From: Faunimonas pinastri
Lineage (GTDB): Bacteria; Pseudomonadota; Alphaproteobacteria; Rhizobiales; Afifellaceae
NCBI RefSeq assembly: GCF_900110915.1
Contig: NZ_FOFG01000001.1
Location: 186,001 to 250,000, forward strand
Direction: 5' to 3'
Length of the DNA stretch: 64,000 nucleotides
Positions 1 through 64,000 of the stretch are shown in pieces. Below the pieces are notes generated by a model that did no database searches, had not been told where the DNA came from, and worked only from the letters and a program-made list of their open reading frames with translations. Numbering within the stretch: position 1 is the first letter of the stretch; each line of letters opens with the position of its first letter. Position numbers and translations under genes: made by a program.

Positions 1-85
1 TTCTTTGAGCGTGGTTTGGGGAAATCGGGGCCGCCGGGCATCCTGAGCGTCAGCCGTCAATCGGCCCCGGCCCCCATTGCCGCCC
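1..85. other. Left edge, unassigned
   Basis: This short stretch lies before the stop codon of the trmO gene. One plus-strand frame stays open through it, but there is no recognisable motif and the context is cut by the window edge, so I assign nothing. Confidence 0.3.
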
Positions 86-547
86 CTACCAATACCGCGC
101 CATCAACTCGGACACCCATTCCGGCTGATGAACTTCCGCGCGCGGCAGGAACTCGCGCATCACCGGTTTGATGTCGATCACGGGAGTGCCGTCGATCGCA
201 TCCAGTCCCTCCACCTCCAGCCGGGTTCCTTCAACGGCGAGGATCCTGCAGATGGTGACGCCGATCCGGTTGGGACGGTTCTTGCCCCTTTGGGCGAAAA
301 TGCCGACCAGAGGCCAATCCCTGCGGCCACGCGGATGGCGGGAGCCGCGTTCGATTTCCTCCGGCGGCACCAGGTGGAAAAGAAAGGTGACCTCGGCATG
401 GCTGAAGGCCTCCAGCCCGGCAAGAGCGTCGGCGGTGAACAGGCTCTCGTCGAGCTGGACGACCGAGCGGGAAGAGCCCCAATCGTCATCGACGGGCTCG
501 GCCCTCCCGCCCCTTACGGAGCCGATCGGTTCGATCGTGAAGCTCAT
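86..547 (-). CDS. trmO: TrmO/TsaA-family tRNA m6t6A37 methyltransferase-like protein
   Basis: The 153-residue protein matches the TsaA/TrmO (YaeB) family, which uses S-adenosylmethionine to N6-methylate t6A37 of threonine tRNAs. It opens with a beta strand carrying PIGSVRGG, and the centre holds the family signature, a G-I-F-A-Q-R-G-K-N-R-P-N-R-I-G segment (about residues 82-96), followed by LEVEGLDAIDGTPVIDIKP. A GGAG-like ribosome site lies just upstream of the ATG. The protein is shorter than E. coli TrmO (about 235 residues) and lacks its C-terminal extension, as many alphaproteobacterial members do. The family call is firm; the exact tRNA substrate is inferred. Confidence 0.8.
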   Translation of the reverse strand: MSFTIEPIGSVRGGRAEPVDDDWGSSRSVVQLDESLFTADALAGLEAFSHAEVTFLFHLVPPEEIERGSRHPRGRRDWPLVGIFAQRGKNRPNRIGVTICRILAVEGTRLEVEGLDAIDGTPVIDIKPVMREFLPRAEVHQPEWVSELMARYW

Positions 548-639
548 CCGACACTCTCCGTGCGGTAATCGACGATGCCGCGGGCGAAGCGCTGCGGCGT
601 CGACAGGTCTCCTGTGGCCGATCCTGAGCGGCGTCCCGT

Positions 640-1926
640 TCAGGGCGCCTGTTCGCCCACGGTGACGATCGTGACGGGGCCGCCGAACACGCGGGAGGCG
701 GCGCGCTTCACGTCCTCATGGGTGAGGTCCCGGATCAGCTGGTTGCGCCGGTTGATGTAATCGACGCCGAGCCGGTCCAGATAGATGTGGATCAGCTGCC
801 GCGCGATCTTCTGCGAAGCGTCGAAGCGGAGCGCGTAATTGCCGATCAGGTACTGCTTGGCCTTGGCCAGTTCCTCGTCCGTCGGGCCGGAGGCCGCCAC
901 GTCGCCGGCCTGTTCCAGCATCACGTCGATGGCGGTGCGGGCCTTGTCCGTGCGCGTCGCGGCCGAGCCGATCCAGGCGCCGGAATGCTCCAGGGGCACG
1001 AGGCCGGTGCCGACGGAATAGCTGAGGCCGCGCTTCTCGCGCACTTCCTTGAACATGCGCGAGGAGAAGGTGCCGCCGCCGATGATGTGGTTGGCGACAT
1101 AGGCGGCCATGAAATCGGGATCGTCGCGGTTGATGCCCGCGCCGCCGATGTGGATCGTGGTCTGAGGCACGCTGAGCGGCAGGTGCAGGACCTGTCCCGC
1201 CGTCGGCGTCACGAACCCGGCGTGGGTGAGCTGGCTCGCCGCCGGCAGGTCGCCGAAGACATGGTCGAGCTGCCGCCCGAGGGAAGCGGCGTCGATGGCG
1301 CCGACGACCACCACGTAAAGGTTGTCGCGCGCCAGGAGACGCCGGTGGATGAGGCGGCAATCCTCCGCGTCGATCGCCGCCACCGTTTCCGGCGTGCCAT
1401 GCGTCTGCCGGCCATAGGGGTGCTCGGCGAAGAGGCTTTCCCACCAGGCCTTCGAGGCGATCTCGTGCGGCTCGGTCTCCGCGCTGCGGAGGTTGGAGAG
1501 CATCTGGTTGCGGATGCGCTCCAGCGGCTCCGCGTCGAAGCGCGGCTGGGTGATCGCCAGCCGCAGCATATCGAAAGCCGCGTCCTCATTCAGCTTCAGC
1601 GTGCGGAGATTGCCGTGAAACGTATCCTGCCCGGCGTCGAAGGACAGGTTTATGTTGAGATCGGCGAGGCGCATCTGGAACGCCTGCGAGTCGAGATCGC
1701 CGGCGCCTTCGTCCAGCAGCGCGGAGACCATGTTGGTCAGGCCCGACTTTTCCTTCGGCTCCTGCGCCGCGCCGCCGCGAAAGGCGATGTTCACGGTGAC
1801 GATGGGGACCGTGTAGTCCTCCACCAGCCAGGCGCTGAGACCGCCCGGGCTCGTCACCTCCTGCACGGTGACGGAGCCGGTTCGATGGGGAAGGCCGTGG
1901 GCGGGGCTGTTCATGATGCTCTGCAA
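640..1926 (-). CDS. M16 peptidase family protein, non-catalytic type
   Basis: A 428-residue pitrilysin-fold protein. Where active M16 enzymes carry the zinc motif HxxEH, this one reads TNMVSALLDEGAG (about residues 64-76), so the metal ligands are absent. It is therefore probably the inactive partner subunit, comparable to the alpha subunit of mitochondrial processing peptidase. It follows the HxxEH-bearing gene at 1959-3365 by about 30 bp on the same strand, so the two probably form a heterodimer from one operon. No clear signal peptide is seen at this start or at the alternative Met five codons later, although homologues are often periplasmic. Confidence 0.88.
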   Translation of the reverse strand: MQSIMNSPAHGLPHRTGSVTVQEVTSPGGLSAWLVEDYTVPIVTVNIAFRGGAAQEPKEKSGLTNMVSALLDEGAGDLDSQAFQMRLADLNINLSFDAGQDTFHGNLRTLKLNEDAAFDMLRLAITQPRFDAEPLERIRNQMLSNLRSAETEPHEIASKAWWESLFAEHPYGRQTHGTPETVAAIDAEDCRLIHRRLLARDNLYVVVVGAIDAASLGRQLDHVFGDLPAASQLTHAGFVTPTAGQVLHLPLSVPQTTIHIGGAGINRDDPDFMAAYVANHIIGGGTFSSRMFKEVREKRGLSYSVGTGLVPLEHSGAWIGSAATRTDKARTAIDVMLEQAGDVAASGPTDEELAKAKQYLIGNYALRFDASQKIARQLIHIYLDRLGVDYINRRNQLIRDLTHEDVKRAASRVFGGPVTIVTVGEQAP

Positions 1927-1958
1927 TCCGGATGGGAAGAAGGGGCGGGAAGCGGCGT

Positions 1959-3365
1959 TCAGGCCGCTTCGCTCTGGGGCTCGCTCAGGGACTCGCCGTG
2001 GGGCCCGTTCTGCGGCGCGCCGGAATCGGCCGGCTCGGCGAGGGGCTCCAGATAGCCGGTGGCGGTCTGGTCCTCGCGGAGGTAGCGCCGGGCGACGTCG
2101 CGAACGTCGTCGGCGCTGACGGCGTCGATCTGCGACGGCCAGTTCTGGATCTCGGCCAGCGTGCTGCCGGTGACGAGCGCCGTGCCGATGATGCGGGCCA
2201 TCGCCTGCTGGCTGTCCTGCGCGTAGATCGCCTGCGCGAGCACCGCGTTCCGGGCGCGGCGAAGCTCGTCGTCGCTGATCCCGCCTGTCGCCAGCCTGGC
2301 GATTTCGGCCTGCATGGCATCGGTCAGCGCCTGCAGCGTCACCCCGGCCTTCGGTACGCCGTAGACGATGAAGCGCGTGTTATCGATGCCCGACGACTGG
2401 TAATAGGCGCCGGCATAGGTGGCCGGGCCATTGCCGCGCACGAGATTGTCGTAGAAACGGCTGGTCGTGTTGCCGCCGAGGATCTCGGCGAGGATCGTCA
2501 GCGCTTCCGCCTCGTGCTTTTCCGAGGTCCGCTTGGACGGCACGATGTAGACGCGCTGCACCTGCGGCTCGCGCACCTTCTCGTCGCGGACCGTGATCGC
2601 GCGTGCGCCGGCGGACGGCGGTTCGGCCGGGCGCGGCGCGCGCTCCAGGTCGGTGCGGCCGGCGATCTGGCCGTAGGTCAGGTCCGCGAGGCGGCGCACC
2701 TCTTCGGCCGTCACGTCGCCGGCCACCACCAGCACCGCGTTGGCGGGCGTGTAATAGCGATTGTAGAAATCCAGAGCCGCGGTGCGGTTCAGCGCCTCGA
2801 TCTCATGCATCCAGCCGATCACCGGCTTTCCGTACGGGTGGTTCATGTAGAGGATGCGTGCGAGCTGCTCGCTCATCTGCGCGCCGGGATCGTTGTCGAT
2901 CCGCAGGCGCCGCTCCTCGATCACCACGTCGCGCTCGGTCGCGACCTGCTCGTCGGCCAGCGTCAAATGTCTCATGCGGTCGGCCTCGAAGGCCATCATC
3001 TCGCCGAGGTTCTCCTTGGCGACACGCTGGAAATAAGCCGTGTAGTCGAGCGTGGTGAAGGCGTTCTCCTCGCCGCCGATGTCCGATACCGCCTCGGAGA
3101 ACCGGCCTTCCGGATGGTTCCTGGTGCCCTTGAACATCAGGTGTTCGAAGAAGTGCGCGAGGCCCGACTGGCCGGGCTGCTCGTCGGCGGCGCCCACCTT
3201 GTACCAGACCATGTGCGTGACCACGGGGGCGCGATGATCGGGAATGACCACCACGTCCATGCCGTTGCCGAGCCGGAACTCCACCGCGTTCGGCGCGATC
3301 TTCGGCAGCGGGGCGGCATTCGCGCCCTTGTCGGGGTGCGGCGCGGGAGAGGAAGAGGCGGACAT
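1959..3365 (-). CDS. M16 zinc metallopeptidase (active subunit)
   Basis: A pitrilysin/insulinase-family peptidase of 468 residues. The inverted zinc motif is HFFEH within GLAHFFEHLMFKGT, and the downstream conserved Glu sits in the GGEENAFTTLDYTAYF segment. The ATG at 3365 is chosen over one nine codons upstream because GGAG lies at the correct distance before it. The N-terminus is Ser/Pro-rich with no hydrophobic signal sequence, so cytoplasmic location is possible. It is co-transcribed with the inactive paralogue downstream. The natural substrate is not known. Confidence 0.9.
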   Translation of the reverse strand: MSASSSPAPHPDKGANAAPLPKIAPNAVEFRLGNGMDVVVIPDHRAPVVTHMVWYKVGAADEQPGQSGLAHFFEHLMFKGTRNHPEGRFSEAVSDIGGEENAFTTLDYTAYFQRVAKENLGEMMAFEADRMRHLTLADEQVATERDVVIEERRLRIDNDPGAQMSEQLARILYMNHPYGKPVIGWMHEIEALNRTAALDFYNRYYTPANAVLVVAGDVTAEEVRRLADLTYGQIAGRTDLERAPRPAEPPSAGARAITVRDEKVREPQVQRVYIVPSKRTSEKHEAEALTILAEILGGNTTSRFYDNLVRGNGPATYAGAYYQSSGIDNTRFIVYGVPKAGVTLQALTDAMQAEIARLATGGISDDELRRARNAVLAQAIYAQDSQQAMARIIGTALVTGSTLAEIQNWPSQIDAVSADDVRDVARRYLREDQTATGYLEPLAEPADSGAPQNGPHGESLSEPQSEAA

Positions 3366-3545
3366 GGAAACTCCGGGGGTCAATGGCGGCAAGGGATGGC
3401 GGGTGTCTGGTGTCCCGGCCGGGACGGAATGCTTCTCTTCTGAAATCGCTTAATCCTCGGGCGCGATCCGCGTGCAGGTGTCGTTGACGCCACACCGTCG
3501 GCAGGTTACGCGCATCCCATCAGTTGCCAGGGAGCGGGAGCATCC

Positions 3546-4391
3546 ATGATCGTGAAGCAGGTCGCAGGGCTGCAGGAGATCGCCGGATCCTATGACACGC
3601 TTCTTTGCGACGTCTGGGGTGTCTTACATAATGGCGCGGCGGCGTTTGTGCCAGCGGTCGACGCGTTGATGCGTTTTCGCGGGACAAACGGCCCCGTGAT
3701 CCTGATCACCAACGCGCCCCGTCCGGGCCACTGGATCAAGGCGCAGATCAAGAGTCTCGGCGTTCCCGACGAGGCCTATGACGTGATCGTCACCTCGGGC
3801 GATGTGACGCGGGGCGTCATCGGCGCCAATCCCGGCGTGCGGCTCTTCCATCTCGGCGCCGAGCGCGACCTGCCCTTCTACGAGGGGCTGGACGTCGTGT
3901 TCGCCGACGAGGCCGATGCGGACCTGATCAGCTGCACGGGGCTGTTCGACGACGAGACGGAAACGCCGGACGACTACCGGGAATTGCTGACGCGGCTGGT
4001 GGCGCGGGGCCTCCGCATGGTCTGCGCCAATCCCGATCTCGTGGTGGAGCGGCGCGGCAAGATGGTCTACTGCGCCGGCGCGCTGGCCAGGCTCTACGAG
4101 GAGCTGGGCGGCGAGGTCGTGCTGGTGGGCAAGCCGCATGCGCCGATCTACGAGGCCGTATTGACGGAAATGCGCCTGCTCGGCCGGGCCAAGCCGCTGG
4201 CGGTGGGCGACGGCATTCCGACCGACGTGCTCGGCGCCACGCGCGCCGGGATCGACGTTCTCTTCATCACCGGCGGCATCCATGCGGGCGATTTCGGCCC
4301 GGAGGACCAGCCCGAGGCGGAGCGGGTGAGCGCAAGGCTGGAAGCGGAAAAGCTGTCGGCCGTGGGTTTCCTGCCTCGGCTGGCCTGGTAG
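3546..4391 (+). CDS. TIGR01459-type HAD-IIA hydrolase (NagD-like)
   Basis: A 281-residue HAD-superfamily class IIA phosphatase. HAD motif I is LLCDVWGVLHNG near residues 19-30 (catalytic Asp plus the class IIA Gly-Val-Leu-His turn), motif II is in the VILITNAPR segment, and the C-terminal motifs are VGKPHAPIY and AVGDGIPTDVLGA. It has a GGGAG ribosome site seven bases before the ATG. It is divergent from the M16 pair and lies before ribF. NagD relatives act on nucleotide or sugar phosphates; the substrate here is unknown. Confidence 0.85.
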   Translation: MIVKQVAGLQEIAGSYDTLLCDVWGVLHNGAAAFVPAVDALMRFRGTNGPVILITNAPRPGHWIKAQIKSLGVPDEAYDVIVTSGDVTRGVIGANPGVRLFHLGAERDLPFYEGLDVVFADEADADLISCTGLFDDETETPDDYRELLTRLVARGLRMVCANPDLVVERRGKMVYCAGALARLYEELGGEVVLVGKPHAPIYEAVLTEMRLLGRAKPLAVGDGIPTDVLGATRAGIDVLFITGGIHAGDFGPEDQPEAERVSARLEAEKLSAVGFLPRLAW

Positions 4392-4510
4392 GTCGCGGCT
4401 TGACCCGCATGCCGGGGAGAGGCACCGTCCGCCGCGTTGCAGCGCAGCAGCGCCCGGCGCGGTCCGGGACGCCGCCTGTCGCCGTGGCAGCGATCCTTGC
4501 TGGATGACAC

Positions 4511-5521
4511 ATGCATTCTGATTCACCCCCCGAGCCGATCAGCGCGCCCTATGACGCAACCCCGCCGGGCTGGCGTGGCGCGGTCGTGGCGATCGGCAAT
4601 TTCGACGGGGTGCATAGCGGCCACCGCGCCGTGCTGGCCCGCGCGCGGGCAGAGGCGGACGCGCTGGGCAGCCGCTTGATAATGCTGACCTTCGATCCGC
4701 ATCCGCGCGCCTTCTTCGCGCCGGGCAAACCGTTCTTCAGCCTGACGCCAGGACCGTTGAAGGCGGCGGTCGCCAAGGCCTGCGGCGTCGACGGCACCAT
4801 CGTCGTACCCTTCGACCGCGACCTCTCGCTGATGTCGGCGGACGACTTCGTCAGTCACATCCTGGTCGGTCACCTCGATGTCCGCCATGCCGTCGCGGGC
4901 CACGACTTCCATTTCGGCCACGGCCGCCAGGGCACGCCGGAATTCCTTCAGGCAGCCGGCGCGCGGCAGGGCTTCGGCGTCACCATCGTGGAAGAATTCG
5001 GCGACGAGACGGGCCCGGTCTCCTCCACCCGCATCCGCGAGAAGCTGAGCCACGGCGATATCCGGGGTGCCAACGAGCTCCTTGGCTGGCGCTGGTCGGC
5101 GGCGGGAACGGTGATCCACGGCGACAAGCGCGGCCGCGTGCTCGGCTACCCAACGGCCAACATGGCGCTGGATCCCGGCTGCGAACTGCAGCATGGCATC
5201 TATGCCGTCCGCTTCGTCACCGCCGACGGTCACGTCCATGGCGGCGCGGCGAGCTTCGGCCGCCGGCCCACCTTCGACAACGGCCGCATCCTGCTGGAGA
5301 CGTTTCTCTTCGACTTTTCCGGCGATCTCTACGACCAGCGGGCTCTCGTCTCCCTCGTGGATTATGTCCGGCCGGAACTCCGCTTCGAACGGATCGAGGA
5401 TCTCGTCACGCAGATGGACGCGGACAGCCTGCAATGCCGGGCGACGTTGCAGAACGACCGGCCGAATGCGATCGACAAGGGCATCTATGCGCTCTGGCCG
5501 CGCGCCGCGAAGGCGGATTGA
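4511..5521 (+). CDS. ribF: Bifunctional riboflavin kinase/FAD synthetase
   Basis: RibF of 336 residues makes FMN and then FAD from riboflavin. The N-terminal nucleotidyltransferase domain (about 20-185) shows AIGNFDGVHSGHRAVL, and ISSTRIRE-like SSTRIREKLSHGDI closes that domain. The C-terminal flavokinase domain (about 200-325) starts with GRVLGYPTANMAL, the ATP/riboflavin-binding PTAN motif. The length is usual for the family. It lies 5' of ileS and lspA, the neighbourhood also seen in E. coli and many other proteobacteria. Confidence 0.96.
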   Translation: MHSDSPPEPISAPYDATPPGWRGAVVAIGNFDGVHSGHRAVLARARAEADALGSRLIMLTFDPHPRAFFAPGKPFFSLTPGPLKAAVAKACGVDGTIVVPFDRDLSLMSADDFVSHILVGHLDVRHAVAGHDFHFGHGRQGTPEFLQAAGARQGFGVTIVEEFGDETGPVSSTRIREKLSHGDIRGANELLGWRWSAAGTVIHGDKRGRVLGYPTANMALDPGCELQHGIYAVRFVTADGHVHGGAASFGRRPTFDNGRILLETFLFDFSGDLYDQRALVSLVDYVRPELRFERIEDLVTQMDADSLQCRATLQNDRPNAIDKGIYALWPRAAKAD

Positions 5522-5770
5522 CAATCATTCGCAGCGGCTTTGGGCGATTGAGGCCGTCATTGTGGCAGAGAGGCTTTTCACGGCACCTCCGCTCGGATAA
5601 AAGCCCGGGCATGATGCGCTGTGCGCCCCTTTTCTCGCGAATTACGGGCCCGGCCTCGGCCTGATCGGCTCGAACGAGCCTTGGGTGCGGGGACCGGGTG
5701 AAGCCATGCGCGCATGTGCCGGCCTTCGGCACTGCGGACCCCGAGCGAATTTGAGCTTCAAGGCCTGACG
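5522..5770. other. ribF-ileS intergenic leader
   Basis: This 249 bp gap holds no convincing gene. A small hairpin with six-base arms (GTGCCG at 5716-5721 and CGGCAC at 5727-5732) sits about 40 bp before the ileS start. No T-box or other known riboswitch pattern was recognised, and no good promoter was seen. Confidence 0.4.
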
Positions 5771-8695
5771 ATGAGCGACAAGAAGGCGGCCACCGGCCCC
5801 GATTATTCCGAGACCCTGTTTCTTCCCAAGACCGATTTCCCGATGCGGGCGGGCCTGCCGCAGAAGGAGCCGCAGATCCTGAAGCGCTGGGAGGAGATGG
5901 ACCTCTACGGCGAACTCAGGAAGAACGCGGTGGGACGGCCGAAATACGTCCTGCACGACGGTCCTCCCTACGCCAACGGCAACCTCCATATCGGCCACGC
6001 GCTGAACAAGATCCTGAAGGACGTGATCACCCGGTCGCGCCAGATGTCGGGCTTCGATTCCAACTACGTGCCGGGCTGGGACTGCCACGGCCTGCCGATC
6101 GAATGGAAGATCGAGGAGCAGTACCGCGCCCGCGGCCGCAACAAGGACGAGGTTCCGGTCAACGAGTTCCGCCGCGAGTGCCGCGAGTTCGCCGCCCATT
6201 GGGTGGGCGTGCAGGCGGCCGAGTTCGAGCGCCTCGGCGTCGTCGGCGACTTCAAGCATCCGTACAAGACGATGGACTTCGCCTCCGAGGCGGTGATCGC
6301 CGGGGAACTGATGAAGTTCGCGCTTTCCGACCAGCTCTATCGCGGCTCCAAGCCCATCATGTGGTCGGTCGTGGAGAAAACCGCGCTGGCGGAAGCGGAA
6401 GTCGAGTACCACGACTACCAGTCCGACACGATCTGGGTGAAGTTCCCCGTCACCTCCGGCCCCCGGCATCTGCGCGGCGCTTCGGTGGTGATCTGGACAA
6501 CGACGCCGTGGACGATCCCCGCCAACCGGGCGATCAGCTATTCCGGCCGCGTGGCCTATGGCCTCTACGAGGTGACGGAGGCGGCCCCGGAGAACTGGGC
6601 CAAGGTCGGCGACCGGCTGATCCTTGCCGATGCGCTGGCGGCCGACGTGATGAAGCAGGCGCGCGTGGAGGCGTTCAAGCGCGTCGGCGACGTGACGGCC
6701 GAAGACTTCACCACGATGGTGTGCGCCCACCCGCTGCGTGACGCCGGCCTCGGCGGCTACGGCTTCGACGTGCCGCTGCTGGAAGGCGAGCATGTGACGG
6801 AGGATGCGGGCACCGGCTTCGTGCACACCGCGCCCGGCCACGGCCGCGAGGATTTCGAGGTCTGGATGTCGAACCGGCGCGAGCTGGAGGCGAGCGGCGT
6901 CGACACCACCATTCCCTATACCGTCGATGGCGACGGCGCGCTGACGAAAGACGCGCCGGGCTTCGAGGGCCGCCGCGTGCTCAACGACAAGGGCGAGAAG
7001 GGCGACGCCAACGGCGCGGTCATCGAGGCGCTGAGCGCGGCCGGACGGCTGGTCGCCCGCGGTCGCCTGAAGCATCAGTACCCGCATTCCTGGCGCTCCA
7101 AGAAGCCGGTGATCTTCCGCAACACGCCGCAATGGTTCATCCACATGGACCGCGACATTGCCGGCGAGGGCGACACGCTGCGCGCCCGCGCGCTGAAGGC
7201 GATCGAGGACACCACCTTCACGCCCGTCGCCGGCCAGAACCGGTTGCGCGGGATGATCGCCAACCGTCCGGACTGGGTCGTCTCGCGCCAGCGCGCCTGG
7301 GGCGTGCCGATCGCCGTCTTCATCAAGCGCGAAACCGGCGAGGTCCTGAAGGATGAAGGGGTCAACCAGCGGATCGTGGAGGCCTTCCGCGCCGAGGGCG
7401 CCGATGCGTGGTTCGCGGCTGGCGCCAAGGAGCGGTTCCTCGGCAACGGATATTCCGTCGATGAATGGGACAAGGTCGACGACATTCTCGACGTCTGGTT
7501 CGATTCCGGCTCCACCCACGCCTTCGTGCTGGAGCAGCGGCCGGACCTGAAATGGCCGGCGGATCTCTACCTCGAAGGCTCCGACCAGCATCGCGGCTGG
7601 TTCCATTCCTCGCTGCTGGAAAGCTGCGGAACGCGCGGCCGCGCGCCCTATGACGGCGTACTGACGCACGGCTTCGTCATGGACGAGGAAGGCCGCAAGA
7701 TGTCGAAGTCGCTCGGCAACGTCGTCACCCCGCAGCAGGTGATCGATCAGTCCGGCGCAGATATCCTGCGCCTCTGGGTGGTCACCTCGGACTATTCGGA
7801 AGACCTCCGGATCGGCCCGGAAATCCTGAAGACCAGCATCGATTCCTACCGCAAGCTCCGCAACACGGTCCGCTGGATGCTGGGCACACTCGCCCACTTC
7901 GATCCCGCGCACACGGTCGCGCCGGCCGAGATGCCGGAGCTGGAGCGGCTGATGCTGTCCGAGCTGGCCCGGCTCGATGGAGTGGTGCGGGAAGCCTACG
8001 AGGTCTTCGACTTCAAGCGCATCGCCTTCGCGCTCTTCAACTTCATGACGGTGGACCTCTCCGCCTTCTACTTCGATGTCCGCAAGGACGTGCTCTATTG
8101 CGATCCGGCTTCTTCGAAGACCCGGCTCGCGGCCCTGACCGTGGTTGACCGGCTCTTTGACACGCTGGTGGCGTGGCTGGCGCCGCTCCTGCCCTTCACC
8201 TGCGAGGAAGCCTGGCTCGACCGCCATCCGGAGGATCGCTCGGTTCATCTCACGCCCTTTCCCGACGTGCCGGCGGAGTGGCGCGACGAAGCCCTGGAAG
8301 GGAAGTGGGAGCGTGTCCGCACGGTTCGTCGCGTGATCACCGGCGCGCTGGAAGTCGAGCGTCGGGAAAAGCGCATAGGCTCCTCGCTGGAAGCCGCTCC
8401 GCGCGTCTTCATTGCCGACGAAAGCCTGCGTCAGGCGGTGGAGGGGATCGACCTCGCCGAGATGGCCATCACCAGCCAGTTGGTGCTGGAAGCAGGTGTC
8501 GGCCCGGCGGAAGCCTTCCGTCTTTCCGACGTGCCCGGCGTTGCCGTGGTGCCGGACAAGGCCGAGGGCCGGCGCTGCGCCCGCTCCTGGAAGGTCCTGC
8601 CGGAGGTAGGCGCGGATCCGGACTTCCCGGACCTGACGCCCCGCGACGCGGCCGCCATGCGCGAATATCAGGCGATGAAGCAGGCGGCGGAATGA
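5771..8695 (+). CDS. ileS: Isoleucyl-tRNA synthetase
   Basis: Class Ia aminoacyl-tRNA synthetase of 974 residues that charges tRNA-Ile. HIGH is at residues 73-76 ([10 protein letters not shown]) and KMSKS at 643-647. The editing (CP1) domain contains the threonine-rich [14 protein letters not shown]. The start is placed at the ATG preceding [12 protein letters not shown], 19 codons inside the longest open frame. The C-terminal zinc finger of bacterial IleS is eroded: [15 protein letters not shown] keeps one Cys, and the second Cys pair is replaced ([15 protein letters not shown]). It overlaps lspA by ATGA. Confidence 0.97.
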
Positions 8696-9192
8696 AGCTT
8701 TCCTTCCGGGGACCGCAGGCTTGGGGCCTTCTCGTCGCGTTGGTCGGGCTTGCGCTCGACCAGTTGCACAAATGGTGGATGGTGGGATCCTTCGATCTCG
8801 CCGATCGCGGCCGCGTGGCGCTTCTGCCCTGGCTCGACATGGTGATGACGTGGAATCACGGCGTCAGCTACGGCCTCTTCACGCAGGATAGTACCGGCGG
8901 GCGCTATGCGCTGATCGCGGTCGGCGTTCTGGGCACGCTCGCCTTTCTCTGGTGGCTCGCCACGACGAATCGCGTGCTGCCGGCGCTGTCGCTGGGCCTG
9001 ATCGCGGGCGGCGCGCTGTCGAATGCCATCGATCGGCTGCATTATGGGGCGGTTGCCGACTTCTTCCTGTTCCATGTCGGCAGCTTCCAATGGTACGTCT
9101 TCAATCTCGCAGATGTCTGGATTTGCGCGGGCGTCGTGGGGATGGCGCTGTCGTGGATGACGGAGCGCCGCGAAAACGCCACGGTCGCGTGA
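8692..9192 (+). CDS. lspA: Lipoprotein signal peptidase (signal peptidase II)
   Basis: LspA of 166 residues is an inner-membrane aspartyl protease that removes signal peptides from prolipoproteins. Four hydrophobic segments are visible. The two catalytic Asp residues lie in the conserved blocks SNAIDRL and GAVADFFLF, and the [10 protein letters not shown] block matches the usual NxGxxFG region. The ATG overlaps the ileS stop codon (ATGA), which indicates translational coupling. The next gene downstream encodes a lipoprotein, a likely LspA substrate. Confidence 0.95.
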
Positions 9193-9249
9193 CACCGCGG
9201 GATGGCATCGAAGCAGGCTCCGTCGCAGGTCGCGCGTCCGGAACGATCG

Positions 9250-9258
9250 TGCTATAAG
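9250..9258 (+). promoter_or_regulatory. Candidate extended -10 promoter of the lipoprotein gene
   Basis: TGC followed by TATAAG fits an extended -10 element about 30 bp before the lipoprotein start codon. No matching -35 hexamer is obvious at the right distance, which extended -10 promoters can tolerate. Confidence 0.4.
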
Positions 9259-9286
9259 GCCGCCGGCCTCGGGAAGGGGACTTGGA

Positions 9287-9928
9287 ATGGTGCGTAGGAT
9301 TTTGGCGCCGCAGGCGATGTCGCTCGCCGCGGTGCTCGTGACGGCAGCGGGTCTCGGCGGCTGCAGCAGTGGCTTCTCCACCTATGGTACGGGTGAGCGT
9401 CCCGAATCGGCGATCTTCCACGAAGTGGGAGGCACGCTGACCGGGTCGAAAAAGGCCAAGATCGACTATTCTCCCCGGGCGCCGCTGGTGGTTCCCCCGA
9501 GCGATCAGCTGCCTGCGCCGGCCGCGGCTCCGGAAACCGCCAATGCGCAGTGGCCCGACGATCCGGACCGCCGGGTCAAGAAGAGCCGTTACGACGAAGC
9601 GAACGTCGATATTCGCGAATCCTATGAGCGGACGAAGAACCTGCCGCGCGGGACGAGCGACAACGACGCGAGCAGCAATCCCGGCATCGGTGCCGGCGGG
9701 CGCGCCTTCACCCGCCAGGACGAAATCGACGCCGCGCGCAGCCTGAATTCGCAGCAGACGCAGCGCAAGCAGTTCAAGGCCGCGCTCGCGCAGCAGAACA
9801 ACGTGGCGAAGCACCGCCGCTACCTGACCGATCCGCCGGACACCCTGAAGCAGCCGGCCCCCGGCGCGCCGACGGACTTCAAGGACGTCAAGAAGCAGAA
9901 TGGCGGGTTCTTCTCGCACCTCTTCTAG
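9287..9928 (+). CDS. Hypothetical lipoprotein (DUF3035-like position)
   Basis: A 213-residue protein with a type II signal peptide: an Arg-Arg n-region, a hydrophobic stretch and the lipobox GLGGC, predicting lipidation at about Cys26. The rest is hydrophilic and rich in Pro, Ala, Gln and charged residues (for example LVVPPSDQLPAPAAAP), with no catalytic motif visible. The genomic place, after ileS-lspA, is where alphaproteobacteria often have a DUF3035/BamF-like outer-membrane lipoprotein. Membership in that family is an inference from position and composition. Confidence 0.75.
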   Translation: MVRRILAPQAMSLAAVLVTAAGLGGCSSGFSTYGTGERPESAIFHEVGGTLTGSKKAKIDYSPRAPLVVPPSDQLPAPAAAPETANAQWPDDPDRRVKKSRYDEANVDIRESYERTKNLPRGTSDNDASSNPGIGAGGRAFTRQDEIDAARSLNSQQTQRKQFKAALAQQNNVAKHRRYLTDPPDTLKQPAPGAPTDFKDVKKQNGGFFSHLF

Positions 9929-9951
9929 ACGGCTCGAACCGAATATCCTGC

Positions 9952-9978
9952 ACGGCGGCTTCGGCCGCCGTTTGCGTT
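9952..9978 (+). terminator. Rho-independent terminator after the lipoprotein gene
   Basis: An 8 bp perfect stem (ACGGCGGC and GCCGCCGT) closes a TTCG tetraloop and is followed by a broken T-rich tail (TTGCGTTTC). It lies 24 bp after the lipoprotein stop and before mutL. Confidence 0.75.
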
Positions 9979-10055
9979 TCGGCTTCCCCTCGTTTTGGCT
10001 TTAACTGAGGGCGGGACTCGGCGAGAACAGCGGAGAGCCCTCAGGGACGGATCTC

Positions 10056-11936
10056 TTGAGCATTCGCATTCTTCCCGACCACGTCATCAACCGCATCGCC
10101 GCCGGCGAGGTGGTGGAACGGCCTGCCAGCGTCGTGAAGGAACTGGTGGAGAATGCGATCGATGCCGGTGCGACTCGGGTCGAGGTCGCGACGGCGGGCG
10201 GCGGCAAGAGCCTGATCCGCATCTCCGACAACGGTTGCGGCATCCGCGAGCCCGATCTCGCGCTGGCGGTGGAGAGGCACTGCACCTCCAAGCTGCCCGA
10301 GGACGACCTCAGCCAGATCGGCACGCTCGGCTTTCGCGGCGAGGCGCTGGCCTCCATCGGCTCCGTGGCGCGGTTGTCCATCCTGTCGCGTCATGCCGAG
10401 GAGCCGCATGCCTGGCAGATCGCGGTGGAAGGCGGCCGGCGCAGCGAGACCGTCCCGGCCAGCCATTCCGGCGGCACCCAGATCGAGGTGCGCGACCTCT
10501 TCTTCGCGACCCCGGCGCGGCTGAAGTTCCTGCGCTCCGACCGCGCCGAGGCGACCGCGATCACCGAGGCGGTCAAGCGCCTGGCGCTCGCCCATCCCGA
10601 GATCCGCTTCACGCTGTCCGGCTCCGATCGCACGACGCTGGACTTGTCCGCGGCGCGGGGCGAGAGCGGCGCGCTTGAGCGAATGGCGCAGATCCTGGGC
10701 GCGGGATTTCGCGATAACGCCATGCCGATCGGTGGCGAGCGGGAAGGCGTTCTCCTGTCCGGCTATGCGGGGCTGCCGACCTTCAACCGCGCCAACTCGC
10801 TGCAACAGTTCATCTTCGTCAATGGTCGCCCGCTGAAGGATCCGGTGCTGGCCGGGGCGCTGCGCGCCGCTTATTCCGACGTTCTTGCCCGCGACCGATA
10901 TCCCGTGCTCGCGCTCTTCATCGACCTCGATCCGGCTGACGTCGACGTCAACGTCCATCCGGCCAAGATGGAGGTGCGCTTTCGCGACCCCGGCATGATC
11001 AGGGGCCTGATCATCGGCACGATCCGCGATGCGCTGGCGCGGGAGGGCTTCCGCTCCGCGTCGACCGGCGGGCTCGCCACGCTGGACGCACTGCGCGACC
11101 GCGCCGCCGCGGGCAGCTTCACGCGGCCGCCGGAGCCGGGCACGAGCCCCGCGTGGCGGAGCTGGGCCGATCCCGCGCAGACCGTCGCGCCCGACGTCTC
11201 ATCAGCCGCCTACGGCGCGTCCCCGGAGGCGGAGGCGCCCCGGCCGGCCATGGCGGAGGCCGGCTTCGCCGAGGCGCTTTCCGCCTTTGCGGTGCTGGAC
11301 CGGCCCTCCGCCGATGCGCGGGCACACGTCCAGCCGGCGCCGGAGCATCTGCTGGCCCGTCCGCTCGGCGCGGCGCGGGCGCAGATCCACGAGAACTATA
11401 TCGTCGCGCAGACGGGGGACGGGCTCGTCATCGTCGACCAGCACGCCGCGCATGAGCGGATCGTCTACGAGCGGCTGAAGGCTGGGCTGGAGGGCAGGGC
11501 GGTGCAGCGGCAGATGCTCCTCATCCCGGAGGTCGTGGAGCTGCCGGAAGAGGATGTCGGGCGGCTGCTCGCGCGGTCTGACGAGCTGGCGGAGATCGGC
11601 CTGGTGGTAGAGAGCTTCGGGCCGGGCGCGGTGGCCGTCACCGAAACCCCGGCCATTCTCGGCCGGGTCGACGCCCCGAAGCTCGTGCGCGACATCGCCG
11701 ACGATTTCGCCGAATGGGATGCTTCCACCCGCATTCGCGAGCGGCTGGACCATGTGGCGGCGACCATGGCCTGCCACGGCTCGGTCCGCTCCGGTCGCCG
11801 GCTGAGGCCGGAAGAGATGGACGCTCTGCTTCGCGAGATGGAAGCGACGCCGCAATCCGGCCAGTGCAATCACGGCCGGCCGACTTACGTGGAACTCAAG
11901 CTGTCCGACATCGAACGCCTGTTCGGCCGACGTTAA
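10056..11936 (+). CDS. mutL: DNA mismatch repair protein MutL, endonuclease type
   Basis: MutL of 626 residues couples MutS mismatch recognition to strand incision. The N-terminal GHKL ATPase shows NAIDAGAT, DNGCGI and LGFRGEALASI. The C-terminal domain carries DQHAAHERIVYE, which fits the metal-binding endonuclease motif DQHA-x2-E-x4-E, plus ACHGSVRSG and QCNHGRP near the end. This is therefore a nicking-type MutL, as expected in a bacterium lacking MutH. A Pro/Ala-rich linker (about 350-430) joins the domains. The start is TTG with GGACGG upstream. Its stop codon overlaps that of the convergent rsmD. Confidence 0.97.
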   Translation: MSIRILPDHVINRIAAGEVVERPASVVKELVENAIDAGATRVEVATAGGGKSLIRISDNGCGIREPDLALAVERHCTSKLPEDDLSQIGTLGFRGEALASIGSVARLSILSRHAEEPHAWQIAVEGGRRSETVPASHSGGTQIEVRDLFFATPARLKFLRSDRAEATAITEAVKRLALAHPEIRFTLSGSDRTTLDLSAARGESGALERMAQILGAGFRDNAMPIGGEREGVLLSGYAGLPTFNRANSLQQFIFVNGRPLKDPVLAGALRAAYSDVLARDRYPVLALFIDLDPADVDVNVHPAKMEVRFRDPGMIRGLIIGTIRDALAREGFRSASTGGLATLDALRDRAAAGSFTRPPEPGTSPAWRSWADPAQTVAPDVSSAAYGASPEAEAPRPAMAEAGFAEALSAFAVLDRPSADARAHVQPAPEHLLARPLGAARAQIHENYIVAQTGDGLVIVDQHAAHERIVYERLKAGLEGRAVQRQMLLIPEVVELPEEDVGRLLARSDELAEIGLVVESFGPGAVAVTETPAILGRVDAPKLVRDIADDFAEWDASTRIRERLDHVAATMACHGSVRSGRRLRPEEMDALLREMEATPQSGQCNHGRPTYVELKLSDIERLFGRR

Positions 11937-12502
11937 GGGGCTGCGGCGTCCCGGAGGCGCAGCAGGAACATCTGGCTTTCGCCGACCTCGCGATGGTCGA
12001 CCTGTTCGAACGCGGGCGGCAGCGCGACCTCGAGACCCGCCCGCTCCTCCAGGACGCAGACCGTCTCCGGCTTCAGCCAGCCGCCCGAACGCGCGCTTTC
12101 CAGTGCTCGCTCGCCCAGTCCCTTGCCATAGGGCGGATCGCAGAAAACGAGGTCGAAGGGCGTGATGGTGCCGGCTGCGCCGAGATCGGTTGCGTCGCGG
12201 CGCAGGATCTTTGCGACGCCGGAAAGCCCGAACGCCTCGACATTGGTGCGGATGATGCCGCGCCCTTCCGGCCCCGTCTCCACGAAGGTCGCATGCGCCG
12301 CGCCGCGCGAAATCGCTTCGACGGCGAGGGCGCCCGTGCCGGCGAAGAGGTCGAGCACGCGCGTTCCCTCGACCGGGAGGTCGTAGGAATGGTGGAGGAT
12401 GTTGAAGAGCGATTCGCGCAGGCGGTCGGAAGTGGGGCGAATCTCGCCCGTCTTCGGTCCGGCCAGCGCGCGCCCCTTAAGACGGCCGCCGACGATCCGC
12501 AT
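11933..12502 (-). CDS. rsmD: 16S rRNA (guanine(966)-N2)-methyltransferase
   Basis: RsmD of 189 residues methylates G966 of 16S rRNA. MRIVGGRLKGRAL at the N-terminus and RPTSDRLRESLFNIL are family signatures, VLDLFAGTGALAVEA binds S-adenosylmethionine, and FCDPPYGKG is the catalytic motif of N2/N6 methyltransferases. I start it at the ATG of MRIVGG rather than 22 codons upstream. It overlaps the end of rluB by 26 bp, so the two are probably co-transcribed. It converges on mutL, sharing TTAA between the two stop codons. Confidence 0.93.
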   Translation of the reverse strand: MRIVGGRLKGRALAGPKTGEIRPTSDRLRESLFNILHHSYDLPVEGTRVLDLFAGTGALAVEAISRGAAHATFVETGPEGRGIIRTNVEAFGLSGVAKILRRDATDLGAAGTITPFDLVFCDPPYGKGLGERALESARSGGWLKPETVCVLEERAGLEVALPPAFEQVDHREVGESQMFLLRLRDAAAP

Positions 12503-14300
12503 TGCCCGGCCTTCCGCCTCGTGTCTTGCCGCCACCGCCGCCGCCGCCTCTCGGCGGCCGATCGCCATTAGGGCCGCCCCTTGGGGGGCGATCGCCCCCA
12601 GGGCCGCCTCTCAACGGCCGGTCGCCGCCCCCGCCTCTCGACGGCCGATCTCCGCCGGGGCCGCCCCGTGGACCGTCTTCGGCGCCATTCCGGGGGTTGC
12701 TCCGTTGACCCGCACCGCGGGGGCTCTCGCTTCGGGAACCGCCGCGAGGCGCATTGCGCGGGCCATTGCCGCGCGACTCATCGCGCACGAGGCCGCCGCG
12801 AGGACCACGAGGAGCGGCCCGCCGAGGAGTCTCGCCCTCGGCCGCATCGTCGCGGTTTCGTCCGAATCTCGGTCTGGCAGCTGCCGTCTTTGTCGCTCCC
12901 GGTCTGGTCGCGCCGCGTCCGCTTGTTTCCGGCCGCTCACCGCCGAACCGATTCGCGCGCTGGGAGGCGGGCCCGTTCTCTTCGGTGCGCCGGTTTGAGC
13001 CGGCGCGCCCGGCGGTGTCCGACCGGTCGGGACGGCGAGGCCGGTTGCCGTTGTCTTCCGTTTCCCGGCGGGGAGTGTCCCGACGAGGGGCGTCCCACTG
13101 ACGCGATTCGCGGCGTTCGGGCTCGCGTTCGGAGTTTCCGCCCGAACCGCGCCGGGCTCCCGGTCCCCCGAAATCCGGGCGATCGGACCGGCCCGTCACC
13201 GGCCGTTCCGCGCCCGCGCGTCTCACGCCGCGACGGTTGGCGGCCCCGTCATCAGCCGTTTCCGGCGCGAAGCGCAGGCCGGGTGCATGGCGACCGCGTC
13301 GCTTTTCCGGCACCTCGTCGCCGCCACGTCCGCGCGGCGAACGCTGCGCGTTACCCCGTCCCCCGTCCCGGTCGCCGTCGGCCTCCGGCGTTTCGCGGCG
13401 GCCTCTGGTCGATCGTGCGGCACCGCGAGAGCCGTCAACCGCCTGCCGGGGAGCCCCTTCGGGCCGCTCACCCGCCTTGCCCTGGCGGATCGGCGCCTCG
13501 AAATCGGCGTCGGCGGCTTCCGCCAGCTTTTCGCCCAGCTGGTCGCGGAGCACGCGGCCACGCACTTCGTCCACGGCGCCTTCCGGCAGGTCGTTCAGCT
13601 GGAAGGGACCGTAGGAGACGCGAATCAGCCGGTTTACGCTGAGGCCCAGATGCTCCAGCACCCGCTTCACCTCGCGGTTCTTGCCCTCGCGCAGGCCGAC
13701 GGTCAGCCAGACATTCTGGCCCTGCTTGCGGTCCAGCGTCGCTTCGACGCCGCCATAGATCATGCCTTCGATGGTGACGCCCTGCTGCAGGGCATCCAGC
13801 TGCGGCTGCTCGATCGTGCCGAAGGCGCGAACGCGGTAGCGGCGCAGCCAGCCCGTGGAGGGCAGTTCCAGCACGCGGGCGAGCCCGCCGTCATTGGTGA
13901 GGAGCAGCAGCCCCTCGGTGTTGATATCGAGGCGGCCGATGGAGAGGACGCGCGGCATGTCGCGAGGCAGCGCTTCGAAAACGGTGGGCCGCCCTTCCGG
14001 ATCCCGGTTGGTGGTGACGAGCCCGCGTGGCTTGTGGAAAAGCCAGAGCCGCGTCCGCTCGCGCGTGGCGAGCGGATTGCCGTCCACGGTGATCGTGTCG
14101 CTTTCCGTCACCGTCACGGCCGGTGTGGTCAGCACCTTGCCGTTCAGCGTCACGCGCCCGTCCTCGATCCAGCGCTCCGCGTCGCGACGCGAGCAGACGC
14201 CCGCCCGCGCGATCACCTTCGCGATCCGCTCGCCGCGCCCGTTATCACCGCTTTCGGCGTCGCCGCCGTCTTGTTTTTCAGTCATCTTGCCGCCACTCAT
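12477..14300 (-). CDS. rluB: Ribosomal large subunit pseudouridine synthase B with RGG-rich tail
   Basis: A 607-residue RsuA/RluB-family enzyme that isomerises a uridine in 23S rRNA. The S4 RNA-binding domain (about 24-85) includes RIAKVIARAGVCSRRDAE, and the catalytic Asp125 lies in IGRLDINTEGLLLLTNDG. The catalytic core ends near residue 270. The remaining 330 or so residues are an Arg/Gly/Pro-rich low-complexity tail ending in repeated GGDRPxRGG units. Such tails occur in rhizobial homologues, but this one is more than half of the protein. The base modified is inferred from the family. Confidence 0.92.
   Translation of the reverse strand: MSGGKMTEKQDGGDAESGDNGRGERIAKVIARAGVCSRRDAERWIEDGRVTLNGKVLTTPAVTVTESDTITVDGNPLATRERTRLWLFHKPRGLVTTNRDPEGRPTVFEALPRDMPRVLSIGRLDINTEGLLLLTNDGGLARVLELPSTGWLRRYRVRAFGTIEQPQLDALQQGVTIEGMIYGGVEATLDRKQGQNVWLTVGLREGKNREVKRVLEHLGLSVNRLIRVSYGPFQLNDLPEGAVDEVRGRVLRDQLGEKLAEAADADFEAPIRQGKAGERPEGAPRQAVDGSRGAARSTRGRRETPEADGDRDGGRGNAQRSPRGRGGDEVPEKRRGRHAPGLRFAPETADDGAANRRGVRRAGAERPVTGRSDRPDFGGPGARRGSGGNSEREPERRESRQWDAPRRDTPRRETEDNGNRPRRPDRSDTAGRAGSNRRTEENGPASQRANRFGGERPETSGRGATRPGATKTAAARPRFGRNRDDAAEGETPRRAAPRGPRGGLVRDESRGNGPRNAPRGGSRSESPRGAGQRSNPRNGAEDGPRGGPGGDRPSRGGGGDRPLRGGPGGDRPPRGGPNGDRPPRGGGGGGGKTRGGRPGNADRRRPS
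12547..12663 (-). repeat. Coding tandem repeats in the RluB tail
   Basis: Four adjoining units of 30, 30, 27 and 30 bp at 12547, 12577, 12607 and 12634 share a core of CGGCCGATCGCC or a close variant. They encode GGDRPxRGG-like repeats at the C-terminus of RluB. Unit lengths are multiples of three, so the reading frame is kept. Confidence 0.7.
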
Positions 14301-14339
14301 TCCTTGCTCTTATCAAAGCCGCGGAACCGAAGCGAGAAG

Positions 14340-14792
14340 ATGCGCAACAGGCCGAGCTTTATGGACATCGCGCTGGCCGAAGCGGCCGGGGCGGCAGCGC
14401 GCGGCGAGGTGCCCGTAGGCGCTGTGGTGGTCGCGGACGGCGCGGTGATCGCGCGGGCCGGCAACCGGACACGCGAGCTCAACGACGTCACCGCCCATGC
14501 CGAGATCCTGGCGATTCGCGAGGCCGCGTCGCGGCTGGCGGCGGAACGGCTGACGGAGTGCGACCTCTACGTCACGCTGGAGCCCTGCACGATGTGCGCC
14601 AGCGCGATCTCGTTCGCCCGCGTCCGGCGGCTTTATTTCGCGGCCCCCGACCCCAAGGGCGGCGGGGTCGAGCACGGCGTCCGCTTCTATGCCGCGCCCA
14701 CCTGCCACCATGCGCCGGAGGTTTATTCCGGCATCGGCGAGGCGGCGGCAGCCCAGCTTCTGCGCGATTTCTTCGCCGGGCGGCGTGGATGA
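14340..14792 (+). CDS. tadA: tRNA adenosine(34) deaminase
   Basis: TadA of 150 residues converts A34 to inosine in tRNA-Arg(ACG). It has the cytidine-deaminase fold with zinc ligand and proton-shuttle motif HAE at residues 53-55 and PCTMC at 82-86, along with PVGAVVV near the N-terminus. A second Met seven codons in could also be the start. It is divergent from rluB with only 39 bp between them. Guanine deaminase relatives share the zinc motifs, but the overall pattern fits TadA. Confidence 0.92.
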   Translation: MRNRPSFMDIALAEAAGAAARGEVPVGAVVVADGAVIARAGNRTRELNDVTAHAEILAIREAASRLAAERLTECDLYVTLEPCTMCASAISFARVRRLYFAAPDPKGGGVEHGVRFYAAPTCHHAPEVYSGIGEAAAAQLLRDFFAGRRG

Positions 14793-14850
14793 GGCGTCGC
14801 GGCGTCGTCGGGGATCTTGACCCGGAGCCAGCGGCAGGCGAGCAGTGGGC

Positions 14851-15804
14851 ATGGTCAAGATCGCTCTCGCCGACCGGGTGCTTCCCGATGCCCGCCCCGC
14901 CAACTGGCTCGACCGCTACGCGCCGGACTGGCTGAAGCCTTATGGCAAGCTGGCGCGCTGGGACCGGCCGATCGGCTGGTGGCTGCTGCTCTGGCCGTGC
15001 TGGTGGTCGGCCGCCCTTGCCGCTATCGCCGGCGGGCAGGGCTGGCCGAATCTCTGGCATCTCGTGCTGTTCATGATCGGCGCCATCGCGATGCGGGGCG
15101 CCGGCTGCACCTATAACGACATCGTCGACCGCGATCTCGACGCGGGCGTCGAGCGCACGCGCATGCGGCCGATCCCCTCCGGCGCGGTGACGTCGCGGCA
15201 GGCCGTGCTGTTCCTGGTCTGCCAGGCGCTGCTCGGGCTGGTGGTGCTCTTGCAGTTCAACCGTTTCACGGTCTTGCTCGGCATCGGGTCGCTCGTCACC
15301 GTCGCGGTTTACCCCTTCATGAAGCGGGTCACCGACTGGCCGCAGCTGTTTCTCGGCTTCGCCTTTTCCTGGGGGGCGTTCCTGGGCTGGAGCGCCGTCT
15401 TCGGCCGGCTCGACTGGGCGCCCGTCCTCGTTTATTTCGCCGCGATCCTGTGGACCATCGGCTATGACACGATCTACGCGCTGCAGGACAAGGAAGACGA
15501 TGCGCTGATCGGCATCCGCTCCACCGCGCGGCTCTTCGGCGACCGGAGCCGGGCGGCTATCGCCGGCTTCGATGCCGGGGCGATCGTGCTGCTGGCGGTG
15601 GCCTTCGCCCTGGCCGGGGCAGGGTCTGTGGCTTTCGCGGGGCTGGTCGTGGCCGCCGTCCATATCACCTGGCAGCTGGTGACGCTCGATCCGGAAAACC
15701 CGGAGAACTGCCTCTTCCGCTTCAAGGCCAACAGCCATACCGGCTGGATCGTCTTCGCCGGACTGGTGCTGGATGCGCTGATCCGCTTTTCCGGCGTGCT
15801 CTGA
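14851..15804 (+). CDS. ubiA: 4-hydroxybenzoate polyprenyltransferase
   Basis: A 317-residue integral membrane UbiA that attaches the polyprenyl tail in ubiquinone synthesis. The two Asp-rich Mg-diphosphate motifs are NDIVDRDLDAGVERT and YDTIYALQDKEDD, and WDRPIGWWLLLWP near the N-terminus is typical of the family. Eight or nine hydrophobic helices are visible. A GTG two codons upstream is an alternative start; I prefer the ATG. Confidence 0.95.
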   Translation: MVKIALADRVLPDARPANWLDRYAPDWLKPYGKLARWDRPIGWWLLLWPCWWSAALAAIAGGQGWPNLWHLVLFMIGAIAMRGAGCTYNDIVDRDLDAGVERTRMRPIPSGAVTSRQAVLFLVCQALLGLVVLLQFNRFTVLLGIGSLVTVAVYPFMKRVTDWPQLFLGFAFSWGAFLGWSAVFGRLDWAPVLVYFAAILWTIGYDTIYALQDKEDDALIGIRSTARLFGDRSRAAIAGFDAGAIVLLAVAFALAGAGSVAFAGLVVAAVHITWQLVTLDPENPENCLFRFKANSHTGWIVFAGLVLDALIRFSGVL

Positions 15805-15819
15805 CCGCCGGCTCGGCCG

Positions 15820-16350
15820 TCAGTGGCGGTCGAGGATGTCGGTGGGCTCGATGCGCTCGAAGCGGGCGGCTGCGTCACCGGTGCGGCGGCGGGCGAGGAA
15901 GCGGGGACGACGGGCCATGCCGCTCGGCCGGCGCGCCTCGGGAGCCGTGGCGATCACGCGGCCGATGCGACGCACGGATGTTTCCGCCGTGCCATCGGCG
16001 CCGAGCGCGGGAAGAGCCAGCGCGCGGGCCAGCCGCTCGCAGCGCTCGACCGCCTCGTCGGCATCGTCGGTTGCGAGCACGTCGACCGTGAGGCCGGGAT
16101 CGCGATGGACGAGACGCACCACATAAAGGCCGTCTTCCTCAAGCAACCTGACGCCTTCGTAGAGGTTGGCGCCCACCCGCAGCATGCAGTTCACGCCAGC
16201 CACGGGGCGGACCAGCACCACGGTGCGGCGGTCGAAGGTGGTGAAGCACGCGGCGCCGTCGCCGCTGCGGGCGTTGGCCGGGTGGGGATCTCGTCCCGCG
16301 ATGCCGTGGGCATTCAGGGCAAGGACGTCGTGCAGATCCGTCTGACGCAT
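15820..16350 (-). CDS. DUF6101-like conserved protein
   Basis: A 176-residue protein without signal peptide or membrane segment. The middle reads as a small alpha/beta domain (for example RTVVLVRPVAGVNCMLRVG and YEGVRLLEEDGLYVVRLVH), and the C-terminus is Arg-rich. It looks like the rhizobial DUF6101 family found between ubiA and cysQ; that call rests on recollection and gene order, not on a motif of known function. It converges with ubiA (16 bp) and is divergent from cysQ, sharing a 180 bp region that holds two palindromes. Confidence 0.65.
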   Translation of the reverse strand: MRQTDLHDVLALNAHGIAGRDPHPANARSGDGAACFTTFDRRTVVLVRPVAGVNCMLRVGANLYEGVRLLEEDGLYVVRLVHRDPGLTVDVLATDDADEAVERCERLARALALPALGADGTAETSVRRIGRVIATAPEARRPSGMARRPRFLARRRTGDAAARFERIEPTDILDRH

Positions 16351-16424
16351 GGTTTTCTCGCGGGGTCGTTCGTTGCCGTCGCCGGCTGTTGTGACGAGAG
16401 ATACGCCCCGGATTCACCGCGCCG

Positions 16425-16445
16425 GCTTAAGGATCGTAGTTAAGC
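16425..16445. promoter_or_regulatory. Inverted repeat GCTTAA-N9-TTAAGC
   Basis: Perfect 6 bp arms are separated by nine bases in the divergent DUF6101-cysQ region. The spacing of the TTAA halves (nine) does not match the CtrA consensus (seven), so a different dimeric regulator is more likely, if it is functional. Confidence 0.4.
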
Positions 16446-16457
16446 AAATGCATCCGG

Positions 16458-16472
16458 CGATTACGGTAATCG
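16458..16472. promoter_or_regulatory. 15-bp palindrome CGATTACGGTAATCG
   Basis: This is a perfect palindrome with 7 bp arms around one central base, lying in the same divergent region about 60 bp before the cysQ start. Its form is that of a dimeric repressor or activator site. I could not match it to a known regulator. Confidence 0.5.
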
Positions 16473-16530
16473 AAGACTAAATGAGCCCCGGGGGGTGGCA
16501 AAGTCTGGTGATCGGGGCCATTGAAGCAGC

Positions 16531-17343
16531 ATGACGTCCTATCAAGCCGATCGAGATCTCCTGCGTGACGCCGCGCTGAAGGCCGGCGAACTGGCCATGA
16601 GCTATTTCCAGAAGAACCCGAATGCGTGGTCCAAGGAAGGTGGTTCGCCGGTGACGGAGGCCGACATGGCGGTCGACGCTTTCCTGCGCACCGAGCTTCT
16701 CGCCGCCCGGCCGGATTACGGCTGGCTTTCGGAGGAGACGGTGGACGTGCCGGCCGAGCGGCAGAAGGACGCGATCTTCGTGGTCGATCCCATCGACGGG
16801 ACGCGCGGCTTCATCGAGGGCGACCGGCGCTGGTGCGTCAGCGTCGCCGTGGTGCGCGAGACCCGTCCCGTGGCGGCCGCGCTTTTTGCCCCGGCGCTGG
16901 ACGAGATGTACACGGCGGCGGCCGGAGAGGGCGCCTTCCTCGGCGACCGGCGGCTTGCGGTGCCCGGCAAGCCCGGCACCGATGGCGCCCGCCTTGCCGG
17001 CCCGCGCGGCTGGTTCAAGAGCGGCACGCTGGAGCGGGAAGGCTTTTTGCCGCAGCCGCATGTGCCGTCGCTCGCCTACCGCGTGACCATGGTGGCTTCC
17101 GGCGCCGTGGAATCCGCCTTTGCCAGCCCCAACGCGCATGACTGGGACCTTGCGGCCTGTGACCTTTTGGTGCACGAAGCGGGCGGCGTGCTGACAACAC
17201 TCGACGGCAGCCAGCTCTGCTACAACAGGGAGAGCGTCAGCCACGACGCCGTGGCGGCCGCCAACGCGGATCTTCAGCCGAAGGTTCTGGCAGCCATCCG
17301 ACGCGTCACCTCGGAGCGCGGCAGGGCAGGTTCCCGCACCTGA
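16531..17343 (+). CDS. cysQ: 3'(2'),5'-bisphosphate nucleotidase, CysQ/IMPase family
   Basis: A 270-residue inositol-monophosphatase-fold enzyme expected to hydrolyse PAP produced during sulfate assimilation. The metal-binding motifs are VTEADMAVDAFLR, VDPIDGTRGFIEG and HDWDLAACDLLVHEAGG. It is followed after a few bases by a DUF4170 gene, so both probably share a transcript. Other IMPase-family substrates (inositol phosphates) are possible, but the gene order is usual for rhizobial cysQ. Confidence 0.85.
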   Translation: MTSYQADRDLLRDAALKAGELAMSYFQKNPNAWSKEGGSPVTEADMAVDAFLRTELLAARPDYGWLSEETVDVPAERQKDAIFVVDPIDGTRGFIEGDRRWCVSVAVVRETRPVAAALFAPALDEMYTAAAGEGAFLGDRRLAVPGKPGTDGARLAGPRGWFKSGTLEREGFLPQPHVPSLAYRVTMVASGAVESAFASPNAHDWDLAACDLLVHEAGGVLTTLDGSQLCYNRESVSHDAVAAANADLQPKVLAAIRRVTSERGRAGSRT

Positions 17344-17347
17344 TTGG

Positions 17348-17611
17348 ATGAGGACACGGACGATGGCGAATTCGGTGACAGGCGGCAAGGAACAGCTTCT
17401 TCACCTGGTCTTCGGCGGCGAGTTGAAGGATCTGGATCACATCCAGTTCCGCGATCTCTCCGGGCTTGATATCGTCGGGATCTTCCCCAACTACGCGGAG
17501 GCCTACGGCGCCTGGAAGTCCAAGGCGCAGGCCACTGTCGACAATGCGGAGATGCGGTATTTCGTCGTGCATCTCCATCGCCTGCTGGAACCGGAGCTGC
17601 CGGGCAAGTAA
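17348..17611 (+). CDS. DUF4170 small protein
   Basis: An 87-residue soluble protein (82 if started at the internal Met at 17363). Sequence such as LHLVFGGELKDLD, GIFPNYAEAYGAWKSKAQ and AEMRYFVVHLHRLLEP matches the DUF4170 family, which sits between cysQ and the DUF374 acyltransferase in many Hyphomicrobiales. No function is known. It starts 5 bp after cysQ. Confidence 0.85.
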   Translation: MRTRTMANSVTGGKEQLLHLVFGGELKDLDHIQFRDLSGLDIVGIFPNYAEAYGAWKSKAQATVDNAEMRYFVVHLHRLLEPELPGK

Positions 17612-17762
17612 GCCGGCGCAAGGAACAGCGGCGGATTCTGCTGGCGGGTATGATTCGATCTTTCTTGGATGAGATTGTAGGCAGCGAGAACGTGGGGCGG
17701 GCCGCCGGGCGGCCCCTCGGCGCATCCGGCTGCCAGCGCTGCCCGGTCGCGGTCCCGCATCT

Positions 17763-18527
17763 GTGAATCGCCTTCTCCGAATTTCGCAGCGCCTCGTGCG
17801 CTCCAGGTGGGTCGCCGCCGTGTTCGGCCGCCTGCTGGCGCTCTATCTGCGCTTTGTGCGGCGCACGACGCGCTTCGTCTATGAGCCGGCGGGCAGCGAC
17901 ATGCTGGCCGCCCATTCCCCGCTGATCATCACCTCCTGGCATGGGCAGCATTTGCTGATCTCGCTGATGCAGGCGCGCAAGCAGCCTCTGGCCGTGCTGG
18001 TTTCCCGTTCCGACGATGCGGAAACCACGGCGATCGCGGCGCGTGGGCTTGGCCTCAAGGTCATCCGTGGCTCCGGCGGCCGCAACCGGCGCAAGGCGGC
18101 AAAGAAGGGCGGGGCGCAGGGCGTCCTGCGCATGCTGGGCGAACTTTCCGAGGGCATCTCGGTCGGCCAGACGGCGGACGTGCCCCGCGGCAAGGCCCGG
18201 CGCTGCGGCCTCGGTGTGGTGACGCTGGCCAAGCTTTCCGGCCGCCCTGTCCTGCCTGCCGCCGCCGTGACCGCGCGCGGCGTCACTCTCGACAATTGGG
18301 ACCGCACGCGGATCCCGTTCCCGTTCGGTCGCGGCGGCGCGGTGACGGGCGAACCGATCTACGTGCCGGCGGATGCCGACGACGAACTTCTGGAAATCAA
18401 GCGGCAGGAGGTTGAGGCGAGCCTCAACGCGGTTCAGGATCGGGCCGAATTTCTGGCGCGAAGGGGTCGTGAATCGGTGCGTGAATCTGCCTCCGACCGA
18501 CGGGTGCTCGAAAAGGACGGCGCTTGA
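17763..18527 (+). CDS. DUF374 lysophospholipid acyltransferase-family protein
   Basis: A 254-residue membrane-associated protein of the DUF374 group of acyltransferases. SWHGQHLL (about residues 58-65) stands where other acyltransferases have HxxxxD, and GSGGRNRRKA plus VGQTADVPRGKAR are the other recognisable blocks. It probably takes part in lipid A or envelope acylation, since waaA and lpxK follow directly; the acyl donor and acceptor are inferred. It starts with GTG and its stop overlaps the TTG start of waaA (TTGA). Confidence 0.82.
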   Translation: MNRLLRISQRLVRSRWVAAVFGRLLALYLRFVRRTTRFVYEPAGSDMLAAHSPLIITSWHGQHLLISLMQARKQPLAVLVSRSDDAETTAIAARGLGLKVIRGSGGRNRRKAAKKGGAQGVLRMLGELSEGISVGQTADVPRGKARRCGLGVVTLAKLSGRPVLPAAAVTARGVTLDNWDRTRIPFPFGRGGAVTGEPIYVPADADDELLEIKRQEVEASLNAVQDRAEFLARRGRESVRESASDRRVLEKDGA

Positions 18528-19861
18528 CGGCCGGCTCGCCATGGATCGGCAGCGCGGCGCTCGGCCTCTACGGCATGACGGGCCGGCTGATTCGGCCGGC
18601 GCTTGGCGTTTTCCTGTCGCGCCGCGTCCAGCGCGGCAAGGAGGATGCGAGCCGCATCCATGAGCGTTTCGGCGAGGCGCGGCTCGGCCGCCCGGCCGGG
18701 GCGCTGGTCTGGGTCCATGCCGCCAGCGTGGGCGAAACCAATTCCATCCTGCCGCTGGTCGAACTGCTCTGCGAGCGCGGCCTTTCGGTTCTGCTCACCA
18801 CGGTGACGGTCACCTCGGCCGGAATTGCCGCCCGCCGGCTGCCCTCCGGCGCGGTCCATCAGTTCGTGCCGCTCGACGTGCCATCGGCGGTTATCCCCTT
18901 TCTGAATCATTGGCGGCCGGATCTCGCACTCTTCGCGGAATCCGAACTCTGGCCGACCGCGATGCGCGAACTGCGCCGCCGCCGGGTGCCGCTGGTGCTC
19001 GTCAACGCACGGATGTCTGAACGCTCCTATCGCGGCTGGAAGCGCTTCCAGCCGCTGGCCCGCGCCATGCTGCGGCTCACCGACCGAAGCCTCGCGCAGT
19101 CGACCCGCGACGCTGGCCGGCTGAAGGCGCTCGGCGCGCCGCATGTCCGCACTACGGGCAATCTGAAGTTCGACGTGCCGCCTCCGCCGGTGGACGCGGA
19201 ATCCCTGGCGGCGCTGAGCCGGCAGACTGCGGGGCGGCGGATCCTTTTCGCCGCCAGCACCCATCCCGGCGAGGAAGCGATCCTGGGCGAGATCCATGTC
19301 CGTCTCGCTCCCCGCTTTCCGGGATTGCTGACGGTGATCGCCCCGCGCCATCCCGAACGGGGGCCGGCCTTGGCCGACGAACTCGCCGCGTCCCTCGCGC
19401 CGGATGGAACGGCCTGCGTCCTGCGCTCGCGCGAGCCCGAAATCGTGCGGGGCACCGGCATCTATATCGCCGATACCGTGGGTGAGATGGGGCTCTGGTA
19501 CCGGTTGGCCGATCTCGCCTTCATCGGCGGTTCTCTGGTCCCCCATGGCGGCCAGAACCCTATCGAGGCGGCGAAGCTGGGCGTCGCCATCCTGCATGGA
19601 CCGCACACCGGCAACTTCGTCGATATCTATCGCGAGTTCGACGGATCCGGCGCCTCGCTGCTGATCGACGGCGCGGGCGAACTGGAAAGCCGTGTCGCCG
19701 AGCTTCTCGCCGATGCCGCCCAGCGGGAAGCGCAGGTTTCCAACGCGCGCGCCTGCATCGAAGGCCTGTCGGGCGCGCTGGAGCGAACGGTCGCCGAGCT
19801 TGCGCCCTATCTCGACGATCTCACGCCGGACCCCCGGAAGAACCTTGCCGCGCGCGCCTGA
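18524..19861 (+). CDS. waaA: Kdo transferase
   Basis: WaaA/KdtA of 445 residues adds Kdo from CMP-Kdo to lipid IVA at the inner membrane. The N-terminal catalytic Glu lies in WVHAASVGETNSILPL, ESELWPT follows in the N-domain, and the C-terminal nucleotide-binding lobe carries FIGGSLVPHGGQNPIEAA. The start is TTG, overlapping the upstream stop codon, with AAGGA upstream. The end overlaps lpxK by 17 bp, so these genes are translationally coupled. Confidence 0.95.
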   Translation: MTAGSPWIGSAALGLYGMTGRLIRPALGVFLSRRVQRGKEDASRIHERFGEARLGRPAGALVWVHAASVGETNSILPLVELLCERGLSVLLTTVTVTSAGIAARRLPSGAVHQFVPLDVPSAVIPFLNHWRPDLALFAESELWPTAMRELRRRRVPLVLVNARMSERSYRGWKRFQPLARAMLRLTDRSLAQSTRDAGRLKALGAPHVRTTGNLKFDVPPPPVDAESLAALSRQTAGRRILFAASTHPGEEAILGEIHVRLAPRFPGLLTVIAPRHPERGPALADELAASLAPDGTACVLRSREPEIVRGTGIYIADTVGEMGLWYRLADLAFIGGSLVPHGGQNPIEAAKLGVAILHGPHTGNFVDIYREFDGSGASLLIDGAGELESRVAELLADAAQREAQVSNARACIEGLSGALERTVAELAPYLDDLTPDPRKNLAARA

Positions 19862-20861
19862 CTTCTGGTGGCGGCGGCGCAGCCTGCGCGCGCTGGCCCT
19901 CGCACCCGCGGGCCTCCTCTACGGTCTCGCTTCGGGCCGACGCATGGGCCGGAGCGGGGCCGCTTCACCGCTTCCCGTGGTCTGCATCGGCAACTTCGTG
20001 GCCGGCGGTGGCGGCAAGACGCCGACCGCCATCGAAATTGTCGCGCTGTGCCGCGCCGAGGGGCTGAATCCGGGCTTCCTGACGCGCGGCTATGGCGGGC
20101 GGGAAGCCGGGCCGCTCCTGGTGGATCCGACCCTGCACGGCTTCCGCGAGGTTGGCGACGAGGCGCTGCTGCTCGCCCGTCACGCGCCCACCGTCGTGGC
20201 GCGAAGGCGGAGCGAGGGCGCGCTCCTGCTGGCGGAGATGGGCCTCGATCTCATCGTCATGGATGACGGCTTCCAGAGCCCGTCGCTGGCCAAGGATCTG
20301 TCGCTGGTGGTGGTCGATGCCGCGCGCGGGATCGGCAATGGCCGGGTCATGCCGGCCGGCCCGCTTCGCGCGCCTTTCAGGCTGCAACTCGGCAGGGCCG
20401 ATGCGGTGATCGTCACCGGGCGCGGCGAGGCGGCGATGGATGTCGTGCGGGCTGCTTCCCGCGCCGGACTGCCGGTGCTGCGGGCGGGCGTGGTCACGTC
20501 TGCCCCGGCCGATGCTTTCCGGGGCAAGAACTGCCTGGCCTTTGCCGGCATCGCCGATCCCCGCAAGTTCGAGCGTTCCCTCGCGGAGACGGGAGCGAAC
20601 GTGGAGCGGCTGATCGCCTTTCCCGACCACCACGCCTTTACCAATGGCGACGTGGAGCGGATCCTCTTCGAGGCCGACCGGCGAAAGCTCGTCCCGGTCA
20701 CGACCGAGAAGGATCACGTCAGGCTGGCCAGCCTGGAAGGCGCCGGCGCGGCGCGGCTGAGGGAGATCTGCCGGGTGCTGCCGGTTCGGATGGTCTTCGA
20801 TGACGGCCGACGCATGGTCAGCATGATCGCGGCGGCGCTGGAGCAGCGCCGGCTTCGATAG
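19845..20861 (+). CDS. lpxK: Tetraacyldisaccharide 4'-kinase
   Basis: LpxK of 338 residues phosphorylates the 4' position of the lipid A disaccharide. A short hydrophobic N-terminus (PDFWWRRRSLRALALAPAGL) precedes the P-loop GNFVAGGGGKTPT; IVMDDGFQ and FPDHHAFT are family motifs. I place the start at a TTG with GGAAG five bases upstream, inside the end of waaA, because the longer open frame upstream is only antisense-like composition and not LpxK sequence. Confidence 0.95.
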   Translation: MPRAPDFWWRRRSLRALALAPAGLLYGLASGRRMGRSGAASPLPVVCIGNFVAGGGGKTPTAIEIVALCRAEGLNPGFLTRGYGGREAGPLLVDPTLHGFREVGDEALLLARHAPTVVARRRSEGALLLAEMGLDLIVMDDGFQSPSLAKDLSLVVVDAARGIGNGRVMPAGPLRAPFRLQLGRADAVIVTGRGEAAMDVVRAASRAGLPVLRAGVVTSAPADAFRGKNCLAFAGIADPRKFERSLAETGANVERLIAFPDHHAFTNGDVERILFEADRRKLVPVTTEKDHVRLASLEGAGAARLREICRVLPVRMVFDDGRRMVSMIAAALEQRRLR

Positions 20862-20995
20862 GCGCTCGGGACCAGGGACGCCAAGGAAAGGACGCTCGGG
20901 ATGCAAGCAGGTCCTTCGCGTCCGAGTCTTGAAAACAGGCTGGACGCTTGCGCCGGTCTGAGGCTGGCGCGTGCCGCCCGGCTTAGCCGCCCGGT

Positions 20996-21232
20996 TCAGC
21001 CGGCCTGCTTCGGCGTGCGTCCCATCGCTTCCAGTTCGCGCGTCAGGGATGCCTTGGCATCCACATAGGGCTCCTGCCGGTCAACGCTCCAGTATCGAAG
21101 CTCGGAAAGCGGGATGCGCATCTCCGTCACCGCGCAAATGACGTAGGAGCCCGGCGAAAGGACCTGATAGTCCCCGTCGAGATAGCGGAGGCGAGCCTCG
21201 CCCTGCTGGACGATCCGTTCGTGTCTGTTCAT
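20996..21232 (-). CDS. DUF2093 small protein
   Basis: A 78-residue protein with EARLRYLDGDYQVLSPGSYVICAVT and IPLSELRYWSVDRQEPY, the DUF2093 pattern of alphaproteobacteria. It normally sits beside lpxK, as here, but faces it. No function is established; there is no signal peptide or membrane segment. Confidence 0.88.
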   Translation of the reverse strand: MNRHERIVQQGEARLRYLDGDYQVLSPGSYVICAVTEMRIPLSELRYWSVDRQEPYVDAKASLTRELEAMGRTPKQAG

Positions 21233-21301
21233 GCCCCTATTGTAGGCGAGCCGAGCCGCTTCGCCAACCGTCTCCGAACGGTGAGGAGCGGGTTCCCGTC
21301 C

Positions 21302-23200
21302 TTACGGGTTCGGCTCCAGCTGCCGCTCAGGCTTCTCCGCCGCTGGTTCGGCGGATGGCGAGGCCGGGACCGGCGATCCATCGGCGGGCGGCGTGACCGT
21401 GCCAGCCGGGCGATGGCGCGCGCCGGGTGGCTTGGGGGGCATCAACGGCTCCGGCTGCACGACGACGGGCTTCCAGATCTCGCGGCCGGAGGTGAGATCG
21501 CCGGCGGCCTGCAAGGCCAGCCTCTCCGCGTCCCGCCTGCGCACGTCGGCCAGCGTCGCCTGTACGTCGGCGGGGGCGAAGCCCAGCCCCTTCAGCGTAT
21601 CGGCCCCGAAGGCCAGGGCTGATTCGTAGGTCTCTCTGATCTCGTAGTGCACGCCTCGCCCGACCAGTTCCAGCGTGTGGGCCCGGTCCCAGGAGCGGAC
21701 ATACACCTTGGCGGCCGGAAACTCATCGAGGACAAGGTCGGCGATCTGGTTGGTGATCGCGGGCTGGTCGACGCAGATGCAGATGATGGAAGCCTGCTCG
21801 GCACCGGCCGCGCGCAGCATGTCGAGCCGCGTTCCGTCGCCGAAATAGATGCGGAAACCGAAGCGGGCCGCCTGACGGATGCGCTCGGGATTGGCGTCGA
21901 TGATGGTCGCGTCGAGGCTTCGCGCCAGCAGGATCTGCGACACGATCTGTCCGAAGCGGCCGAAGCCGATCACCAGCACGCTGCCCCCGGCGCCTTCGAA
22001 ATCCTCTTCGATCGTATCCTCCGCCTCGCCCCGGATCAGGAAGCGCCCGAGCCAGACGGACAGCGGCGTCAGCGCCATGGTGACCGTGACGATACCGGCC
22101 ACGAGCGGCGTCTCGGAAGGCCAGAGGGTCCGGGCGGCGGTCGCCGAGGCGAACAGCACGAAGGCGAACTCTCCACCCTGCGGCAGGAGCATGGAGGTGC
22201 GCACGGCATCGTTGTGCGAGGCGCCGAAGAGCCGGTTCAAACCATAGAGCAGGGCGGCCTTGATCACCATGACGGCCGGCACGGCCAGCAGGATGCGCCA
22301 CCAGCTGTGGGCGAGCACGTCTATGTTGATGGACATGCCGACGGCAATGAAGAACAGGCCGAGCAGGATGCCACGAAACGGCTCGATATTGGCTTCCAGC
22401 TCATGCCGGAAGGACGAATCGGCCAGCATGACGCCGGCGAGGAAGGCGCCCATGGCCATGGAGAGGCCGACCTCCTCCATCAGCATGGCCGCGCCGATCA
22501 CCACCAGGAGCGCGGCCGCCGTCATGATCTCGCGGGCGCGGGCGAGCGCGATCAGGCGGAACAGCGGGTTCAGCAGGTAGCGGCCCGCGAGCACGAAGAT
22601 CGCCAGCGCCGCCACGCCCTTCAGCAGCGCGACGCCGCTTGCGGAGGCAAGGCTGGTGCCGGTCATGGGCGACAGGATCGGCACGATCGCCAGAAGCGGC
22701 ACGACGGCCAGGTCCTGCGCCAGCAGGATCGCCACGGACTTTTCACCGTAGGGCGTGGCGATCTCGTTGTTGTCCTGCAGGATCTGCATGGCAAAGGCCG
22801 TGGACGACATGGCCAGCCCGAAGCCGATGATGATCGCCGGCTGGATTGCCCAGCCCACGGCCCAGAAGACCGCCGTCAGCACCGTTCCGGTGAGGGCGAC
22901 CTGCGCCAGGCCCAGCCCGAAGATGTCGGCGCGCATGGCCCAGAGCCGCGCCGGCTTCAGTTCCAGACCGACGATGAAGAGAAAGAAGACGACGCCCAGC
23001 TCCGACACGTCGAAGATCGCGCTGGAATCGGTGATGATTTGCGCCACCGGCCCGATCGCGACGCCGGCGGCGAGATAGCCGAGCACGGAGCCGAGGCCCA
23101 GCCGCTTGAAGATCGGCACGGCGATCACCGCGGCAATCAGCAGGATCAGCGGCTCGGTGAACAGTCCCGGTCCGCTCGTGATCGCTGAAGCCCCCGACAT
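21302..23200 (-). CDS. CPA2 monovalent cation:proton antiporter, KefB/KefC type
   Basis: A 632-residue membrane protein with about twelve or thirteen transmembrane helices in residues 10-390, followed by a cytoplasmic TrkA-N/RCK domain whose Rossmann motif is VLVIGFGRFGQIVSQIL (about 415-430). This architecture is that of glutathione-gated K+ efflux and related K+(Na+)/H+ antiporters. The C-terminal 90 residues are a Pro/Ala-rich extension. No KefF/KefG ancillary gene is adjacent, so regulation may differ from E. coli. A GC-rich hairpin lies in its leader (23225-23243). Confidence 0.88.
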   Translation of the reverse strand: MSGASAITSGPGLFTEPLILLIAAVIAVPIFKRLGLGSVLGYLAAGVAIGPVAQIITDSSAIFDVSELGVVFFLFIVGLELKPARLWAMRADIFGLGLAQVALTGTVLTAVFWAVGWAIQPAIIIGFGLAMSSTAFAMQILQDNNEIATPYGEKSVAILLAQDLAVVPLLAIVPILSPMTGTSLASASGVALLKGVAALAIFVLAGRYLLNPLFRLIALARAREIMTAAALLVVIGAAMLMEEVGLSMAMGAFLAGVMLADSSFRHELEANIEPFRGILLGLFFIAVGMSINIDVLAHSWWRILLAVPAVMVIKAALLYGLNRLFGASHNDAVRTSMLLPQGGEFAFVLFASATAARTLWPSETPLVAGIVTVTMALTPLSVWLGRFLIRGEAEDTIEEDFEGAGGSVLVIGFGRFGQIVSQILLARSLDATIIDANPERIRQAARFGFRIYFGDGTRLDMLRAAGAEQASIICICVDQPAITNQIADLVLDEFPAAKVYVRSWDRAHTLELVGRGVHYEIRETYESALAFGADTLKGLGFAPADVQATLADVRRRDAERLALQAAGDLTSGREIWKPVVVQPEPLMPPKPPGARHRPAGTVTPPADGSPVPASPSAEPAAEKPERQLEPNP

Positions 23201-23224
23201 GGATACGCTCGCTTCCCTGTGTGT

Positions 23225-23243
23225 CGCCCCCGCCTAAAGGGGG
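23225..23243 (-). other. Hairpin in the antiporter leader
   Basis: A perfect 6 bp stem (GCCCCC and GGGGGC) with a seven-base loop lies about 25-43 bp before the antiporter start codon on the transcribed strand. It may affect translation or end upstream transcripts, but no T-run follows. Confidence 0.35.
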
Positions 23244-23331
23244 CACGAACTGGGCGCGGGCATGGCAGAGCGGTACGCCGACTAAAAAATCCGGCGTGAT
23301 CGTCCGTTCCCGTTCCCGTGCTCGGCGAGGC

Positions 23332-23823
23332 TCAGGGGAGGGCGTCGTAGCCTTCGCCGAAGCCCTTCAGCGAGATCGGGATGCCGATCCCTTCTTCCGG
23401 GGTCTGGAAGATGATGAAGGTCGCCTGCTTGCCGTTGCGCAGCTGGTTGATGAGGTTGTCGTCGAGAATCACCTCGGCGACGCAGCCGTTCGGCAGGCAG
23501 CGCACAAAGCCGGCCGAGCCCACGTCCTTGTCATCGATATGGAGACCCAGCCCGCGCGGCAGAAGGACGCCGAGCGGCGCCAGCACGCGCAGGATGCGGG
23601 TCTGCTGGTCGGCCGTCTTGAGCACGATTACCGTCAGTCCGACATTCTGGCGGTCTTCCGCCGTGACGAACTGCATGATGACGCATTGCTCCTTCTGCGC
23701 GCCCGGCGGGGTGTCGCAGCGCAGTTCCCAGTCGCCATGCGTGGAACGCACCGCTCCCTGCGAATAGGCGAGGCTTGGCGCCAGTCCGGCGATCAGGGCG
23801 AGAACACAAAACAAAGCGCGCAA
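23332..23823 (-). CDS. IalB family secreted protein
   Basis: A 163-residue exported protein with a signal peptide (ALFCVLALIAGLAPSLAYSQG, cleavage near residue 21) and the domain pattern of invasion-associated locus B proteins: STHGDWELRCDTPPG near the N-terminus, conserved Cys residues (RCD, EQCVIM, VRCLPNGCVAEV) that can form disulfides, and a C-terminal beta-rich half. Named for Bartonella IalB, the family is widespread in non-pathogenic Hyphomicrobiales and often sits next to coxB, as here. Its periplasmic role is unknown. Confidence 0.87.
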   Translation of the reverse strand: MRALFCVLALIAGLAPSLAYSQGAVRSTHGDWELRCDTPPGAQKEQCVIMQFVTAEDRQNVGLTVIVLKTADQQTRILRVLAPLGVLLPRGLGLHIDDKDVGSAGFVRCLPNGCVAEVILDDNLINQLRNGKQATFIIFQTPEEGIGIPISLKGFGEGYDALP

Positions 23824-24125
23824 TAAATGGCCTCCGGCGACGGCAGACTGTCCGCGCGGCCGGTTTTTCCGAAAAGCGCTTTCCGGCGGCAGGCGGGTCG
23901 TCGAGAACCGGTAACAGACCCTCCCGTCGTGTCAAGAAAGTGGCAGGTACGATGCTGGACGCTGCCATGTTCCGCGTGCAATTATGCCGCATAAATACAC
24001 AGTTCGCGCGCGTTGCGCCCTCCAGCTCTCTGTGGTTACTCGACAAGACGGGGAACAAGCGGGTAACCGCGGCCAGAGAAGAAGAGTGGACCCGTGCGGC
24101 TCTGAAATGACGGGGGGCGTCCGCG
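23824..24125. other. Divergent IalB-coxB intergenic region
   Basis: This is the only gap of about 300 bp. On the minus strand a consensus TTGACA (23930-23935) could be the -35 element of the IalB gene, though no good -10 follows. An AT-rich patch around 23978-24000 may hold the coxB promoter. No small gene or RNA was recognised. Confidence 0.4.
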
Positions 24126-25058
24126 ATGCGGGAAAGCCGTTTCATGGCGAAGTGGACGACGGGGTCTATTCTTTTTGCTGCCGGGTCGGTGCTGCCGCGC
24201 CTGGCTCACGCGGCCGACGTCAAGACCGGGCCCTATGCCTGGGAGACGCATTTCCAGCCCGCGGCCACCAAGGTGATGGCCGATATCACGTGGTTCGGCT
24301 GGTACACGCTGTCGATCATGACCGCGGTCGTGCTCTTCGTGACGCTGCTCATCGCCTACGTGGTCTGGCGTTTCCGCGAGCGCGCCAACCCGGTGCCGTC
24401 GCGCGTTTCGCACAACACGCTGATCGAGGTGCTGTGGACGATCATCCCGGTGCTGATCCTTCTGGCGATCGCGATTCCCTCGTTCCGCCTGCTCTATGCG
24501 GAATACGATCCGACCAAGCTCTACGCGGACTACAATCCGCAGACGACCAAGTTCCTGACCGTCAAGGCGACGGGCTCGCAATGGTACTGGAGCTATTCCT
24601 ACGCCACCGATCAGGACAGCAAGGACAACGGGGTCGTCGACGCGGTGAATTTCGATTCGCTGCTGGTGCCTGATAGCGAGCTGAAGACCGATCAGCTTCG
24701 CAACCTCTCTGTGGATAACGCGATGGTCGTGCCGGTCGGCACCTTCGTGCGGCTGCAGGTGACGGGCGCGGACGTGATCCACTCCTTCGCCATGCCGCCC
24801 TTCGGCGTGAAGGTCGACGCCGTGCCCGGCCGCCTCAACGAGACGTATTTCCGCGCGGAGCGGGAGGGCGTCTTCTACGGCCAGTGCTCCGAGCTTTGCG
24901 GCAAGGACCACGCCTTCATGCCGATCGTGGTGCAGGTGGTCTCGCAGGATCAGTTCCGCCATTGGGCGGGGCAGGCGGCAACGGATCTCCCCGGTGCCAA
25001 CAAGACGCTCGCCGAGGCGGTTCACGGCGGCAGCAACGAAAAGGTTGCCGTCCGTTGA
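24126..25058 (+). CDS. ctaC: Cytochrome c oxidase subunit II
   Basis: CoxB/CtaC of 310 residues receives electrons from cytochrome c in the aa3 oxidase. A signal peptide (to about residue 30, RLAHAAD) precedes two transmembrane helices (about 55-80 and 97-118) and a periplasmic cupredoxin domain. The CuA site is GQCSELCGKDHAFMP (about 252-266), with the other His ligand in DVIHSFAMPPFGVK and the aromatic electron-entry region GSQWYWSYSY. The start could also be a Met six codons further in. Confidence 0.96.
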   Translation: MRESRFMAKWTTGSILFAAGSVLPRLAHAADVKTGPYAWETHFQPAATKVMADITWFGWYTLSIMTAVVLFVTLLIAYVVWRFRERANPVPSRVSHNTLIEVLWTIIPVLILLAIAIPSFRLLYAEYDPTKLYADYNPQTTKFLTVKATGSQWYWSYSYATDQDSKDNGVVDAVNFDSLLVPDSELKTDQLRNLSVDNAMVVPVGTFVRLQVTGADVIHSFAMPPFGVKVDAVPGRLNETYFRAEREGVFYGQCSELCGKDHAFMPIVVQVVSQDQFRHWAGQAATDLPGANKTLAEAVHGGSNEKVAVR

Positions 25059-25091
25059 CGGCTGAGCATTGAGGCGAGGGAGCTGATCGCA

Positions 25092-26738
25092 ATGGCCAAC
25101 GCATTGGCACACGACTCACACGCCCATCCGACGGGCTGGAAGCGATACGTCTACTCCACCAACCACAAGGATATCGGCGTCATGTACCTGGTGTTCGCGA
25201 TCATCGCGGGCATCATCGGCGCGGCGCTCTCCGTGGTCATGCGCATGGAGCTGCAGGAGCCTGGGATCCAGATCTTCCACGGCCTGGCGCAGATGGTCTA
25301 CGGCGTCGATGCCGGGGCGGCGCTGGATGCCGGCAAGCAGATGTACAACACCTTCACCACGGCGCACGGCCTGGTGATGATCTTCTTCGTGGTCATGCCG
25401 GCGCTGATCGGCGGCTATGCCAATTACTTCATCCCGATCATGATCGGCGCGCCCGACATGGCGTTCCCGCGGCTGAACAACATCTCGTTCTGGCTGCTGC
25501 CGGTCGCCTTCCTGCTGCTGATCATGTCGCTCTTCGTGGAAGGCCCTTCCGGCCTGTACGGCACCGGCGGCGGCTGGACCATGTATCCGCCGTTCTCCAC
25601 GACCGGCAATCCGGGCCCGGCGATGGACTTCGCGATCCTGGCGATCCACATCGCCGGCGCTTCCTCGATCCTCGGCGCGATCAACTTCATCACGACGATC
25701 TTCAACATGCGCGCGCCCGGCATGACCATGCACAAGATGCCGCTCTTCGCGTGGTCGGTGCTGGTGACGGCGTTCCTTCTGCTCCTGTCGCTGCCGGTGC
25801 TGGCCGGCGCGATCACGATGCTGCTCACGGACCGCAACTTCGGCACGACCTTCTTCGATCCGGCAGGCGGCGGCGATCCGATCCTGTTCCAGCACCTGTT
25901 CTGGTTCTTCGGTCACCCCGAGGTGTACATCCTGATCCTGCCGGGCTTCGGCATCATCAGCCACATCATCTCGACCTTCTCGCGCAAGCCCGTGTTCGGC
26001 TATCTCGGCATGGCCTATGCCATGGTGGCGATCGGCGTCGTCGGCTTCGTGGTGTGGGCGCACCATATGTACACGACCGGCATCGACGTCGACACGCAGG
26101 CCTATTTCGTCTTCGCCACGATGGTGATCGCGGTGCCGACGGGCGTTAAGGTCTTCTCCTGGATCGCGACGATGTGGGGCGGGTCGATCTCGTTCCGCAC
26201 GCCGATGTTGTGGGCGATCGGCTTCATCTTCCTGTTCACGGTCGGCGGCGTCACCGGCGTGCAGCTCGCCAATGCCGGTCTGGACCGGTCGATGCAGGAC
26301 ACCTACTTCGTGGTGGCGCACTTCCACTACGTGCTGTCGCTCGGCGCCATCTTCGCGATCTTCGCCGGATGGTACTACTGGTTCCCGAAGATCTCGGGGT
26401 ACATGTACAACGAACTGGTCGGCAAGGTGCATTTCTGGGTGATGTTCGTGGGCGTGAACCTCGTGTTCTTCCCGCAGCATTTCCTCGGCGTCGCCGGCAT
26501 GCCGCGCCGTTACATCGACTATCCCGACGCCTTCGCCGGCTGGAACTTCGTGTCCTCCATCGGCTCCTACATCTCCGCGGTCAGCGTCCTGATCTTCCTC
26601 TACGGGGTGATCGAGGCCTTCCAGAAGAAGCGGGTCGCCGGCGACAATCCGTGGGGCGAGGGCGCGACCACGCTGGAATGGCAGCTGCCGTCCCCGCCGC
26701 CCTTCCATCAGTGGGAAGAGCTGCCCCGCATCCGCTAG
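25092..26738 (+). CDS. ctaD: Cytochrome c oxidase subunit I
   Basis: CoxA/CtaD of 548 residues with twelve transmembrane helices is the catalytic subunit of the proton-pumping aa3 oxidase. Visible ligands are the haem a His in [12 protein letters not shown], the CuB His and cross-linked Tyr in [13 protein letters not shown], the CuB His pair in WAHHMYTTG, and the haem a3 and haem a His in [12 protein letters not shown]. The GHPEVY Glu places it with A1-type oxidases. It is followed by two strong hairpins before ctaB. Confidence 0.98.
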
Positions 26739-26802
26739 AGCGGCTCACCGGCCTGCGACCTCAACGGGGGCTGCAAATGGCTCGGCGACCGGGTAGAAGG
26801 TG

Positions 26803-26824
26803 CCGGCGGACGAGGGTCCGCCGG
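26803..26824 (+). other. Intercistronic hairpin 1 after ctaD
   Basis: A perfect 9 bp GC-rich stem (CCGGCGGAC and GTCCGCCGG) closes a GAGG tetraloop. No T-run follows, so it is more likely a 3'-end stabiliser or processing barrier than a terminator. Confidence 0.6.
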
Positions 26825-26852
26825 ATTGCCCCTTTGGGACAGACGGGATCGG

Positions 26853-26875
26853 GGCAACCGGACGAACCGGTTGCC
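26853..26875 (+). other. Intercistronic hairpin 2 before ctaB
   Basis: A perfect 9 bp stem (GGCAACCGG and CCGGTTGCC) with an ACGAA loop lies 29 bp after the first hairpin and about 45 bp before the ctaB start. Again there is no terminator-like T-run. Confidence 0.6.
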
Positions 26876-26920
26876 GCTCGCGCTTCTGGCGCCGCAGACA
26901 GAGAAGGATGGGCCGGCTGA

Positions 26921-27844
26921 ATGACCGATGCCAGGCTTGAACTGACGGATGAGCAATGGGGCGGCGCGGAGGTCGGCGATTATATCGCCCTTCTGAAGCC
27001 GCGCGTGATGTCGCTCGTCATCTTCACGGCGCTGGTCGGAATGATGGTCGCGCCGGGCGGCCTCCATCCGGTGCTGGCCGTCGTCTCGCTGCTCTGCATC
27101 TCCGTCGGGGCCGGCGCGTCGGGCGCGCTCAACATGTGGTATGACGCCGATATCGACGCGGTGATGAAGCGTACCGCGGGGCGTCCGATTCCCTCCGGTC
27201 GCATCCTGCCCTCCGAGGCGCTGACCTTCGGCCTGATCCTGTCCGTCTTTTCCGTGCTGGTGCTCGGCGTTGCCGTGAACTGGCTGGCGGCCGGGCTGCT
27301 CGCCTTCACCATCTTTTTCTATGCTGTGGTCTACACGGTCTGGCTGAAGCGCTGGACGGCGCAGAACATCGTCATCGGCGGCGCGGCCGGCGCGCTGCCT
27401 CCGGTGGTCGGCTGGGCCTGCGTCACGGGCGGCCTCAGCTACGAGCCGCTGGTGCTCTTCGCCATCATCTTCACCTGGACGCCCCCGCATTTCTGGGCGC
27501 TCGCCCTTTTCGCCTCCAAGGACTACGCCAAGGCCGGCATTCCGATGATGCCGAACGTGGCGGGAGACGCTTCCACGCGCCGGCAGATCCTGGCCTATTC
27601 CGTGCTGCTCGCCGGCGTCGGCCTGCTGCCCTGGGTGCTCGGCTTCGGCGGTCTGGCCTATGGCGTGATCGCCGCGCTGCTCGGCGCGGAGTTCATCCGC
27701 CGCGCGGTCGTGCTGCTACGACAGGGGGATGCCGACAATTACCGGGCGGCCAAGAAACTCTTCGGCTTCTCCATCGTCTATCTCTTCACCCTTTTCGCCG
27801 TGCTGCTGGTCCAGGCAGGCCTGTCGGCTGTCCTCGGAGCCTGA
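26921..27844 (+). CDS. ctaB: Protohaem IX farnesyltransferase (haem o synthase)
   Basis: A 307-residue UbiA-family membrane enzyme that farnesylates haem b to haem o, the precursor of haem a for the oxidase encoded around it. The Asp-rich motif region is [19 protein letters not shown], and the second conserved loop is [20 protein letters not shown]. About eight or nine hydrophobic helices are present. The next gene, coxF, starts three bases after its stop. Confidence 0.95.
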
Positions 27845-27847
27845 CGG

Positions 27848-28015
27848 GTGCGCGGACCCGAACTGGTCAAGCTTTCGCCTCAGCAGGAGCGTGCGCGCCG
27901 CCGCCGATCCGTGGCAATGGGTCTCGCGCTCGGCGCTCTGGTCATTCTGTTCTTTATCATTACACTCGTTCGTCTCGGCGGGGCCGGCGTCACGCCTCCC
28001 AGCCACCTGATGTGA
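27848..28015 (+). CDS. coxF: CoxF small membrane protein
   Basis: A 55-residue protein starting with GTG three bases after ctaB and ending 13 bases before ctaG. The N-terminus RGPELVKLSPQQERARRRR is positively charged and is followed by one transmembrane helix (about residues 22-43, VAMGLALGALVILFFIITLV). This sequence pattern and position match CoxF, a small membrane protein found in alphaproteobacterial aa3 oxidase clusters. Its exact assembly role is not settled. Confidence 0.85.
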   Translation: MRGPELVKLSPQQERARRRRSVAMGLALGALVILFFIITLVRLGGAGVTPPSHLM

Positions 28016-28028
28016 CGGAAGGCCAGCC

Positions 28029-28637
28029 ATGGTGAAACCCGCGCAGAAGAGCCGCTTCAACCTGGTCCTCGGGCTGGTGCTGGCGCTGGTCGGCGCGGGA
28101 ATGGTGGGAGCGGCCTATGCGGCGGTCCCGCTCTACCGGATCTTCTGCCAGGCCACCGGCTATAACGGCACGACGCGGCGCGCGGTGGCGGCAAGCGGTA
28201 CGGTGCTGGACCGGCGGATCATCGTCCGCTTCGACGGCAACGTGCAGGGCCTGCCCTGGAAGTTCATGCCTGCCCAGGCGGCGGTGAGCGTCAGGCTCGG
28301 CGAACCCACGACGATCTACTATCTCGCCGAGAATACGTCCGACCATGAAACCACTGGCTCAGCCGTGTTCAACGTGGCGCCGGATGCGGTCGGGCAGTTC
28401 TTCAACAAGATCCAGTGCTTCTGCTTCACCAAGCAGACGCTGAAGCCGCATGAACGCGTCACCATGCCCGTGACCTTCTTCGTCTCGCCGGACTTCGACA
28501 AGGAGCGGCAGCTCAAGGAAACGCGGGCGGTGACGCTGTCCTACACGATGTATCCGGCCGAAGAGCCGGGCGATACCAAGGCCGAGGGACAACCGGTCGC
28601 ACAAGCCGGCAGCGCAGTGCTGCCGAGCAAGTTGTAG
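28029..28637 (+). CDS. ctaG: Cytochrome c oxidase assembly protein CtaG/Cox11
   Basis: Cox11 of 202 residues delivers copper to the CuB site of subunit I. One N-terminal transmembrane helix (about 12-35) anchors a periplasmic Ig-like domain with the copper-binding pair in KIQCFCFTKQTL and the conserved PVTFFVSPDF. It is encoded between coxF and coxC, consistent with co-assembly of the oxidase. Confidence 0.95.
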   Translation: MVKPAQKSRFNLVLGLVLALVGAGMVGAAYAAVPLYRIFCQATGYNGTTRRAVAASGTVLDRRIIVRFDGNVQGLPWKFMPAQAAVSVRLGEPTTIYYLAENTSDHETTGSAVFNVAPDAVGQFFNKIQCFCFTKQTLKPHERVTMPVTFFVSPDFDKERQLKETRAVTLSYTMYPAEEPGDTKAEGQPVAQAGSAVLPSKL

Positions 28638-28687
28638 CATAGAACCGGTGCACCTTGCGCCGCCACTGGGGGATGGAAGACTTCGCT

Positions 28688-29527
28688 ATGGCTGACGGGC
28701 ACGTTAAACATCACGATTACCATCTGGTCTCACCGAGCCCATGGCCATTCATCGCCTCGGTCTCCGCGTTTCTCCTGGCGCTCGGCTTCATCGCCGGCAT
28801 GCACCATTACGGCTATCTCTGGCTGATCCCGGGCGCCCTGGGCGTCCTCTACACCATGTTCGGATGGTGGCGGGACGTCATCATCGAGGGGCGCGAGGGT
28901 TTCCATACCCGCGTCGTGCAGCTGCATCTGCGCTACGGGATGATCCTGTTCATCGCTTCCGAGGTGATGTTCTTCGTCGCCTGGTTCTGGGCCTTCTTCA
29001 ACACGAGCCTCTTCGTCGGGCAGGCGAACGAGACGGCGCGGCTGGCCGTCACCGGCGGCATGTGGCCGCCCAAGGGCATCGAGTCGCTGGATCCCTGGAA
29101 CCTGCCGCTGCTCAATACGCTGCTGCTGCTTACCTCCGGCACGACGATCACGTGGGCGCACCATGCGCTGCTCCACAACAACCGGCGTGGGCTGAAGGCG
29201 GGCCTGGCGCTCACGATCGTCCTCGGAATCATCTTCTCCTGCGTGCAGGCCTATGAGTATCTGCATGTCGGCTTCCATTTCAGCGGCAACATCTTCGGCG
29301 CCACCTTCTTCATGGCGACCGGTTTCCATGGCTTCCATGTCATCGTCGGCACGATCTTCCTGATCGTCTGCCTGGTGCGGGCACAGAATGGCGGCTTCAC
29401 GCCGGAGCACCATTTTGGCTTCGAGGCGGCAGCCTGGTACTGGCATTTCGTGGACGTGGTCTGGCTCTTCCTCTTCGCCAGCATCTATGTCTGGGGCTCG
29501 GCCGGAGTGGCGGCGACGGCGGGCTGA
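28688..29527 (+). CDS. ctaE: Cytochrome c oxidase subunit III
   Basis: CoxC/CtaE of 279 residues with seven transmembrane helices. Conserved stretches include HDYHLVSPSPWPF at the N-terminus, the Glu-containing REGFHTRVVQLHLRYG and SEVMFFVAWFWAFFNTS, and GFHGFHVIVGT with WYWHFVDVVWLFLF at the end. The ATG at 28688 with GGAAG upstream is preferred over one eleven codons earlier. Confidence 0.97.
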   Translation: MADGHVKHHDYHLVSPSPWPFIASVSAFLLALGFIAGMHHYGYLWLIPGALGVLYTMFGWWRDVIIEGREGFHTRVVQLHLRYGMILFIASEVMFFVAWFWAFFNTSLFVGQANETARLAVTGGMWPPKGIESLDPWNLPLLNTLLLLTSGTTITWAHHALLHNNRRGLKAGLALTIVLGIIFSCVQAYEYLHVGFHFSGNIFGATFFMATGFHGFHVIVGTIFLIVCLVRAQNGGFTPEHHFGFEAAAWYWHFVDVVWLFLFASIYVWGSAGVAATAG

Positions 29528-29532
29528 GGCGC

Positions 29533-29552
29533 GGGACGGTCCCGGCCGTCCC
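29533..29552 (+). other. Intercistronic hairpin after coxC
   Basis: A perfect 7 bp stem (GGGACGG and CCGTCCC) with a six-base loop lies directly after the coxC stop codon. It lacks a T-run and resembles the hairpins after ctaD. Confidence 0.5.
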
Positions 29553-29584
29553 TCAAGCCCCGAGCCCACGCCACGCCCTGCACC

Positions 29585-29980
29585 ATGCCGGACAAACCGA
29601 CCTATTTTCCGCCGCTGAACCCGGTTTCGACCGGGCTGAGGGGCCGCTGCCCGCGCTGCGGTTACGGCCACATGTTCAAGGGCTTCCTGACGTTCCGGGA
29701 ACGCTGCGAGGTCTGCGGTCTCGATTATTCCTTCGCCAACACGGCCGACGGGCCGGCCTTCTTCGTGATGACGCTCGTGAGCTTCATCGTCGTGGCGGCG
29801 GCCATGATCGTGGAACTCGCCTATTCCCCGCCGATCTGGGTCCACGTCGTGCTCTGGGTGCCGCTGATCTTCATCCTCTGCTGCGGCGGCCTGCGCCCGT
29901 TCAAGGGCGTGCTGATGGCGGTGCAATACACCAACAAGGCCGAGGAAGGCTCGATCGACCGCTCCGGCGATCCGCTATGA
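29585..29980 (+). CDS. DUF983 membrane protein with zinc ribbon
   Basis: A 131-residue protein with an N-terminal zinc-ribbon-like motif (RCPRCGYGHMFKG ... RCEVCGLDY, two CxxC pairs) and two transmembrane helices (about 55-75 and 82-100). DUF983 genes regularly sit between coxC and surf1 in alphaproteobacteria, suggesting a role in oxidase assembly, but no mechanism is known. Its stop overlaps the start of the SURF1 gene (ATGA). Confidence 0.88.
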   Translation: MPDKPTYFPPLNPVSTGLRGRCPRCGYGHMFKGFLTFRERCEVCGLDYSFANTADGPAFFVMTLVSFIVVAAAMIVELAYSPPIWVHVVLWVPLIFILCCGGLRPFKGVLMAVQYTNKAEEGSIDRSGDPL

Positions 29981-30726
29981 CGTTGCGGCTGCGGGGGCTT
30001 GTGCTTCCGGCTATCCTGACGCTGCTGGTGGCTGGTGTGCTGGTCGGCCTCGGCAACTGGCAACTGCGTCGGCTCGCCTGGAAGGAAGGGCTGATCGCGG
30101 CGGCGAACGAGCGGCCGCACATGGCGGTGGCGGTGCTTCCCGCGCCGGCCGAATGGCCGGGGCTGTCGGTCGATCCGCTGACCTATCGGCCGTTCCGGAT
30201 GACCGGCCATTTCCTGTTCGACCGCGAGGTGCCGGTCTTCACCAGCCTGCCGGACCCGAAAGGCCATTTCGGCGGGCCGGGATATTGGGTGGTGACGCCT
30301 TTCGCGCTTTCTGGCGGGGGCACCGTGCTGGTCAATCGCGGCTTCGTGCCCCAGGAGAAGCGGGACGCCTCCCAGCGCTCGGAAGAACCCGCGGGCGAGG
30401 TCACCGTCACCGGCCTCCTTCGCCCGGACGATTCGCACGGGTTCTTCACCCCGGCGCACAAGCCGGGCGAGATGTTCTTTACCCGCGAGATCGCCCCGAT
30501 CGCCGAGGCGCAGAAACTGACCGGGCCGACCGCGCCGTTCACCATCGACCTCGTCGCGTCGGAAACGCCCGCCTCCGGCCTGCCGCAAGCCGGGGAAACG
30601 CGGATGCTGTTCGCCAACAGCCACCTGCAATATGCGCTGACCTGGTACGGGCTCGCCATCGGCCTGATCGCCGTCTTTGTCGGCTTTGTTGCCCGGCAGG
30701 TGCGTAATCGGGGCGACGCGGCTTGA
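29977..30726 (+). CDS. SURF1 family cytochrome oxidase assembly protein
   Basis: A 249-residue protein with the SURF1 layout: two transmembrane helices at the ends (about 5-24, LPAILTLLVAGVLVGLGNWQLRR, and about 215-235, YALTWYGLAIGLIAVFVGF) flanking a soluble periplasmic domain with YRPFRMTGHF and VLVNRGFVPQ. SURF1 helps insert haem a into subunit I. It is the last cox gene here and overlaps DUF983. Confidence 0.93.
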   Translation: MTLRLRGLVLPAILTLLVAGVLVGLGNWQLRRLAWKEGLIAAANERPHMAVAVLPAPAEWPGLSVDPLTYRPFRMTGHFLFDREVPVFTSLPDPKGHFGGPGYWVVTPFALSGGGTVLVNRGFVPQEKRDASQRSEEPAGEVTVTGLLRPDDSHGFFTPAHKPGEMFFTREIAPIAEAQKLTGPTAPFTIDLVASETPASGLPQAGETRMLFANSHLQYALTWYGLAIGLIAVFVGFVARQVRNRGDAA

Positions 30727-30758
30727 CGGCGCGCCCCTTCGCTTCCTAACTGCCGACC

Positions 30759-31721
30759 ATGGGTGAGAGACCGAAGCGCGACATATATCTCTGTGCACCG
30801 CGCGGTTTCTGCGCCGGTGTGGAGCGGGCGATCCAGATCGTCGATGAAGCGCTCCAGCGCTACGGCGCGCCGGTCTATGTGCGCCACGAAATCGTTCATA
30901 ATCGCTATGTCGTGGAGGGCCTGCGGGCCAAGGGCGCGATCTTCGTCAACGAGCTGGACGAGATCCCCGAGACCACGCAGCCGGTGATCTTTTCCGCCCA
31001 CGGCGTCGCACGCGAGGTGGTGGAGAGCGCCGCGTCGCGCAACATGTTCGCGCTGGACGCGACCTGCCCGCTCGTTTCCAAGGTACACAAGGAAGCCGTG
31101 CTGCACCATCGCCGCGCCCGCGAGATCGTGCTGATCGGCCATGCGGGCCATCCCGAGGTCGCCGGCACCATGGGCCAGCTGCCCGTGGGCGGTGTCACGC
31201 TGATCGAGACGGCCGAGGATGCCCGGAGCTTCACGCCGCGCGACCCCGACAATCTCGCCTGGATCACCCAGACGACGCTGTCCGTGGACGACACCAGTGA
31301 GATCGTCGCCGTCTTGTCGGAACGCTTTCCCACCATCGTCGGTCCGCATCGCAACGACATCTGCTATGCCACGACCAACCGGCAGGAAGCGGTCAAGGCG
31401 ATGGCCGGCAAGGTAGACCGCGTGCTGGTCGTGGGCGCGCCGAATTCTTCCAATTCCGTCCGCCTCTGCGAAGTGGCCGAGCGGGCCGGCTGCCCGAAGG
31501 CGTCGCTGGTGCAGCGGGCTTCCGACATCGATTGGACCGACCTCGACGAGGGCGTGACGAGCATCGGCATCACGGCCGGTGCCTCCGCACCAGAAGTGCT
31601 CGTCGAGGAAGTGCTCGACGCGCTGGCCGAGCGCTATGACTTCACGATTCATCTGGTGCAGACCGCGCATGAGGACGTGACCTTCAACCTTCCCAAGATC
31701 CTCCGCGACGCCGCAGCCTGA
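30759..31721 (+). CDS. ispH: 4-hydroxy-3-methylbut-2-enyl diphosphate reductase
   Basis: IspH/LytB of 320 residues carries out the last step of the MEP isoprenoid pathway, giving IPP and DMAPP. The three Fe-S cluster cysteines are in [20 protein letters not shown] and [14 protein letters not shown]; substrate-binding His residues are in VRHEIVHN and SAHGVA. Its position after the cox cluster, followed by thrB and rnhA, is a common rhizobial order. Confidence 0.97.
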
Positions 31722-31722
31722 C

Positions 31723-32688
31723 ATGGCCGTTTACACCGATGTGACCGACGCCGACCTGGTGGCGTTTCTCGAAGCCTTCGACCTCGGCACGCTGCTCTCC
31801 TTCAAGGGCATCGCGGAAGGGGTGGAGAATTCCAATTTCCTGCTGCGCACCGAGGCCGGCAATTTCATCCTGACGCTCTACGAAAAGCGGGTCAGGGAAG
31901 GCGACCTGCCCTTCTTCATCGGATTGATGGAGCACCTGGCCGCGCGCGGGCTTTCCTGTCCGCTGCCGGTTCGCGCCCGCGACGGAGAGGCGCTGCACCG
32001 GCTCGCGGGCCGCCCGGCCGCGATCGTATCGTTCCTGGAAGGCATGTGGGTGCGCCGGCCGCGCACGGCGCATTGCCACGCTGTCGGCGTGGCGCTGGCG
32101 CGCATGCACGAGGCGGCGGCTGATTTCACCATCACCCGCGCCAACGGGCTCGCCATGCCGAACTGGCGGCCACTGTTCGAGACGGCGCGTGCCCGGGCTG
32201 ACGGGATCGAGCCGGGGCTGGAGGCCTTTCTCGCCGCCGAACTCGATTTCCTCGAGGCGAACTGGCCGACCGGCCTGCCGACGGGCGTCATCCACGCCGA
32301 CCTCTTCCCCGACAACGTGTTCTTCCTGCGCGAAGAGTTGTCCGGCCTGATCGACTTCTACTTCGCCTGCAACGACCTCCTCGCCTATGACCTTTCCATC
32401 TGCGTCAATGCCTGGTGCTTCGAGCCGGACATGACGCTGAACGTGACCAAGGCCAAGGCGCTGATCGACGGCTATGAGAGCGTGCGCAAGCTGGAGCCGG
32501 AGGAGCGGGACGCCTTCCACATCCTGGCGCGCGGTTCGGCGATCCGCTTCCTGCTGACGCGGCTCTTCGACTGGGTGAACGTGCCGCCGGGCGCTCTGGT
32601 CACGCCGAAGGATCCCCTGGAATACGTCCGGCGCCTGCGCTTCCACCAGCGCGCGACGAAGCCCGGCGATTATGGAATGGAACTCTAG
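31723..32688 (+). CDS. thrB: Homoserine kinase (APH-fold, ThrB type II)
   Basis: A 321-residue kinase of the aminoglycoside-phosphotransferase fold that phosphorylates homoserine in threonine synthesis. The catalytic loop is [13 protein letters not shown], followed by the metal-binding Asp in [19 protein letters not shown]. This is the form used by alphaproteobacteria in place of the GHMP-type ThrB of E. coli. It begins one base after ispH and abuts rnhA. Its pathway partner thrC lies at 39.6-41.0 kb on the other strand. Confidence 0.93.
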
Positions 32689-33156
32689 ATGTCGGAACGC
32701 GTGATCATCCATACCGACGGGGCCTGCTCGGGCAATCCCGGCCCCGGCGGCTGGGGTGCCATCTTGGAATATAACGGCACGACCAAGGAACTCTGCGGCG
32801 GCGAGCCGGCGACCACCAACAACCGGATGGAGCTGAAGGCCGCGATCGAGGCGCTGACGGCGCTGAAATGGACGGTGCCGGTGGAGGTCCACACGGACTC
32901 ACAATATGTCCGCAAGGGCATCACCGAGTGGATCCGCAACTGGAAACGCAACGGCTGGAAGACCGCCGATCGCAAGCCGGTCAAGAACGCCGAGCTCTGG
33001 CAGGCGCTGGACGCGCTGATGGCCGAGCACACCGTGACCTGGCACTGGGTCAAGGGTCACGCCGGCCATGACCTGAACGAGCGGGCCGACGAACTCGCGC
33101 GGCAGGGCATGCAGCCCTTCATGACGCGGCGGCCCCGCGCTTTCCCCGCGGCCTGA
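32689..33156 (+). CDS. rnhA: Ribonuclease HI
   Basis: RNase HI of 155 residues degrades RNA in RNA-DNA hybrids. The catalytic acidic residues are in [27 protein letters not shown] and [11 protein letters not shown], with the final Asp in NERADELAR. The basic handle region with [20 protein letters not shown] is present, as in E. coli. The start immediately follows the thrB stop codon. A second RNase H of the HII type lies at 55.3-56.0 kb. Confidence 0.97.
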
Positions 33157-33161
33157 GGGCG

Positions 33162-34004
33162 CTATTCGACCGTAACCTGCTGCTCCACGGCTCGACCGCC
33201 GCCGGAGAGGATGCAGCGGAAGCTCTGTCCCTCCACTGCGGATGCGGGATTGCCTTCGGGCAGGGCTAGTTGGAAGCGAACTTCCGAACCCTGCTTGCGG
33301 GCGGGACCGGGCTGCCCCAGCGGCAGGCTCGCCGGCGGCTCGCACATCAGTTCCGCCTCGCCGCCGCCGCCGTCCGCCGTCGGGGGAACACGGGCCTGGA
33401 AGGCGATGGCGTCCCCCTCGACTTTCGCGGTCATGACCGAAAGACCGTTTTTGTCCGGCAAGCCGGGCAGGCGCGCGACATAGGTGGAAAGCAGGCTGTC
33501 GGTCAGCGGATCGGCCGGCTGGCCCGGGCCGCCATCGACCGAGGCGGAAGCCCGGACGGGCAGGCATGTGTCGGCGCAGACGCCGAAAAAGGCGTTGACG
33601 CGCAGCGTCACCGGGCGGGCCGGATCGGCCGGCTTGATCCTGAGCGGGAAGACCACCTCGTCCTCGTAGATCAGCGAGACGCTGTCGCCGTCCGTGTGGC
33701 GCTCAGGCGTGGGATAAAGCACCTCGACGGACGCGACGTTCTTCGATCCGGAGAAGTCGAACTCCGGCGCCATGCCCGCGTCGCCCGGAAAGCGCCAGTA
33801 GGTGTGCCAGCCCGACTCCAGCGCGATATCGATGCCGCCATCGATTCCGGTTTCGGGCGAGGCCGGCCCCGCCTCATTCGTCCTCGGCGATGCAACGAGG
33901 AGACGCATCTGGGCATTATCGATCCGCACCCATTGCGAGCGGGCCGCATGGGCCGCCGTGACGGAACCGGCAGCGATCAGGAAGGCAAGGACACGTGCGA
34001 TCAT
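33162..34004 (-). CDS. Secreted DsbD N-terminal-domain-like protein
   Basis: A 280-residue exported protein with a signal peptide ([20 protein letters not shown]). The domain resembles the DsbC/DsbD-N type (PF11412): [20 protein letters not shown], then [10 protein letters not shown] and [12 protein letters not shown], a CxxxC pair equivalent to the redox cysteines of DsbD-alpha. There is no transmembrane relay or C-terminal thioredoxin domain, so it is a free-standing periplasmic protein. The start at 34004 has AGGA upstream. It converges with rnhA and is divergent from the YqgE gene. Confidence 0.8.
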
Positions 34005-34122
34005 TCGTCTATCCTGCCAGCTGGCCGCAGCCGGTATCAAGCCTCTCACGGCGCTTCCCGGCCCGTGCGATCAGCCGAAGGCGGCTTGTCCGGGAGGGGA
34101 CGCTCGTTCTACGGTCGCTGCG

Positions 34123-34722
34123 ATGAAGAACATGCTCCCGGATAATCCTTCGCTCGAAGGGCACCTGCTGCTGGCCATGCCCTTCATGGAAGACCAGCGC
34201 TTCGCCCGCTCGGTCGTCTACATTTGTGCCCATTCGTCCGATGGCGCCATGGGCATCATCGTCAACAAGCTCCTGCCGGAGATCGAGTTTTCCGAGTTGC
34301 TGGTGCAGCTTGAGCTCGTTCGGTCGGACCGTGTCGATACCCTGCCGCGCAAGGTTCGGTCGCTGAAGGTGCATAGGGGCGGCCCGGTCGAGACCGGTCG
34401 CGGCTTCGTGCTGCATTCCGCCGATTTCATCGTGGAGAACGCGACGTTGCAGATTTCAGGCGGGATCTGCCTGACCGCGACGCTGGATATCCTTCGCTCC
34501 ATCTCGGAGGGGCGGGGACCGGACAAGGCGCTGCTGGCGCTCGGCTATGCCGGATGGGGACCGGGGCAGCTGGAAAGCGAGATCCAGGCCAATGGTTGGC
34601 TGCACAGCCCGGCCGACCGCCGCATCCTGTTCGAGGAAGCCGTCGAGCGCCGGTACGACACCGCACTCGCCCAGATGGGGATCGACCCCGGCATGCTGTC
34701 CGCCGATGCCGGCCACGCCTGA
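34123..34722 (+). CDS. YqgE/AlgH family protein
   Basis: A 199-residue YqgE/AlgH (DUF179) protein. Diagnostic stretches are [21 protein letters not shown] at the N-terminus, GAMGIIVNK and [16 protein letters not shown], and the C-terminal [14 protein letters not shown]. The biochemical function is unresolved. The ATG chosen follows directly after the GC-rich divergent region; longer upstream reading frames are antisense to the DsbD-like gene. Confidence 0.92.
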
Positions 34723-34757
34723 GCGGCGCTGACCCGCAGCGGGCCTTGGCGCTGTCC

Positions 34758-37637
34758 CTAGCTTGCCCGTGCGACGGGGCGGCGAACGAGTTGCTGCACC
34801 ATCTGCGCCGTCATCGGCCGGCCGTAATAGAAGCCCTGCACGTATTCGCAGCCGAGCTGGCGGAGCTGTTCCGTATCGCTCTCCGTTTCCGCGCCTTCCG
34901 CGATCACTTCCATGCCGAGCTCGTGGGCTAGCGCGATGACCGAGCGCAGGATGATCGGCCGCGTCTGGGATTCGCCGCAATGCACGAAGCTGCGGTCGAT
35001 CTTGATCGTGTCGAAGGGGAAGCGCTCCAGATAGGCGAGCGAGGAATAACCGGTGCCGAAATCGTCCAGCGACAGGCCGGCGCCCATCTCCTTGATGCGG
35101 GCCAGCACCTTGGAGGCATATTCCGGGTTCTGCATCACCATGGTCTCGGTGATTTCCAGCTTCAGCGTTCCCGGCGCGACACCGGTGCGCGTCATCACGG
35201 CCTTCACGTCGTTGATCAGATCGTGCCGCAGAAGCTGCTGGCTGGACACGTTGATGGAGACGAAAGGCATGTTCTCGCCCTCCACCATCGCCTGCCAGCC
35301 CGCAAGCTCACGCGCCGCGCGTTCCATGGCGAAGAGGCCAAGCTGCACGATGAGCCCGCTTTCCTCCGCGACCGGGATGAACTCGGACGGCGGGATCTTG
35401 CCGCGCGTCGGATGCTCCCAGCGCAGCAGCGCCTCGAAGCCGGCCGGCAGGCGGTCGGAGAGCTTGATGATCGGCTGATAGGCAAGCTCGATGCCGCCGC
35501 CGTCCAGCGCCTTGCGAAGCTCCGCCTCAAGCTCGAAGCGGCTGGCGCGGATATTGGTGGCAGCGGCGCCGGAATAGGTCTCGATCTGGTCGCCGCCTTG
35601 CCGCTTGGCATTGTAGGCGGCGGTTTCCGCGCCCTGCAACTGCGCCTCGGCGCTCTGCTGTGGATCGGTGAAACCCATTCCGACGGAAGCGCTGAGAAAG
35701 ATGTCGTGCTCGCCGACGGAGATCGCCGTCTTCAGCGCCGACATCATTTCGGCCGCCACGGCATCCAGCCCGTCCTGGCTGGTTTCCGAGAGGATGATGG
35801 CGGCGAAAGCATCGCCCTGCAGGCGCGCCAGCGTGTCCTGCTCGCGCAAGAGGCGCGACAGCCGGCGGCCCACCGCGAGCATCACGGAATCGCCGACCGA
35901 ATGGCCGAAGCGCTCGTTCACCGACTTGAAGCGGTCGAGCAGGAAGACGAGCACCGTGGGCTCCGCCACGCCTTCCGCGCGACTGCGGGCCAGCGCGAAT
36001 TGCAGGCGATCCAGGAAGAGCTGGCGGTTCGGCAAGCCGGTCAGGTTATCGTGGATCGCATCCTGCATCAGGCGCTCTTCGGCGATCTTGGCGTCGTTGA
36101 TGTCGGAGATCGTGCCGGTGCAGCGCATCACCTCGCCGTCGGTGCCGACGATGGGGCGGGCGCGGAGCGTGAACCAGAGGTAATGGCCGTCGGCTGAGCG
36201 CAGTCGGAACGCCTGGTTGATGCGGCCCCGACGCTGCGTCACCACGGCGTCCAGCACGGCGGTGAAGCGCTCCTGGTCACCGGGATGGAGCAGGCTCAGG
36301 AAATGCCGCGCCGGCCCCTCCAGACCGCCGGGCGGATAGCCCAGCGAGTGTTCGACCTGTCGGCTCGCCTCCACGCGGTCGCGGCTGACGTCCCAGTCCC
36401 AGACGGCGTCGCCGGCGCCCACCATGGCGAGCGCCTTCTGTTCGGCATCGCTGATCAGCCCCTGCGCAAGGGCACCGCCGGCAAAGGCGTGCTGCATGAT
36501 GGTGAAGGCGATCAGCATAACGATCAGCACGAGGCCGCCGGCGATCGCGGGCTGCACGGCGCTGTAATGGATCTTGCCGGTGACGGCGAGCCAGGAGCCC
36601 ACCACCCAGAAGACCAGTACTGCCCAGGCCGGGATCAGCATGATCGCACGGTCGAAATTGCGGAGCGCCAGGAACAGGATCACGGCGAGACCGACCACGG
36701 CGGTCAGCCCGAGCGACATGCGGGCGAGGCCGGCCGCCACCGAGGGATCGACCACGAGGATGCCGAAGGCGACGATCAGGCCGAGCAGCCAGAGGATGGC
36801 GATGTGGCTGTAGCGCACGTGCCAGCGATGCAGGTGGAGATAGGTGTAGAGAAAGACGACGAGCGCGCCGGCGAGCAGCACCTCCGTGCCTCCCCGCCAG
36901 AACTGCTCGTTGGCCGGCGCCAGCGCGAAGATGCGGTTCCAGAAGCCGAAATCGATCGAGGTATAGGCGAAGACCGCCCAGGCGAGAGCGGCCGTCGCCG
37001 GGAACATGGCCGTGCCCTTGACCACGAAGAGCACGCTCAGGAACAGCGCCAGCAGGCCGGCGATGCCGAGAACGATGCCGTGATAGAGGGTGTAGCTGTT
37101 GACGCTGTCCTCATAGGCGTCCGGCTGCCAGAGATGCAGCTGGGGAAGCGCCTCGCTGTGCAACTCGACGACGAAGGTGATGACCGCGCCGGGATCCAGC
37201 GTGATGCGGTAGATGTCGGCCTGCCCGCTCTGCACCTGCTCGGGAGGGAAGCCCTCGCTCGGCGTGACGGCGACGACGCGTTGCGAACCGAGATCCGGCC
37301 ACAGGACGCCGGAGCGGATCAGCTGGTAATGGGGCGCGACCAGCAGCCGGTCGATCTGCTCGTCGGACGGGTTGGACAGCGCGAAGACCGCCCAGTCGGA
37401 CGGACCGTCGGGCCGGCTGGAATGGACCTCGATGCGCCGCACGATGCCGTCCGCGCCGGGTGCGGTGGAAACCTGCACCTTGTCGGTCTGCTCGGAATGG
37501 CGTTCCACCGCGTGGGTGAGGTCGATCGTCTTGGCGTCCAGAGGAACGGAGATCGCCTCAAGCGCGACCGCGTGACCGCTCAGCCCGACCAGGAACAAAA
37601 GAACAAGAAGGCGTTTCACGATCGGGCCGACGTGCAC
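34758..37637 (-). CDS. 7TM-PAS-GGDEF-EAL cyclic-di-GMP protein with degenerate GGDEF
   Basis: A 959-residue inner-membrane signalling protein. A signal peptide (1-25) leads to a periplasmic domain (about 30-165), then about seven transmembrane helices (185-395, 7TMR-DISM-like), a PAS domain (405-530), a GGDEF domain (545-700) and an EAL domain (715-955). The GGDEF signature is replaced by QGDAF (about 606-610), so cyclase activity is unlikely. The EAL domain keeps its catalytic residues (EALLRWEHP, EITET, DDFGTGYSSLAYL, KIDRSF, EGAET), so it probably degrades c-di-GMP, with the GGDEF domain possibly regulatory. Confidence 0.92.
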   Translation of the reverse strand: MHVGPIVKRLLVLLFLVGLSGHAVALEAISVPLDAKTIDLTHAVERHSEQTDKVQVSTAPGADGIVRRIEVHSSRPDGPSDWAVFALSNPSDEQIDRLLVAPHYQLIRSGVLWPDLGSQRVVAVTPSEGFPPEQVQSGQADIYRITLDPGAVITFVVELHSEALPQLHLWQPDAYEDSVNSYTLYHGIVLGIAGLLALFLSVLFVVKGTAMFPATAALAWAVFAYTSIDFGFWNRIFALAPANEQFWRGGTEVLLAGALVVFLYTYLHLHRWHVRYSHIAILWLLGLIVAFGILVVDPSVAAGLARMSLGLTAVVGLAVILFLALRNFDRAIMLIPAWAVLVFWVVGSWLAVTGKIHYSAVQPAIAGGLVLIVMLIAFTIMQHAFAGGALAQGLISDAEQKALAMVGAGDAVWDWDVSRDRVEASRQVEHSLGYPPGGLEGPARHFLSLLHPGDQERFTAVLDAVVTQRRGRINQAFRLRSADGHYLWFTLRARPIVGTDGEVMRCTGTISDINDAKIAEERLMQDAIHDNLTGLPNRQLFLDRLQFALARSRAEGVAEPTVLVFLLDRFKSVNERFGHSVGDSVMLAVGRRLSRLLREQDTLARLQGDAFAAIILSETSQDGLDAVAAEMMSALKTAISVGEHDIFLSASVGMGFTDPQQSAEAQLQGAETAAYNAKRQGGDQIETYSGAAATNIRASRFELEAELRKALDGGGIELAYQPIIKLSDRLPAGFEALLRWEHPTRGKIPPSEFIPVAEESGLIVQLGLFAMERAARELAGWQAMVEGENMPFVSINVSSQQLLRHDLINDVKAVMTRTGVAPGTLKLEITETMVMQNPEYASKVLARIKEMGAGLSLDDFGTGYSSLAYLERFPFDTIKIDRSFVHCGESQTRPIILRSVIALAHELGMEVIAEGAETESDTEQLRQLGCEYVQGFYYGRPMTAQMVQQLVRRPVARAS

Positions 37638-37714
37638 CGCGAACTCCCGAATTGAGGCTGCTAAGAAGTCAGTAATGGTGTGGCAGCAGTATCACAAGCG
37701 AGGAAATTCCGCGC

Positions 37715-38299
37715 TCACAGCCTTGGGTCGTTGGCGAGGAGTCCGAAGACGAGATGGTCCTGCCACTGGCCGTTGATGCAGACCAGCCCACGGGCCAGTC
37801 CTTCGCGCCCAAATCCGACCTTTTCGAGGAGCCGGATGGAAGGGCCGTTATGCGGGAGGCAGGCGGCCTCCAGCCGGTGGAGGTGGAGGACGTTGAAGGC
37901 GAAGGGCACGACGGCCCTCAGCGCCGCGCTCATGTAGCCCCTGTTGGCGTGGCGGACGTTCATCCAGTAGCCCACCGTCGCCGTCTGCGTCATGCCACGG
38001 GTGACCGACGACAGCGTCAGGCCACCAAGCAGGGCGTGGTCGGCTTCGCGCAGCAGCAGGAAGGGATAGGCCCGGTCTTCCCTGATCTCGAAGTGATAGC
38101 GCCGGATCCGGCGCCGGAATGAGGCGCGGGTGAGGTCGTCCGCCGGCCAGGTGGGCTCCCACGGCGTGAGGAACTGCCGGCTTTCCTCTCGCGCCTGCGC
38201 CCATACGGAGTAATCCGTCAGGTTGGGCGCGCGAAGATAGACACCCTTCCCGGACACGACCGGCATCTCGTAGGACGAGGTGGCGCGCAGGAAGGCCAT
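37715..38299 (-). CDS. GNAT N-acetyltransferase, RimJ/RimL-like
   Basis: A 194-residue acetyltransferase of the GNAT fold. YLRAPNLTDYSVWAQARE at the N-terminus, GGLTLSSVTRG and the acetyl-CoA-binding YWMNVRHANRGYMSAALRAV, followed by LEAACLPHNGPSIRLLEKVGF, match the RimJ group, which acetylates protein N-termini. The specific target is not deducible. It sits three bases after the M16 peptidase gene, in the same rhizobial neighbourhood as thrC. Confidence 0.88.
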   Translation of the reverse strand: MAFLRATSSYEMPVVSGKGVYLRAPNLTDYSVWAQAREESRQFLTPWEPTWPADDLTRASFRRRIRRYHFEIREDRAYPFLLLREADHALLGGLTLSSVTRGMTQTATVGYWMNVRHANRGYMSAALRAVVPFAFNVLHLHRLEAACLPHNGPSIRLLEKVGFGREGLARGLVCINGQWQDHLVFGLLANDPRL

Positions 38300-38302
38300 G
38301 GG

Positions 38303-39598
38303 TCAATGCGACTCTGCCTGCGCCATCTCGCTGGTGCGGAACTCGCGGAGCTGATGCGCGATCGACTCCATGTCCGGCAGCGGTGCGACCGGGCCGATCG
38401 CCGCCAGCGTCGGCGTGGTGCCGAGCATGCCGGCCGCCATCTCAGCGATATCCCGGGCGGTGACGGCCTCGATCTTGCTCACGATCTCTTCCAGCGGCAA
38501 AGGCCGGCCATGGATCAGGAGATGACGGGCGATCTGGCCCGCGCGCGCGATCGGGCTTTCCAGCGTCATCAGCAGGCCGGCACGAGTCTGCGCCTTCGCG
38601 CGCTCCAGTTCCTCCGCCGTCACACCGTCGGTGAGCTTGCGCAGTTCGTCGACGATGACGGGGACCATTTCACCCAGCACGTCTTCCGACGTCGCGGCGC
38701 TGATGCCGAAGAGGCCGGTATCGGCGAAAGGCCAGTGAAACGAACTTATCGAATAGCAGAGGCCGCGGTTCTCTCGCACTTCCTGAAAGAGCCGCGAGGC
38801 CATGCCGCCGCCCAGGATCGACGAGAGCAGGTGGGCGGGATGAAGGTCCTTCTCGCGGAAGGAGGGGCCGCGAAAGCCGAGCAGGATCTGCGCTTCCTGA
38901 AGCTCCTTTTCCTCGACCCACTGGCCGCCTTTGTAGACCCCGGGCTCGGCGGCGGGCGCAGGCTCGCCGGAAACGTCGCCCAGCGCCTTGACGATGAAAT
39001 TCACCATCGCGTCGTGGTCGAGGTTGCCGGCCGCCGAGATGATGATCTGCGGTCCGCGATAATGCTCGCCCAGGAACTTGCGGAGATCCTTGGCGCGGAG
39101 AGCGCGGACGGAGTCCGGTGTCCCGAGGATGCTGCGGCCGATCGGCTGATCCGGGAACGCCGCCTGCTGGAAATAATCGAAGACGAGGTCCTCGGGCGTA
39201 TCCAGCGCCGCGCCGATTTCCTGGATGATCACGCGCTGCTCGCGCACGAGTTCGCCCGGATCGAAGGTCGCGTTGCGGACGATGTCGCTGAGAACGTCGA
39301 GGCCGAGCAGCAGGTCGTCCTTGAGGAGCCGGACGTAATAGGCGGTGTGGTCGACGCTGGTTTCCGCGTTGATCTCGCCGCCGACCGCCTCGATGGCCTC
39401 GGCGATCTCGCGGGCGCTGCGCGTCTTCGTCCCCTTGAAGGCCATGTGCTCCAGGAGGTGGGAGATGCCGTGCTCGCGCAGCGTCTCGAACCGGGCGCCG
39501 GTGCCCACCCAGATGCCGAGCGCGACGCTTTCCAGATGCGGCATGTTTTCCGTGGCGACGGAGATGCCGTTGTCGAGCCGGGTGACCCTGACTGTCAT
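38303..39598 (-). CDS. M16 zinc peptidase (processing-peptidase type)
   Basis: A 431-residue single-chain M16B peptidase close to mitochondrial processing peptidase beta. The zinc motif is HLLEH in GISHLLEHMAFKGT, with the downstream Glu in GGEINAETSVDHTAYY; the Gly-rich loop is ILGGGMASRLFQEVRE. The start at 39598 has GAGG upstream and lies eight bases after the thrC stop, so thrC, this gene and the GNAT gene form one transcription unit. No signal peptide is visible. The substrate is unknown. Confidence 0.93.
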   Translation of the reverse strand: MTVRVTRLDNGISVATENMPHLESVALGIWVGTGARFETLREHGISHLLEHMAFKGTKTRSAREIAEAIEAVGGEINAETSVDHTAYYVRLLKDDLLLGLDVLSDIVRNATFDPGELVREQRVIIQEIGAALDTPEDLVFDYFQQAAFPDQPIGRSILGTPDSVRALRAKDLRKFLGEHYRGPQIIISAAGNLDHDAMVNFIVKALGDVSGEPAPAAEPGVYKGGQWVEEKELQEAQILLGFRGPSFREKDLHPAHLLSSILGGGMASRLFQEVRENRGLCYSISSFHWPFADTGLFGISAATSEDVLGEMVPVIVDELRKLTDGVTAEELERAKAQTRAGLLMTLESPIARAGQIARHLLIHGRPLPLEEIVSKIEAVTARDIAEMAAGMLGTTPTLAAIGPVAPLPDMESIAHQLREFRTSEMAQAESH

Positions 39599-39605
39599 GC
39601 CAACC

Positions 39606-41009
39606 TCAGTGGGTTTTAACGGCGCGGGTCTGCGCAAGAATGGCGTCCTTGATCCGGCCGAGTTCGGCGGGCAGCACGTCGTAGCGTTCGTCGCGGTGCA
39701 TCATCGGCTCCGCCCATTCCGGCAGCGGCGGGTGGATGCCGCAGGCCGCCTTCACCGCGTCCGGGAACTTGGCGGGGTGCGCGGTGGAAAGCGTGATCAT
39801 CGGGGTCGCCGGTTCGCGGTTCCGCTCGGCCACCGCGACGCCGACCGCCGTATGCGGATCGATCACCATGCCGGTTTCGGCGTGGACGCGGCTGATGGTG
39901 CTGGCGGTTTCCGCCTCGTCGCAGGCGCCGGACGCGAAGACCGGGCCAAGCGCCTCATGCGCGGCTTGGCCCAGCGTGAAGGCGCCGGACTGGCCGAGCC
40001 CCGCCATGTGACGGCGAACCGTCTCGCCTTCGCGCATCTCGGCCTCGAAGAGCAGTCGCTCGAAATTGGAGGAGACCTGGATGTCCATGGACGGCGACGA
40101 GCTCGGCACCACGCCACGGACCTCGTAGCGGCCGCTGGCGAAGGTCCGGTGCAGGATGTCGTTGGTGTTGGTGGCGATCACCAGCCGCTCGATGGGCAGG
40201 CCCATCTTCATCGCGACATAGCCGGCGAAGACATTGCCGAAATTGCCGGTGGGCACGGTGAAGGAGACGGGCCGGTGCGGCGCGCCGAGCGCCACGGCGG
40301 AATAGAAATAATAGACAGCCTGCGCGACGATACGGCCCCAGTTGATGGAGTTGACGCCGGAAAGATGCACTTCCTCGCGGAAGGCGAAGTCGTTGAACAT
40401 CGCCTTCACCAGCGCCTGCGCATCGTCGAACGTGCCTTCGATGGCGATCGCCTGCACGTTGGAGTCCGCCACGGTCGTCATCTGCCGGCGCTGCACCGCC
40501 GAAACGCGGCCATCGGGGAAGAGGATCGCGATATCCACCCGCTCGCGGCCACGGAATGCCTCGATCGCCGCGCCGCCCGTGTCGCCGGATGTGGCGCCGA
40601 CGATGGTCGCGCGCTGGCCGCGTTCGGCCAGGATATGATCCATCAACCGGGCCAGAAACTGCATCGCCACGTCCTTGAAGGCGAGCGTCGGGCCGTGGAA
40701 GAGCTCCAGCAGGAAGTGATTTTCCGCGAGCTGCGTCAGCGGCGTCACCGCCCGGTGGCGGAACGTCGAATAGGCGTCGTCCAGCAATCCGCGCAAGACG
40801 TCGTCCGCGATCTCGCCGCCGACGAAGCGGCTGATGATGCGGAACGCCACTTCCGGATAAGGCAGGCCGGCGAGGTCCGCGATCTCGGCCTTCGTGAGTT
40901 CCGGCCAGCTTTCCGGCAGGTAAAGGCCGCCGTCGCGGGCCAGCCCGGTCAGAACGACATCGCGGAAACCGAGAACCGGTGCTTCACCGCGGGTCGACAC
41001 ATATCGCAA
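39606..41009 (-). CDS. thrC: Threonine synthase
   Basis: ThrC of 467 residues converts O-phosphohomoserine to threonine with pyridoxal phosphate. The PLP-binding Lys is in GPTLAFKDVAMQF, and GATSGDTGGAAIEAF binds the phosphate. I prefer a TTG start giving RYVSTRGEAPVLGF at the N-terminus, because GGGAG lies nine bases upstream and homologues begin there; an ATG ten codons further upstream (41039) is the alternative. It works with thrB of this window. Confidence 0.94.
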   Translation of the reverse strand: MRYVSTRGEAPVLGFRDVVLTGLARDGGLYLPESWPELTKAEIADLAGLPYPEVAFRIISRFVGGEIADDVLRGLLDDAYSTFRHRAVTPLTQLAENHFLLELFHGPTLAFKDVAMQFLARLMDHILAERGQRATIVGATSGDTGGAAIEAFRGRERVDIAILFPDGRVSAVQRRQMTTVADSNVQAIAIEGTFDDAQALVKAMFNDFAFREEVHLSGVNSINWGRIVAQAVYYFYSAVALGAPHRPVSFTVPTGNFGNVFAGYVAMKMGLPIERLVIATNTNDILHRTFASGRYEVRGVVPSSSPSMDIQVSSNFERLLFEAEMREGETVRRHMAGLGQSGAFTLGQAAHEALGPVFASGACDEAETASTISRVHAETGMVIDPHTAVGVAVAERNREPATPMITLSTAHPAKFPDAVKAACGIHPPLPEWAEPMMHRDERYDVLPAELGRIKDAILAQTRAVKTH

Positions 41010-41168
41010 GGGCGCAAACTCCCGAAATTTTCCCGTCATGTTAACGCCCGGCCGCCGGTGCGGCAAGCAACTCTCGGGCGGCGGGTGGTCCTGAATCGGC
41101 GGGACAATCGAGCGCGCCCTGCAACTTCCTCAGGGCCGGAACGTTTGACGGCAAACGGGAGATGACGA

Positions 41169-41375
41169 TTGAGCGACGCGAAGAAAGAGGGCGTGATCCG
41201 GGTTCCGGCCGATGTCGGGGACCTCGCGCCCGGCGACGAAACGGCGGCAGGCACGATCGGCAGCGGCGAGTCGCTCTGCCCCGCCTGCAACGGCACCGGC
41301 ATGGTGGGCACCGACGATCCCTGCCCGAATTGCGGCGGCACGGGCAAGATCATCGAGGGAATTGGCGGTGGCTGA
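41169..41375 (+). CDS. Small CxxCxGxG zinc-finger-like protein
   Basis: A 68-residue protein starting at TTG with GGGAG eight bases upstream. The C-terminal half holds two CxxCxGxG repeats, LCPACNGTGMVG and PCPNCGGTGKII, the same motif type that binds zinc in the DnaJ cysteine-rich domain, while the N-terminal half is acidic and probably disordered. There is no J domain. It is divergent from thrC and precedes a HAD phosphatase. Its function is unknown; a zinc-binding or chaperone-adaptor role would be inference. Confidence 0.75.
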   Translation: MSDAKKEGVIRVPADVGDLAPGDETAAGTIGSGESLCPACNGTGMVGTDDPCPNCGGTGKIIEGIGGG

Positions 41376-41419
41376 GCGGAAGGGCTTGCCGCGCACGTTC
41401 AGCCTGATAAACCCGGCCC

Positions 41420-42100
41420 ATGCTTATCATCTTTGACTGCGACGGCGTGCTCGTCGATTCCGAAATCCTGGCGGCGAAGGTCGATGCGGAGATCCTGACG
41501 GAAATCGGCTACGAGATTTCGGCCGTCGAGGTCAGCCACCGCTTCGCCGGCCTCACCAACGAGCAGATCTTCAAGATCATCGGCGTGGAGATGGGCATCG
41601 AAATCCCGGAGGAGAAGGTCCGCGAAGCCGAGCGTCGCGTCGATGCGCGACTGGATGCCGAGCTGGAGCCTGTCGCGGGCGTGCAGGAAATGCTCGACAT
41701 GCTCGACGACCCCCGCTGCATCTGCTCCAACTCGCGGTCGGACAGGCTGCGCCTTTCGCTGACGCGCACCGGGCTCTACGATCGCTTCCGCCCCTATATC
41801 TATTCCGCGCGCGAAGTGGCGGAGGGGCGGCCGAAGCCGGCGCCCGACGTCTATCTCTACGGCGCCGCGCAGTTCGACTCGTCGCCGGCCGACACGATCG
41901 TGATCGAGGATTCCGTGCACGGTGTGCATGGGGCGACCACCGCCGGCATGCGAGTGATCGGCTTCACCGGCGCGTCGCATTCCTGGCCCGGCCATGCGGA
42001 TGCGCTGACGGAAGCGGGCGCGGTCACCGTCATCAACCGGCTGGCCGAGCTGCCCGCCACCATCGAGGCGCTCAAGGCTTGGAACCCGCAGGCGGTCTGA
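41420..42100 (+). CDS. HAD-IA family phosphatase
   Basis: A 226-residue HAD hydrolase of the phosphoglycolate phosphatase/beta-phosphoglucomutase group. Motif I is IIFDCDGVLVDSE, motif II is CSNSR, motif III is KPAPDVYLYGA and motif IV is VIEDSVHGVHGATTAGM. The helical cap lies between about residues 18 and 85. Substrates of this group vary and none can be assigned. The next gene overlaps its end. Confidence 0.9.
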   Translation: MLIIFDCDGVLVDSEILAAKVDAEILTEIGYEISAVEVSHRFAGLTNEQIFKIIGVEMGIEIPEEKVREAERRVDARLDAELEPVAGVQEMLDMLDDPRCICSNSRSDRLRLSLTRTGLYDRFRPYIYSAREVAEGRPKPAPDVYLYGAAQFDSSPADTIVIEDSVHGVHGATTAGMRVIGFTGASHSWPGHADALTEAGAVTVINRLAELPATIEALKAWNPQAV

Positions 42101-42609
42101 GCGCCAACCAGCCTTTCGTCCTGACGCTGGAGCTGGATCCCCGCAGCTTCGGCTTTTTCGACGCGCTGCGGCGGGCGCATTTCCCCGCCGGGCGCAACCT
42201 GATTCCGGCGCATCTCACGCTGTTTCATCAGCTTCCCGCCGCCCGCGCCCGCGAGGTCAAGCATCTGCTGGCGCTCGCCGCCTCCGGGCAGGCGCCTATC
42301 GACCTGCGCAATGCCGGGCCGAAATCCATCGGCCGGGGCGTCGCCTTCAATCTGGTTTCGCCGGCGCTCCTGTCGCTGCATCGCCGTTTGCAGGCGGAGT
42401 TCGCGCCCTGGCTGGTGCCGCAGGACGGGGGCGGCCTGCATCCGCATGTGACGGTCCAGAACAAGGTTTCGCATCTGGAGGCGGAGGCGCTCAGGAAAAC
42501 GCTGTCGGCCGAAAGCTGGCCGGAAACCGTGACGGGAACCGGCCTGCATCTTTGGCGATATCTGAACGGTCCGTGGGAAAGCGTGAAGCTTTTCCGCTTC
42601 GCCCGGTAA
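42079..42609 (+). CDS. 2'-5' RNA ligase superfamily protein
   Basis: A protein of up to 176 residues with the two HxT motifs of the 2H phosphoesterase/RNA ligase superfamily, HLTLFHQ (about residue 45) and HPHVTVQNK (about residue 123). It may act as a cyclic phosphodiesterase or ligase on RNA or nucleotide substrates. The TTG used here overlaps the upstream phosphatase by 22 bp; a start a few codons later is possible. Confidence 0.82.
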   Translation: MEPAGGLSANQPFVLTLELDPRSFGFFDALRRAHFPAGRNLIPAHLTLFHQLPAARAREVKHLLALAASGQAPIDLRNAGPKSIGRGVAFNLVSPALLSLHRRLQAEFAPWLVPQDGGGLHPHVTVQNKVSHLEAEALRKTLSAESWPETVTGTGLHLWRYLNGPWESVKLFRFAR

Positions 42610-42686
42610 TTTTTTCGCTACCATCCACCGGTATTCGGGCCTGCCGCCGCCGGTTAATAAGGCGACCTTAGAAAATAATTCTATTC

Positions 42687-42702
42687 AAAGACTCGAATCT
42701 TT
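42687..42702. promoter_or_regulatory. Near-palindrome with two adjacent GANTC sites
   Basis: AAAGACTCGAATCTTT is a 16 bp palindrome with one mismatched pair. It contains two directly adjoining CcrM methylation sites, GACTC (42690-42694) and GAATC (42695-42699), about 80 bp before the HxlR-type regulator gene and within an AT-rich stretch. Confidence 0.55.
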
Positions 42703-42714
42703 CCTCCGAAAACA

Positions 42715-42729
42715 CTAGGTTCTGTCTAG
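42715..42729. promoter_or_regulatory. CTAG-N7-CTAG motif
   Basis: Two CTAG tetranucleotides, generally rare in proteobacterial DNA, are separated by seven bases about 50 bp before the HxlR-type gene. The arrangement resembles a dimeric operator, possibly for autoregulation. Confidence 0.35.
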
Positions 42730-42780
42730 AGATTGTCACTCCGGAGCAGACGAAGAACCGCCCGGACGGCGAGAGGGAAG

Positions 42781-43179
42781 ATGAAAATGGCTATGCGGAA
42801 GCAGGGCGAGACAGTGAGTGAATGCTCCATCCGGGACGTGCTCGACCGGATCGGGGACCGCTGGAGCCTCCTGATCCTCCAGACGCTCGCGCCGGGACGG
42901 CTTCGCTTCACGGTGCTCAAGCGCGAGATCGGGGATATTTCGCAGCGCATGCTGGCCCAGACGCTGCGCCGGCTGGAGCAGGACGGGTTCGTCACGCGCA
43001 CGGTGCATCCGAGCATTCCGCCGCGCGTGGACTACGAGCTGACGCTGCTCGGCCGCTCCGCGCTGGGCCCGCTTGAGGCGCTGATCAACTGGGCCAAGGA
43101 AAACCACGACGCCGTCCGTGCCGCCCGCGAGGCCTATGTGCCGCCGCTGGCGCAGGAGCCGGTGCCGGAAGAAGCCTGA
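42781..43179 (+). CDS. HxlR family winged-helix regulator
   Basis: A 132-residue DNA-binding protein of the HxlR/MarR-like family. CSIRDVLDRIGDRWSLLILQTL at the N-terminus and FTVLKREIGDISQRMLAQTLRRLEQDGFV, which spans the recognition helix, are characteristic. Cys15 is the position conserved in HxlR proteins and used for redox sensing in some members. The ATG at 42781 follows an AGGGAAG ribosome site; upstream Met or Leu codons lack one. Its target genes are not evident. Confidence 0.9.
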   Translation: MKMAMRKQGETVSECSIRDVLDRIGDRWSLLILQTLAPGRLRFTVLKREIGDISQRMLAQTLRRLEQDGFVTRTVHPSIPPRVDYELTLLGRSALGPLEALINWAKENHDAVRAAREAYVPPLAQEPVPEEA

Positions 43180-43236
43180 ACCAGGGGAACCCAACCGACA
43201 GGTCCGGGTCCGTGCCCGGCGACATCATCGGAATAT

Positions 43237-43267
43237 GAAAACGGCCGCTTTCGCGGCCGTTTCTGTT
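43237..43267. terminator. Bidirectional rho-independent terminator
   Basis: A perfect 8 bp stem (ACGGCCGC and GCGGCCGT) closes a four-base loop, with A-rich sequence on the left and TTCTGTTCT on the right. It lies between the HxlR gene and the convergent lipoprotein gene, and can serve both. Confidence 0.8.
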
Positions 43268-43268
43268 C

Positions 43269-43919
43269 TCAGTCGTTGCCGCGCGTGACGTCGGAGAACG
43301 TCACCGCCTTGGTCGACTTCGCGATCTTGCCGGTCGGATCCAGCCCGTGCGAGGACTCGTCGAAGCCGACATAGATCAGGTAGTCGCGCGCGTCGCCGGG
43401 GCTGGGCACGGTGACCTCGTGGACCTCACGGAAGACCGTGTTGCCGCCCGCCGCCAGGTCCGCCGCAACGGGGTAGATGTTGGAGGCGAAGACCTTCTCC
43501 TGGTACTTCACCACGGCCACGCGCAGCGGTGCGGACACATGCCCGGGCGTGCCCTTCGGCCCGGAGATGATACGGCCCGAAACGCCGATCCGCAGCGTCA
43601 GCGTGCCGTCGGGATTGTAGAGGCACTCGCGCACGGCGTCGCCGATGGAGGCCTGCCAGACCAGAGAGTTGGGATCGCCCTGCTTGCCCGTCGGGAAGCG
43701 CTGCAGGATCTGCGTGCCCTCGCGGATCTGCACCGCCGGGCAATAATCGGGACCGAGATAGGTACGCGGATCGACCTGCTTGTCCGCCGTCTTCGTCGGC
43801 GTCGCCGCGGTGCCGGTTCCGCCGCTGCCCATGCCCATGCAGCCCGCGAGCGACATCGCCATGGCCGCCGGAACGGCGACCTTCAGACCGGACAGGAGAA
43901 CCGAATTCGTCTTACGCAT
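43269..43919 (-). CDS. Hypothetical outer-membrane-type lipoprotein
   Basis: A 216-residue lipoprotein. The signal peptide (RKTNSVLLSGLKVAVPAAMA) ends in the lipobox SLAGC, placing the lipidated Cys at about residue 27. A Gly/Thr-rich linker follows, then a beta-rich domain containing CPAVQIREGTQILQRFP and VSGRIISGPKGTPG. The GGGGG seven bases upstream supports the ATG at 43919. No enzymatic motif is seen. It diverges from ccrM across a short AT-rich region. Confidence 0.8.
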   Translation of the reverse strand: MRKTNSVLLSGLKVAVPAAMAMSLAGCMGMGSGGTGTAATPTKTADKQVDPRTYLGPDYCPAVQIREGTQILQRFPTGKQGDPNSLVWQASIGDAVRECLYNPDGTLTLRIGVSGRIISGPKGTPGHVSAPLRVAVVKYQEKVFASNIYPVAADLAAGGNTVFREVHEVTVPSPGDARDYLIYVGFDESSHGLDPTGKIAKSTKAVTFSDVTRGND

Positions 43920-43935
43920 GCACAGACCCCCGTGA

Positions 43936-45201
<1,266 letters not shown>

Positions 45202-45243
45202 ACGCGGAGGGGACCGGCTTTCCTGTCGGTCCCGGCTTGAGCC

Positions 45244-45577
45244 TCAGCGCGGAAAACGTGCGCAGGAGGGCAGGTCCTGCGCTCTGGCCATCCAGCCGAT
45301 CCGCTCGGCTACCTGCACCTGCATCATTTCCATGCCGCGAAACTGTTCGTTGGTGAAAAACAGGCCGGTGCCGCAGATGGACCGTCGGCCAATTCGTAGA
45401 GCTTCACCTCGTCAAGGACCGAAACCTGATCGGCCGGTATCGCCGCCCATGCGAGCATCGGTACGCCCGACTGCCGGCGGCGATCCTCGCGATCGCAGAG
45501 GGCCGCGGAGACCGCCTGATCCGGCACGTCGAACTGAACGGCGCCGCAATGACGGTGACCGTGCAGCAGAGGGCGTT
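45244..45577 (-). pseudogene. Decayed GFA family (glutathione-dependent formaldehyde-activating-type) gene
   Basis: Two reading frames of the same strand together spell a GFA-fold protein. The first part reads HCGAVQFDVPD ... RRQSGVPMLAWAAIPADQVSVLDEVKLYE; then, near 45385, a frameshift with loss of the middle leads into CGTGLFFTNEQFRGMEMMQVQVAERIGWMARAQDLPSCARFP and a stop at 45244. The zinc-binding CxCxxC region reads C-D-R-E-D-R, so two Cys codons have become Arg codons, and the second N-terminal zinc Cys also appears lost. There is no intact start. It is a clear relic and not expected to make a working protein. Confidence 0.75.
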
Positions 45578-45579
45578 CC

Positions 45580-46191
45580 TTAGATTGCGATGCCGTAGCG
45601 GGCGAGATCGCGGCGCAGGCCCTCGGGATCGGTGAAGACTTCCGCGTTCCACCCGGCGGCGCGCGCCGCCGCCACGTTTCGCTCCATATCGTCGAAGAAC
45701 AACGTCGCGGACGGCTCCAGCCCGAATGCGCGGGCATGTTCTTCGTAGATCGCCGGATCCGGCTTGATCAGCCGCTTCTCGCCGGACACGGTCACGCCGC
45801 GGAAAATCCGCAGGAATGGATATTCCGGCACGGTGATCTGGAATAAGTCCTGGTTGAAGTTGGTGAGGGCCGTGACGTCGCGACCGTCCGCCACCAGTCG
45901 CTCCAGAATCTCCACCGTCCCCCCGATCGCGCCCGGCAGCATCTCCAGCCACTCCGTCTTGTATGCGCGGATCAGGTCCTCGTGCTCGGGATGCCTGGCG
46001 ACGAGTTCCGCGATCGCCTCGTCCACCGGCACGCCTTCGTCGAGCCGGTGATGCCATGCATCGGAGCAGATTTCGGTGAGGAAGTGCCGCCGCTTCACCG
46101 CGTCCGGGATCAGCCGGCGATAGGGACGCTCGCGCTCCCAGTGCAGCAGGACATTGCCGATGTCGAAGACGATGTGGCGGATCTCGTTCAT
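45580..46191 (-). CDS. HAD-IA family phosphatase
   Basis: A 203-residue HAD hydrolase with motif I VFDIGNVLLHWE, motif II ALTNFNQD, motif III IKPDPAIYEEH and motif IV LFFDDMERNVAAARAAGW, resembling the YihX/epoxide-hydrolase-N group. Its ATG overlaps the mutY stop codon (ATGA), so the two are coupled. The substrate is unknown. Confidence 0.9.
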   Translation of the reverse strand: MNEIRHIVFDIGNVLLHWERERPYRRLIPDAVKRRHFLTEICSDAWHHRLDEGVPVDEAIAELVARHPEHEDLIRAYKTEWLEMLPGAIGGTVEILERLVADGRDVTALTNFNQDLFQITVPEYPFLRIFRGVTVSGEKRLIKPDPAIYEEHARAFGLEPSATLFFDDMERNVAAARAAGWNAEVFTDPEGLRRDLARYGIAI

Positions 46192-47360
46192 TTGGCTTTC
46201 CTGTTTGTTGCGGCCCTGTCGGCGAGGGGGCTTTGTGAGGGACGGGGGCGCGTCGCTCCGGGATAGGCTGCTTCGATGGCCTTCTTCATCAGGCTCGGCA
46301 GCGCCTCGTCCGGAGTGTCGGCGACAGGCGACCACCACGTGCCATCCGGCGCCGGGACGTCGCGATCGATCTCGGCGCGGTGAACCGTGAGGATCAGGTG
46401 GAAATGCGTGAACGTATGCTCCACCGTGCCGGCCACTTCCTGCCAGTCGACGCCAAGCGGCGGCTGCACCGCCTCGCCGTCGCTCCGCGCCGTCCAGTCC
46501 GAGCCAGGCACTTCCGTCATGCCGCCAAGGAGGCCTCGTCCCTCGCGCCGGCGCAGCAGCAGTGCGCCGTCCGTGCGCCGCGCGACGAAAGCGAGGCCGC
46601 GGCGCACCGGACGTTCCTTCTTCGCCGCCTTTACGGGATAGGCTTCCTCCTCGCCCGCGAGATGCGCCCGGCAGTTCGCCGACCAGGGGCAGAGAATGCA
46701 GGCGGGCTTGCGCGGCGTGCAGATAGTCGCGCCGAGATCCATGGTCGCTTCCGCGAACTCGCCCGGCCGGTCCTGCGGCACCAGCGGCTGGAGCAGCGCG
46801 CGGATCCCGGCCTTGGCCGCCGGAAGCGGCTCGCCCACCTCGAAGACCCGGCTGATCACCCGCTCCACATTGCCGTCGACCACCGCGATCGGCTCGTCGA
46901 AAGCGATCGCCGCGATCGCGGCCGAGGTATAGGCGCCGATGCCGGGCAGGGTGGAAAGGTCGGCGGCATTGGGCGGAAACGCGCCGCCGTGCTGTTCCGC
47001 GACAGTGCGGGCGCAGGCATGCAGATTGCGGGCGCGGGAATAATAGCCGAGCCCCGCCCACGCGGCCATCACATCGGTTTCCGCTGCGGTCGCGAGGTCG
47101 CCGACCGTGGGCCACCGGGTCGTGAACTTGAGGAAATAGGGAGCGACGGCCTTCACCGTCGTCTGTTGCAGCATCACCTCGGAAAGCCAGATCCGGTAGG
47201 GATCTGCGCGTTCGCCCGCCCGCCGCGCGGCGGGACCGATCCGCCAGGGCAGGGCCCGGGCATGGCGGTCGTACCATGAAAGCAGGTCGGCCGCTTTCGG
47301 CGGTGGGGGAGGGGGCGACGGCTTTCCCCGGGATCGGGCTTCCGCTAAGGTCGGGTTCAT
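46188..47360 (-). CDS. mutY: Adenine DNA glycosylase
   Basis: MutY of 390 residues removes adenine mispaired with 8-oxoguanine. The catalytic Glu61 is in LSEVMLQQT, and the Asp of the helix-hairpin-helix region is in VVDGNVERVISR after LPGIGAYTS. The [4Fe-4S] ligands fit C-x6-C-x2-C-x5-C (CTPRKPACILCPWSANC). The C-terminal MutT-like domain with TFTHFHLILTV recognises 8-oxoG. The start is at the ATG of MNPTLAEARS; the longer frame upstream runs toward the divergent DciA-like gene. Confidence 0.96.
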   Translation of the reverse strand: MNPTLAEARSRGKPSPPPPPPKAADLLSWYDRHARALPWRIGPAARRAGERADPYRIWLSEVMLQQTTVKAVAPYFLKFTTRWPTVGDLATAAETDVMAAWAGLGYYSRARNLHACARTVAEQHGGAFPPNAADLSTLPGIGAYTSAAIAAIAFDEPIAVVDGNVERVISRVFEVGEPLPAAKAGIRALLQPLVPQDRPGEFAEATMDLGATICTPRKPACILCPWSANCRAHLAGEEEAYPVKAAKKERPVRRGLAFVARRTDGALLLRRREGRGLLGGMTEVPGSDWTARSDGEAVQPPLGVDWQEVAGTVEHTFTHFHLILTVHRAEIDRDVPAPDGTWWSPVADTPDEALPSLMKKAIEAAYPGATRPRPSQSPLADRAATNRKAK

Positions 47361-47424
47361 CCATTCCAGTAGGCGGCAGCGCAGCCTTAGCGCAAGGCCG
47401 CCCGCAAGGTTCGATCGTCGCTCC

Positions 47425-47886
47425 ATGGCCAGTCCGCGTGCCCCTCAGTCCAAGTCGCTCGCCCAGCTGATCGGCGGCACGCTGGATCCGGTGATCCGCA
47501 AGCGCGGGCTGGCGCGCGTCGAGCTCCTGAGCTGGTGGCCGGATATCGTCGGTCCCGCTTATGCCGCGCATACGATCCCCGACCGCATCCGCTGGCCGCG
47601 CGACGGCAAGGCGGCGACGCTCACGCTGAAATGCGATCCCTCGCTGGCCCTGCAGCTTTCCTATGAGAAGGATCGCATCCGCGAGCGGCTGAACACCTTC
47701 CTCGGCTATCCCGCCGTCGGCGTGGTGAAGATCCTGCAGCAGCGCGTCGGGCGCAGCGAACCGCCGCCACCCAGGCCGCGCGTGCGGCCGGAAGACGAAG
47801 CACGGCTTGTCCGCGCCGTTTCAGCGGTGGATGGACCGCTGAAGGACTCGCTGCTGGAACTTGGCCGCGCCGTGCTGGCGCGCTAA
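47425..47886 (+). CDS. DUF721 (DciA-like) protein
   Basis: A 153-residue protein with the DUF721 domain: SLAQLIGGTLDPVIRKRGLARVELLSWWPDIVG, GKAATLTLKCDPSLALQLSYEKDRIRERLNTFLGYPAVG. DciA in this group loads the replicative helicase in bacteria lacking DnaC, so a replication role is likely but inferred. It is divergent from mutY and is followed by a DsbA-like gene and smc, a common rhizobial order. Confidence 0.88.
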   Translation: MASPRAPQSKSLAQLIGGTLDPVIRKRGLARVELLSWWPDIVGPAYAAHTIPDRIRWPRDGKAATLTLKCDPSLALQLSYEKDRIRERLNTFLGYPAVGVVKILQQRVGRSEPPPPRPRVRPEDEARLVRAVSAVDGPLKDSLLELGRAVLAR

Positions 47887-47990
47887 GAGAACCGGCAATC
47901 CGGGGGCGCTGTGGCTAGAAATCGCCTTTGTTCGCTGCACAGATGCCGTCCGGGCCGGTCGATGCCGGCGGATCAGACAAGGATGAATCC

Positions 47991-48722
47991 ATGAGCTTTC
48001 TTCATCGCCGGACCCTCTTCGCCGGCTGTGTCCTCGCCCTCGGCGCGGTCACCTCTCTGGTCGGCCCCGCCACGGCATTCGCCCAGGGTGCATCGACCGA
48101 TGCGGCGAGCGGCGCGGCGACGCAGGCCCCCGGCGCGGCGCAGGGTGCCGATGCCGGCCAGGGCGGCAGCGATGTCGTCAGCACCACGGCGCTCTATTCC
48201 CCGAGCAAGCTCGGCGACAAGGTGCTGGGGAACGCGGACGCCAAGGTCACGGTCATTGAATATGCCTCGATGACCTGCCCGCATTGCGGTGACTTCTACC
48301 GAACCACCTTCGATAAGTTCAAGGAGAAGTACGTGGACAGCGGCAAGGTGAAGTTCATCTTCCGCGAGTTCCCGCTCGATGCCGGCGCCTATGCCGTCGC
48401 CATGCTCGGCCGCTGCGCCCCCGCCGACAAGTTCTATGAGATCGTTGACCTCTACTTCAAGAAGCAGAAGGACTGGGTCGTGGCCAAGGACCCCTATTCC
48501 GCGATCTTCGATATGGCCAAGCCTTACGGTTTTACCAAGGAAAGCTTCGACGCCTGCCTGTCGAATCAGGCACTCTTCGATGGCATGAATGCCGAGAAGG
48601 AACGGGCGAGCCAGAACTTCGGCGTTTCCGGCACCCCGACCTTCTTCATCAACGGCAAGCGCACCGTCGGGGAAATGACGATTGAGGACCTGGACAAGCA
48701 GATCCAGCCGCTGCTGCAGTAA
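47991..48722 (+). CDS. DsbA family thiol-disulfide protein
   Basis: A 243-residue periplasmic thioredoxin-fold protein. It has a signal peptide (HRRTLFAGCVLALGAVTSLVG), a low-complexity Ala/Gly linker (about 30-65) and the redox site CPHC in MTCPHCGDFYRTTFDKF. VSGTPTFFINGKRTVG contains the conserved cis-Pro. The AAGGA site supports the ATG at 47991. It may form or isomerise disulfides in exported proteins. It lies between the DciA-like gene and smc. Confidence 0.9.
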   Translation: MSFLHRRTLFAGCVLALGAVTSLVGPATAFAQGASTDAASGAATQAPGAAQGADAGQGGSDVVSTTALYSPSKLGDKVLGNADAKVTVIEYASMTCPHCGDFYRTTFDKFKEKYVDSGKVKFIFREFPLDAGAYAVAMLGRCAPADKFYEIVDLYFKKQKDWVVAKDPYSAIFDMAKPYGFTKESFDACLSNQALFDGMNAEKERASQNFGVSGTPTFFINGKRTVGEMTIEDLDKQIQPLLQ

Positions 48723-48758
48723 GCGCCCGGTGCCCGGTCCTGCCGGCGAAATCCGGCG

Positions 48759-51700
48759 ATGAAGTTCACCGGGCTCCGCATTCTCGGCTTCAAGACGTTC
48801 GTGGAGCCGACCCAGGTGCCGATCGAGCCGGGGTTGACCGGTATCATCGGCCCGAACGGCTGCGGCAAGTCCAATCTGGTGGAAGCGCTGCGCTTCGTCA
48901 TGGGCGAAAGCTCGTACAAGGCGCTGCGCGGCTCCGGCATGGACGACGTGATCTTTTCCGGCTCCGGCAAGCGTCCGTCGCGCAACAATGCCGAGGTGAC
49001 GCTTTATGCCGACCGGGAAGGCGTGCGCTCCGCGAGCATCGCCCCGGATGCCGACGCGCTGGAGATCAGCCGGAAGATCGAGCGGGAGCTGGGCTCCACC
49101 TACCGCGTCAACGGCCGCGAGGTCCGGGCCCGGGATGTGCAACTGCTCTTCGCGGACGTTGCCAGCGGCGCGCGTTCCTCCGCCATGGTGCGGCAGGGAC
49201 AGATCGCGGAACTGATCGCGGCCAAGCCGACCCAGCGTCGCAGCATTCTTGAAGACGCGGCCGGCATTTCCGGCCTGCATTCCCGCCGCAACGAGGCGGA
49301 AGGCCGACTGAAGGCCGCCGAGACCAATCTCGAACGCCTCGACGATGTGATGAGCGAGATCGCCGGCCAGCTGGACGGGCTGAAGCGGCAGGCGCGACAG
49401 GCGGTCCGCTACCGCAATCTGTCCGACGAGATCCGCAAGACGGAAGCGGCGCTCTTTCTGGTTCGCTGGCAGGCGGCCTGTGCCCGCGTCGGCGAGGCGG
49501 AAGCCGTGCTTTCCAGCCTCTCCGCCGATGTCGCGACGGCCACGGCCGCGCAGGCGGAAGCCGCCCGCAACGAGGCGGTTTCCGCTTCAAGGCTTCCGTC
49601 GCTCCGGGAAAAGGCCGCAGGCGCGCGTGCTGCCGTTCATCGCCTTCGATCCTTCCGCGAGGAACTGGACCGCGAGGAGACGCGGCAGAAGGAACGCCGC
49701 GCCGAGCTCAGGCAGCGGCGCACGCAAGCGGTCTCCGACCTCGCGCATGAAACGGAAATCGAGGACGAGGCGAAGGCTGCTGCCGGGCAGATCGATGCCG
49801 AGGAGGAACGTCTCGTCGCCGAGCGTGCCGGCCTCAAAGACCGGATGACCGAGGCCACCGGCCATTCCGACCAGGCGGCGCTCCAGCTTCGCGAAGGGGA
49901 AACCGCGCTGGCCGGGGCGACGGCGGCGCTCGCCTCCGCTGCCGCCGAGCGTGCCGCTCGCAAGCGTGCCCTGAGCGAGGCGGAAGCCAAGCTTTCCCGC
50001 CTGAAATCGGAAGGGGAAAGCGCCCGGCGCGAATGCGCGAAGATCGAGGCGGAGCGTGCCTCCGACACGGCACTGGAGCAGGCGAAAGCGCGGTTCGCCA
50101 CCGCCGAGGAAGCGCTGGCCGGCCTTGAAGCCTCCCAGCAGGCATTGGAAACGGGGCTTGCCGAGGCTCGCCAGGCCGAGCAGCGGGCCCGTCCGGCAAA
50201 GGATGAGGCGGACCGGGCGCTTGCCGCGCTGCAGACGGAAGCCCGGACCCTGTCGCGCATGCTGGAAGCCGAGCGTCCCGGCCGCTTCGCGCCGGTGATC
50301 GATGCGCTCGACGTCGACGAGGGTTATGAACAGGCTCTTGTCGCGGCCCTCGGCGACGACCTGGAAGCCTCGCTCGATCCCGCCGCGCCGAGCCATTGGG
50401 GCCCGGTCGCCAAGGGGTGGCTCGACCGCAATCTGCCGGCGGATACCGATTGTCTGGCCGATCATGTCCGCGGCCCGGATGTGCTGGCGCGCCGCCTGAA
50501 GCAGGTGGCGGTGATCGACGACGCTCAGGCCGAGGCGCTGGTCGAGCAGCTCTGGCCCGGGCAGCGGCTCGTTTCGCGCGAGGGGGGGCTCTGGCGCTGG
50601 GACGGCTTCCGTGTCCGCGCGGGGGCGCCGACCGCCGCGGCGAGACGGCTTGAACAAAAGAACCGGCTTTCCGCGTTGATCGGCGAAATCCGCTCTGCCC
50701 AGGACAAGGTCAAGGAGGCCGGCGAGGCGTTCGAAGCCGCGCGTCAGGCGCGCGCCTCTGCCGAGCGGGGCGAACAGGAAAACCGCAACGCGTCGCGTTC
50801 GGCGCGTCAGGCTCTCGACGCCGCGCGGGCCCATCTGGCGGAGGCCGAGCGCCGCGCAGGCCGCTTCGGGGAGCGTCTCTCGGCGCTTGCCGCCGCGCTT
50901 GCCCGCATCGAAGCCGATACCGCCCGCGCGGAAGCCGATCTCGCAACGGCGCGCGAGGCGCTGGACGCCACGCCTGAAACCCCGGCCCTGGAGGAGGCGC
51001 GCCGTGCCGCCTTGTCCCAGGTCGAACAACTTCGGCTCAAGGCCGGCGAGGCGCGGCTGGCGCTCGACCGCCTTACCGGTGAAGACCGGGTGGCGGAGCG
51101 CCGTCTTGGCGATCTCGCGGCCGACCGGGAGCGCTGGAAGCAGCGGGTCGCGCGCGCCACCACGCGCGTTGCCGAACTCACCGAGCGCCTGACCGGTCTG
51201 GACACCGAGATCTTCACGCTCGACCGCGAGCCCGAGCTCTTCGACGAGCGCCGGCGGAAGCTCCTGACGGAAACCGGCACGGCGGAGCTTGCGGCCCAGC
51301 TCGCCTCGGAAGCCGCGAACAACGCCGAGAAGGCGCATAAGCAGGCGGTGGAGAAAGCGCGGGAAGCGCTGGAAAACCTCTCGCGAGCGCGCGAAAAGCG
51401 AGCCCGCGACGAGGAGCGGGCGGAATCGGCCCGCCAGCGCCGCGATGAGATCACGGCGCAGATCCACGGCGCCTTCGGCAAGGCGCCGCAGGAACTGGCG
51501 GCCATCGCAGACCTCAGGCACGACAGCGCGCCGCTGCCGGAGCCCGCCGGGCTGGAAGCCCGTATCGAGCGGCTGAAGAGCGAGCGCGAGAAGCTCGGCA
51601 TCGTCAATCTTCGTGCCGAGGAAGAAGCGGCCGAAATCGACACGCGGCTTGCCACCATGACCAGCGAACGCGGCGATGTGGAAGCCGCGATCCGGCGTCT

Positions 51701-52220
51701 GCGCCAGGGAATTCAGGATCTCAACCGCGAGGGGCGCGAACGTCTGCTCGCCGCCTTCACCGAGGTGGACGCCCACTTCCGCAGCCTCTTCACCCATCTC
51801 TTCGGCGGCGGCACGGCGGAACTCGCGCTGACGGAATCGGACGACCCGCTGGACGCGGGACTGGAGATCATCGCCCGCCCGCCCGGCAAGAAGCCCCAGA
51901 TCATGACGCTGCTCTCCGGCGGCGAGCAGGCGCTGACGGCCATGTCGCTGATCTTCGCCGTCTTCCTCACCAATCCGTCCCCGCTCTGCGTGCTGGACGA
52001 GGTGGACGCGCCTTTGGACGACGCGAATGTCGAGCGATTCTGCGCGCTTCTGGAGGACATGCGCAAGCGCACCGAGACCCGCTTCCTGGTGATCACGCAC
52101 AACCCGATCACCATGGCCCACATGGATCGCCTGTTCGGCGTCACCATGGCGGAGCGGGGCGTCTCCCAGCTGGTCTCGGTTGACCTCGAGACCGCGGAAG
52201 CCTTTCGGGAAGCAAGTTGA
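48759..52220 (+). CDS. smc: Chromosome segregation protein SMC
   Basis: A 1153-residue SMC ATPase for chromosome condensation. The Walker A motif is GPNGCGKSNL (31-40), long coiled coils flank a hinge at about 500-640, and the C-terminal head has the signature LLSGGEQALTAM (about 1050) and Walker B VLDEVDAPLDDANV. The coiled coils are very rich in Ala, Glu and Arg. The partners ScpA and ScpB are not in the window. Confidence 0.97.
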   Translation: MKFTGLRILGFKTFVEPTQVPIEPGLTGIIGPNGCGKSNLVEALRFVMGESSYKALRGSGMDDVIFSGSGKRPSRNNAEVTLYADREGVRSASIAPDADALEISRKIERELGSTYRVNGREVRARDVQLLFADVASGARSSAMVRQGQIAELIAAKPTQRRSILEDAAGISGLHSRRNEAEGRLKAAETNLERLDDVMSEIAGQLDGLKRQARQAVRYRNLSDEIRKTEAALFLVRWQAACARVGEAEAVLSSLSADVATATAAQAEAARNEAVSASRLPSLREKAAGARAAVHRLRSFREELDREETRQKERRAELRQRRTQAVSDLAHETEIEDEAKAAAGQIDAEEERLVAERAGLKDRMTEATGHSDQAALQLREGETALAGATAALASAAAERAARKRALSEAEAKLSRLKSEGESARRECAKIEAERASDTALEQAKARFATAEEALAGLEASQQALETGLAEARQAEQRARPAKDEADRALAALQTEARTLSRMLEAERPGRFAPVIDALDVDEGYEQALVAALGDDLEASLDPAAPSHWGPVAKGWLDRNLPADTDCLADHVRGPDVLARRLKQVAVIDDAQAEALVEQLWPGQRLVSREGGLWRWDGFRVRAGAPTAAARRLEQKNRLSALIGEIRSAQDKVKEAGEAFEAARQARASAERGEQENRNASRSARQALDAARAHLAEAERRAGRFGERLSALAAALARIEADTARAEADLATAREALDATPETPALEEARRAALSQVEQLRLKAGEARLALDRLTGEDRVAERRLGDLAADRERWKQRVARATTRVAELTERLTGLDTEIFTLDREPELFDERRRKLLTETGTAELAAQLASEAANNAEKAHKQAVEKAREALENLSRAREKRARDEERAESARQRRDEITAQIHGAFGKAPQELAAIADLRHDSAPLPEPAGLEARIERLKSEREKLGIVNLRAEEEAAEIDTRLATMTSERGDVEAAIRRLRQGIQDLNREGRERLLAAFTEVDAHFRSLFTHLFGGGTAELALTESDDPLDAGLEIIARPPGKKPQIMTLLSGGEQALTAMSLIFAVFLTNPSPLCVLDEVDAPLDDANVERFCALLEDMRKRTETRFLVITHNPITMAHMDRLFGVTMAERGVSQLVSVDLETAEAFREAS

Positions 52221-52298
52221 ACCGGTCTATCCCGCCCATTTTCTACAGGGTGGTTAATCCTGAGCGGAATCAGAGACTTAGGTGGGAGGCTCTTCTGC

Positions 52299-52327
52299 TT
52301 GACAGCCGTTCTGGGCGAAACTATGGT
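52299..52327 (+). promoter_or_regulatory. Sigma-70-type promoter of the atp F0 operon
   Basis: TTGACA (52299-52304), a 17 bp spacer and TATGGT (52322-52327) form a near-consensus promoter about 75 bp before the atpI start. It is the best-matching promoter seen in the window and fits the high demand for F0 subunits. Confidence 0.7.
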
Positions 52328-52403
52328 GCCGGCGGTTTCGGAAGGATCGCTTTCGCGCGACGCACTGGCCGCTCCCGTTTCGGGGCTCTTTAGGGATGCT
52401 CGG

Positions 52404-52787
52404 ATGAACAGGGAACAGGGGCAGGCTGACGGCGCAGGGGAAGGGGCCCGTTCTTCCGACGCTGATCTGGCCCGGCGGCTGGAACGGCTCTCGCAGACGC
52501 TCGACGTGGAGCGTCGTGAACATGCGGAAGTCGCCAGGTCGCGAGAGACCGGTTCGGCCAGCTACGGCGCCGCCTATCGACTGGCGAGCGAGTTCGTGGC
52601 GGGTGTTCTGGTAGGTGCCGGCCTCGGATGGGGGGTCGACAGGCTGGCGGGCACTGCGCCTTGGGGTCTGGTGATTTTCCTTCTGCTCGGTTTTGCTGCC
52701 GGCGTGGTCAACGCCATCCGGTCGGCATCGAATTTGACGCAATCGTCCGCTGACGCGGACGGGCATGGCGGCGGCAAGCCGCACTGA
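52404..52787 (+). CDS. atpI: ATP synthase protein I (AtpI)
   Basis: A 127-residue AtpI-family protein with an N-terminal charged region and two transmembrane helices (FVAGVLVGAGLGWGVDRL and APWGLVIFLLLGFAAGVV). AtpI helps assemble the c-ring. The ATG at 52404 has AGGGA eight bases upstream and lies downstream of the promoter at 52299-52327. A longer reading frame starting before the promoter is not used. Confidence 0.9.
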   Translation: MNREQGQADGAGEGARSSDADLARRLERLSQTLDVERREHAEVARSRETGSASYGAAYRLASEFVAGVLVGAGLGWGVDRLAGTAPWGLVIFLLLGFAAGVVNAIRSASNLTQSSADADGHGGGKPH

Positions 52788-52823
52788 ACGGATGCCCTTC
52801 GGGGCTGAAAGAGGGTTGAGAGC

Positions 52824-53609
52824 GTGGACGAAGCAGTCGCCCAAGCAGTGGAATCGAACAAGGTCGACCCGGTTCACCAGTTCGGGATCCACGACATCTT
52901 CGGTCTCGGCAATTTCGGCCGCATCCATCTCGGATTCACGAATTCCGGCCTCTTCATGGTAGTCGTGGTGCTGCTGGTCATCGCCTTCATGCTGCTGGCT
53001 TCCAGCCGCCGCGCGGTGATTCCGGGCCGCCTGCAGTCGCTGGGCGAGATCGCCTACGAGTTCATCGCCAACATGCTGCGCGAGGCCGCTGGCCCCGAGG
53101 CGATGAAGTTCTTCCCCTTCGTCTTCTCGCTGTTCATGTTCGTGCTGGTCGGCAACCTCCTCGGCCTGATCCCTTATTTCTACACGATCACCAGCCAGAT
53201 CATCGTGACGTTCGGCTTGGCTTTGTCCGTGATCCTGACCGTCATCATCTACGGCTTCTACAAGAACGGCGCGAAGTTCCTCGGCCTGTTCGTGCCCGCC
53301 GGCGTTCCCGGCTATCTGATCCCGATCGTGCTGCCTATCGAGGTCATCTCGTTCCTGTCGCGGCCGGTCAGCCTGTCCGTCCGTCTCTTCGCCAACATGC
53401 TGGCAGGTCATATCACGCTGAAGGTTTTCGCCGGCTTTGTCGTGACCCTCAGCGCTGCCGGCGCGCTCGGCACGGCCGGAGCGGTGCTGCCGTTCCTGAT
53501 GACCGTCGCGCTCACCGCACTGGAAGTGCTGGTTGCTTTCCTGCAGGCCTATGTGTTCGCCATCCTGACCTGCATGTACCTGAACGACGCGCTCCATCCG
53601 TCTCACTGA
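52824..53609 (+). CDS. atpB: F0F1 ATP synthase subunit a
   Basis: A 261-residue integral membrane a-subunit that forms the proton half-channels. The essential Arg is in [19 protein letters not shown] (second half), and [33 protein letters not shown] closes the protein. The start is GTG. It lies between atpI and atpE in the usual order. Confidence 0.96.
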
Positions 53610-53659
53610 TGGTCGCCGGCTCGTAATCAATCCAACTTGATCTTTGAAGGAGTTAAACC

Positions 53660-53887
53660 ATGGATCCCCAAGCCGCTGCCTTTATCGGTGCTGGTATCGC
53701 CTGTCTCGGAATGGGTGGCGCTGCTGTCGCTCTCGGCAACATCTTCGGTAGCTACCTGTCAGGCGCCCTGCGCAACCCGTCCGCTGCCGACAGCCAGTTC
53801 GGCCGCCTCGTGTTCGGCTTCGCCGTCACGGAAGCTCTGGGCATCTTCTCGCTGCTGATCGCGCTGCTCCTGATCTTCGCCGTCTAA
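53660..53887 (+). CDS. atpE: F0F1 ATP synthase subunit c
   Basis: A 75-residue hairpin of two transmembrane helices that builds the rotor ring. The polar loop is RNPSAADSQ, and the proton-binding acidic residue is the Glu in AVTEALGIF. The ribosome site is AAGGAG, eight bases before the ATG, fitting the high copy number of this subunit. A stem-loop follows the gene. Confidence 0.97.
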
Positions 53888-53910
53888 GACCGAAGTTTTG
53901 GGTTGATTTC

Positions 53911-53933
53911 CGCCACCGGTCTTTCCGGTGGCG
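53911..53933 (+). other. Stem-loop between atpE and the b' gene
   Basis: A perfect 9 bp stem (CGCCACCGG and CCGGTGGCG) with a TCTTT loop lies 24 bp after atpE. Only a short TTTT follows, so it may stabilise the upstream atpE message or reduce read-through into the b' gene rather than end transcription. Confidence 0.6.
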
Positions 53934-53953
53934 GGCCGATTTTGGAGACTCAG

Positions 53954-54556
53954 GTGGAGACATCCACGAACACGGAACCGGGCGCCGTCCCGGGAAACAC
54001 CACGGCGGCTCCTGTGACGCACGAGAGCACCGCGGCCGAAGCGGGCCATCACGCGGCCTTTCCGCCGTTCGATGCCTCGACCTTCCCGTCACAGATCCTG
54101 TGGCTGGTGATCACCTTCATCGCACTCTACATTGTGATGAGCCGCGTGGCGCTGCCGCGCGTCGGCAAGGTGATCGAGGATCGCCAGGATCGGCTCCAGA
54201 AGGATTTTGCCGAGGCTGCCCGGCTGAAGCAGGAATCCGACGCCGCCGTTGCGGCTTATGAACAGTCTCTGGCCGATGCGCGCCGCCGCGCGCAGACCAT
54301 CGCCCAGGAAGCCCGCGATCAGGCGAAAGCCGCCTCCGAGGCAGACCGCAAGCGCGCCGAGGGTGACCTCGCCGGCCGTCTCGAAGTGGCTGAAGCGCGA
54401 ATTGCCGAGATCAAGGGCCGTGCGCTCGGTGACGTGGATGCCATTGCCCGCGACGCCACGGAGGCTCTCGTCTCCGTGCTAATCGGCGGCAACATCACCG
54501 CCGAGGAAGCCAAGCGTGCCGTCGCGAGTTCGGCTGCGAAAGGAAGCGGAGCATGA
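53954..54556 (+). CDS. atpG: F0F1 ATP synthase subunit b'
   Basis: A 200-residue b'-type stator subunit. One transmembrane helix ([20 protein letters not shown]) follows a Pro/Thr-rich N-terminus of about 50 residues, and a long Ala/Arg-rich coiled coil makes up the rest. I use the GTG at 53954 because GGAG lies six bases upstream; earlier TTG codons fall in or before the stem-loop. Its stop overlaps the start of the b subunit (ATGA). Paired b and b' genes are typical of alphaproteobacteria. Confidence 0.9.
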
Positions 54557-55047
54557 ACAGCGCAACCGCATGGGCCACATTCTGGGCCCTGATGGGCCTC
54601 GTGGTCTTCATCGGCATCCTGGTCTTCATGAAGATCCCGGGCAAGATGAACAAGGCCCTGGACGATCGCTCGGCGAAGATCCGGGACCAGCTGAACGAGG
54701 CGCAGCGTCTGCGTGAGGAAGCTCAACAGCTTCTGGCGGAGTACCAGCGCCGGCGCGAGCAGGCCGAGATCGAGGCCCGCAACCTCGTCGAGCAGGCGCA
54801 GCGCGAAGCCGCCGCCCTTGCAGCCGAGGCGCAGACCAAGATGGCGGAATACGTGGAGCGTCGCACGCGTGCCGTCGAGCAGCGGATCGCACAGGCGGAA
54901 TCGCAGGCGATCGCCGAAGTTCGCAGCCGTGCCGTGGATCTCGCCGCGCAGGCAGCCGCCAGCATCGTTGCCGAGAAGGCCCAGGGTCCTGTTGGCACCC
55001 AGCTCATCGACAATTCCATCGCTGCCGTCGGCACGAACCTGAACTGA
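54553..55047 (+). CDS. atpF: F0F1 ATP synthase subunit b
   Basis: A 164-residue b subunit with an N-terminal transmembrane helix ([18 protein letters not shown]) and a long coiled coil ([20 protein letters not shown] and following) reaching to F1. It overlaps the b' gene by ATGA and is the last gene of the F0 operon; the F1 genes are not in this window, which is also usual in alphaproteobacteria. Confidence 0.93.
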
Positions 55048-55081
55048 CGCTTCCGGCCCACCTGCCGGTAAGTTCTATCCG

Positions 55082-55115
55082 AACCGCTCCGTCTCGCGAC
55101 GGGGCGGTTTTTTGT
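55082..55115 (+). terminator. Rho-independent terminator of the atp operon
   Basis: A 12 bp stem with a single G-T pair (AACCGCTCCGTC and GACGGGGCGGTT) closes a TCGC loop and is followed by TTTTTG. It lies 35 bp after the atpF stop. Confidence 0.9.
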
Positions 55116-55139
55116 TTGGGCGGATGTGCGCGACGCGGC

Positions 55140-55179
55140 TCGGACCTAGCCGAGGCTAGTCGGACCTATCCGAGGCTAG
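55140..55179. repeat. Tandem 20-bp repeat rich in CTAG
   Basis: Two adjacent 20 bp units begin TCGGACCTA and end CCGAGGCTAG; they differ at one base (G or T). The first unit includes the hairpin CTAGCC-GA-GGCTAG (55146-55159). The pair lies between the atp terminator and the convergent rnhB gene. Confidence 0.65.
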
Positions 55180-55286
55180 CCGGGCGGCTTGCTGCCGGGG
55201 CCTCACCGAATAGCTCAGTCGCGGCCAGCACCGAAAGGAAGGCGTGAACGGGGCGTTTCAGTCTGGGAGATGCGGCGCGGCCGTCC

Positions 55287-55979
55287 TCAGGCGAAGAGAA
55301 GCGTCGGCTCTTCCGGAACCAGCACCGGCTCCATCTTTTCGAAACAGGCCCTGACTGGGGCGAAGCTGCGCCGGTGCAGGGGCGTGGGGCCGAGCGTCGT
55401 CAGCGCGCTCTGGTGCGCCTTGGTGGAGTAGCCCTTGTGCGAGGCCAGGCCGTAGCCCTCGTAGATCGTGTCGCAGCGGGTCATCAGCCGGTCGCGAATG
55501 ACCTTGGCGATGATCGAGGCGGCTGCGATCGAAAGGCAGATCGCGTCTCCATCGATGATGGCCCGGGCGTCCACGCCGAGGCGTTTCGGCACGTCGCGGC
55601 CGTCGATGATCGCCATGTCGGCGCGATGGGAGAGGCCCTTCAGGGCGCGTCGCATGGCGGCGAGCGTCGCTTCCCGAATGTTGATGCGGTCCACCGTGGA
55701 AACGCAGCCGAAGGCGAAGGAGATGTCGGCGCAGTCACAGATCGCCGCGAACAAGGCTTCCCGCTGCTCGTGCTTCAGGAGCTTGGAATCGGCCAGACCC
55801 GGCGGAATGCAGCGCGGATCGAGCACGACGGCGGCCGCCACGACAGGTCCGGCGAGAGGGCCGCGCCCCGCCTCGTCGATGCCGGCCACCCTGCGGAAGC
55901 CATCGGCGTGTAGGCCGAGTTCCACGTGGAAATGCGGGTTCGCTCGAGATTGGGCAAGTGATTCGGCTGCTGCAACCAT
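55287..55979 (-). CDS. rnhB: Ribonuclease HII
   Basis: RNase HII of 230 residues removes single ribonucleotides and RNA from DNA. The catalytic residues are in VAGIDEAGRGPLAGPVVAAAV and in MAIIDGRDVPKRL, with AAASIIAKVIRDRLM near the centre. The start is placed at the Met of VAAAESLAQS; the longer frame upstream lacks family sequence. It converges with the atp operon. The radical SAM gene upstream lies on the same strand. Confidence 0.95.
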   Translation of the reverse strand: MVAAAESLAQSRANPHFHVELGLHADGFRRVAGIDEAGRGPLAGPVVAAAVVLDPRCIPPGLADSKLLKHEQREALFAAICDCADISFAFGCVSTVDRINIREATLAAMRRALKGLSHRADMAIIDGRDVPKRLGVDARAIIDGDAICLSIAAASIIAKVIRDRLMTRCDTIYEGYGLASHKGYSTKAHQSALTTLGPTPLHRRSFAPVRACFEKMEPVLVPEEPTLLFA

Positions 55980-56023
55980 GCCACCCGGATAGCGCCGGAG
56001 CCTGCACCGGGCAATGCGACCGT

Positions 56024-57154
56024 TCAGATCAGGGACAATTGCCCGCCAACGGGCACGGGCGCCTTGAAGAGGTCGGTCCGCAGAGGATGCCGTTCCTTGT
56101 TGAAGCCGAGGCGCTTGGAAGCGAGCTCGAAGCGCCGCCCGATGGACCAGGCATAGGGGCCGGCCCCCCTCATCCGCTTGCCCCAGCTGGCATCGTAATC
56201 CTTGCCGTCGCGCATGGAGCGCATCACCGACATGACATGGGTGGCACGGTCGGGATAGTTCGCCTGCAGCCATTCCTGGAAGATGGGGCTGACCTCCAGC
56301 GGCAGGCGAAGGAGTACGTAGCCGGCGTTGCGCGCGCCCGAAACGTAGGCTGCCTCCAGCAGGCGCTCCAGTTCCATGTCGTTGAGCGCCGGGATGACCG
56401 GCGCCGTCATCACTGTGACGGGAATGCCGGCTTCGGAAAGCTCCTTCATAGCCTCCAGCCGCTTTGCGGGCGTGGAGGCGCGCGGCTCCATGGCGCGGGC
56501 GAGCTTGCGGTCGAGCGATGTCAGCGACAGCGCGACCTTGGCCAGCCCGCGTTCCGCCATCGGCGCGAGAATATCGATGTCGCGCGTCACGAGCGCCGAC
56601 TTCGTGACGATGCCGACGGGGTGGTTGGCGTCGGAAAGCACCTGCAGGATCTCGCGCATCAACCGGTACTGCCGCTCGATCGGCTGGTAGGGATCGGTGT
56701 TGGTGCCGATCGCGATCGTGCGCGGATCGTAGCCGGGCTCGCCAAGCTCCTTCTCCAGGAGCCGCGCGGCATCGGGCTTCACGAAGAGCCTGGATTCGAA
56801 GTCCAGCCCCGGCGACAGGCCCATATTGGCGTGGGTCGGCCGGGCGAAGCAGTAGGAGCAGCCGTGCTCACAGCCGCGATAGGGATTGATCGAGCGGTCG
56901 AACGAAATGTCCGGTGAATTGTTGCGCGTGATGATGCGCTTCGCGCGTTCCACCTGAACGACGGTCCTGATCGGCGGCAGGTCGTCGAGCGAGTTCCAGC
57001 CGTCGTCGAGGGTTTCCCTCTCCTCGGTCTCATAGCGACCGGAGAGATTCGTCTGCGCTCCGCGTCCGCGTCGCTGTTCCTGCAGGATGTCGGGCTCACC
57101 GGGCGGACCGGCGCGTCTGCCCCGGAAGCTGGCGGGCGCCTGCCGGGCGGTCAT
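56024..57154 (-). CDS. PA0069 family radical SAM protein
   Basis: A radical SAM enzyme of the spore-photoproduct-lyase-like/PA0069 group, 376 residues from this start. The Fe-S motif CxxxCxxC is in YRGCEHGCSYCFARP (about 115-130); GTNTDPYQPIERQY and GIVTKSALVTRDIDIL follow. Two further Met codons upstream (57187, 57217) are possible, but a plausible promoter reads to just before the 57187 codon. A LexA-type box lies upstream, pointing to SOS control. A DNA-repair role is suggested by that and by the family resemblance, not proven. Confidence 0.88.
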   Translation of the reverse strand: MTARQAPASFRGRRAGPPGEPDILQEQRRGRGAQTNLSGRYETEERETLDDGWNSLDDLPPIRTVVQVERAKRIITRNNSPDISFDRSINPYRGCEHGCSYCFARPTHANMGLSPGLDFESRLFVKPDAARLLEKELGEPGYDPRTIAIGTNTDPYQPIERQYRLMREILQVLSDANHPVGIVTKSALVTRDIDILAPMAERGLAKVALSLTSLDRKLARAMEPRASTPAKRLEAMKELSEAGIPVTVMTAPVIPALNDMELERLLEAAYVSGARNAGYVLLRLPLEVSPIFQEWLQANYPDRATHVMSVMRSMRDGKDYDASWGKRMRGAGPYAWSIGRRFELASKRLGFNKERHPLRTDLFKAPVPVGGQLSLI

Positions 57155-57211
57155 CGGATACGCGTCGGTGCTGCGTTCGTGAAGCATGATCCAGACATAG
57201 GTCAAGATACA

Positions 57212-57226
57212 GAACAAAGCAAGAAC
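57212..57226 (-). promoter_or_regulatory. LexA (SOS) box GTTC-N7-GTTC
   Basis: On the minus strand the sequence reads GTTCTTGCTTTGTTC, an exact match to the alphaproteobacterial LexA consensus GTTC-N7-GTTC. It overlaps a candidate -35 (TTGCTT) that is 17 bp from TATGTC and lies upstream of the radical SAM gene. A 6 bp inverted repeat (AACAAC-AGC-GTTGTT, 57224-57238) overlaps it. Confidence 0.75.
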
Positions 57227-57277
57227 AACAGCGTTGTTACTCTGGTTTTTTGTCCCTGACCCATTATCAATGCCGGA

Positions 57278-57781
57278 ATGATCAGTTTGATCCTTCAGAG
57301 TACGGAAGACCCCGAAGCGCTGGCGCGTACGCTGGCGGGCTTCGTGCCGGCTGTCGTGGAAGGCGCCGTGTCGGACGCACTGATCGTGCAGGCGGCGGAG
57401 AGAGCCGAAATCGCCGAGGTCGCCAGCGCCGCCGGTGCGGCCTTGCTCACGGGCGCGCGTCCCGCCGAGATCATCGCGGCGACGCGGGCGCCGTGGATCC
57501 TTCTGCTCGAGGCCGGGTCAAGGCTGGAGCCGGGTTGGGTGGATAGTGTCCGGCACTGGCTGGAGGACGGGCGCGGCCCCGGCTGCTTCCGGCTCGAAGG
57601 CGGCGTGTTCCGGCGAGTGGTCCCGGGCCGCAGGGGGCTCGCTCAGGGTCTGCTGATCGAGCGGGCCGCGGCAATTGCGTCGGCGCGGCAGGCGGAAGAC
57701 CTGGGCCGCCTCGCGCGCAAGGTCCGCGCGCGGCGACTGCCGGTGCGGATCAGCCGCTATCCCGCGCGGGTCAGGACCTGA
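57278..57781 (+). CDS. Glycosyltransferase-like protein
   Basis: A 167-residue protein with weak similarity to family 2 glycosyltransferases (MISLILQSTEDPEALARTLAGFVPAVVEG, then APWILLLEAGSRLEPGWVDSV in place of the usual DxD region). It is short, with no complete catalytic motif, and Arg-rich near its end. Genes like it sit upstream of moaB in rhizobia and are annotated as glycosyltransferase. A real transferase function is doubtful. Its end overlaps moaB tail to tail by 11 bp. Confidence 0.7.
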   Translation: MISLILQSTEDPEALARTLAGFVPAVVEGAVSDALIVQAAERAEIAEVASAAGAALLTGARPAEIIAATRAPWILLLEAGSRLEPGWVDSVRHWLEDGRGPGCFRLEGGVFRRVVPGRRGLAQGLLIERAAAIASARQAEDLGRLARKVRARRLPVRISRYPARVRT

Positions 57782-58328
57782 CGGACGCGCCGCGCTTCAG
57801 GTGTTCGTCGAGACGCGGCATGATTTCCACGAAATTGCAGGGCATGTGCCGGTAGTCGAACTGCTGCTTCAGGATACCGTCCCAGGCGTCGCGGCAGGCG
57901 CCGGGCGAGCCGGGCAGGGCGAAGATAAAGGTCGTGCCGGCGAGACCTGCCGTGGCGCGCGACTGGATCGTCGAGGTGCCGATCTTGTCGAAGGACACGC
58001 GGTGGAAGATGGCGGAAAAGCCGTCCATTCGCTTGTCGAAGAGCGCTTCCACCGCGTCCGGGGTGACATCCCGGCCGGTAAAGCCGGTCCCGCCGGTGGA
58101 AATCACCACGTCGACTTCCGGATTGGCGATCCAGTCCCGCACGATCTCCTGGATGGCGGGCACGTCGTCCCGGCAGATCGCGCGATCGGCGAGGATGTGG
58201 CCGGCGTCGCGGATGCGCGCGGTGAGCGTGTCGCCGGACTTGTCGTTCTCCCGGTTCCGCGTGTCGGACACCGTGAGCACGGCGATGCGGACGGGGATGA
58301 AGCTCCGGGCGGGATCCGTTTTCGACAC
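57771..58328 (-). CDS. moaB: Molybdenum cofactor biosynthesis protein B
   Basis: MoaB of 185 residues belongs to the MogA/MoaB molybdopterin adenylyltransferase-like family. Signatures are IAVLTVSDTRNRENDKSGD, VVISTGGTGFTGRDVTPDAV and FALPGSPGACRDAWDGIL. The GTG at 58328 has GGAG six bases upstream. The MFS transporter gene lies upstream on the same strand. Confidence 0.94.
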   Translation of the reverse strand: MSKTDPARSFIPVRIAVLTVSDTRNRENDKSGDTLTARIRDAGHILADRAICRDDVPAIQEIVRDWIANPEVDVVISTGGTGFTGRDVTPDAVEALFDKRMDGFSAIFHRVSFDKIGTSTIQSRATAGLAGTTFIFALPGSPGACRDAWDGILKQQFDYRHMPCNFVEIMPRLDEHLKRGASVRS

Positions 58329-58357
58329 TCTGGCTCCGTTGATGTTGCCCGCTTCCC

Positions 58358-59602
58358 TCACGCGCCGAAGCGGGAGGTGGGACGGTTTAAGAGGCGGGAC
58401 AGCCGGTTGTAGGTGCCGAGGAATATGGGGCTTCCCGGCTGGTCCGAAAGGGCCGCGGGGCGGCGATAGGTGCGATAGACCGTGTAGAGCGCCATCGCGC
58501 CATGGCCGCCCGCCGTCACGGCGAAAAGACCGAAGGGCGAAATGGTCGACATAGCCCAGCTCGCCACCACCGGGCCGATGATGGTGCCGATGCCGTAGAG
58601 AAGCAGCATGGCGGCCGAGGTGCCGATGAAATTCTCGCCCTTGGCCAGGTCGTTGGCATGCGAGATCGCCAGCCCGTAAAGAGGGTAGCTCAGCGCCCCG
58701 TAGATCCCGACCAGCGCCAGCAGCAGCCATGGCGCATCGGGCCGCACCAGCAGGATCAGCAGGCCGGAAAATGCGGCGCCCATGCTGCCGGCCGCGATCA
58801 CGGTGCGCCGGTCGAGCCTGTCGGAAAAGCGGCCGACCGGCAATTGCATGACGGCGCCGGCAACGATGGCGACGCCCATCATTGTGGCGATCAGGGTGGT
58901 GGAAAGCCCGACCTGCGCGCCGAAGACGGGGGCCAGCGTGCCGAACGCGCCGTTGACGAGGCCGACGAGCAGCACGGTGACGACCGCAACGGGCGACACC
59001 CGATGCAGCCGGCGGAGGTCGATCTTCACCGCTTCCAGCGGCTTGGGCGAGGCGGCCTTGCTGAGCGAGGTCGGCACGACGGCCAGCGAGAAGGCGATAG
59101 CGCCCAGCATGAAGGGCATCATGGTGCGGTGATCGGAAGCGGCGACCAGGAACTGCCCGCCCATGACGGCGACGTAGTTCACCGTGAGGTAGAGGCCGAA
59201 GATGGTGCCGCGGCTGGCATTGCTGGCGCGCTCGTTCAGCCAGCTCTCGATGATCATGAAGGAGGCGGCCATGCAGAAGCCGGAGACGACGCGGAGCGCG
59301 ATCCAGAGCTCCGGCTGGACCAGCATGCCGTTCAGCAGGACCACCACGGAAGCGCAGGAAGCGGCGGCGCCGAAAGCGCGGACATGGCCGACGCGGCGCA
59401 CGATCTGCGGCGTGAGGATGCAGCCGGCAACGAAGCCGACGGCATAGCCCGCGCCGAGCAGGCCGAGTTGCGTCGTGGTGAAGGCATCGGCCGTGCCGCG
59501 TAGGGGCAGCAGCAGGCCGTGCAGTCCGTTGCCGATCAGAAGAAAGGTGGTGCTGACGAGAAGGGCAAAGATCGGCAGGAGCTGTGCGGCCACGAGGGGC
59601 AC
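58358..59602 (-). CDS. MFS transporter, YcaD-like
   Basis: A major facilitator superfamily protein of 414 residues (411 if started at the second GTG, 59593, which has a better GGAG spacing). About twelve transmembrane helices are visible, with a central charged loop after helix 6 (SKAASPKPLEAVKIDLRRL) and RFSDRLDRRTVIAAG, the MFS loop 2-3 motif in the second half. It resembles YcaD-type exporters or transporters; the substrate is unknown. Confidence 0.87.
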   Translation of the reverse strand: MPLVAAQLLPIFALLVSTTFLLIGNGLHGLLLPLRGTADAFTTTQLGLLGAGYAVGFVAGCILTPQIVRRVGHVRAFGAAASCASVVVLLNGMLVQPELWIALRVVSGFCMAASFMIIESWLNERASNASRGTIFGLYLTVNYVAVMGGQFLVAASDHRTMMPFMLGAIAFSLAVVPTSLSKAASPKPLEAVKIDLRRLHRVSPVAVVTVLLVGLVNGAFGTLAPVFGAQVGLSTTLIATMMGVAIVAGAVMQLPVGRFSDRLDRRTVIAAGSMGAAFSGLLILLVRPDAPWLLLALVGIYGALSYPLYGLAISHANDLAKGENFIGTSAAMLLLYGIGTIIGPVVASWAMSTISPFGLFAVTAGGHGAMALYTVYRTYRRPAALSDQPGSPIFLGTYNRLSRLLNRPTSRFGA

Positions 59603-59684
59603 TCCGGGAAGAAGGTCGAATCAGAGGGAACAAGCGATCCTTCTGCCCGGATTGCGGTCACACGATGACGCTTTTGACGCCAGA

Positions 59685-60596
59685 TCAGCTTTGTTGTTCC
59701 AAAGCCGCCCTCAGCGTCAGAAGGTCGCGCCAGGCAAGTCGCTTCTGCAGCGGCTGGCGGAGGAGATAGGCGGGATGGAGCGTCGCCAGCGCCGGGATCT
59801 CGCGGTCGCCGGCGCGATAGGTCTTCCACTTGCCGCGCAGCCGCAGGATGCCTTCGCTGGTTTCCAGCAATTGCTTGGCCGAGGCGCCGCCGAGCAGAAC
59901 CAGGAACTCCGGGTTCACGAGCTCGATCTGGCGCTGGATGAAGGGGCGGCAGATCTCGGTTTCCTGCGGGGTCGGCGTCCGGTTGCCCGGCGGCCGCCAG
60001 GGAATGACGTTGGCGATGTAGACCTTCTCGCGGTCGAGCCCGATGGCGGCCAGCATGCGGTCGAGAAGCTGGCCGGAGCGCCCGACGAAGGGCTTGCCCT
60101 GCAGGTCTTCCTCCAGCCCCGGAGCTTCGCCCACGAACATGACGCGGCCTTGCGGATTGCCGTCCGAAAAGACGAGATTGGTGGCGGTGTGGCGGAGATT
60201 GCAGGCCTCGAAGCGGGCGAGCGTCTCGCGCAGGGCCTCCAGGCTCGCGGCGGAACGGGCAGCTTCTCGCGCATCCTCCGCCGCCGCCTCGGAAGGAACG
60301 GTGACGGAACCGGTCTGGAAGACGGGGACGGCGGCCGGCTGAGCTGCCCGCTGTGGCTCGGAGCGAGGGGCCGATGGCCGGGGTTCGCCAGCGGGGGAAG
60401 GGGCACGATCAGGGAACCGGCGCTCCGGTTCTCCGCGCTCCAGGCCAGGTTCAGGCGCGGGTTCCCGTTCGTGCTCTGGCTGCAATGCGAGGCGGTCCAG
60501 CGCCTCTTCGGCCAGCGCGATGTCGACGCCCGCATCCCGATAGAATTCGAGAAGGGCGGCCAAAGCCTCGCGCACTTGAGCCTGCTGGTCCGACAT
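59685..60596 (-). CDS. Family 4-type uracil-DNA glycosylase-like protein lacking Fe-S cysteines
   Basis: A 303-residue protein. The C-terminal two thirds (about 120-303) match family 4 uracil-DNA glycosylases: [26 protein letters not shown] and the late motif LHPAYLLR. The N-terminal 115 residues are Pro/Ala/Glu-rich and variable. Family 4 enzymes carry four Cys for a [4Fe-4S] cluster, but only two Cys are present here (EACNLRH and EICRPF). It may be a cluster-free branch; uracil excision is inferred. The start is the Met of [11 protein letters not shown]. Confidence 0.85.
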
Positions 60597-60745
60597 GGAG
60601 CGCCATGTTCCACATCTGGCCGTCCGGGTGAAGGGTTCTTGCTCCGATTCCGCGCGAGCTTGGAAAGCCGGGCGGTGGACAGGCAAGCGCGGAGCCCCTA
60701 ACCCTCGGGCAGCAAGAAAGGAGCCTGCCCCGGCAGGCAGAGCGG

Positions 60746-62422
60746 ATGAGCGAGAACGAACAGCACGCGGGCGCCGAGCTTCCGGAGCGCGAAAGCATGG
60801 AATTCGACGTGGTGATCGTCGGGGCGGGCCCGGCCGGTCTCGCCGCCGCGATCCGGCTGAAGCAGCTCGACGAGACCCTATCCGTGGTCGTGCTGGAAAA
60901 GGGCGCGGAAGTCGGTGCGCACATCCTGTCCGGCGCGGTGATCGACCCCGTCGCGCTCGATCGTCTGCTGCCGGAATGGCGAACCGAGGAGACGCCGATC
61001 AGGACGGCCGTCACCGAGGACCGCTTCACCTTTCTCCGGCGTTCCGGCTCGGTGCGCCTGCCCAACGCGCTGATGCCGCGGCTGATGGGGAACCACGGCA
61101 ATTACATCGTTTCTCTGGGCAATGTCTGCCGCTGGCTCGCGACCAAGGCGGAAGCGCTGGGCGTGGAAATCTATCCGGGCTTTGCCGGTGCCGAGATCCT
61201 GACGGATGCGGAGGGCCGCGTGACCGGTGTGGCCACCGGCGACATGGGCGTGCGCCGCAAGGGCGAGCCCGGGCCGGACTATGCGCGCGGCATGGCGCTT
61301 CTCGGCAAATACGTGCTGATCGCGGAAGGCGCGCGCGGCTCGCTCGCCAAGACGCTGATCGCCCGCTACGGCCTCGACGAGGGCCGCGACGCGCCGAAGT
61401 TCGGCCTGGGCCTCAAGGAACTCTGGGAAGTCGATCCGGCGCGCCACCGGCTCGGCCGCGTCGAGCATTCCTTCGGCTGGCCGCTCGATGCCCGCACGGG
61501 CGGCGGCTCCTTCATCTATCACCTGGAAGACAATCAGGTGGCGGTCGGCTTCGTCGTCCACCTCGATTATGCCAATCCCTATCTTTCGCCCTTCGAGGAA
61601 TTCCAGCGTTTCAAGACGCATCCGGCGGTGCGCGACCTCTTCGAGGGCGGGCGGCGGATCTCGTATGGCGCGCGCGTCATCGCGGAAGGCGGTTGGCAGA
61701 GCGTGCCGAAGCTGGTGTTCCCCGGCGGCGCGCTGCTCGGCTGCTCGGCCGGCTTCCTCAACGTGCCGCGCATCAAGGGCACGCACAACGCCATGTTCTC
61801 CGGCATGATGGCCGCCGAGCATGCGGCGGCGGCGATCGCGGAAGGACGGGCGCAGGACGAACTCACCGGCTACGACGCGGGCTGGCGCACCTCGGAGATC
61901 GGGGCGGACCTGAAGCCGGTGCGCAACGTCAAACCGCTCTGGTCGCGCTTCGGCAGCTTCGCCGGCATCGCGCTCGGCGGCCTCGACATGCGGCTGGGCG
62001 AGATCTTCGGCTTCTCGCCGTTCGGCACGATGAAGCACGGCAAGCCGGACAGCGCGACGCTGAAGCCCGCCAGCCAGTGCAAGCCGATCGACTATCCCAG
62101 GCCCGACGGCGTGCTCACCTTCGACCGGCTTTCCTCGGTCTATCTCTCCAACACCAATCACGCGGAAGACGAGCCGGTGCATCTGCGCGTCGCCGATCCG
62201 GTGATCCAGAAGACCAGCGAGCACGACATCTATGCCGGGCCGTCGCAGAGATACTGCCCGGCCGGCGTCTACGAGTGGGTGGAGGAGGCGAGCCAGCCGC
62301 GCTTCGTGATCAACGCGCAGAACTGCGTCCACTGCAAGACGTGCGATATCAAGGATCCGAACGCCAACATAACCTGGGTGCCGCCGCAAGGCGGCGAGGG
62401 GCCGGTCTATCCGAACATGTGA
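60746..62422 (+). CDS. Electron-transfer flavoprotein:ubiquinone oxidoreductase
   Basis: ETF-QO of 558 residues passes electrons from acyl-CoA and amine dehydrogenases, via ETF, to ubiquinone at the inner membrane. The FAD-binding motif is [16 protein letters not shown] (about 21-36) and the C-terminal [4Fe-4S] ligands are in [15 protein letters not shown] with an earlier Cys in YCPAGVYEW. The ending [10 protein letters not shown] is typical of the family. It is divergent from the glycosylase-like gene. Confidence 0.96.
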
Positions 62423-62432
62423 GGGGGATGTC

Positions 62433-62747
62433 GTGGAAACGACGGATCAGGAAATCGAAGGCTTCAGGATCGTCACCGTGGAGGGAATCCTGGAGGATCT
62501 GGAAGTGCCGGACGTGTCCGCCCTGCAGGAGCGGTACGGTCCCGGCACCTTCGGCTGCCACGAGGCGCTGCATGTCTCATCGATCGAGCTGCAGTCCGTC
62601 TCGGACAATCTGATGTCGCACCCGGCGGTGGCGCTGAACTCCGAATGGTACCAGCTGGCATACCGGGCGCACGAAGCGCTGGTGGAACTCTATCAGGCGA
62701 TCGGTGCCGAACACCTGGCGACCGAGGATGAGGCGGAAGAGGCGTAA
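62433..62747 (+). CDS. Unknown small acidic protein
   Basis: A 104-residue protein with a GTG start, ten bases after the ETF-QO gene. It is acidic and mostly helical in appearance (for example GTFGCHEALHVSSIELQSVSD and WYQLAYRAHEALVELYQAIG), with no signal peptide or membrane segment. The pairing of CHEALH and AYRAHEALVELY is suggestive of a small helical bundle. I do not recognise the family. The tight spacing suggests it shares the ETF-QO transcript. Confidence 0.65.
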   Translation: METTDQEIEGFRIVTVEGILEDLEVPDVSALQERYGPGTFGCHEALHVSSIELQSVSDNLMSHPAVALNSEWYQLAYRAHEALVELYQAIGAEHLATEDEAEEA

Positions 62748-62750
62748 GCC

Positions 62751-62924
62751 TCAGCGCTTCTTCGGCGTGTAGCGGCCGGTGGCCGGGTCGAGTTCCAGCG
62801 TGTCGGTCGGCCGCTCGCGCACGCTGGTCATCTCGCGGTCGACTCGCGTCATCTCGCGTTTCAGCGCCTTCCAGGCGTAGGCGCCGCCGGCGACGATGAC
62901 GCCAAGCAGGATGAACTGGGGCAT
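62751..62924 (-). CDS. Small single-pass membrane protein
   Basis: A 57-residue protein with an ideal ribosome site (AGGAGG, five bases before ATG). One transmembrane helix (QFILLGVIVAGGAYAWKALK) is followed by a charged cytoplasmic tail ending TPKKR. It is ten bases downstream of the S49 peptidase gene and probably co-transcribed with it. The function is unknown; it could tether or regulate that soluble peptidase. Confidence 0.75.
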   Translation of the reverse strand: MPQFILLGVIVAGGAYAWKALKREMTRVDREMTSVRERPTDTLELDPATGRYTPKKR

Positions 62925-62934
62925 GGTTCCTCCT

Positions 62935-63828
62935 CTACAGACCGAAGCGCGAACGGCTGGCCCGCTCTTCCAGTTCCGTGACGAAGCCGTCCGCGAGAGC
63001 CTGCCCGGCCATGGCGGGGGCACCGGAGGAAAGGCCGAGGCGGCGGGCGAGGAAACCCTTTTCCGAGCCGATGACCTTCAGCCGGGCCTTCTTGCCGAAG
63101 CGCTCGTGCAGCACGGTGCGCATGTCGCCAGTCCGGTCGGCGAGGCCCAATGAGACGGCGGTGCGGCCCGACCAGAACATGCCGGAGAAGATATCGGGAT
63201 TGTTGGCCAGCACGTCGCCGCGGCGCGATCGCACGAGGTCGATGAACATGTCGTGCACCTCTTCCTGGATCGCCTTGAGGCGCTGCACGTCTTCCGCCTT
63301 TTCCGGCTGGAAGGGATCGAGGATCACCTTGCTTTCGCCGGACGTGTAGACGCGCCGCTCGATGCCGAGCTTCCCGATCGCTCCGACAAAGCCGAAGCCG
63401 GCGGAAACCACGCCGATGGAGCCGACGATGGAGGCCGGGTCCACGATGATCTCGTCGCCGGCGCAGGCGATCATGTATCCGCCGGAGGCGCACACGTCCT
63501 CCACGAAGATCAGAACGCCCTTTTCCTTTTCCTCCGCCAGCGCGCGGATGCGGCGGTAGATCAGGTGCGACTGCACCGGCGAACCGCCGGGCGAATCGAT
63601 GATGATGGCGACGCAGGGGGCGGACTTGATGTCGAAGGCCTTCTTCAGCGTCGCCGCCGTGCCTTGCAGCGTCAGGCCCGCACGGAAACGCCCGCCCTGT
63701 CCGATCGTGCCGGAAAGCCGGACCACGGGGATGACGGGCGCATCCTTGCCGCCCGGAAACCACGATCTCACCCGCTGCCAAAAGCCGTCCTGCACGCCAA
63801 GTCCTTCCGAAATCTCGTTTCTTCTCAT
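62935..63828 (-). CDS. S49 family serine peptidase (SppA/SohB-like)
   Basis: A 297-residue signal-peptide-peptidase-like enzyme. The catalytic Ser is in EDVCASGGYMIACAGDEI, and the general-base Lys is probably the one in TSGESKVILDPF; IIIDSPGGSP forms the oxyanion region. Unlike most SppA proteins it has no visible N-terminal membrane anchor. A small membrane protein is encoded directly downstream. Its physiological substrate is unknown. Confidence 0.9.
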   Translation of the reverse strand: MRRNEISEGLGVQDGFWQRVRSWFPGGKDAPVIPVVRLSGTIGQGGRFRAGLTLQGTAATLKKAFDIKSAPCVAIIIDSPGGSPVQSHLIYRRIRALAEEKEKGVLIFVEDVCASGGYMIACAGDEIIVDPASIVGSIGVVSAGFGFVGAIGKLGIERRVYTSGESKVILDPFQPEKAEDVQRLKAIQEEVHDMFIDLVRSRRGDVLANNPDIFSGMFWSGRTAVSLGLADRTGDMRTVLHERFGKKARLKVIGSEKGFLARRLGLSSGAPAMAGQALADGFVTELEERASRSRFGL

Positions 63829-63868
63829 GAAGATGACGCCCCGGTGCGGCTTTGGCTAGTCCCGCGCT

Positions 63869-64000
63869 CTACAGCGTTAACGAAGCCTCGCCGGCCAGCA
63901 CCGGCCCGGCGGCTTCCGTCCATCTGCCGTCGCTCTCGTGCAGCACCAGCGGTGGCGCGAGGCGGAAGGGGGCGCGATTGCCCTTGGTGGCCGTCACCAG
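63869..64000 (-). CDS. Probable TrmN6-type methyltransferase, C-terminal end (partial)
   Basis: The last 43 codons of a minus-strand gene run off the window. The sequence ATKGNRAPFRLAPPLVLHESDGRWT ending in ASLTL resembles the C-terminus of tRNA1(Val) A37 N6-methyltransferase-like proteins that sit beside S49 peptidase genes in rhizobia. The reading frame ends with TAG at 63869-63871. Only the tail is present, so the call depends on this block and gene order. Confidence 0.6.
   Translation of the reverse strand: MVTATKGNRAPFRLAPPLVLHESDGRWTEAAGPVLAGEASLTL

Follow-up and report, generated by a model that had tools for sequence, protein, structure and literature searches.

The question raised by this locus is whether a PA0069-family radical SAM gene of Faunimonas pinastri belongs to the SOS response through an operator for LexA and, if so, what that control says about the enzyme that the gene encodes. 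The window, that is, the whole 64,000-nt stretch of DNA that was analysed, had been described in a preliminary description as carrying an exact GTTC-N7-GTTC sequence on the minus strand in front of this gene, and we confirmed the match at 57226..57212. The gene, its promoter region, and its neighbors are arranged as follows.

57212..57226, minus strand: predicted LexA (SOS) box GTTCTTGCTTTGTTC, assigned from its exact match to GTTC-N7-GTTC and its conservation at orthologues.
57217..57222, minus strand: putative −35 element TTGCTT within the box spacer, assigned from position and spacing.
57194..57199, minus strand: putative weak −10 element TATGTC, 17 nt past the −35, assigned from conserved positions.
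56024..57187, minus strand: PA0069-family radical SAM gene, 387 aa (NF033668, 561.5 bits; cut-off 360).
55287..55979, minus strand: rnhB, ribonuclease HII (NF000595, 227.6 bits), 44 nt downstream of the radical SAM gene.
57278..57781, plus strand: divergent ORF, 167 aa, a conserved neighbor.

The box ends 24 nt 5′ of the likeliest ATG (57187) of the radical SAM gene. As a bare pattern, GTTC-N7-GTTC is not significant in the window, where three copies are observed versus 1.86 expected from dinucleotide shuffles, and where 26 of 100 shuffles contain at least three; the 4.2-Mb genome has 117 copies in total. A stricter form with A/T-rich right flanks, GTTCNNNNWWTGTTC, is found 14 times in the genome versus three times for a reversed control pattern. 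The two further exact matches in the window, at 5912-5926 and 60296-60310 (−), are probably due to chance; that at 60296-60310 falls within a uracil-DNA-glycosylase-like ORF.

It is conservation, and not rarity of the pattern, that raises the box above chance. Conservation upstream of orthologous genes was the check named in the preliminary description, and the claim survived it in three sets of loci. An exact box precedes the PA0069-family gene in every one of 30 loci from the same order (the window locus being one of the 30), compared with a mean of 0.27 loci of 30 when the upstream regions were shuffled and a background of ~0.012 exact boxes per region in flanking sequence. We found the exact box in 74 of the 87 loci with readable upstream DNA in a class-wide sample consisting mostly of one or two genomes per family; several of the 13 loci without it are one mismatch away. 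In a collection of titled genomes, whose titles include Agrobacterium, Rhizobium, Bradyrhizobium, Mesorhizobium, Bartonella, Devosia, and Hirschia, 71 of 80 loci have the exact box. One locus (L019) has two exact boxes upstream of its PA0069-family gene, in opposite orientations and 39 bp apart.

An alignment of 126 alphaproteobacterial loci, whose counts are not independent since many are close relatives (the class-wide sample gives a fairer picture), places the box within a promoter. The spacer of the box is conserved as TTG[ACT][TA][TA]T, with frequencies of 0.87 for T, 0.86 for T, and 0.79 for G at its first three positions. Counting from the end of the box, T is found at +12 (0.50) and A at +13 (0.62), and T is moderately conserved at +17 (0.48). 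An in-frame ATG occurs 23 to 25 nt past the box in 76 of the 126 loci, and almost never out of frame, and we therefore prefer ATG 57187 as the start codon over TTG 57217, which lies inside the box and at which the program-made ORF list begins the gene. From these positions, we infer an alphaproteobacterial promoter in which the operator contains a −35 element, TTGnnn, and a −10 element, TAnnnT, follows after 17 nt. The proposed overlap of the box with a plausible −35 is thereby upheld for the window, in which TTGCTT (57222..57217) and TATGTC (57199..57194) are separated by 17 nt; a generic sigma-70 and terminator scan flagged nothing at this promoter. With such spacing, transcription would start approximately at the A of the ATG, LexA would lie over the −35, and the mRNA of the PA0069-family gene would probably be leaderless. 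The 6-bp inverted repeat (AACAAC/GTTGTT, 57224-57238), for which a second regulator had been suggested, is indeed present. It is not conserved, with any such repeat found at that place in 5 of 104 loci versus 8% at random positions, and the second regulator was rejected for that reason.

Among members of the phylum that lie outside the class, the exact alphaproteobacterial box was found at none of 39 PA0069-family loci of beta- and gammaproteobacterial relatives. An exact CTGT-N8-ACAG, the motif that LexA recognizes in beta- and gammaproteobacteria, is found in 29 of these 39 loci, usually a few tens of bases 5′ of the gene. A further locus, L112, has TTAGTAATAATACTAA, which is similar to the Xanthomonas-type LexA motif. 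The layout of the beta- and gammaproteobacterial promoters differs from the alphaproteobacterial, leaderless-type geometry: the start codon is mostly 15 to 22 nt past the box, in some cases with GGAG between the two. Four loci outside the class that have neither LexA motif (L110, L114, L123, and L124) have in common a TGAGAC-like element ~25 to 30 nt before the ATG, which is perhaps a promoter released from LexA control. Together, class-wide conservation and the switch to CTGT-N8-ACAG lend strong support, at the level of sequence, to the LexA (SOS) control that had been proposed for this gene.

Other members of a predicted SOS regulon are found in the same genome. It encodes lexA (PF01726, 63 bits), and an exact box (C18:9372-9386) lies 60 bases 5′ of the LexA domain match. 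No exact box was found at recA of this genome, where the site GTACTTCATTTGTTC is one mismatch from the box. Exact boxes also lie 5′ of genes for an ImuA-like protein, the error-prone DnaE2, DnaE, and a TIGR03916 protein; dnaE, which encodes the replicative DNA polymerase III alpha subunit, has two of them 46 bp apart (C18:33599-33659; L006 and L007).

rnhB adjoins the PA0069-family gene in most Rhizobiales and lies downstream on the same strand in 54 of 80 titled-genome loci, with a gap that varies from an overlap to >1 kb; it may be an operon partner, which would make RNase HII coinduced. Of 77 loci examined, 46 have a homologue of the 167-aa ORF upstream in divergent orientation. This ORF had no Pfam or NCBIfam match; judged by eye, it resembles part of a glycosyltransferase.

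The box might mainly serve this divergent gene instead of the radical SAM gene, since it lies in the intergenic region that the two share, 51 nt from the ATG of the 167-aa ORF. However, the box is kept in 23 of 31 loci that lack the divergent gene, from which we assign it to the radical SAM gene, and it keeps a distance of 23 to 25 nt from the radical SAM ATG in the majority of aligned loci noted above; control chiefly of the divergent gene is thus extremely unlikely. Nor do we give more than a negligible chance to a fortuitous match in front of a radical SAM gene outside SOS control. The numbers of bare patterns expected in the window (about two), reached in shuffles, and counted in the genome would all permit such a match, but its recurrence at the same place in the order, class-wide, and titled-genome sets, along with the motif switch in beta- and gammaproteobacteria, already refutes it, barring a shared cause other than LexA. 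A third reading accepts the site as real and assigns it to a different regulator with a similar GTTC half-site. LexA binding here is a prediction, and the conservation of the spacer (TTGNWW) exceeds what LexA itself needs; the −35 inside the spacer nevertheless accounts for this additional conservation, and the same boxes stand 5′ of lexA and of TLS polymerase genes in this genome. Moreover, the change to CTGT-N8-ACAG in beta- and gammaproteobacteria is the change expected of LexA, and a site that changes with LexA type makes another regulator hard to invoke, so that we regard this reading as very unlikely.

The identification of the controlled gene as PA0069-type was correct: its match to NF033668 spans the whole model, and a Radical_SAM Pfam domain is also present. 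The nearest matches in the titled-genome collection are from Rhizobiales (Afifellaceae, Mesorhizobium, Jiella, and Aureimonas). The CX3CX2C iron-sulfur motif, C106/C110/C113, is invariant in 53 sequences. In an AlphaFold2 model of the window protein (mean pLDDT 79.4), the best structural match is spore photoproduct lyase (SPL), with a Foldseek E of 5e-10 and a VIA Z of 19.5 over 264 residues; the next family in the fold comparison is NifB (Z 15.5). When the protein or its profile was searched by sequence against solved structures, SPL was not found, and the likeness is therefore seen only through the fold search. The hydrogen donor of SPL is C140 (Geobacillus enzyme), and C140A and C140S mutants are among the PDB structures listed. 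The only three Cys of the window protein are all ligands of the cluster; across 53 relatives, no additional Cys is conserved. CTSD of SPL aligns to TNTD of the window protein in a manual motif alignment; this alignment and the absence of other Cys are the basis for equating C140 with T162, since comparing profiles with a fragment of SPL gave an alignment of no more than the first 13 residues. A VTK motif is conserved and common to SPL and the PA0069-family protein.

These comparisons divide the description of the product as spore-photoproduct-lyase-like into a part that stands, the predicted fold, and parts that do not, family membership and the catalytic cysteine. Identity as a genuine spore photoproduct lyase (SplB) that repairs the thymine-thymine spore photoproduct, as a 2012 paper discussed below supposed, would fit with SPL as the best structural match, the common VTK motif, and SOS control. 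We nonetheless consider it unlikely. The window protein scores 17.2 bits against TIGR04070 (SplB), for which the cut-off is 400, which is lower than its MoaA score and excludes it from that family, and it has no cysteine to take the part of the SPL donor; the spore photoproduct, in addition, is a lesion that occurs mainly in spores. The product probably has a nucleic acid or a nucleotide as its substrate and combines an SPL-like architecture, as modeled, with a different means of radical quenching. Regulation and predicted fold are the two lines of evidence that suggest a DNA-repair role for the PA0069-family protein.

We thus regard as highly probable a scheme in which the box serves as the operator for LexA and overlaps the −35 of the PA0069-family promoter and in which the gene encodes an SPL-fold enzyme with noncysteine chemistry. 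In the undamaged cell, LexA bound at the box would exclude RNA polymerase. Upon formation of RecA filaments, LexA would cleave itself and the promoter would open, the predicted outcome being induction of the gene. Transcription would begin at or next to the ATG and yield a leaderless mRNA, possibly extending into rnhB. The product would be a radical SAM enzyme of SPL fold, whose substrate would most likely be damaged nucleic acid or a nucleotide related to damage, with a chemistry that would dispense with a cysteine hydrogen donor. Because LexA sites are found in nearly all alphaproteobacterial and most beta- and gammaproteobacterial carriers, the PA0069-type gene very likely contributes to tolerance of DNA damage. 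A more specific and rather doubtful proposal is that the family constitutes a widespread, SOS-induced form of nucleic-acid repair with non-SPL chemistry, perhaps operating with RNase HII on ribonucleotide- or base-damaged DNA. The SOS link opens the function of the PA0069-type gene to direct testing, and the lack of the catalytic cysteine is a warning against transferring the label 'photolyase' or 'splB' from the SOS literature.

The SOS link of the PA0069-type gene is not new; the initial observation was right and its interpretation largely right. A comparative-genomics paper of 2012 predicted that LexA controls 'splB' in alpha- and beta-Proteobacteria and termed this photoreactivation under SOS control (Sanchez-Alberola et al., PMC3323433). 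COG1533 radical SAM genes are listed as SOS members in other phyla (PMC8565304, PMC7739468), gene-neighborhood work connects SplB-like proteins with SOS genes (PMC3765255), and a microarray list that places PA0069 alongside PA0669, PA0670, and uvrA is suggestive only (PMC6546240). A literature search for PA0069 together with LexA found no paper in the library that was searched. Work by Cirz in 2006 reportedly placed PA0069 within the Pseudomonas aeruginosa SOS regulon. New here are the conservation of the box across nearly the whole class, a motif switch that can be followed within one gene family, the layout of the promoter, and the findings that speak against calling the enzyme a lyase.

Among known systems, spore photoproduct lyase (PDB 4FHC and mutants) is like the window protein in its CX3CX2C motif, overall predicted fold, and VTK motif, and differs in its C140, which is without equivalent here, and in a family score for the window protein that is far under the cut-off. 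The closest NCBIfam neighbor is the Rv2578c family (NF038135), in which the window protein scores 221 bits, below the cut-off of 430; it is a separate family. Within the same genome, the TIGR03916 gene (rSAM_link_UDG; 577.8 bits; UDG-linked, 'putative DNA modification/repair') is likewise a radical SAM gene with an exact GTTC-N7-GTTC and would be the second SOS radical SAM gene of this genome. It belongs to a different family from PA0069; its box, GTTCTTTATTTGTTC at C22:128175-128189 (L041), is in the opposite orientation and 13 nt 5′ of the ATG, and a ribosome-binding-like GGAAGAGG indicates that its mRNA is not leaderless, unlike that proposed for the PA0069-family gene. The SOS COG1533 genes of Bacteroidetes, Balneolaeota, and Gram-positive bacteria likewise place a radical SAM gene of this broad type in a LexA regulon (PMC8565304, PMC7739468), with other LexA motifs and with a subfamily, Rv2578c or other, that may differ from PA0069. 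A close precedent is the LexA-regulated splB of PMC3323433, with a predicted LexA site before a radical SAM gene of the COG1533 type in Rhizobiales and further groups; this splB is almost surely of the same gene family as the PA0069-type gene. That paper covered multichromosome species only, whereas we traced the box across the class and the beta- and gammaproteobacterial motif outside it, described the geometry of the promoter, and question the photolyase label.
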